Origin: Phycisphaerales bacterium
GTDB lineage: Bacteria > Planctomycetota > Phycisphaerae > Phycisphaerales > SM1A02
Direction: 5' to 3'
Length of the DNA stretch: 32,272 bases
NCBI GenBank assembly: GCA_009692015.1
Contig: SIAB01000011.1
Location: 1-32,272, forward strand
The notes beneath the pieces were generated by a model. It did no database searches. It was not told the DNA's origin and saw only the letters and a program-made list of their open reading frames with translations. Shown in pieces: positions 1 through 32,272 of the stretch; positions within the stretch are counted from its first letter, which is position 1; each line of letters begins with the position of its first letter. The position numbers and the translations under genes are program-made.

Positions 1-1701
1 TTTCCGGCGCAATTGCAAACTGACCTGCGTTTCCAGCGGGACACCGACCGCAAGACGCGCCGGGGTCACGCCGCGGACGACGCCAAGACCTCAGCCGCGC
101 CCGTTCCATCCGCCCCCCGACCCTTGGTCGGTGCTGCGGCTGCTGCGGTTGCGGCGGCGCGCATCAAGCTGCGTCAGCAGGACACTGGCGCCAAGAATGC
201 CGATGCCAGCGCGGAAGATGATGATGGTCTCGACGATGACTTGCAAGGTTCGCTCGAGTTCGCGATTGCCGAGCCGAATCCGATCCGCATCGATGATCCA
301 ATTCGCATGTACCTCACCCAGATGGGATCGATCCCGCTCTTGACACGCGAGGAAGAAATCCGGCTCGCCAAGAAAATCGAGATGAGCCGTTACATCTTTC
401 GCCGCATGGTGCTCGAGAGCGATTTCTGCGCCCGTCAGGCTGTGGAGATTCTCCAGCAGGTTCATGAGGGCACGCTGCCCTTCGATCGGACGATGCGTAT
501 TTCCACGGCCGAGTCGAATGCCAAGGATCGCATCGCGGCCCGGATCCCATACAACCTCGCCACTGTTCGCACGAAATTTGAACAGAACGGAGAACTGTGG
601 AGTCAGCTCGAAACGGGCAACAATTCACCCGAGCGTGTCGAAGCGATCAATCAGAAACTCTGGGCGAATCGGCGGCGCATCGCCACCCTCATCGAAGAGT
701 GTTGTTTGCGAACGGGGCGCATTCAGCCGCTCATGCGCAAACTCAATTCGGTCAACCGCAAGTGTGAGGAGTTGACCCGCTTGATCGAACGGGCCGAGCA
801 GACGCCGGAGCGCTATGACTCAGAAGACACCCAGGTGCGCGTCGAGGAACTCGCCGGGCTCCAGAATTTGGTGCTCGAGACCCCCACCGCCCTCGCGGCA
901 CGGGTGCGGGCCATCGGTCGCATCTTTGTAGAACACGAACTGGCAAAGCGCGCGCTCTCCGGAGGCAATCTGCGGCTAGTGGTGTCGATTGCCAAGAAGT
1001 ATCGCAACCGTGGATTGCCCTTCCTGGACATCATCCAAGAGGGAAACACCGGACTGATGCGCGCCGTCGACAAGTACGAGTACAAGCGTGGTTACAAGTT
1101 CTCGACCTATGCCACCTGGTGGATTCGTCAGGCAATTACGCGGGCAATCGCCGACCATGCCCGCACGATTCGCGTCCCGGTGCACATGATCGAAACGATG
1201 TCGAAACTTCGCAATATCCAAAAGCATTTACTGCAGGAACTCGGTCATGAGCCCAATCACGACGAGATTGCGGCGAAGGCGAAGATGCCAGTCGAGGAAG
1301 TGAAGCGGGTGCTCAAGATCTCCCGGCATCCGATTTCACTCGATCGCCCGGTGGGTGAGAGCGAAGATTCGCACTTCGGCGACTTCATTGAGGATGTTGC
1401 GCAGGAAGCACCGAGCATCACGGCGGCAAGCGAGATGCTTCGATCGCGGATCAATGATGTGCTCAAGACGCTGACCTATCGCGAACGCGAGATTCTGAAA
1501 CTGAGGTACGGAATCGGTGATGGCTACACCTACACACTCGAAGAGGTTGGCCGTATTTTCAAGGTCACCCGCGAGCGCGTTCGACAGGTTGAAAGCAAGG
1601 CACTTCGCAAACTGCAGCATCCGGTGCGCCGTCAGCGGCTCACGAGTTTTATGCAGTCCGATGAGGGCGGCGACTTGGAGGCACCGATCACCGCAGAGTG
1701 A
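1..1701 (+). CDS. rpoD: RNA polymerase primary sigma factor RpoD/SigA (5' end probably outside window)
   Basis: Motifs [104 protein letters not shown] and C-terminal [38 protein letters not shown]. Frame is open to base 1, so the TTG at 13 is not a convincing start. Confidence 0.97.
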
Positions 1702-3144
1702 TCAACTCACCCGCGTGGCGGTGCAGACATACTTCCAGGAGAGATACTCGTAGAGACCCCATCGACCGCCCTCGCGGCCGAAGCCGGACCATCCGCATCC
1801 GCCGAATGGGGCGAATGCATCGCTGATGACTCCGGTGTTCGCTCCCACGATCCCACAGTGGAGTTGGCGACTCACGCGGTCGAGGCGCGCCGCGTCGCTC
1901 GAGAAGGCGTAGGCGGCCAGTCCGTAGGGTGTGGCGTTTGCGATCCGGATGGCCTCTGCTTCGTCGCCGAACTTTGCGATGGGAGCAAGCGGTCCAAAGG
2001 TTTCTTCCTGAAAGCAGAGCATTTCTGGTGAGGCGTCGGCGAGTACCGTGGGAGCAAAAAATCTGTCGAGGCATCCGGTGACTGGGACCGTTGCGCCGCC
2101 TGCGAGCAGTTTGGCCCCCTTCGCGAGGGCATCATCGACCTGCGCGCGAACCCGCGCGACCGCAGTATCACTTATCAGCGGACCGATGCGCGTTGTGGGC
2201 TCGCAACCCTTTCCAATGGGAAGCGCGCGCGCCGCGGCGACGAAACGAGTCACGAACTGCTCATAGACCTCGGCGGCAACGAGGAAACGATTGGGGCAGA
2301 CGCAGGTCTGTCCCGCGACTCGGAACTTTCCCGCGATGGCGGCAGCCACAGCGGCCGGGATATCAGCGTCGCGAAAGACAATGAATGGAGCGTGCCCGCC
2401 GAGTTCGAGCGAGAGCCGAACAATCTGGTCTGCCGCAGCGTGCATGAGCAGTCGCCCCACCCGGGTGGATCCTGTGAAAGAGAGCTTGCGCACCCGACCA
2501 TCGCTCAGCCACGCCCGCGAAATGGCGGACGCATCACCCGTCACAAGATTGAAAGCGCCACTGGGCAGACCAGCATCCATCAAGACCTCGGCAAAGAGGA
2601 TTGCGGTGAGCGGCGTTTGTTCGGCAGGTTTGACGACCTGGGTACATCCCACTGCCAGAGCAGGGGCGGTCTTTCGCGCCAGCATGGCGAGTGGAAAATT
2701 CCAGGGGGTGATCGCCGCCACGACGCCGATTGGTTCTGGGATGGCAGCCAGCGATCGTGCTGGATTTCGCGAGGGGATCGATTCTTCGGCAAGCCGAATC
2801 GCTTCTTGTGCCGCCGAAAGAAAGTAGTCGGCGCTGTAGTCGATCTCGCCGTGAGATTCATCGAGTGGTTTGCCGTTTTCAGCGGTGATGATCGCGGCAA
2901 ATTCGTCCTTGCGCGCGCGCAGGGCATGGGCGATCGAGCCAAGCACAGTCGCGCGATCAGTCGTCGACCGCGCCGACCAATCACCAAGCGCACTGCTCGC
3001 GGCGTCGACCGCTTCCAGCGCCTCCTGCCCGCCGCTGCAGGGGACGCGCCCCAACTCGACTCCCGTTGCGGCGTCGCGCACTGCCATGGATGAACCATCC
3101 CGCGCGCCGCGCCATACGCCTGCGATGAGATTGGAAGTCTCCAT
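1702..3144 (-). CDS. gabD: NAD(P)-dependent aldehyde dehydrogenase, succinate-semialdehyde dehydrogenase-like
   Basis: PWNFPLAMLARKTAPALAVGCTQVVKPAEQTPLTA, FTGSTRVGRLLM, LELGGHAPFIVF, GQTCVCPNRFLV and QEETFGPLAPI are ALDH/GabD hallmarks. Confidence 0.88.
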   Translation of the reverse strand: METSNLIAGVWRGARDGSSMAVRDAATGVELGRVPCSGGQEALEAVDAASSALGDWSARSTTDRATVLGSIAHALRARKDEFAAIITAENGKPLDESHGEIDYSADYFLSAAQEAIRLAEESIPSRNPARSLAAIPEPIGVVAAITPWNFPLAMLARKTAPALAVGCTQVVKPAEQTPLTAILFAEVLMDAGLPSGAFNLVTGDASAISRAWLSDGRVRKLSFTGSTRVGRLLMHAAADQIVRLSLELGGHAPFIVFRDADIPAAVAAAIAGKFRVAGQTCVCPNRFLVAAEVYEQFVTRFVAAARALPIGKGCEPTTRIGPLISDTAVARVRAQVDDALAKGAKLLAGGATVPVTGCLDRFFAPTVLADASPEMLCFQEETFGPLAPIAKFGDEAEAIRIANATPYGLAAYAFSSDAARLDRVSRQLHCGIVGANTGVISDAFAPFGGCGWSGFGREGGRWGLYEYLSWKYVCTATRVS

Positions 3145-3150
3145 TCCCTC

Positions 3151-3156
3151 AGGCTA
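3151..3156 (-). promoter_or_regulatory. Putative -10 element TAGCCT exactly 6 nt upstream of the gabD ATG (leaderless)
   Basis: Minus strand reads TGTTAGCCT-GAGGGA-ATG; TAnnnT pattern repeated at other gene starts in the window. Confidence 0.4.
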
Positions 3157-3163
3157 ACAGCGC

Positions 3164-3169
3164 TACACT
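3164..3169 (+). promoter_or_regulatory. Putative -10 element TACACT exactly 6 nt upstream of the WXG100-like ATG (leaderless)
   Basis: GCTACACT-CACGGT-ATG; no Shine-Dalgarno between. Confidence 0.42.
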
Positions 3170-3175
3170 CACGGT

Positions 3176-3448
3176 ATGGCACGGGCAGTGGTCGATCCCA
3201 ATGAACTGCGGCGATTTGCAGCCGATTTGCGCAAGTTCAATCAGGATCTGCAATCTGGAATCTCAACGATCGGTGGGCGAATGAATACCCTCGCCCAAAC
3301 CTGGCGAGATCAAGAACAGCAGAAGTTCGCCGAAGAATTCGACCAGACCCTGAAGGTCTTGCAGCGACTGATGAAGGTCAGCGAGGAGCACATTCCGTTC
3401 CTGCTGCGCAAGGCAGATCGAATCGACGAATATCTCCAGCAGCGCTAG
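3176..3448 (+). CDS. WXG100/ESAT-6-like small helical protein
   Basis: 90 aa, two predicted helices separated by TWRDQEQQKFAEEF (W-x-D variant of WXG), typical length, directly upstream of an FtsK/EssC-like ATPase. Confidence 0.78.
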   Translation: MARAVVDPNELRRFAADLRKFNQDLQSGISTIGGRMNTLAQTWRDQEQQKFAEEFDQTLKVLQRLMKVSEEHIPFLLRKADRIDEYLQQR

Positions 3449-3458
3449 GCCTCCTGCG

Positions 3459-4079
3459 ATGGATACCGGCGCCAACCTCCGCGACACCCGAACCATCATG
3501 GCGGCCAAGGCGGTTCTGACCAAGGCTGCGCGAAGTTTTGGGTCGGCGATTGAAGAGTCGCAGTCAGACGCGGAGCGATTCGGAATGTGGCTCACGGGCG
3601 AGGGTCCCACTTTCTGGGAGGGTCAGCGCCGCAAGCTGACAGAAAAACTGAACATCGATCGCGCCGCGCTTTTCCGAAAGCAGATTCAGATGACCGCTGA
3701 TGGGCGGCCGCCCTCGACCGTCGATGAGAAGAAGGCCGTGGTTCGTGCCGAGCACGCTGTCCGTCATGCCGAGCATTGCCTGCGCGAGTTGCGGAGGTGG
3801 TCCATCGAATATCAGCGCGTACTGGCTCAATTTCGGGCCGGGATGGGGCCCCTCTCAACCTATGTCGACCAGATCGTGCCCGCTGCGGTGATCGCGCTCA
3901 ATCGCATGGCTGAGTCGATTGATGCCTACATCTCGACCGCCCCCGCTGCGGTTGACGATACAGCCCAAACGGCCGGCGACCAGACTGCGATTCGCGATCC
4001 AGCGAGCGCTCAACAGCCTGATCAATCGATGCGCCGCGGAGGATCGGACGCTCGGCCCGAGAATCCCCCCAATGAGTGA
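3459..4079 (+). CDS. Hypothetical predominantly helical protein in WXG100/EssC-like locus
   Basis: 206 aa ORF with helical composition to about residue 165 then a low-complexity polar tail; same strand, 10 nt after the WXG100-like gene. No family recognised. Confidence 0.7.
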   Translation: MDTGANLRDTRTIMAAKAVLTKAARSFGSAIEESQSDAERFGMWLTGEGPTFWEGQRRKLTEKLNIDRAALFRKQIQMTADGRPPSTVDEKKAVVRAEHAVRHAEHCLRELRRWSIEYQRVLAQFRAGMGPLSTYVDQIVPAAVIALNRMAESIDAYISTAPAAVDDTAQTAGDQTAIRDPASAQQPDQSMRRGGSDARPENPPNE

Positions 4080-4290
4080 CGCAACCCACAAGGCGAAACT
4101 GAAGGACACGGTGCGCGTGCTCCGCGAGCAGTGGCGCACGCTGCGACAGGATTGGAACGACCCCGCGAGCGCCGCAATGGAGCGCGACGCGGTCGATCCC
4201 GCAGACGACGCCGTTCGGATCGCGATTCTCGCGCTCGACCAACTCGCAGAAGCAGTTTCGCGGGCGCGCCGTGACTGCGATGCACGGTAA
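4072..4290 (+). CDS. Small (72 aa) helical protein, possible second WXG-like partner
   Basis: ATG at 4072 overlaps the upstream stop by 8 nt (ATGAGTGA). Protein MSDATHKAKLKDTVRVLREQWRTLRQDWNDPASAAMERDAVDPADDAVRIAILALDQLAEAVSRARRDCDAR: helix, tryptophan-containing turn, helix. Confidence 0.6.
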   Translation: MSDATHKAKLKDTVRVLREQWRTLRQDWNDPASAAMERDAVDPADDAVRIAILALDQLAEAVSRARRDCDAR

Positions 4291-4315
4291 CGCGATCGAC
4301 TGGCGCGCTTTCTCT

Positions 4316-4321
4316 TATGAT
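4316..4321 (+). promoter_or_regulatory. Putative -10 element TATGAT, 7 nt before the ATG at 4329
   Basis: CTTATGAT-TCGCAGC-ATG; matches the window-wide TAnnnT-N(5-10)-start pattern and argues for the start at 4329 over 4317. Confidence 0.4.
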
Positions 4322-4328
4322 TCGCAGC

Positions 4329-7300
4329 ATGGCGTCGTCTACCGGTGATCAACAGACGCTCCGCGGTCAGGACCTTCCCATTTTGGGAGGGCGCATTCTG
4401 AAAACTCTCATGGATGCCACGGCGGCGCGACTTGAAGCGGAGCGGTCGCTCGCAGCGTTTCTGGTTGACGCGCAGGATCCCGAGTCGCGTCGGCATGCGG
4501 AGGAATTGAATCGAGCGCGGGAATCCCGCGATCACGGTCGCGTCGAAATCCTTGAAAAACAAGTGGCCGCGCGGGCTGCGGCAGAGCGCCGCGCCGGGCG
4601 AGCCGGCACGACCATCGATGTGCGCGAGCGCGCTTCTCTCGACTCCGTTTCAGAGGCGTGCGAGAAACGGCTCGACTCGATCGCCTTGGATCACGAGACC
4701 ACGACATGGACTGCCGATGCGGTCTACGAGAACCTCGAGCCGCGGCCACGCATCGACTTTGAAACTGCGCGCGCGGCGATCGAGACGCGCTCACAGGAGA
4801 TCGCGGCGGTGGCTGAACAAGTCGAGCGACTTCTCAACCGGGCGCTGATCCGCGTGAATCGGATGGACGAATCGATCACGCGCGGTGCCCCTGACCTGGG
4901 TAACCGAAGCTGCGCGCGGCTCGAAGAGCAATTCGTTCTCGCAAGGCGGGTCCTCGAAGGTGTTCGCAAGGAGTCGGTTGCCCTCATCATGCGCAATTGG
5001 CTCTCACACTTCGCTCTGGCGGCGGTGGTGATCGCCGCCCTCTACGTCGCCCGCGGTCTGGCGGTGGGAACGGACTTCTCGTTCAATCGGGCGCTGTTTG
5101 GTGCTGCCATCGGTCTCCTCCTGCTCATCCAAATCGTGGTGTGGTACTGGGCCGGGCGGCGGTTGGTGGGATTCGCAGCGGCGATCACAACCATTCGCGC
5201 AACCGCGCTTGAATTGCAGCAACTCGCACTGGTGGGGGCGGCCCAACTGCGAAAGGAGCAGGAGACTGTCTTTCGCAGGCAGCATCGCGCGGAACGCTCC
5301 GCAGTCGACCTCGCGGCGCAACCGAAGCGACAGGAGGCCGCGGCCCGCGCCGCATCGCGCAGCGAGGAGATACGCGCGATTGCCCTGCGCGTGCGCCGTG
5401 CCGCGGTCGAACAAGGTGAAGCTGCGCTTCAGCAGGTCGAAGCGGATGCCTCGCGCGCATTTGAGACTCTTCACCTTCAGTACGACGCGGATCTCGATGC
5501 GGAAGAGACGCGTCATGCCAATCGGCTTCGCGAGATCGCCGCCGTCCACGCAGCTCGCAACGAACTGCTACGGAGTGAATGGAAGGCAGCGCGGGACCAG
5601 ATCAGAGCCGACACGAAGAGTGTGACGTCCATCGAGCAGCAACTCTTTCCCGCGTGGGCTCATCCTTCGTGGGAACGATTTGCGGGGCAGGCAGAATCAA
5701 TCGGTGGGGCGCGGCTGGGAACGCTGACCATTCCAATGCACGCGATTCCTGGAGCGCTCCCGGTTGATCCCGACCTGGCGTGGCCCGCTGGATCCCCGCG
5801 AATCCTGAATGTTCCAATCGCACTTTCGTTTCCCTCTAACGCGTCGCTGCTGATCGAGACGGGCCAGGAGGGGCGCACGGCTGGGATCGCCCTTCTGCAG
5901 GAAACGATCCTGCGAATCTTGACGGCGCTGCCACCCGGTCGCGCCCGATTCACCATCATCGATCCCGTGGGTCTCGGCGAACCCTTCGCAGCATTCATGC
6001 ACTTGACGGATGAGGCGGAGCATGTGATCGGCGAGCGAATCTGGACGGATCCGCGGCACATCGAGCAGCGGCTCGTCGCGCTCTGCGAGCACATGGAGAC
6101 TGTGATTCAGAAATTCTTGCGAAACGAATTCGAAGACATCGATGCCTACAACGCGCAGGCGGGAGAAATCGCCGAGTCCTATCGCTTCCTGGTGCTGGCG
6201 GATTTCCCCACTGGACTTTCGGACACCGCTGCCCGACGGCTGGCGAGCATCGTTAACAGCGGCGCGCGCTGCGGTGTCTTCACGATCATTCTGCGCGACA
6301 CCCGCCAGCCCGTGCCGCCGGAGATTGACATCGCCGACATCCGCAGTCGATCGCTCTGCGTCCACTGGAGCGATGAACGCCTGGTGGTGAGCGCCGCCCC
6401 CTTCAAGGACTTCGCCTTCACCGCCGGATCGGTGCCCGCGAGCGATGCCATGATCGCGCTTCTGCGGCGAATCGGCACGACGGCAAAGAACGCCCGGCGC
6501 GTCGAGGTGCCCTTCGCCGCCATCGCCCCCCGCGAGGAGGAGATTTGGACTGAGTCTGCGTCACGGTCGATCTCGGTTGCACTCGGACGGGCTGGGGCGA
6601 TGCGACTTCAGGCGATCACCCTTGGCGTTGGGACGAGTCAACACGCACTGATCGCGGGCAAGACAGGTTCTGGAAAGTCGACCTTGCTCCACGCGCTGAT
6701 CACCAATCTCGCCCTGCGCTACAGCCCGGATGAAGCCGAGTTATGGTTGGTCGACTTCAAGAAGGGTGTTGAGTTCCGCACCTACGCGACCAATCAACTC
6801 CCCCACGCCCGCGCCGTTGCCATCGAGAGCGACCGCGAGTTTGGACTCTCGGTGCTGCGCGGGCTCGACGGTGAACTGCGACGCCGCGGCGACATCTTTC
6901 GCGATCGATCGGTGCAGGATCTTGGCGGCTACCGGCGGCTTGGCCTGGCCGAAGTGATCCCGCGCACTTTGCTGATCATCGACGAGTTTCAGGAACTCTT
7001 CACGGAAGATGACAAGGTCTCCGAAGAATCCGCTCTCCTTCTTGATCGCCTGGTGCGGCAGGGTCGGGCGTTTGGAATCCATGTGATTCTCGGATCGCAG
7101 ACGCTTGGTGGTGCCTACTCAATCGCCCGCGCCACGATGGGGCAGATGGCAATTCGTATCGCCCTGCAGTGCAACGAGGCAGACTCGCAGCTCATTCTTG
7201 CCGATGACAATGTTGCCGCACGCCACCTGTCGAGGCCAGGCGAAGCGATCTATAACGATGCCGGTGGTCTCGCCGAGGGCAACAACCCATTCCAAGTTGT

Positions 7301-8243
7301 CTGGCTGCCTGATGATGAACGGGATCGCTTGCTTGCCAAGCTGCGGGATCGCGTTGCGAAGTCGCCGCCGTCGAACCGACCACCGATGATCGTGTTTGAG
7401 GGAAGCGCCGCCGCGCTGCTCGAAGAGAACCGACTGATGCAGCGGGCGAGATCTATGCGCAGCAAGCACGCTGCACCTGCGACGCCCCTGCTCTGGTTCG
7501 GCGATGCGATCTCGATCAAGGATCCCACTGCGGTGGCGCTCCGTCGACAAACCGGAACCAACATCATGATCGTCGGTCAGCGCGAGGACGCGGCTCTGGG
7601 AATTTCAGCGGGAGTGCTGGTCTCACTCGCGGCGCAGATTCCCGCAGGTCACTGCCAAGTGCACCTGATCGACGGCACGCCGCCGGATGCCCCCGAGTTT
7701 GGAAAACTGGCATCATTGCATCAGCAGCTGCGGCTTGGGGGGTCCTGTGGCGGACTCCGGGACTGCGATTCAATTCTGGCAACCGTCGCCGCCGAACTCG
7801 TCAAGCGCCAATCTGACCACAGCACGCTCGCGCCGACCTGGCTGGTGCTCGTCCACGCCGCACATCGGTTCCGTTCGCTGCGACGCAACGAGGAGGACTT
7901 TGGTTATGGATCGACCAGTGAGAAGGCTCCGACCGCAGACAAGCTGCTGGCGACCGTCGCGCGCGATGGGCCGCAGGTTGGCATCCATGTCCTGGTGACC
8001 TGCGATGGCGCGACCAACTTGGCGCGAACATTCGATCGCAACGCCATTCGCGAGTTTGAGTGGCGACTGCTCTTCCAAGTCAGCGCTTCTGATTCCAGCA
8101 CCTTGATCGACTCGCCGATCGCGAGCAGACTCGGTCCACAGCGGGCTCTCTTGCACAACGAAGAGACAGCCATTCAAGAGAAGTTCCGTCCCTACGCCTG
8201 GCCCGAGCCGCGCTGGATTGAACAATTCATGGCCGCGGATTGA
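4329..8243 (+). CDS. EssC/EccC-like membrane-anchored FtsK/SpoIIIE-family ATPase
   Basis: N-terminal coiled region, two TM helices (FALAAVVIAALYVARGLAV and ALFGAAIGLLLLIQIVVWYWAG), second coiled region, then Walker A GKTGSGKST (6657-6683) and Walker B TLLIIDEFQELF (from 6966), with VILGSQTLGG; flanked by degenerate ATPase-like modules. Track start 4317 is also possible. Confidence 0.88.
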   Translation: MASSTGDQQTLRGQDLPILGGRILKTLMDATAARLEAERSLAAFLVDAQDPESRRHAEELNRARESRDHGRVEILEKQVAARAAAERRAGRAGTTIDVRERASLDSVSEACEKRLDSIALDHETTTWTADAVYENLEPRPRIDFETARAAIETRSQEIAAVAEQVERLLNRALIRVNRMDESITRGAPDLGNRSCARLEEQFVLARRVLEGVRKESVALIMRNWLSHFALAAVVIAALYVARGLAVGTDFSFNRALFGAAIGLLLLIQIVVWYWAGRRLVGFAAAITTIRATALELQQLALVGAAQLRKEQETVFRRQHRAERSAVDLAAQPKRQEAAARAASRSEEIRAIALRVRRAAVEQGEAALQQVEADASRAFETLHLQYDADLDAEETRHANRLREIAAVHAARNELLRSEWKAARDQIRADTKSVTSIEQQLFPAWAHPSWERFAGQAESIGGARLGTLTIPMHAIPGALPVDPDLAWPAGSPRILNVPIALSFPSNASLLIETGQEGRTAGIALLQETILRILTALPPGRARFTIIDPVGLGEPFAAFMHLTDEAEHVIGERIWTDPRHIEQRLVALCEHMETVIQKFLRNEFEDIDAYNAQAGEIAESYRFLVLADFPTGLSDTAARRLASIVNSGARCGVFTIILRDTRQPVPPEIDIADIRSRSLCVHWSDERLVVSAAPFKDFAFTAGSVPASDAMIALLRRIGTTAKNARRVEVPFAAIAPREEEIWTESASRSISVALGRAGAMRLQAITLGVGTSQHALIAGKTGSGKSTLLHALITNLALRYSPDEAELWLVDFKKGVEFRTYATNQLPHARAVAIESDREFGLSVLRGLDGELRRRGDIFRDRSVQDLGGYRRLGLAEVIPRTLLIIDEFQELFTEDDKVSEESALLLDRLVRQGRAFGIHVILGSQTLGGAYSIARATMGQMAIRIALQCNEADSQLILADDNVAARHLSRPGEAIYNDAGGLAEGNNPFQVVWLPDDERDRLLAKLRDRVAKSPPSNRPPMIVFEGSAAALLEENRLMQRARSMRSKHAAPATPLLWFGDAISIKDPTAVALRRQTGTNIMIVGQREDAALGISAGVLVSLAAQIPAGHCQVHLIDGTPPDAPEFGKLASLHQQLRLGGSCGGLRDCDSILATVAAELVKRQSDHSTLAPTWLVLVHAAHRFRSLRRNEEDFGYGSTSEKAPTADKLLATVARDGPQVGIHVLVTCDGATNLARTFDRNAIREFEWRLLFQVSASDSSTLIDSPIASRLGPQRALLHNEETAIQEKFRPYAWPEPRWIEQFMAAD

Positions 8244-8265
8244 GCAGTTTTGCGCCTGCTTTCGC

Positions 8266-8271
8266 TATGAT
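8266..8271 (+). promoter_or_regulatory. Putative -10 element TATGAT upstream of tRNA-Val
   Basis: GCTATGATCC, 10 nt before the tRNA 5' end; the identical 10-mer sits at the same distance before tRNA-Arg. Confidence 0.5.
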
Positions 8272-8281
8272 CCCGCCTCTT

Positions 8282-8355
8282 GGGCGCTTAGCTCAGTTGG
8301 CTAGAGCACTGCCCTTACATGGCAGGTGTCACAGGTTCGAATCCTGTAGCGCTCA
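8282..8355 (+). tRNA. tRNA-Val (anticodon TAC)
   Basis: Full cloverleaf: acceptor GGGCGCT/AGCGCTC, D arm GCTC..GAGC, anticodon stem CTGCC-CTTACAT-GGCAG, T arm ACAGG-TTCGAAT-CCTGT; CCA not encoded. Confidence 0.97.
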
Positions 8356-8359
8356 TTTC

Positions 8360-8365
8360 TATTCT
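8360..8365 (+). promoter_or_regulatory. Putative -10 element TATTCT, 9 nt before the FlgI-like ATG
   Basis: CTATTCT-TGGACCGTC-ATG immediately after the tRNA; no Shine-Dalgarno. Confidence 0.3.
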
Positions 8366-8374
8366 TGGACCGTC

Positions 8375-10246
8375 ATGCGTGTGATCATCTTCTCCATCCT
8401 CGTCTGCAGCGCGCTGGTCGTCTGCCTGATTGGTTGCTCGAATGTCGAAAGGGCGGATCGCAGCCTCGCGACCAAACGCGTCGAGCGCGCGTCGATCCCC
8501 ATGGATGTTGATCCGATCATGCGCGGCACGGTGGCGAGTGAGACGATTGTCATGGGGTATCAGCCGGTCGTGGTCCGCGGCTATGGATTCGTGACTGGAC
8601 TCAAGGGCACCGGGAGTCGCACCGCCCCGGCAGAAGTGCGTCAGTACATCTTGCGCGAGATGTCGCGCCACGGCGTTGGGGAATATTCCGGGCAATCCCA
8701 AATTCTCGATCCCGAAGCGCTTCTGAGCTCGGATAACACGGCGATCGTGATCGTGGAAGCGCTCATCCCTGCTGGTGCTCCGCGCCACACAAAGTTCGAT
8801 GTTCGGGTTTACGCCGCTCCTGGAACGAGCACCACCAGTCTCGAGGGTGGCAACTTGTGGACCACCGACCTGCGACCCGGAGTCCTGTTGGTTGGAAGTC
8901 GCTCCTCGCGGGCGATTGCCGAGGCCAAGGGACCGATCATCATCAACCCCTTTGCCGACGATTCGAATCGAAGTCAAACGATGGTGAATCAACTCAGTGG
9001 TCGCGTGCTCAATGGTGGCAATTCCACGCGCGAATTGCCCATTCGACTGGTGATGGCGACACCGAGTCATTCCCGAACGCGCTTGATCACGAGTGCCATC
9101 AATTCAGGCTATCCCCGCGAGCCGACCCAGCGCGGTGAAACGGCAATCGGGCAGTCGGGTGAGATGATCACCGTCTCGGTGCCACCATCTTGGCGCGACC
9201 ATTCCGACGAGTTCGTCGAACTGCTTCGTCATACCTCGGTCAATGTCGGTCCAATTGATGCGACGGCCACCGCTATCAAGAGCGCGCTCACCAACAACCC
9301 TGGAGCGGCAAAGTCGGCCAGCCTTCGTTGGCAGGCATTGGGTCCAAAGAGTTTCGGTTCGATTCGATCTCTCTATGACTACTCAGAAGAGCAACCGCGC
9401 TTTGCGGCGCTGCAGGCGGGGGCGCGCCTCGACGATGCGCTGGTCGTGCCGCACTTGTTGCTGATGGCCACCTCGGGGAGTACTGAATTGCGCGTCCCCT
9501 GTATTCGCCTGCTCGAACGGATGAGTCTCAACCCGGCAATCGATCTTGGACTGCGCCCGCTTCTCAACGACAGCGACATTGATGTGCGATTGGCCGCCTA
9601 CGAGGTTCTGCGGGCTCGTCGCGACCCGATCGTTCACAGTCAAATGGTCGGGAAGAAGTTTCGAATCGATGTCGTACCCAGCAGTTTCCCCATGATTTAT
9701 GTGAGTCAGTCTGGCGAGCCGGCGATTGCCATCTTTGACGATGCCATGCGGGTCACCACCCCGCTCACCCTGCGTGCTTGGGATGGCGATCTCATGTTCA
9801 AGGGAGAAGCGAGCGCCGACACCCTCGAGGTCTTTTTTCGCCGCGGTTCGGGCATCACGCCGCTGGTCGAGAAAGTCAGCGTCAAGGTGCCGGAACTCAT
9901 TCGTTTCTTGGGTCATACTTCCGACGCCGCCCACCCTGCGCCCGGGCTCGGGATGACCTTTAGTCAGACCATTGGCGCGGTGCACGCGCTCTCAGTCAAT
10001 GGGTCTCTCACGGGTCCGCTCAAGATGGAACAGGATCGGATCCTTGCCGCCATCGCCAAAGCTGGTTCAGAAGCGGAGCGCACGGATAGACCGGAATTCA
10101 TAGACGACGAGGTCGTCCCGGACGCCAACCAGCCATCTATCGCGGCCGACGTGGTGCCCGGCTTGACGCCGCGACTTGGGAGTGGCCCGCCAAACTCGAC
10201 CGCTGTCGATCCAAACGCGAAGAGTCGCGATACAGTACCGCGGTAG
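8375..10246 (+). CDS. FlgI (flagellar P-ring)-domain lipoprotein with HEAT-like C-terminal part
   Basis: Signal/lipobox MRVIIFSILVCSALVVCLIGC; FlgI-like GYGFVTGLKGTGS, NTAIVIVEALIPAGAPRHTKFDVRVYAAPGTSTTSLEGGNL and NGGNSTRELPI. Track start 8240 would read through the tRNA, so ATG 8375 is used. Confidence 0.8.
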   Translation: MRVIIFSILVCSALVVCLIGCSNVERADRSLATKRVERASIPMDVDPIMRGTVASETIVMGYQPVVVRGYGFVTGLKGTGSRTAPAEVRQYILREMSRHGVGEYSGQSQILDPEALLSSDNTAIVIVEALIPAGAPRHTKFDVRVYAAPGTSTTSLEGGNLWTTDLRPGVLLVGSRSSRAIAEAKGPIIINPFADDSNRSQTMVNQLSGRVLNGGNSTRELPIRLVMATPSHSRTRLITSAINSGYPREPTQRGETAIGQSGEMITVSVPPSWRDHSDEFVELLRHTSVNVGPIDATATAIKSALTNNPGAAKSASLRWQALGPKSFGSIRSLYDYSEEQPRFAALQAGARLDDALVVPHLLLMATSGSTELRVPCIRLLERMSLNPAIDLGLRPLLNDSDIDVRLAAYEVLRARRDPIVHSQMVGKKFRIDVVPSSFPMIYVSQSGEPAIAIFDDAMRVTTPLTLRAWDGDLMFKGEASADTLEVFFRRGSGITPLVEKVSVKVPELIRFLGHTSDAAHPAPGLGMTFSQTIGAVHALSVNGSLTGPLKMEQDRILAAIAKAGSEAERTDRPEFIDDEVVPDANQPSIAADVVPGLTPRLGSGPPNSTAVDPNAKSRDTVPR

Positions 10247-10268
10247 CGTCAGAGGCCCTTTCGGGCAA

Positions 10269-10288
10269 GCCTTTCAAGGACGAAAGGC
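10269..10288 (+). other. Hairpin GCCTTTC-AAGGAC-GAAAGGC in the FlgI-like/smc intergenic gap
   Basis: 7-bp perfect stem, 6-nt loop; preceded by GCCC-TTTC-GGGC (10255-10266). No T-run follows. Confidence 0.5.
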
Positions 10289-10315
10289 GGATCAGAGTTG
10301 CGACAGGAGGTCGGT

Positions 10316-13300
10316 GTGCGCCTATCCAAACTAGTACTCAACGGATTCAAGAGTTTCGCAGATCACACTGAGTTTCGATTTGATGAACCCATCATCGGAA
10401 TCGTTGGTCCCAATGGTTGCGGCAAGAGCAATGTCGTCGATGCGATCAAGTGGGTGCTTGGAGAGCGCAGCGCGAAGAGTTTGCGCGGAGCCGCAATGGT
10501 CGATGTCATCTTCGCGGGCAGCGCCGTGCGCAAGCCGATGGGCTGCGCCTCGGTCTCGTTGGTCTTCTCAAACCTTATCCTCGAGAAACCGTTGGCGGGA
10601 AGGGTCGATCCGCATGAACGCTCGGCCATTGAGGCAGGAAACGACGACGATCACGCCGCCGGAGATGATGGCGAGAGAACTGCACTTGTCAATCGCGACG
10701 CCGTTCCACACCGAAGTTTGCCGGTCGATGCCGATGAGGTGGATGTCACGCGCCGCTTGTACAGCGATGGTCGCAGTGAATATCTCATCAATGGTCGCAA
10801 GGTTCGACTGCGAGACATCAAGGAACTGTTTATGGATACTGGCATCGGGACCGATGCCTATTCAATCATCGAGCAGGGCAAGGTGGCCGCGCTGCTCGAA
10901 GCGAATCCCGCCGAGCGGCGAGGCATTCTCGAAGAAGCGGCGGGTGTCGCCAAGTTTCGCGCCCGCAAGGAAGAGGCGGCGCGCAAGCTCGAGATGGCCG
11001 AGAAGAATCTGGTCATCCTCCGCGAGCAACTGGCCAGCGCCGAACGGCGACTTCGGATTGTCCGTGGTCAAGCCGAGAAGGCCAAGAAGTTTGTCGAACT
11101 TGATTCGCGTCGTCGCGCCCTTCGTTCCGCGCTGACGCTCGATCTCTATTACGAGCAGCGATCCAAGGTGACCCAGTGCGAAGCGGCAGTCGCGGCAGCC
11201 GAAGCGGCGCGCGATGCGCTGACCCGGTCGCTTGAGGAAGCCGAGCACACCAAGCGCGGGTGTGAGTCCAGTCGCGACCTGGTGATGCAGAATCAGCAGA
11301 GTCTCGAGCGCGATCGCTTGGAGGCGGCCTCGGCCGTAAAACAGGCCCAGCAGCGCGCCGAGTTTGGCGAGCAGTCACTGTCAGAGACCCGAGCCGCGCT
11401 CGAACAGGACGCCGCCGCGATTGGTGCGCTCGATGCGCGGGTGGCACAACATGCTCAGCAACTCGCCGATTTGATTTGCGCAGGAACGATCGCGGTTCAA
11501 GCCGTGGCAGAGGCCGAAGAGCAGAATGCGCTGGCGGCCGAAGCCCGCGCGCAGAGTGCATCCGATGCATCTGCGGCCCGTGACGCAGACCTGCGCTGGC
11601 GCGAAGAGCACTTAGCACTCGAACGGGAGAAGTCTCGACTCGCCGCACGACTCCACGGTGCCGAGGAGAGGCTGGCGACGATCGAGGCTGAGTCCACGCG
11701 TGTCGCAGCGCGCGGCGTCGAGCAAGCGCGTGAATTGCAGACCCATGTCACGGCGCGGGATCTCGCCACCTCGCGGCGAAGCGAAGCGCAAGCCACCGCC
11801 GAGAGCGTGCAGGCAGAAGTTGCCGCAGAGTTGCGCACCGTTGAGGGCTATGGCGAAGAGGGTGTCGAGATCAGCGCCCGGCTCACCGCACTGCGCGACG
11901 AGCGCACCCGCGACGAGAGCCGCCGAACGGTCCTCGAAGAGATGGAGTCTGCGCGCGAGGGATTGGGCAGTGCCGTGCGCACGGTCCTTGGTGAAACCGA
12001 GAGATTCCCCGGCGTGCAAGGCGCGCTCGGCGATCTTGTCTCGACCGATCGCGTTCACGCAGTGGCAGTCGAAGCCGCGCTTGGCTCGTGGCTCGAGTGT
12101 CTCGTCGTCGCCGGCGCATTCGAGTCGACTCCCCTGCTGGCGCATGCCTGCGAACTCGATGGTCGGGTCACATTTGCGCCGGTGGCAGTTGAAACGCCGA
12201 CGGGCGAAGCGCCGCAATGCCCAGCGGGAGCAGAGCCGCTTGCGGCGACAATCCGGGTGACCAGTCCAGCCCAGCAGTTTGTGAACGCGCTCCTTTGCCA
12301 GACATTTCTTGTGGACGATCTCGCGACGGCCCTGCGACTCTCGCAGGGCGCCGCGGCTGGTTCTCGATTCGTCACCCGCGCCGGTGAGGTGGTTGATCAC
12401 CTCCACACCGTTACGGTCGGGGGACTCCGCGGGGGTGCTGGAGGATCGGTCAGCCGCCGCGCGGAGCTCGGAGAACTGGCGACATCGACCGAACTCCTGA
12501 GCAACCGCGTTCACGACCTCGAAGAGGATGCCGCGCGCGTTGCGGCGCTGGGCAGTGCCGCCCGCACCCGTCACCGTGAGCGGGATCAGGCCCTGCAGGC
12601 TGCTGGTCGCACCGCAATCGAGTGCGAGTTTCAATTGGAACGAACCCTGCATCTCATCACCCGAATCGAGCGCGAACAGTCGGCAGTGCGCTTTGAGTCG
12701 GCCGACATCGCCCGCCGTGCCGCAGCGGCACAAGAAGAGCAAACACGCATCTGCGAACGGCTGGCGATCTCCGATGCAGCACTTGGAACGGCTGATTCGA
12801 ATGCCACGATCGCGCGCGATCAAGCCCTTTTGATGCAACAGGCGCTCGATCAGGCGCAGGAAGTGCTCTCCGCTGCCCGCCTGGCGCTCGGCGATGCCAT
12901 GAGCAAAGCCGAGGGATCGCGTCGCGAACAGTCGATGCATGACACGGCGCTCTTGGAATCCCGTCGCCAGCGCGCCGCAGCCGAAGACCAGCTGCGCCGC
13001 CGCGAAACCCACATCGAAACACTCGAAGAATCGATCTCGGAATCGCGCACCGTTGCCCAGCGCGCCCAGCAGAAACATGATGTCGTCGCCGTGCAATTGG
13101 CTGATCTCGCCCAAGCACTCGCCACGGCAGTTCTGGCCAATGACGCGGCGGGCGAGGCACTTCGGGCGCTGCGCGAAACTGCAAGCGATACGGAGAGGCA
13201 ATGGAGCGAGGCAGAACTGGCGCGCCGTGAGTGCGAGATGCGGCTTGCTGCGCTGACCGACCAGGCGCGCGATGAGCTGGGTCTCGAACTCGAAACGCTG

Positions 13301-14110
13301 TGGACGGCACACCTGCGAGAGCGCGAGTCGGGGGCATTCGTCCTGACCGATCGGTCGCTCGCCTCGTTTGAGGCCGATCAGCTCCGCGATGAGATTCGTT
13401 CACTCGGGAATGTCAATCTGGACGCGATGACTGAACTGACCGAGTTGGAGACCAAGACACAGGAGCTCGCCAGCCAACTGACGGACATCGATTCGGCCAA
13501 GGTCCACCTCGAACGGCTGGTGGTCGAACTCGACGCGACCAGCCGGGTTCGATTCCAAGAGACTTTCAATATGGTGCGCGAGAACTTCGGGGGCACGAAC
13601 GGCATGTTCCGGCGACTCTTCGGTGGTGGTAGCGCCGACATGTACCTCCTCCCAATGGAAGACGGAACGATCGACTGGCTGGCATCGGGGATCGAGATTC
13701 GGGCGAAACCACCTGGGAAGGAACCGCGAATCATTACCCAACTTTCCGGTGGCGAGAAGTCGATGACCACGGTTGCCCTACTGCTGGCGATCTTCAAGAG
13801 CAAGCCAGCGCCCTTCTGCATCTTGGACGAAGTGGATGCCGCGCTCGATGAGTCCAACGTCGAGCGGTTCTGCAATGCGCTTGGCGGTTTCCTCGATCAG
13901 AGCCACTTCATCGTGATCACCCACCACAAGCGCACCATGCAAGCCTGTCACCGACTGCACGGAGTCACGATGCCGCAGCGCGGCGTTTCCAAGCGCGTGA
14001 CCGTGCGATTCGAGCAGGTTGGGGTGGGCGGTCGCATCGCCGAGTCTGCCCTCGCGGACGAATCCGCGCCGGTTGCCGATGACGCGCCCCACGCGGCACA
14101 ACACTCGTAG
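10316..14110 (+). CDS. smc: Chromosome segregation protein SMC
   Basis: N-terminal [15 protein letters not shown]...[23 protein letters not shown], long coiled coil, hinge-like [26 protein letters not shown]-terminal [43 protein letters not shown] 10316 follows AGGAGG. Confidence 0.96.
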
Positions 14111-14129
14111 AATCCAAGCGGAGGTTTCT

Positions 14130-15185
14130 ATGTCCATTCGAGCGTTCATGCGTCACAATTTCAGGCACTTCAACGCGGCAACCGCGGTGGAGGCCTCCGA
14201 TGCCTACGCGGCACACATTGCCAGCGGCGGATCGATGATGGTCACGCTCGCTGGGGCGATGAGCACCGCAGAACTCGGTCTCTCGCTGGCCGAGATGATT
14301 CGTCGTGGATTGGTTCACGCCATCTCGTGCACCGGTGCCAATCTCGAGGAGGATGTCTACAACCTCGTCGCCCACAGCCACTACGAGCGCATTCCCCATT
14401 GGCGACAGCTGACCCCCGATGATGAGCAGAAGTTGCTCAATCGACATCTCAACCGCGTCACCGACACCTGCATCCCAGAAGAAGAGGCGATTCGCAAGAT
14501 CGAACGAGCGATTCTGGATGAGTGGACCCGGGCTGACCGCGCCAATGTGCAGTACTTCCCCCACGAATTCTTCTATCGCATCCTGCTCTCGGGTGTGTTG
14601 AAGAAGCACTACGAAATCGATCCAAAGGATTCCTGGCTGCTCGCCGCAGCGGAGCGCAATTTGCCGATGGTGGTGCCGGGCTGGGAAGACTCAACCAATG
14701 GGAACATCTTCGCATCGCACTGCATCGAAGGGCGAATCAAGAATGTGCACACCGTTCGCAGTGGCATCGAATACATGATGTCGCTCGCCGCGTGGTACTC
14801 AGAGACTGCGCCGAAATCCAGCATTGGTTTCTTTCAGGTCGGGGGAGGCATCGCCGGCGACTTTCCGATTTGCGTTGTACCGATGCTGCATCAGGATCTT
14901 GGGCGGCGCAAGATTCCGCTCTGGGGATATTTCTGCCAGATCAGCGACTCGACCACCTCGTATGGTTCTTACTCGGGCGCAACACCCAACGAGAAAATCA
15001 CCTGGGGCAAACTCAGCAAGAACACGCCGCGATTCATCGTTGAGAGTGACGCCACGATCGTCGCGCCACTGATGTTTCAGTATGTCATGGAGACACTCGA
15101 AACGAAGTCGGCTGCGAAGCCAAGTGCCAAACGCGCCAAGTCGAAAGGCGCGGCTCGCAAGCGGCCGCTCGCGGCGCGCAAGTGA
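14130..15185 (+). CDS. Deoxyhypusine synthase-like protein with basic C-terminal tail
   Basis: DHS-family SCTGANLEEDVYN, GFFQVGGGIAGDFPICVVPML and SYSGATPNEKITWGKL (conserved Lys in WGK). ATG 14130 preceded by GCGGAGG. Confidence 0.88.
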   Translation: MSIRAFMRHNFRHFNAATAVEASDAYAAHIASGGSMMVTLAGAMSTAELGLSLAEMIRRGLVHAISCTGANLEEDVYNLVAHSHYERIPHWRQLTPDDEQKLLNRHLNRVTDTCIPEEEAIRKIERAILDEWTRADRANVQYFPHEFFYRILLSGVLKKHYEIDPKDSWLLAAAERNLPMVVPGWEDSTNGNIFASHCIEGRIKNVHTVRSGIEYMMSLAAWYSETAPKSSIGFFQVGGGIAGDFPICVVPMLHQDLGRRKIPLWGYFCQISDSTTSYGSYSGATPNEKITWGKLSKNTPRFIVESDATIVAPLMFQYVMETLETKSAAKPSAKRAKSKGAARKRPLAARK

Positions 15186-15194
15186 TCCCCTTTT

Positions 15195-15737
15195 TCAGCT
15201 CCTGCGCCGCGACTCAGCCGCCTCGCCACACTTGACGAATGTTCCGTGGGCGCGATCCTTGGCAACGGCCGGAAACTCCAGCACCTTGTTGTGCATCACC
15301 GCATAAACGCCCGGCTTGAGAATCTGTACAGCGAGGAGTGACTCGGTGAGATTCTGCAGGGCGTCGGTGTGTCGCATCTCATAGGGGCGCATTGCGCCAG
15401 TGAGGATTACCGGAATCCGTGGCGCACGCGGCTCCGACCATCGTTTCCAAATCGCTTCACCTGTCACCGCGAGGCGATCTGTTCCATGCACGATCACGAT
15501 CCCATCATGATCAGCGCCGCCATCCGCCGCCGCTTGCGCGATCTTCTCGTGATCAACCGCGGTCATCTCAAGGCTGTCCTTGTTCATCAGTTCGAGGCGG
15601 GTGATTATGATTCCACCAAGTTCGAGGGAGTGAAGCATCACATCGAGGACGCTGGCCGCGTTGGCGAGAACCCCAGCGCGCGCGTCGTATGTTTTCTCGA
15701 TCGTGCCGCCAGTTGAAATGAGGAGAACGCGAATCAT
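15195..15737 (-). CDS. Short single-domain asparaginase-like protein
   Basis: STGGTIEKTYD, IVIVHGTDRLAVTGEAIWK and VILTGAMRPYEMRHTDALQNL match the asparaginase N-terminal domain; total 180 aa, no C-terminal domain. Confidence 0.82.
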   Translation of the reverse strand: MIRVLLISTGGTIEKTYDARAGVLANAASVLDVMLHSLELGGIIITRLELMNKDSLEMTAVDHEKIAQAAADGGADHDGIVIVHGTDRLAVTGEAIWKRWSEPRAPRIPVILTGAMRPYEMRHTDALQNLTESLLAVQILKPGVYAVMHNKVLEFPAVAKDRAHGTFVKCGEAAESRRRS

Positions 15738-15743
15738 TGCAGA

Positions 15744-15749
15744 AGGCTA
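15744..15749 (-). promoter_or_regulatory. Putative -10 element TAGCCT exactly 6 nt upstream of the asparaginase-like ATG
   Basis: Minus strand GCTAGCCT-TCTGCA-ATG; same hexamer and spacing as gabD. Confidence 0.42.
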
Positions 15750-15798
15750 GCCACCGATGCCTCGCGGCGCGTGGCTGCCTTGACCGCTACTCTCGTCG

Positions 15799-16617
15799 GT
15801 GATGACCACCCTTATCCTGGCACTGCTCGCCGCGCTGGGTCTCTGTCTGGTGATCGCAGGCGTGCGGCTCACCGGGTTGGTTGCGGCATTCTGCGGGGGA
15901 ACGTTGGGCTGGTGCCTCGGTGGCCTCATCCACGCCAACCTCATTCCCGAGTGGTCGCCGGCGATCTGCGCGACGGCCGCGAGTGTCGCCTGCGCTGCGC
16001 TTGCCGCGCTTTTCGTTCGACCAGCGGTCGCCGTTGGATTCGCCGTTGCCGGATCGATCATCGGTGCGCTCGTCGGTGGATTGCTTGTCGAGCGCGGGAT
16101 CGCCCCAACCGCTGCGCCTATCGATGCGACCGAGACTCAGATAGCCCCGCGCGACGGCGCGAATCCCGCAGAGTCCGTCCGAGCGGCGCGAAGTGGATTG
16201 AGCGTGTCGATGGCTGCAATCCTTGGCGAGACCAAGACCGGCGGGAGCACAGCCGAAACACTGGCCGGCCTCGCTGGAACTGGCAGTCGCATCGCTGAGC
16301 TTGCCAAGAGTCGTTGGGCGCTCCTGCCACAACCGACCCAGTCATTCCTCGCTGCGACAACAGGCGCAGGTGCTGCGATTGGACTTGGACTCGGCGCTCT
16401 GTTTGCACGCTGGGCCCTCGCCGGAGCATCTTCGGCGCTCGGCGCACTCTTGCTGCTTGGTTGTGGCGTGCCGCTGGCGGAGTCATTCTTCCCCAGTGCG
16501 CCGGTTCCAAAGGCGATGGCGGCGTGGATCCTGCTCGGTGCCGCGATCACACTTGCGGGTTGGGCATTTCAGATGCGGCGGATGCAGGTGAAAGCAGAGT
16601 CGCCGAGTACCGCGTAG
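15799..16617 (+). CDS. Hypothetical multi-pass membrane protein
   Basis: 272 aa with many Gly/Ala-rich TM segments; GTG 15799 or ATG 15802; GCTACTCT precedes. Confidence 0.65.
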   Translation: MMTTLILALLAALGLCLVIAGVRLTGLVAAFCGGTLGWCLGGLIHANLIPEWSPAICATAASVACAALAALFVRPAVAVGFAVAGSIIGALVGGLLVERGIAPTAAPIDATETQIAPRDGANPAESVRAARSGLSVSMAAILGETKTGGSTAETLAGLAGTGSRIAELAKSRWALLPQPTQSFLAATTGAGAAIGLGLGALFARWALAGASSALGALLLLGCGVPLAESFFPSAPVPKAMAAWILLGAAITLAGWAFQMRRMQVKAESPSTA

Positions 16618-16672
16618 TGAGCGCGCGACTATCCTCGCGCCGGCAAGGATCACTCCCCGATGGCGCACGATC

Positions 16673-17962
16673 ATGGATGACTTTCATTACCAGGATGGTT
16701 CACTCTGTTGCGAGGAAGTGCGCGCTGCCGATATCGCTCGGTCGGTATCGACCCCCTGCTATGTCTACTCTGCGGCAACGCTGCGCGGTCACTTCACGCG
16801 ACTGCGCGAGGCGTTTGCCAGCCTCAATCCACTGATCTGTTATTCGGTGAAGTGCTGTTCGAATCTGGCAATTCTGCGGCTCTTGACCGGTTTGGGAGCG
16901 GGAATGGATGTGGTTTCTGGCGGAGAAATCTTTCGCGCCCTGCAGGCGGGGGGCGATCCCAAGAAGTTCGTCTATGCCGGCGTTGGCAAGAGCGACGCAG
17001 AAATTCGATTCGCGCTCGACCAAGAAATTGGTCTCTTCAATGTCGAGAGCGAGATGGAGTTCGAGAATCTGGCCCGCATCGCCCGCGACCGCGGCGTTCG
17101 CACCCGGGCGGCCCTGCGAATCAACCCCGATGTCGATCCCAAGACGCATCGCTACACCACCACCGGCAAACGAGAAAGCAAGTTCGGCGTCGATCTCGAA
17201 CGAGCCATGGCCTTTTTTCGCTCCTTTGGTCACGATCCCTTTGTTGCGCTGCGCGGCATCCACTTGCATATCGGCTCGCCGGTCTATTCGACCGCGCCCT
17301 ATCTCGAGAGCGTGCTCAAGGCGCTCGCGCTCATTGACGATCTCGCAGCGCAGGGATTCGAGATTGACACCCTCGATCTCGGCGGCGGCTTCGGCGCCGA
17401 TTATGAGAGTGATCAGTCTCCACTTGCGGCGGAGTATGCCCGCGCCATCGTTCCAGTTCTTCAGGACCGCGTCGCGCGGGGACTCTGCATCATCCTCGAA
17501 CCCGGTCGCAGCATCGCCGCCAACGCCGGAATCTTGTTGACGCGCGTGGAATATGTGAAGAGATCCGGTGATCGAAATTTCGCCATCTGCGATGCGGGCA
17601 TGCACACGCTGCTGCGGCCCAGTCATTATGGAGCCTTTCACTTCGTCTGGCCGGTGGAATGCGATGCCTCCCTCGTTCCATCTCGGCGCGCCCGTGAACT
17701 CATCTTGCCTGGGCTTCAGCGCACCGAGGTTGTCGGTCCACTCTGCGAAACAGGCGATTTTCTGGCCGAGGATCGAATGCTTCCACCACTGGTGCGCGGA
17801 GATCTCTTGGCTGTCTTCACGGCCGGTGCCTATGGCATGGCTATGGCAAGTCGTTACAACAGCCATCCCCTGCCGGTCGAGGTCCTGGTGGATGGCGCGG
17901 CGTTTCGGGTGATTCGATCGCGCGAGACCTACGAAGACCTGATCCAACACGAGCGCGTGTAG
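16673..17962 (+). CDS. lysA: Diaminopimelate decarboxylase
   Basis: PCYVYSAATLRGHF, CYSVKCCSNLAILRLLTGLGAGMDVVSGGEIFRAL, HLHIGSP, DLGGGFG, EPGRSI, GPLCETGDFLAEDR and GAYGMAMASRYNSHPLP. Confidence 0.95.
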   Translation: MDDFHYQDGSLCCEEVRAADIARSVSTPCYVYSAATLRGHFTRLREAFASLNPLICYSVKCCSNLAILRLLTGLGAGMDVVSGGEIFRALQAGGDPKKFVYAGVGKSDAEIRFALDQEIGLFNVESEMEFENLARIARDRGVRTRAALRINPDVDPKTHRYTTTGKRESKFGVDLERAMAFFRSFGHDPFVALRGIHLHIGSPVYSTAPYLESVLKALALIDDLAAQGFEIDTLDLGGGFGADYESDQSPLAAEYARAIVPVLQDRVARGLCIILEPGRSIAANAGILLTRVEYVKRSGDRNFAICDAGMHTLLRPSHYGAFHFVWPVECDASLVPSRRARELILPGLQRTEVVGPLCETGDFLAEDRMLPPLVRGDLLAVFTAGAYGMAMASRYNSHPLPVEVLVDGAAFRVIRSRETYEDLIQHERV

Positions 17963-17987
17963 TCCCTAGTATTCCTCGACCCAGCCA

Positions 17988-18449
17988 ATGGTCATTCGCG
18001 ACGAACAAGGTATTTGGACGGTCCTGCGCGAGACGATTGCCGCGCACCCAGAGGAGATTTTCGCAGCACTCACCACCGAGGTAGGTCTGATTCGTTGGTT
18101 TTCTGTCGCAGCCCAAGTTGATCTGCGCGCCGGCGGATCGATCGTCTTGGGATGGGATCGCAAGTTCAAACGAAAACTCACCATCGGCATCGAAGAATTC
18201 GACGCGGGCGGAAACATCGCTTGGAACTGGCCTTCGCGCGGAGACGACCGGTTCGTGCGCATCGCCTGGACCGTTCAGCCATCCGTCGAACAGGGCAGCG
18301 AGGTGGTGCTGCGCATGGGACCCGTCGGTTCAGATCCAGAATCACTGATGGCGATGGCGGAAGATGCCGAGAGTTGGCGCTGGTACCTCTGCAATCTCAG
18401 GACTGTCTTCGAAGCGCGCGTCGATATGCGAACCGTGCGGCCGCTCTGA
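17988..18449 (+). CDS. SRPBCC/AHSA1-like (START-fold) domain protein
   Basis: Pattern AAHPEEIFAALTTEVGLIRWF...DLRAGGSIVLGW...W..YLCNLRTVFE typical of AHSA1-type proteins. Confidence 0.7.
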   Translation: MVIRDEQGIWTVLRETIAAHPEEIFAALTTEVGLIRWFSVAAQVDLRAGGSIVLGWDRKFKRKLTIGIEEFDAGGNIAWNWPSRGDDRFVRIAWTVQPSVEQGSEVVLRMGPVGSDPESLMAMAEDAESWRWYLCNLRTVFEARVDMRTVRPL

Positions 18450-18471
18450 GAGCGCAGCATTTCCCGACAAG

Positions 18472-19044
18472 TCAAGGAAGGTATCGCAGCGCAACCGCGG
18501 ACGAGAGGATGACCGGTGGCCATGCCCAGGCCCCGGCCGCAAGATCGTCCAAGACGATTCCCCATCCCTGTGGTTTCGACTGCAGGTCGGCGACGAATCC
18601 TGGCTTCCAGACATCGAAGAGTCGAAAGAAAAAGAATCCAACGCCAGCCACAACTGCGCCGCGCAGGAGAGCAGCGTCATCTCCGTTTGCGATCATCCAC
18701 CAGGGCGCGGCGAGCAGTGTCAGTGCACAACCTGCGGTCTCGTCGGCAACAACAGAAGAGGGATCTTTCGCACCAAATGCCCTCTCGGCAGCGGCCCCAA
18801 ATTTGACGCAGGCGATGATGCCCAAGAGCACAGTCAGAGCGAGCGAAACTTCGAGCACCCACCATGGTGCGCCGCTGCAGATAATGAGGATCACCAATCC
18901 GACCGGTGGGAGCGATCCCCATGATCCTGACGCGGGTCGCAGGAGTCCAAGTCCAAGGACCGTCACGGCGAGAGACTCGACCAATGGAAGATCACTCGGA
19001 AGTCGACGACCAGCGCTCACGGACTCACGCTCGCCATGTTGCAT
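18472..19044 (-). CDS. pgpA: Phosphatidylglycerophosphatase A
   Basis: GSWGSLPPVGL, KDPSSVVADETAG and FFRLFDVWKPGFVADLQSKPQGWGIVLDDLAAG; internal ATG 19044 chosen because the longer ORF reads deep into pgsA in another frame. Confidence 0.88.
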   Translation of the reverse strand: MQHGERESVSAGRRLPSDLPLVESLAVTVLGLGLLRPASGSWGSLPPVGLVILIICSGAPWWVLEVSLALTVLLGIIACVKFGAAAERAFGAKDPSSVVADETAGCALTLLAAPWWMIANGDDAALLRGAVVAGVGFFFFRLFDVWKPGFVADLQSKPQGWGIVLDDLAAGAWAWPPVILSSAVALRYLP

Positions 19045-19634
19045 TTGAAAAAACGCAGGGCACGGTTGAGCACCGGAATTGCGCTGGCGATTGTGACGAC
19101 GACCATGAGCCAGACCATCACCGCTGCGAAGGTGTTGAAGTCTTCGGAAGTTCGCCGCGATTCGATCGCTGCGTTTCCGAAACAGACTGGTACCGCGACG
19201 CACTGCACGAGCATCTTGGCTTTGCCACCCCAATCGGCTGCGAAGGGGGTTCCCGCGGCTTCGATCACGGCCCGCACACTGGTGACCAGAAGCTCGCGAC
19301 CGATCACCACCACCACCATCCAGGGCAGCACGCCACTGGCGCTCGAAAACGGCGGAGCGGCAAGGAAGACAAGCCCGCCGATCACCAGCACCTTGTCCAC
19401 GACTGGGTCGAGGATGCGACCGAGCGGCGAGACTGTCTTCCAGCGCCGCGCGAGATAGCCATCGAGCACATCGCTAACCGCGGCAACGATAAAAATCCAA
19501 ACGGCCAACCACGCGCGATCGGGGTCTTCACCCGGCAGGCACGAAATCCCAGAAATGACCACAAAGAAGACCACCGCCAAGACGAGCCGTCCCAAGGTGA
19601 TGGTGTTGGGAAGTGTCCGCCGAATCTGACTCAT
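19017..19634 (-). CDS. pgsA: CDP-diacylglycerol--glycerol-3-phosphate 3-phosphatidyltransferase
   Basis: CDP-alcohol phosphatidyltransferase motif DVLDGYLARRWKTVSPLGRILDPVVDK; N-terminal LPNTITLGRL. Confidence 0.93.
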   Translation of the reverse strand: MSQIRRTLPNTITLGRLVLAVVFFVVISGISCLPGEDPDRAWLAVWIFIVAAVSDVLDGYLARRWKTVSPLGRILDPVVDKVLVIGGLVFLAAPPFSSASGVLPWMVVVVIGRELLVTSVRAVIEAAGTPFAADWGGKAKMLVQCVAVPVCFGNAAIESRRTSEDFNTFAAVMVWLMVVVTIASAIPVLNRALRFFKCNMASVSP

Positions 19635-19643
19635 CAGGTGACG

Positions 19644-19649
19644 ATACTA
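19644..19649 (-). promoter_or_regulatory. Putative -10 element TAGTAT, 9 nt upstream of pgsA ATG
   Basis: Minus strand CGTAGTAT-CGTCACCTG-ATG. Confidence 0.35.
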
Positions 19650-19758
19650 CGCAGGCCACGGAGGCGTTGCAGCCCGTGCGAATCGCGCTTATCTTCCCAC
19701 GCTCCACCGACACACGGATGTGATCGGATTCGTTTGAGAGCAGAGAATCGAAGCCGAA

Positions 19759-20736
19759 ATGGTGCCCATCTTTTTTTATGTCGCATGTGCGGTCGCCGCC
19801 GCAGGGGTGGCGCTCCTCTTGCTGCCACACGGCCGCGGCAAGCGCGTCGGCGCAAGCGTGCTCGGACTCGCGGGACTCGCTTGGATTCTGGTGGAAATTG
19901 TCGGATCGGTGGCACCGAACGCGGGCGAGTTGCAGCCGCTGGGGATCGTGCTGCTCTGCGGGATTGTTTCGATCGCCTCGGCGGTGCGGGTGATTACCCA
20001 TCATCGACCAGTCTTCTGCGCGCTCTACTTCGTTCTGGTGGTGGTGAGTTCTGCCGCGATCTTCGTGCTGCTCGCCGCTGAATTCATCGCCTTTGCGCTG
20101 ATCATTGTTTATGCGGGGGCGATCCTCATTACCTACCTCTTCGTACTGATGCTCGCCCAGCAGTCGCCCGCCGAGATTGGATCTGAAGACGCCGTGGACT
20201 ATGACCGAATTCCCAGAGAGCCGGCGAGTGCGGTCATGGCTGGATTCGTGCTGATTGCGGTCATTGGCGGCAGCGTCTTCACGGTCCACGATTCGAGCGG
20301 CACTGCCGCGCTTGAACAAGCGCGCTCGGTGCGACAGGGCTGGCGCGATCTCTCATTGATGCCAAGTTTGCTTCTCGAGCAGGCCCGACGAACGGATTCC
20401 ACTGTGACGGCGATGGTTCGACGACCGGATGGTCTCTTCGTTACTCCGCAAGCGGATCACTCGGCGATCGTTTCAGTCGAGCGGACGGGGAAGGCATCGC
20501 CGAGCGACCTCACCCTGCCTCCATCGCTGTTGCCGGACAACACCACGCGGGTTGGAATCGCCTTGGTGACGCGCTTCCCAGTCAGCCTCGAACTCGCCGG
20601 CGTGATTCTGTTGATGGCGATGCTCGGCGCGGTGGTTCTGGCGCGCAAGCAGACGGATCTGGCCGAAGATGAACGGCGGTCCATCGCCGGATTGAGCAAA
20701 CTCATGGACGACCCAACGCCAGGAGCATCACGGTGA
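19759..20736 (+). CDS. nuoJ: NADH-quinone oxidoreductase subunit J (enlarged)
   Basis: [45 protein letters not shown] and last [24 protein letters not shown]; followed by nuoK-L-M-N. Confidence 0.92.
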
Positions 20737-21077
20737 ACGATGCGCTCGCCAGCGGCTTTACCATCGCCTCCAACGCGCAGCTGTCGGTCGCTTTGATGAT
20801 CAGCGCCCTGCTGTTCACAATTGGCTTGGTCGGTTTTCTCTGTCGGCGCAACATGATCATCATGTTCCTCTGCACCGAACTCATGTTCCAAGGTGCGGCG
20901 CTGGCGATGGTGGCATTCGCTCGCATGCACATGGATGTTTCGGGACAGGTCTTTGTGATTTTCATTCTCACCGTCGCTGCGGCCGAAGCGGCGCTCGCCC
21001 TCGCGCTGGTGGTGCTGCTCTATCGGCGGCGTGAAACACTCAGTGCCGAAGTGTGGTCGCAATTGGGAGAGTCATGA
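20733..21077 (+). CDS. nuoK: NADH-quinone oxidoreductase subunit K
   Basis: [36 protein letters not shown]...[36 protein letters not shown] overlap with nuoJ. Confidence 0.96.
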
Positions 21078-23206
21078 CACCAGAGTGCTCCATCCCACAG
21101 GCAGTCATTGCACCCGAACTCGCCTGGGTCGGGCTGGCGATGCTGCTTCCCCTGCTCTCGGCCTGTGCCTGCGCGCTCTGCGCAGCACTCCGGGTGAAGG
21201 GTAAGGCCCCGGCAATCATCACGATCATCGCGCTGGCGTCCTCGTTTCTGATCATCGTCAAGGCTTACCTCGCCTCCACCGGTCCGGTTGAGGTTCCGAT
21301 TTTTCAGTGGATCACATTCGCGTGGGGCGAGGGATCCTTTCAGTCATTCACCGCCGACTGTGCTATGTACATCGATTCGCTGACTCTCTTCTGGATGCTC
21401 TTTGTGACTGGGCTCGGCACGCTCATCACCGTGTATGCCAGCGAATACATGGAAGGCGATTGCGGTCACGGATACGCCCGATTCTTCTTTGGAATCAGTG
21501 TCTTTCTCTTCTCGATGAGTGCGCTGGTGCTCGCAGACAATCTGGTGATGCTCTACCTCGGATGGGAGGGCGTTGGTCTGGCGAGCTACCTCTTGATTGG
21601 CTACAACTACGACCGACCGAGCGCTGTCTCTGCCGCGAAGAAAGCGTTCATCATGAATCGCATCGGCGATCTCGGGCTTGCGCTGGGAATCTTCATGCTC
21701 TGGTCCAACTATGGAACACTGCAGTATTCCGAACTCTTCGCGGCGATGAACCAGGGCGGACAGAGCTCGGTCGACTGGGATCTCTCGGTGATTCCATTCC
21801 TGTTGATGCTCGGCGCGTTTGGTAAGAGCGCGCAACTTCCACTTTTCACCTGGCTCCCCGACGCAATGGAGGGACCCACTCCGGTTTCGGCGCTCATCCA
21901 CGCGGCAACGATGGTCACCGCCGGCGTCTACCTGATCGCCCGGCTCTATCCCTTCTTTGAACTGCATCCCGAGGCGCTCGCCACCGTCGCGTGGGTTGGC
22001 GGATCGACCGCGCTCATCGCGGCAACGATCGGGATGGCGCAATACGACATCAAGCGCGTCTTTGCCTATTCAACGATCTCACAGTTGGGCTATATGTTTC
22101 TGGGACTCGGCGTCGGCACGACATTTGGCGCCTGCTACCACACCCTCACCCACGCCTTCTTCAAGGCCTTGCTCTTCCTCACCGCCGGCGCGGTGATGCA
22201 TGGATTTGCGGGGCAGCTTGATCTGCGCAAGTTGAGCGGGCTTCGGCATATTCCAGGATGGCGCATCGTCTCCTGGACCATGTTTGTGGGATGTGTTTGG
22301 CTCTCTGCATTCCCCTACACCGCAGCCTTCTTCTCAAAGGATGCAATTCTGCTGCAAGCCCTCACCAGCGAGCGCGCGGACTTTCGATTCCTGGGATGGA
22401 TGGGACTCTTCACCGCGGCGCTCACCGCCTACTACACCTTTCGGGTCTGGTTTCGCGTCTGCGCGGGCCCTGTTCATTTCGAACCGGGATCCGAAGGGCA
22501 GCATGACGAGCATGACGAACCGACGCACGCGCCCGCCTCAAAAGCGAGTCACGGAGCATTTCAGCCACATGCTCCGCGCTGGGCCATCAAGGGTGTACTC
22601 CTGATTCTGGCGGTCGGCGCGCTGGCGGTTGGCCTGCCGGCCTACAACCATGTGTTTGCCCACGAAACAAACTGGGCGCAGCAGATGATTGCCGGGTCGA
22701 GCGCATATCAAGGTGCTGGACTCGCCGCGAATTCGCATGACCCGCATCTCGAGCATGACGCACATCAGCCGACCGTCCTGGGCATGGATGCACACACGGG
22801 TCTCACCGTTGTGGGATCCAGTGCTGCAATCGGCGGGATTCTGGTTGCTTGGTTCTTCCACTTGCGAAGTCGCAGCGCGGCCGACCAATTGCGCCGCGCG
22901 CTGCTGAGCCGCTGGTGGATTCGATGGCTGCCAATCTGCATGGAAAACAAGTGGTATGTCGACGAGATCTACCACGCCTGCTTCCAGCTTCCGCTGTGGA
23001 TCAGCGGTCAAATCCTGAACTTCGGCGATCGTCACTTTCTCGATGGCGTGTTGGTGGATGGACTTGCCAAGATTCCCATGGGACTCGCGCGCGTCTTTCG
23101 ACCGCTGTACGGCGGCGCGCTGCAGGGCTATGCGGTCACGATGGCCGGTGGCATCACGCTCGTGCTCGCATGGGTGACCTGGATCTGGCTGCGAGGATTC
23201 AATTGA
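21074..23206 (+). CDS. nuoL: NADH-quinone oxidoreductase subunit L
   Basis: [57 protein letters not shown] and [44 protein letters not shown] overlap with nuoK favours ATG 21074 over 21053. Confidence 0.96.
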
Positions 23207-23207
23207 G

Positions 23208-24845
23208 ATGAGCATGATCTGGATCAGCATCCTCTTCCCCATTGCAGCGGCGCTGGCGGTGGCGATCGGACCGACCAAGAGCGCCCGTTGGACCGCACTG
23301 GTGGGCACATTGGTCTCGCTTCTGGCGCTCGCGATCTTCGCCTGGAATTTTCCGGCTTGGAAAAGCGCGGAGCATTTTCCGATGGCGGTCGGACCTGCCT
23401 GGATTGAGCACGCCGGGATCACCTTCTCGGTGGGATTCGACACGGTCTCCTTGCTCCTTGCTCTGCTAACGGCTTTCCTGATGCCACTGTGCATCATTGG
23501 ATCCTTCAGCGCCATCACCGAACGAACCAAGGAGTACTACGGCTGGTTCCTCGTCCTAGGAGCGTCGATCATTCTTGCCTTCGCCGCGCGCGATGCGATC
23601 CTCTTCTATGTCGGTTACGAGTTCACACTCGTTCCGATGACGCTGATCATCGCCATCTACGGCGGCACAGAACGGCGCGTCGCGGCGCTGAAGATGTTCC
23701 TCTACACCTTTCTGGGATCGATGTTCATGCTCGCGGCACTTCTGTATGTCGCCTGGGAACTTCGACTCGCCTCGGGCGCGTGGAACTTTGATATCGACGC
23801 ACTCATCGCCACCTCGGTTCGGCTTCCCAGTTCGAATCAGTACTGGCTCTTCGCGGCCTTGATGGTCGGATTCGCAGTGAAGGTTCCCCTCTTCCCACTG
23901 CATACTTGGCTGCCACTGGCGCACGATCAGGCACCGACCGCCGGCTCTGTGATCCTCGCCTCGGCGATGCTCAAACTTGGAACCTATGGCAACTATCGAT
24001 TCGCGCTGCCGATGGCGCCAGCGGGTGGTGCTGAACTGATGAGCGTGGTCGCGGTGCTGGCGATCATCGCGATCATCTATGCATCCCTGATTTGCTGGGT
24101 CCAAACGGACGCCAAGCGGCTGGTTGCCTATTCATCCGTGGCCCACCTGGGACTCTGCATGCTCGGACTCTTTGCGCTCAATCCCATGGGCGCCGAGGGC
24201 GCTGTGTTTTATATGGTGAACCACGGTCTTTCGACCGGCGCGCTGTTCTTCTGTATCGGAATGTTCTACGAGCGATATCACACCAAGGACACGGATGTGC
24301 TCGGTGGGCTTGCCAAACGAATGCCGATTTGGGCATCGTTCATGGTGCTCTTCACGCTCGCGAGCATTGGGCTTCCCGGGCTCAACGGATTCATCGGTGA
24401 GTTCCTCTGCCTCGGCGGCACATTCATCGCCGAGCACGATGGTCAGTCGGGCTATTACGGCGTGCTAGGACCGTGGTACGCAGTCGTCGCGGGACTCGGT
24501 CTCATCTTCGCTGCGATGTATCTGCTCATTCTCCTTGGGAAAATTGTGTGGGGACCGCTTCGCGAACCAGCGACCAGCGCGGTCGGTGCGGGTCATGGAG
24601 CACACCATGCTTCCCTGCCGCGCGATCTCTGCTTCCGCGAAATTGCGGTCCTCACGCCCCTCGCGGTCGCCTGCATTTGGCTTGGTTTTCAGCCCAAACC
24701 GATGCTCGACGCGATTGCCCCCTGCGCCAAACGGATGTTGGCGCACTACCCCGCAGAGATCGAGAAGCACATGAAGCAATCGGGAACGACCCAGTTGACC
24801 GACAATGCGAACGCGCGCGCGCAGGACGAAGCGATCCATGATTGA
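23208..24845 (+). CDS. nuoM: NADH-quinone oxidoreductase subunit M
   Basis: YVGYEFTLVPMTLIIAIYGG, KVPLFPLHTWLPLAHDQAPTAGSVILASAMLKLGTYG and AYSSVAHLGLCMLGLF. Confidence 0.95.
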   Translation: MSMIWISILFPIAAALAVAIGPTKSARWTALVGTLVSLLALAIFAWNFPAWKSAEHFPMAVGPAWIEHAGITFSVGFDTVSLLLALLTAFLMPLCIIGSFSAITERTKEYYGWFLVLGASIILAFAARDAILFYVGYEFTLVPMTLIIAIYGGTERRVAALKMFLYTFLGSMFMLAALLYVAWELRLASGAWNFDIDALIATSVRLPSSNQYWLFAALMVGFAVKVPLFPLHTWLPLAHDQAPTAGSVILASAMLKLGTYGNYRFALPMAPAGGAELMSVVAVLAIIAIIYASLICWVQTDAKRLVAYSSVAHLGLCMLGLFALNPMGAEGAVFYMVNHGLSTGALFFCIGMFYERYHTKDTDVLGGLAKRMPIWASFMVLFTLASIGLPGLNGFIGEFLCLGGTFIAEHDGQSGYYGVLGPWYAVVAGLGLIFAAMYLLILLGKIVWGPLREPATSAVGAGHGAHHASLPRDLCFREIAVLTPLAVACIWLGFQPKPMLDAIAPCAKRMLAHYPAEIEKHMKQSGTTQLTDNANARAQDEAIHD

Positions 24846-26436
24846 AGCGATGTCACCTCGGCTCATTCTGCTCGTGCCGGAGATGATTCTCTTTGTAGGC
24901 GCCGTGGTGGTCGCCATCATGGGACTCTCCAAGAACCACGGGGTTCGCTCCTCACTTCCCTTTGTCACCTGCGCGGCACTGATCGCTTCGATTGGAGCGG
25001 TCGGGCTCACTTGGACGAATGAGAACGCCCACGCGGCGCAATTGATTCTGCCAATGCTTGGTCGATTCGTGAAGCCCCTCCTCGCAGGAATCGGCGTCTG
25101 GCTGGTGCTGCTTTCGGTTGGCGCGGTCGATCGGCGGATGGAGCGGGCTGTGGCCCGTGGACGACTGGCATTCGATGCGCATCGGGTGGTGCAGGGCGAG
25201 TACTACGCATTCTTCTTGCTGAGTCTGATGGGCGCGATGTTGCTCTGCAATGCCAATGACTTGATCTGGCTCTTCCTGGCGATCGAACTGGTTTCGCTTC
25301 CCACATACATCATGGTGGCGGTCGGTGGCTCGGGCGCACGCACCAGCGAGGCAGCCGTCAAATACTTCTTTCTCGGGGCGATGAGCACCGCCGTGTTTCT
25401 CTATGGCTTCGCGCTTCTGTATGGTTCGACCGGCTCGCTCGAATTCTTGGCGATCCGCGAATCTCTTGCACTTCAGGCTGCGGGGAGTGGGATCGACACG
25501 CTGGCCATGATCGGATTGGCGCTCATTCTTCTGGGGCTCTGCTTCAAAATCACCGCAGTCCCGATGCACTTCTATGCCCCGGATGTCTATGAGGGGGCGC
25601 CCACCCATGTCACGGCCTTCCTCTCCTTCGTTCCCAAGGTCGCCGGATTCACTGCGCTTGTCTTGATTCTGAGCTGCGTTGGATGGGCGGGTCACTCGCT
25701 GATCGATTCGGATGGCGTTCGGATTGCATACGGGGGATTGCCGACGCCGCTCGCTGCGATCCTGTGGATGATTGCCGTGCTCACCATGACTCTTGGAAAT
25801 CTCGGAGCACTCCTGCAGACATCGATCAAGCGGATGCTCGCCTACAGCTCGATTGCCCACTCTGGGTATCTGATTCTGGGTTTGATCGCCGGCGCAACCG
25901 CTGGCATCGAAGCGATCTACTTTTATCTTCTGGCGTATGGCGTGATGACCACAGCATCGTTTGCCGCGCTCTGTGCCCTCGAGCGCCGCGGGGAAGAATT
26001 GAATTCCTTCGACGACCTCGCGGGTCTGCGCGTTCGTCATCCCGTCATGGCATGGATGCTGGCACTCTCGGCTGCTTCACTGGTCGGAATGCCTCCATTC
26101 ATCGGATTCTTCGGCAAGGTTTATCTCTTCATCGCTGCGTTCGAGGCCAATCAATTTGGACTCGTGCTCGCGGCGGTCCTCAACAGTGCGATCAGCGCCC
26201 TCTACTACCTGCGGCTGGCGATTGTCCCATTGGTTTCGCCGCCAAGCGCCCGCAGCGAGGAAGTGAAGACCACAGGAAGTCGCTGGCCACAGCTCGCGGC
26301 GATCGTCTGCGGCGTGGGAACGCTTCTGCTCTCGGCGATGGCAGGTTTCTTGCTCGATTCTGCCAAGGCATCTGTTGGGCGCACGGCAGTTGTGACCACT
26401 GCGGCGGCGGCGGATTCCACTGATCAAGCAGAGTGA
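24838..26436 (+). CDS. nuoN: NADH-quinone oxidoreductase subunit N
   Basis: LSLMGAMLLCNANDLIWLFLAIELVSLPTYIMVA, KITAVPMHFYAPDVYEGAPTHVTAFLSFVPKVAGF and KRMLAYSSIAHSGYLILGL; ATG 24838 overlaps the nuoM end (24850 also possible). Confidence 0.95.
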   Translation: MIEAMSPRLILLVPEMILFVGAVVVAIMGLSKNHGVRSSLPFVTCAALIASIGAVGLTWTNENAHAAQLILPMLGRFVKPLLAGIGVWLVLLSVGAVDRRMERAVARGRLAFDAHRVVQGEYYAFFLLSLMGAMLLCNANDLIWLFLAIELVSLPTYIMVAVGGSGARTSEAAVKYFFLGAMSTAVFLYGFALLYGSTGSLEFLAIRESLALQAAGSGIDTLAMIGLALILLGLCFKITAVPMHFYAPDVYEGAPTHVTAFLSFVPKVAGFTALVLILSCVGWAGHSLIDSDGVRIAYGGLPTPLAAILWMIAVLTMTLGNLGALLQTSIKRMLAYSSIAHSGYLILGLIAGATAGIEAIYFYLLAYGVMTTASFAALCALERRGEELNSFDDLAGLRVRHPVMAWMLALSAASLVGMPPFIGFFGKVYLFIAAFEANQFGLVLAAVLNSAISALYYLRLAIVPLVSPPSARSEEVKTTGSRWPQLAAIVCGVGTLLLSAMAGFLLDSAKASVGRTAVVTTAAAADSTDQAE

Positions 26437-26459
26437 TCCCACTGCTTTGTTGGCATTGC

Positions 26460-26465
26460 TATGAT
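26460..26465 (+). promoter_or_regulatory. Putative -10 element TATGAT upstream of tRNA-Arg
   Basis: GCTATGATCC 10 nt before the tRNA 5' end, same as tRNA-Val. Confidence 0.5.
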
Positions 26466-26475
26466 CCGAAATCTC

Positions 26476-26549
26476 GCGGCCATAGCTCAACTGGATAGAG
26501 CACGAGCCTACGAAGCTCGGGGTTGCAGGTTCGAGTCCTGCTGGCCGCG
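26476..26549 (+). tRNA. tRNA-Arg (anticodon ACG)
   Basis: Acceptor GCGGCCA/TGGCCGC, D arm GCTC..GAGC, anticodon stem CGAGC-CTACGAA-GCTCG, T arm GCAGG-TTCGAGT-CCTGC; T6 run at 26554-26559. Confidence 0.97.
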
Positions 26550-26579
26550 CTGCTTTTTTCCCGTTCCCAAGGAGGACCC

Positions 26580-28358
26580 GTGGCTACAAATCAAGAGTGT
26601 GCCCTTGCCTTCGCCGCGATCGCTGACCTTCTTGAAATCACCGGCGCAAATGCCTTCAAGGTCAACGCCTATCGCAAGGCGGCGCGGGTATGCGAAGACG
26701 AGTCGTCTGATCTTGGCAAGCTGGCACGCGAGACTCCCAAGCAACTGCGCGAAATCGAGGGGATAGGAGAAAGCACCGCGGCCAAGATCGTTGAGCTCGA
26801 AACCACGGGTCGCGTCGCCGAACTCGAGTCGCTGCGCGCCCAGATTCCAGCGGGATTGCCCCTGCTGCTGACGCTCGCGGGTCTGGGTCCAAAGACTGTG
26901 AAACTCTTGTGGGATGAGGCCAAGGTCACCAGTCTCGCCGAGCTCAAGTCAGCGATCGACTCTGGTGCGCTGGCCTCGATTCCGCGGATGGGCGGCAAGA
27001 CCATTGCGAACCTGCGCGAGGCGGTGGTTGCTCGAGAATCCGCAGCCGCCGGACCAACCCGCTATCGACTCGGCGAGGCGATCCCCCTGGCGCAGTCCAT
27101 CCTCAAGCGATTGGCCGATGCCAACGGTTCAATTCGCGTGGCCTTTGCGGGAAGCGCGCGGCGCGGTCGTGAGACCGTTGGGGATCTCGACCTGATCGTC
27201 GCCACCACCGATCCCACCGCGGCGCGGGCTGCGTTCTTGAATGGACCGAACATCGCCAAAGTGCTCGCGCAGGGCGACACCAAGTGCGCCGTGCAACTTG
27301 CCAGCGGCATCCAAGTGGATTTGCGAATCGTGACCGAAGCGGTCTTCGGCGCCACGCTGCTTTATTTCACCGGAAGCAAAGATCACAATATTTTTCTGCG
27401 TGAGCGGGCGATCGAGCGCGAGATGCGCCTCAATGAGTATGGTCTCTTTCGAAATCCCAGAGGATGGCCCGAGGGCAAAGAGCTTCCCCTCGTGGCCGCC
27501 ACCACCGAAGAGTCGATCTACGCCGCGCTCGACCTGCCCTGCTGGCCGCCCGAACTTCGCGAGACTTACACCAGTGACTTCACACAGGCTGTGCCGCGAC
27601 TGATTTCGCTTGCTGACATCCGCGCCGAGTTGCACGCTCACACCACGGCGAGCGACGGCGTGATGTCCATCCGCGAACTTGCAGAACTGGCGAAGTCGCG
27701 GGGATTTCACACCATCGCTGTGACGGATCACAGCAAGGCCAGCGCGCAAGCCAACGGACTTTCCGTCGAACGGCTGCTGCGTCACATCGAGGCGATCCGT
27801 GAAGCGGAAGTACAAGTCGGCGGCATCAGAATTCTTGCAGGGAGCGAGGTCGACATCCTCGCGGATGGTCGCCTCGACTATGACGACGCGACCCTTGCCG
27901 CTCTCGACATTGTGGTGGCGAGTCCGCACACCGCGCTCAAGCAGTCTCCCGAAGCGGCCACCACCCGGCTTCTCGCTGCGATTCGCCATCCACTCGTCCA
28001 CATCCTCGGTCACCCCACGGGCCGAATCATCCTCGGGCGCGAGGGACTCGCTCCCGACATGCAGGCAATCTGCACCGCAGCGGCGCAGTGCCAAACCGCG
28101 CTCGAAATCAACTGCCACTGGTCGCGGCTCGATCTGCGCGATAGCCATGTGCGGGCCGCCCTTTCGTTTGGTTGCTTGATTGCCATCGACTGCGATATCC
28201 ACTCCGCAGAAGATGCTGACAATCTGCAGTATGGGATCACAACCGCGCGGCGCGGTGGACTCATTCCAGATCACTGCGTCAACGCCTGGACCGCCGATGC
28301 ACTGCATGCCTGGCTTGGTCGCAAGCGATCAGGCGTCCGCTTGCCGCGCGACACCTGA
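26580..28358 (+). CDS. polX: DNA polymerase/3'-5' exonuclease PolX (Pol X + PHP domains)
   Basis: HhH-type IEGIGESTAAKIVELETTG, polymerase GSARRGRETVGDLDLIV and QVDLRIV, PHP ELHAHTTASDG / AVTDHSKA. GTG 26580 follows AAGGAGG; track start 26523 lies inside the tRNA. Confidence 0.93.
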   Translation: MATNQECALAFAAIADLLEITGANAFKVNAYRKAARVCEDESSDLGKLARETPKQLREIEGIGESTAAKIVELETTGRVAELESLRAQIPAGLPLLLTLAGLGPKTVKLLWDEAKVTSLAELKSAIDSGALASIPRMGGKTIANLREAVVARESAAAGPTRYRLGEAIPLAQSILKRLADANGSIRVAFAGSARRGRETVGDLDLIVATTDPTAARAAFLNGPNIAKVLAQGDTKCAVQLASGIQVDLRIVTEAVFGATLLYFTGSKDHNIFLRERAIEREMRLNEYGLFRNPRGWPEGKELPLVAATTEESIYAALDLPCWPPELRETYTSDFTQAVPRLISLADIRAELHAHTTASDGVMSIRELAELAKSRGFHTIAVTDHSKASAQANGLSVERLLRHIEAIREAEVQVGGIRILAGSEVDILADGRLDYDDATLAALDIVVASPHTALKQSPEAATTRLLAAIRHPLVHILGHPTGRIILGREGLAPDMQAICTAAAQCQTALEINCHWSRLDLRDSHVRAALSFGCLIAIDCDIHSAEDADNLQYGITTARRGGLIPDHCVNAWTADALHAWLGRKRSGVRLPRDT

Positions 28359-28367
28359 GCACTGCGC

Positions 28368-28373
28368 TAGGAT
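28368..28373 (+). promoter_or_regulatory. Putative -10 element TAGGAT, 10 nt upstream of ffh ATG
   Basis: GCTAGGAT-CGCGGATTCA-ATG. Confidence 0.35.
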
Positions 28374-28383
28374 CGCGGATTCA

Positions 28384-29844
28384 ATGTTCGATTCACTCAC
28401 CGACAAGCTCTCGAGCGCGATGCGATCCCTCACCGGTCGCGGTCGCATCTCAGAATCCAATGTGCGCGAGGCAATGGCTGCGATCGAGACCGCTCTGCTC
28501 GAAGCCGATGTCAATGGCGAAATCGTGAAGGCGTTCTGCGCCGAAGTGCTCGCCGAGGCACTTGGCAGCGAGGTCTTGCAAAGTTTGCGCCCAGAAGAGC
28601 AGATGATCGGCATCGTGCATCGTCGTCTCGTGGCTCTGATGGGATCAACCGCAGCGCGGCTCTCGTTTGTCGAGCCGGGTCCGACCGTGCTCATGTTGTG
28701 CGGACTTCAGGGGGCTGGAAAGACCACAACCTGCGGCAAACTGGCAGCTTGGATCGGCAAACGCGGCAAGAGCGTTCTGGTTGCGGCCTGTGATCTTCAG
28801 CGCCCTGCTGCCGTCGAACAATTGCGCGTGGTCATCGCCGGTGCGGCATCGGCATCCGCTGGCAGCCGGATCGCCTTCCATGGTGAACCAGATCAATGCC
28901 GCGAACATGGCGCCGCGGTCGGCAACGCAGTCGGGGTTGCACAGCGCGCGCTGGCGAAAGCGCGGACCGAACGATTCGATGTACTCATCGTCGATACCGC
29001 AGGACGACTGCACATCGACGATGCGCTGATGGGCGAGTTGGCAGCGATCGACAGCGCCATTGAGTCGCACGAGATTCTGCTGGTGGTCGATGCCATGACT
29101 GGTCAGGATGCCGTCAACAGCGCCAAGGCATTTCACGCGCGACTGAACATCGACGGGGTCATCCTCACCAAGTTGGATTCCGACACCCGTGGCGGCGCGG
29201 CCCTCAGTGTTCGGCGCGTGACGGGCGCTCCCGTGAAGTTCGTTGGGGTGAGTGAGAATTGGGATGGCATCGACGAGTTCGATCCGCAAAGAATGGCCGG
29301 TCGCATTTTGGGGATGGGTGATGTCGTCTCACTGGTCGAGAAAGTCCAAGGTCAGGTTGACGAGAAGGAAACCGCAGCGCTCGCCGAAAAGATGACGCGC
29401 GGGCAGATGGACATGGACGATTTCCTCGGACAACTGCGGTCACTCCGCCGCATGGGTCCGCTCAAGCAATTGCTCGGTCTTCTGCCCGGGGTCGGCTCGA
29501 TGGTCAAGGATGTCAATTTCGATGACACTCAATTTGACCGCATCGAGGGCATGATTCGTTCCATGACCAAGAAGGAACGCAAAGCCCCCACGCTCATCGA
29601 TCGCAGCCGCGTCAAACGCATCGCAGCAGGGAGCGGCACCAACGCCACAGAAGTCGGGCGGCTTACAAAGCAATTCGAGATGATGCAGAAGATGATGAAA
29701 CAGATGACCGGCGCGGGGATGGCAGGCAAGATGAACGCAATGCGCGAGATGGCCACAGGCGGTCGAGGCGGTGGAATCCCAGACATGGCAGCGGGTAAGG
29801 CCGAAGCAGCCAAGAGTCGCTTCAAGCAGCGACCACGGCGCTGA
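28384..29844 (+). CDS. ffh: Signal recognition particle protein Ffh
   Basis: GLQGAGKTTTCGKLA, DLQRPAAVEQL, DTAGRLHIDD, TKLDSDTRGGAALS, GRILGMGDVVSLVEK and a methionine-rich M domain; ATG 28384 chosen over 28180, which is inside polX. Confidence 0.96.
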   Translation: MFDSLTDKLSSAMRSLTGRGRISESNVREAMAAIETALLEADVNGEIVKAFCAEVLAEALGSEVLQSLRPEEQMIGIVHRRLVALMGSTAARLSFVEPGPTVLMLCGLQGAGKTTTCGKLAAWIGKRGKSVLVAACDLQRPAAVEQLRVVIAGAASASAGSRIAFHGEPDQCREHGAAVGNAVGVAQRALAKARTERFDVLIVDTAGRLHIDDALMGELAAIDSAIESHEILLVVDAMTGQDAVNSAKAFHARLNIDGVILTKLDSDTRGGAALSVRRVTGAPVKFVGVSENWDGIDEFDPQRMAGRILGMGDVVSLVEKVQGQVDEKETAALAEKMTRGQMDMDDFLGQLRSLRRMGPLKQLLGLLPGVGSMVKDVNFDDTQFDRIEGMIRSMTKKERKAPTLIDRSRVKRIAAGSGTNATEVGRLTKQFEMMQKMMKQMTGAGMAGKMNAMREMATGGRGGGIPDMAAGKAEAAKSRFKQRPRR

Positions 29845-29856
29845 GAACAGTTGGGC

Positions 29857-31158
29857 TCATCGTCGCCCCATGGGCAGCGGATCGGAAGAACGGCCGGCAG
29901 CCCAATTTCGGATCGCGGGCATGACCGTCTCCTTCATCAGGATCTTTGTGCAGGCAGCGACCGGAATCGCCAGCAGCATTCCGTAGAGACCAGCGACACT
30001 TGCACCAGCAAGCACCGCCACAAAGATCGAGACGGGCCCGAGATTCGTGGCGCGACCCGCAAAGATCGGCGTGAGCAGATAGCCCTCAATCGACTGCACG
30101 ATCACGAAGACGAGTGGCGGCCCACCGACGATCCAATACCAGGCCAGCCGATGCGATTCATCGATTGACAGCTGCGAAGCGGCAAGGAGCCCAACTGCTG
30201 GCAGGACGATCGCAGCACCCAGATAGGGAACGATGGACAGAAACCCGGCGAGCAGTCCAAGAGTCAGGGCGTAGGGCACGCCGTTGATGATCCAACCACC
30301 GGCGAACATCACACCCATCGCAGCGGCAATCAGAATTCTTCCGCGCACAAATCCTGCGACGGCCCGATCCATCTCGCGGGCGAGGCGAAAGATCTTCGGC
30401 TGATGAGTTGCAGGAACGAGCTCTCCAAGAAACTGGACCGCCGACGGGAATCCGACACTGAAGAACCAGAAATAGAATGGAATCAGGACCGCAGCGAAGA
30501 CGACCCCAGACAAATCAAGGAGTTTCCAGAGCGCGGACTGCGCAGTCGGGCTCATCAACGACGAAACGATGGATGGTTCAATCATCGAACCAGCGGCAAC
30601 TTTGACCGTGGGCTCTGGTACTGGCAGAGGACCGGTGATCTCGGGTGTGTGCGCCTTCGGTTCCACCGTTTCGATCCCCAGAAACTTTCGCGCGCGCTCA
30701 ACATCCGCCTGATAGTTCTCGGGAATGACCGCTTCGAGCTGATCGATCCAACCGTCGAACTGACCGGATCGCACACTTGTGACCACTTCGGAGGTCTGGC
30801 GGACGATGGTGGGAATGAAGATCAATCCCATCGCAACAACGCCAACTCCAAAGGTGGCCAGGATGAAACTGACCGCGAGCGACCGCGAGAGTCGCAGAAC
30901 GCGGCAGACCCAGCGCACCAGCGGTTCGACGAGGTAGGCCAGAGCGAAGGCCAAGAGGAGCGGCACGGTCACAAACCGCAGCGCATACCCCGCCCAGATC
31001 ACTCCGATGATCACCCCCACCACGAAGACATCGCGAACAGCCTGAACCTGCCAAACATGAATGCGGGCGAAGTCTGGTCCCTCGCTCAGGAAGCGGTCCT
31101 CTGCCTGGGAATCGCCCGCGCGGGGATTCTCTGATTGCTTTGGGGACTCTGGACTCAT
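29857..31158 (-). CDS. AI-2E family transporter (membrane permease)
   Basis: Multi-TM with VTVPLLLAFALAYLVEPLV, GLLAGFLSIVPYLGA and QSIEGYLLTPIFAGRATNLGPVSIFVAVLAGASVAGLYGMLLAIPVAA. Confidence 0.88.
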   Translation of the reverse strand: MSPESPKQSENPRAGDSQAEDRFLSEGPDFARIHVWQVQAVRDVFVVGVIIGVIWAGYALRFVTVPLLLAFALAYLVEPLVRWVCRVLRLSRSLAVSFILATFGVGVVAMGLIFIPTIVRQTSEVVTSVRSGQFDGWIDQLEAVIPENYQADVERARKFLGIETVEPKAHTPEITGPLPVPEPTVKVAAGSMIEPSIVSSLMSPTAQSALWKLLDLSGVVFAAVLIPFYFWFFSVGFPSAVQFLGELVPATHQPKIFRLAREMDRAVAGFVRGRILIAAAMGVMFAGGWIINGVPYALTLGLLAGFLSIVPYLGAAIVLPAVGLLAASQLSIDESHRLAWYWIVGGPPLVFVIVQSIEGYLLTPIFAGRATNLGPVSIFVAVLAGASVAGLYGMLLAIPVAACTKILMKETVMPAIRNWAAGRSSDPLPMGRR

Positions 31159-31161
31159 CGG

Positions 31162-31578
31162 TCAGCCATTGGTTCCAAGGACTTGCTTTCGCAGCCTCTG
31201 GGGTGAAAACACCTCATCAAAGTCGAACACCGACCGAAAATCATCGATTGAATCGGTGGGAGACTTCCGCAACACCCCCAATTCAATGAGCGCGAAGACG
31301 ATGCGCCCGAAATCGTCGGTTCGCTGCACATTCCAGCGGTGCAGCACCACCGGCGCCATGAGCCCGTACTGTTCGATCGCGTACTCGAGCAGCCCGAAGC
31401 AGAGCTGCTGCCCGCTGATATGCCGTTCGTCGATCGAGAGTTGGCTCGTTTCGACGAGGCCCGCCTCGGAAGCGCGACCAAATCCGTTCTGGACGAACTG
31501 CAAAGCTGCGATCGGGTAAGCCCCTGCCGCTATTCGCAGCGACGCGCCGTCGCCTTCATGCTTGTCTTTGCTGAGCAC
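31162..31578 (-). CDS. Conserved hypothetical protein, Minf_1886-like
   Basis: 138 aa; HISGQQLCFGLLEYAIEQYGLMAPVVLHRWNVQRTDDFGRIVFALIELGVLRKSPTDSIDDFRSVFDFDEVF resembles this uncharacterised family from memory. GTG start; ends 3 nt before the AI-2E gene. Confidence 0.6.
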   Translation of the reverse strand: MLSKDKHEGDGASLRIAAGAYPIAALQFVQNGFGRASEAGLVETSQLSIDERHISGQQLCFGLLEYAIEQYGLMAPVVLHRWNVQRTDDFGRIVFALIELGVLRKSPTDSIDDFRSVFDFDEVFSPQRLRKQVLGTNG

Positions 31579-31622
31579 CGATACAGATTATCCGAAAAGA
31601 GAGGAATCATGCGGCGCCGGTC

Positions 31623-31650
31623 TTGTGAGTACAAGCTTTCGCGTTACAAT
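31623..31650 (+). promoter_or_regulatory. Putative sigma70-type promoter TTGTGA-N16-TACAAT upstream of OmpA-like lipoprotein
   Basis: -35-like 31623-31628, -10-like 31645-31650, followed by leader with GGAGG. Confidence 0.4.
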
Positions 31651-31673
31651 CCCCACCAACACGGAGGTTCTCT

Positions 31674-32272
31674 ATGAACGCATTGGAAGCGAAGTTTCGC
31701 ACAACATTCACTCGGACCACATCAGCCACGCACCTCGGCGCGCTTGCGGGGTGTCTCGCGCTCGCGGCGGTTGGATGCGTCCCTCAAGAAAAGTACAACG
31801 ACCTCGAACTTGCCTATCGCTCACAACAGCAGCAGTTGTTGAGAACGCAGGGCGATCTCGAAACCACGCGCGCGAATGAGTCGCAATTGAGATCGCAACT
31901 GGCGCAGGCCGCAGGCGACCTTTCGAGCCTCGAAGCGCTTCGAAAGGGGCAAAATGTAGATGTCGACAAACTTCTTGCCGACTACGAAGCGCTGCTGGCG
32001 AAGATCGGCAACATGAATGGCGGACCGCTGCCAGCCGAAGTCAATGCCGCGCTTGCCGCGCTCGCAGCGCAGTATCCAGATGTCTTGCAGTTTGACGAAC
32101 GCCGTGGAATGATCCGCTTCGCGGCGGACTTCACCTTCGATCCCGGCTCGGTCGGACTCAAGCAGAACGCCCTCTCTGTTCTCGACCAACTTGCAACGAT
32201 CCTGAATTCGGCCGAGGCGAGTTCATTCGAAGTGGTGGTTGTTGGACACACCGACAATGTTCCGATCAAGAA
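31674..32272 (+). CDS. OmpA/Pal-like lipoprotein (3' end outside window; absent from ORF track)
   Basis: ATG after ACGGAGG; lipobox LAAVGC, coiled region, then OmpA-domain RFAADFTFDPGSVGLKQNALSVLDQLATILNS...VVVVGHTDNVPIK; no stop before window end. Confidence 0.85.
   Translation, partial: MNALEAKFRTTFTRTTSATHLGALAGCLALAAVGCVPQEKYNDLELAYRSQQQQLLRTQGDLETTRANESQLRSQLAQAAGDLSSLEALRKGQNVDVDKLLADYEALLAKIGNMNGGPLPAEVNAALAALAAQYPDVLQFDERRGMIRFAADFTFDPGSVGLKQNALSVLDQLATILNSAEASSFEVVVVGHTDNVPIK

What the first reader, a model, noticed from the sequence alone, without database searches (positions are those of the whole stretch)
3176..8243. Minimal type VII-like secretion locus: WXG100 + two small helical ORFs + EssC/EccC-like ATPase
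Seen: a 90-aa WXG100-like ORF, a 206-aa helical ORF, an overlapping 72-aa helical ORF and a ~1300-aa membrane FtsK-type ATPase in one same-strand run. Established: WXG100 proteins and EssC/EccC ATPases are the shared core of type VII secretion, normally with further membrane parts (EsaA/EssA/EssB/EsaB or EccB/EccD/EccE). Inference: none of those is recognisable here; upstream is gabD and downstream a tRNA and a FlgI-like lipoprotein. This could be a stripped-down secretion apparatus in a diderm lineage, or a non-secretory WXG/FtsK machine.
Basis: partly seen in the sequence, partly recalled or inferred. Interest (0 to 1): 0.75.

Follow-up and report, generated by a model that had tools for sequence, protein, structure and literature searches.

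The report
Toxin-free mini type-VII-like secretion cassette
Planctomycete bacteria carry a compact four-gene machine, made of a membrane-anchored motor and three small helical proteins, that looks like the bare core of a type VII secretion system without its usual partners and without any toxin; relatives of this machine were described before, usually as mobile units, and some of them carry nuclease toxins.

Summary
Confirmed: window 3176-8243 holds four same-strand genes: a 90-aa WXG100 protein (Pfam gathering score passed, but its motif is W-R-D), a 206-aa long helical hairpin, a 72-aa WXG100-like protein (4072-4290), and a 1308-aa ATPase with two membrane helices. The four behave as one unit: the order recurs with changing neighbours, and in 392 Planctomycetota genomes the 90-aa protein and the ATPase occur together in 59 and alone in 1 and 3, even where they lie 0.2-3 Mb apart. 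The ATPase resembles EccC/EssC rather than DNA translocases, but only the middle of its three domains keeps a Walker A motif. EssB and YukD were not found. This matches a described class, WXG plus EssC-like ATPase with only the middle domain active (Zhang 2012; CoCoNuT paper 2024; H. pylori HP0062/HP0066). New here: a resident, membrane-anchored, toxin-free version in Planctomycetota, and likely identities for the two small ORFs. On a Helicobacter plasmid the protein in the hairpin's position carries a C-terminal WHH nuclease next to an immunity gene, so the hairpin is probably a cargo carrier. Best reading: a T7SS-like exporter handling helical-hairpin complexes. Export itself is not shown.

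The parts
3176..3448 (+). c1: 90-aa WXG100 protein with W43-R-D45 in the bend; closest solved relative by profile is H. pylori HP0062
   Evidence: PF06013 35.8 bits; 90 aa long in 75 of 81 gene-called orthologues; profile hits HP0062 3fx7 E 2e-12, B. anthracis EsxB 3e-10; 92-152 bits, one strong copy per genome in 60 of 392 Planctomycetota genomes
3459..4079 (+). c2: 206-aa long helical hairpin (helices 11-76 and 88-159) with a short low-confidence tail; cargo-carrier candidate; positional equivalent of nuclease-bearing proteins in mobile cousins
   Evidence: AlphaFold2 mean pLDDT 87, helices about 98; no Pfam family; single copy in 52 of 61 family genomes; weak profile links to plasmid cousins
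4072..4290 (+). c3: 72-aa short WXG100-like protein without the WxG motif (W-N-D or similar), C-terminal R-x-C
   Evidence: profiles of c1 and c3 find each other (E 1e-4 to 1e-2); TIGR03930 E 0.004; adjacent to c2 in nearly all loci
4317..8243 (+). EssC/EccC-like ATPase, 1308 aa: N-terminal region, two membrane helices (232-250, 259-277), charged helical region, then three tandem FtsK/RecA-like domains; Walker A GKTGSGKST (residues 781-789) only in the middle one
   Evidence: model pLDDT 85.7 with best PDB match EccC 4nh0 E 8e-29, FtsK 8.5e-14; one Walker A in 66 of 68 orthologues, two hydrophobic segments in 65 of 68

Best explanation
The locus is a stand-alone, chromosomal, membrane-anchored member of the T7SS-like class 'WXG100 proteins plus an EssC-like ATPase whose middle FtsK domain alone is active'. 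c1 and c3 (WXG100-type hairpins) and c2 (long hairpin) form a helical bundle that is recognised by the cytosolic domains of the ATPase ring. The degenerate first and third domains most likely serve as docking or regulatory modules, and the middle domain hydrolyses ATP to move the bundle or its cargo to or across the inner membrane. In a Helicobacter cousin the c2 position carries a nuclease and sits next to an immunity gene. The planctomycete form has lost, or never had, that cargo and is kept as a single-copy resident machine. Shown: gene set, co-conservation, domain architecture, membrane segments, predicted fold, absence of a recognised toxin domain on c2. Inferred: complex formation, hexamer, docking, export.
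For: Co-occurrence of c1 and the ATPase in 392 genomes is 59 both / 1 c1 only / 3 ATPase only, including six genomes where both lie on one contig 0.18-3.4 Mb apart. In 61 family genomes all six without the ATPase also lack c2. The units split in different ways (c1-c2 apart from c3-ATPase in one genome, c1-c2-c3 apart from the ATPase in others) yet are retained. The ATPase fold matches EccC/EssC best and its sequence matches EccC/YukB ahead of FtsK. Plasmid cousins have a similar set: Helicobacter (WXG; hairpin plus WHH nuclease, PF14414 E 1e-11; SUKH immunity, PF09346; 77 aa; FtsK), Caballeronia, Rhodococcus, Deinococcus. The class is described in PMC3482391, PMC11090510 and PMC4978471.
Against: No export, complex or localisation data exist. 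No EssB or YukD in 21 family genomes, and no way across the outer membrane is apparent. The plasmid cousins show no convincing pair of membrane segments, so membrane translocation is not a property of the whole class. No toxin domain was found, so no cargo is known; the longer planctomycete c2 proteins carry an Imm33-like domain instead. c1 lacks a C-terminal Y-x3-[D/E] export signal (C-terminus ...YLQQR).
Confidence: 0.55

Rival explanations
1. Non-secretory machine: a membrane-tethered FtsK-like motor that remodels or positions WXG-hairpin complexes for stress sensing or phage defence, with nothing exported.
For: Cousins sit in TerY-P-type (VWA, PP2C, Ser/Thr kinase, CARF) or TerD neighbourhoods and one has a TerD domain fused to the ATPase; these lack a clear membrane pair; PMC11090510 notes that a different mechanism is likely. 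c1 and c2 are single copy, with no family of substrates.
Against: The planctomycete ATPase has two membrane segments in 65 of 68 orthologues, and no Ter/VWA/kinase neighbours recur at the resident planctomycete loci as far as these were annotated. A nuclease plus SUKH immunity pair in Helicobacter is the mark of delivered polymorphic toxins.
Confidence: 0.3
2. DNA-translocating FtsK-type protein (chromosome segregation or conjugation) with unrelated small neighbours.
For: The middle domain matches FtsK_SpoIIIE and FtsK or TcpA structures at a lower rank.
Against: EccC/EssC models outscore FtsK by sequence and fold; a separate FtsK-domain protein (about 870 aa) sits elsewhere in the same genomes; no FtsK gamma domain among the Pfam hits; strict co-retention with WXG-type proteins.
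Confidence: 0.07
3. Decayed remnant of a mobile toxin-delivery unit that has lost its toxin and is drifting.
For: Mobile cousins carry a nuclease or nuclease-like domain; the resident form does not. The unit is absent from most Planctomycetota outside this family.
Against: c1 is kept at 90 aa with 65% mean column identity, the ATPase is intact with 56% mean column identity, and the genes are co-retained even when unlinked; this points to strong purifying selection.
Confidence: 0.05

Closest known systems
'Solo WXG' plus YueA-like ATPase with three FtsK domains, only the middle one active ('mobile versions of T7SS'; Zhang et al. 2012, PMC3482391, Table 1 footnote 6)
   Same: WXG100 protein; three tandem FtsK-like domains with only the middle one active; planctomycetes are named
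   Different: Described as mobile; here the unit is resident and near-universal in one family, has four fixed genes and two membrane helices, and has no recognised toxin
WXG100/EssC-like module of Type III-A CoCoNuT operons (PMC11090510)
   Same: EssC-like ATPase with only D2 active and a long N-terminal coiled coil; two WXG100-type proteins, one without the motif; one coiled-coil protein
   Different: CoCoNuT version lacks membrane helices, has a nuclease on the coiled-coil protein and a DNA-mimic gene; the planctomycete version has membrane helices and no nuclease, and its neighbours vary
H. pylori HP0062/HP0066 'WXG100 secretion system' (PMC4978471, PMC3397514) and the Helicobacter sp. NHP19-012 plasmid locus
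   Same: WXG protein of about 90 aa with W-x-D (HP0062 is the best solved relative of c1); hairpin-type protein; about 75-aa small protein; FtsK ATPase
   Different: The Helicobacter plasmid protein carries a WHH nuclease and is followed by a SUKH immunity gene; its ATPase is 823 aa with no clear membrane pair. The H. pylori chromosomal locus itself was not read here
Canonical T7SSa (ESX) and T7SSb (Ess/Yuk)
   Same: WXG100 proteins and an EccC/EssC-fold tandem ATPase in the membrane
   Different: No EssB or YukD found; catalytic domain pattern differs (EssC keeps D1 and D2 Walker motifs, per PMC11090510); no recognised effector

Membership tests
Canonical type VII secretion system (ESX/Ess) | WXG100 protein over the curated score | tested here: met
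   PF06013 35.8 bits over 27.3; TIGR03930 below its cut-off; WRD instead of WxG
Canonical type VII secretion system (ESX/Ess) | EccC/EssC-type tandem FtsK ATPase with membrane anchor | tested here: met
   fold best matches EccC/EssC; two hydrophobic segments; below the equivalog cut-offs of EccC/EssC
Canonical type VII secretion system (ESX/Ess) | Walker motifs in the first ATPase domain | tested here: not met
   only one Walker A, in the middle of three domains, in 66 of 68 orthologues (domains)
Canonical type VII secretion system (ESX/Ess) | Accessory parts EssB (PF10140) and YukD/EsaB (PF08817) | tested here: not met
   none over cut-off in 21 family genomes; B. subtilis control positive
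Canonical type VII secretion system (ESX/Ess) | Accessory part EccB (PF05108) | tested here: inconclusive
   none found, but no control genome rang
Canonical type VII secretion system (ESX/Ess) | Accessory parts EccD, EccE, EssA, EsaA | not tested
   no genome-wide search made for these; none recognised in the window
Canonical type VII secretion system (ESX/Ess) | ATPase-dependent secretion of WXG100 substrates | not testable with these tools
   needs a secretome
WXG/EssC-like ATPase with middle domain active (Zhang 2012; CoCoNuT module) | Three tandem domains, only the middle active | tested here: met
   (activity judged from motifs only)
WXG/EssC-like ATPase with middle domain active (Zhang 2012; CoCoNuT module) | Two WXG100-type proteins, one without the motif | tested here: met
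   c1 by Pfam, c3 by profile cross-match only
WXG/EssC-like ATPase with middle domain active (Zhang 2012; CoCoNuT module) | Coiled-coil protein with a nuclease domain | tested here: not met
   c2 is a coiled hairpin, but 71 of 82 have tails under 80 aa and 11 have tails of 176-203 aa, Imm33-like in five of the six scanned
WXG/EssC-like ATPase with middle domain active (Zhang 2012; CoCoNuT module) | Sequence relationship of the ATPase to the mobile cousins over all three domains | tested here: met
   planctomycete profile scores 270-547 bits on Helicobacter, Caballeronia, Deinococcus and Rhodococcus ATPases, mostly over the full region
DNA translocase FtsK/SpoIIIE | Closest match to FtsK, and FtsK gamma domain | tested here: not met
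   EccC/EssC rank first; no gamma domain in the Pfam output; a separate FtsK-domain protein exists
Known anti-phage defence system (PADLOC) | Match over the whole protein to a defence model | tested here: not met
   SspH and mad8 match only the shared ATPase domain; none for the three small proteins

The most novel reading that the evidence does not exclude
Planctomycetota have domesticated a toxin-delivery module into a resident, membrane-anchored, toxin-free WXG100 machine with its own physiological role: a fixed four-part T7SS-like exporter working in a diderm without any of the known accessory membrane proteins, a type distinct from T7SSa and T7SSb.
Probability: 0.35. Interest if true: 0.7.

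Novelty: new variant of a known kind. Interest (0 to 1): 0.47.

Why it matters
It defines a fixed four-part set that is a candidate for the smallest T7SS-like machine and is present in complete genomes of named isolates (Singulisphaera acidiphila, Limnoglobus roseus). That makes it testable whether WXG100 proteins and the ATPase alone suffice for export in a diderm. It also ties the long-orphan H. pylori protein HP0062 to a conserved gene set and suggests what the two unnamed small ORFs are.

Tried and rejected
Fold search with the 206-aa model gave only generic coiled coils (no hit at E below 0.001). PADLOC gave only shared-domain hits. The consensus promoter scan found nothing on the operon strand. 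Agrobacterium plasmid hits were judged to be a Dnd/Ssp-type FtsK from their neighbours and set aside. A Helicobacter-centred genome search was not possible with the handle available, so the H. pylori chromosome was not read. Anantharaman et al. 2012 (Ter systems) is not held and is known here only through PMC11090510 and PMC4978471. A divergent second locus in G043 (L070: ATPase, three WXG-like, 190 aa, 81 aa) was first taken as a link but groups with the mobile cousins in the ATPase tree. DNA translocase and decay readings were considered and rejected as above.
Full report
What is there. Window 3176-8243 encodes four genes on the + strand: c1 (90 aa), c2 (206 aa), c3 (72 aa; 4072-4290, overlapping c2 by 8 nt) and an ATPase (1308 aa). 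c1 passes Pfam WXG100, with W-R-D in the bend instead of W-x-G. c2 and c3 have no Pfam family; c3 has a faint WXG100 match (TIGR03930 E 0.004), and the family profiles of c1 and c3 find each other, so c3 is most likely a shortened WXG100 relative. c2 is predicted with high confidence as one very long helical hairpin with a short loose tail.

The ATPase. Sequence and profile comparison put EccC and YukB/EssC ahead of FtsK. The AlphaFold2 model of residues 441-1308 (mean pLDDT 85.7, pTM 0.63) matches tandem-domain EccC (E 8e-29) and EssC (8e-19) before FtsK (8.5e-14). TM-scores are modest (0.37-0.39 on the query for EccC), probably because the relative placement of the domains differs. Exactly one Walker A motif is present in 66 of 68 orthologues, in the middle domain of the window's protein (residues 781-789). 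Two hydrophobic segments are present in 65 of 68 (simple hydropathy, not a trained predictor). A separate FtsK-domain protein of about 870 aa sits elsewhere in the genomes.

One unit. In the window's own family about 55 of 61 genomes have the ATPase (some partial at contig ends) and 52 have c2, one copy each; the six without the ATPase also lack c2. The order c1-c2-c3-ATPase recurs with different outer neighbours and reaches contigs labelled Gemmataceae, Isosphaeraceae, Pirellulales and a few MAGs labelled Verrucomicrobia. Gene calls there were made with a simple home-made caller, backed by profile searches of all six frames. In 392 genomes of the phylum c1 occurs in 60 and the ATPase in 62, with 59 shared. 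In six genomes both lie on one contig but 0.18-3.4 Mb apart; in one genome c1-c2 and c3-ATPase are split, in others c1-c2-c3 stay together without the ATPase. Co-retention despite separation is strong evidence of joint function, although related genomes are not independent. Outside this family the unit is patchy: 5 of 21 other genomes of the order have c1.

Cousins in other phyla. Plasmid searches found a similar set in Helicobacter, Caballeronia, Rhodococcus and Deinococcus. The planctomycete ATPase profile scores 270-547 bits on them. In Helicobacter sp. NHP19-012 the c2 position encodes a protein ending in a WHH/colicin-type nuclease, directly followed by a SUKH (SMI1/KNR4) immunity gene, then a 77-aa protein and the ATPase. 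In Caballeronia the 436-aa c2 ends in a region with an ExK-like nuclease signature (read by eye, no Pfam hit). The Rhodococcus ATPase has an N-terminal TerD domain. The link of c2 to these proteins rests on position plus weak profile scores (E about 1e-8 to 1e-6 in small searches for Rhodococcus, Caballeronia and Deinococcus, none for Helicobacter), so it is probable rather than proven. In Planctomycetota 71 of 82 c2 proteins have tails under 80 aa; 11 have tails of 176-203 aa, which match Imm33-like in five of six scanned. In the ATPase tree the planctomycete sequences form one group (support 0.94) apart from the plasmid cousins, with the class-level lineages mostly together; this fits a resident rather than freely moving gene set, although the family is not strictly monophyletic.

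What it does. Shown: composition, architecture, co-retention, a single Walker A, membrane segments, no recognised toxin domain on c2. Inferred from EccC/EssC and from the toxin-bearing cousin: c1-c3 form a helical bundle read by the ATPase, the degenerate domains dock it and the middle domain drives movement. Whether anything crosses the membrane is open; no route through the outer membrane is known, and the mobile cousins appear soluble by hydropathy.

What is known. [quoted passage not shown]). A 2024 study describes the same module in CoCoNuT operons with two WXG100 proteins and a coiled-coil nuclease, lacking membrane helices, and cites an earlier remark that it can stand alone (PMC11090510). 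A pan-genome study lists a 'WXG100 secretion system' in H. pylori and calls WxG plus FtsK (paralogues HP0062, HP0066) a minimal set of T7SS (PMC4978471). HP0062, with WRD, is the closest solved relative of c1 (PMC3397514). The locus is therefore a new variant, not a new kind. Its new features are the fixed four-gene make-up, membrane anchoring, absence of toxin and immunity genes, and vertical-looking retention in Planctomycetota.

Limits. The host genome is an 86% complete MAG. EssB and YukD were searched in 21 genomes with working controls; EccB had no positive control; EccD, EccE, EssA and EsaA were not searched.

Noticed in passing
window 8375-10246: FlgI-like (flagellar P-ring, PF02119 E 6e-19) protein of 623 aa with possible HEAT repeats and a lipoprotein-like start; it recurs near the cassette in several relatives.
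   Followed up: partly
window 14130-15185: Deoxyhypusine synthase-like protein (PF01916, E 7e-38) in a bacterium, not far upstream of an Orn/DAP/Arg decarboxylase (16904-17962), perhaps polyamine-related.
   Followed up: no
L070 (G043:C188) 3209-8857: Second, divergent cassette in a family genome: ATPase, three WXG100-like genes, 190-aa coiled protein, 81-aa protein; near a Fic-like gene; its ATPase groups with the plasmid cousins.
   Followed up: partly
L200 4834-8802: Rhodococcus plasmid ATPase of this class with an N-terminal TerD domain (PF02342, E 4e-19), next to TerD genes.
   Followed up: partly
L104:4127-5194, L087:3552-4604, L099:4313-5383, L078:4572-5633, L121:1486-2517: C-terminal Imm33-like domain (PF24719) fused to the c2 hairpin in some planctomycetes: an immunity-type domain where a Helicobacter cousin carries a nuclease.
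   Followed up: partly
L043, L057, L058, L066, L182: In one subgroup the ATPase follows a topA-like gene and c1-c3 are not next to it; in G045 they sit 183 kb away in the order c2-c3-c1.
   Followed up: yes
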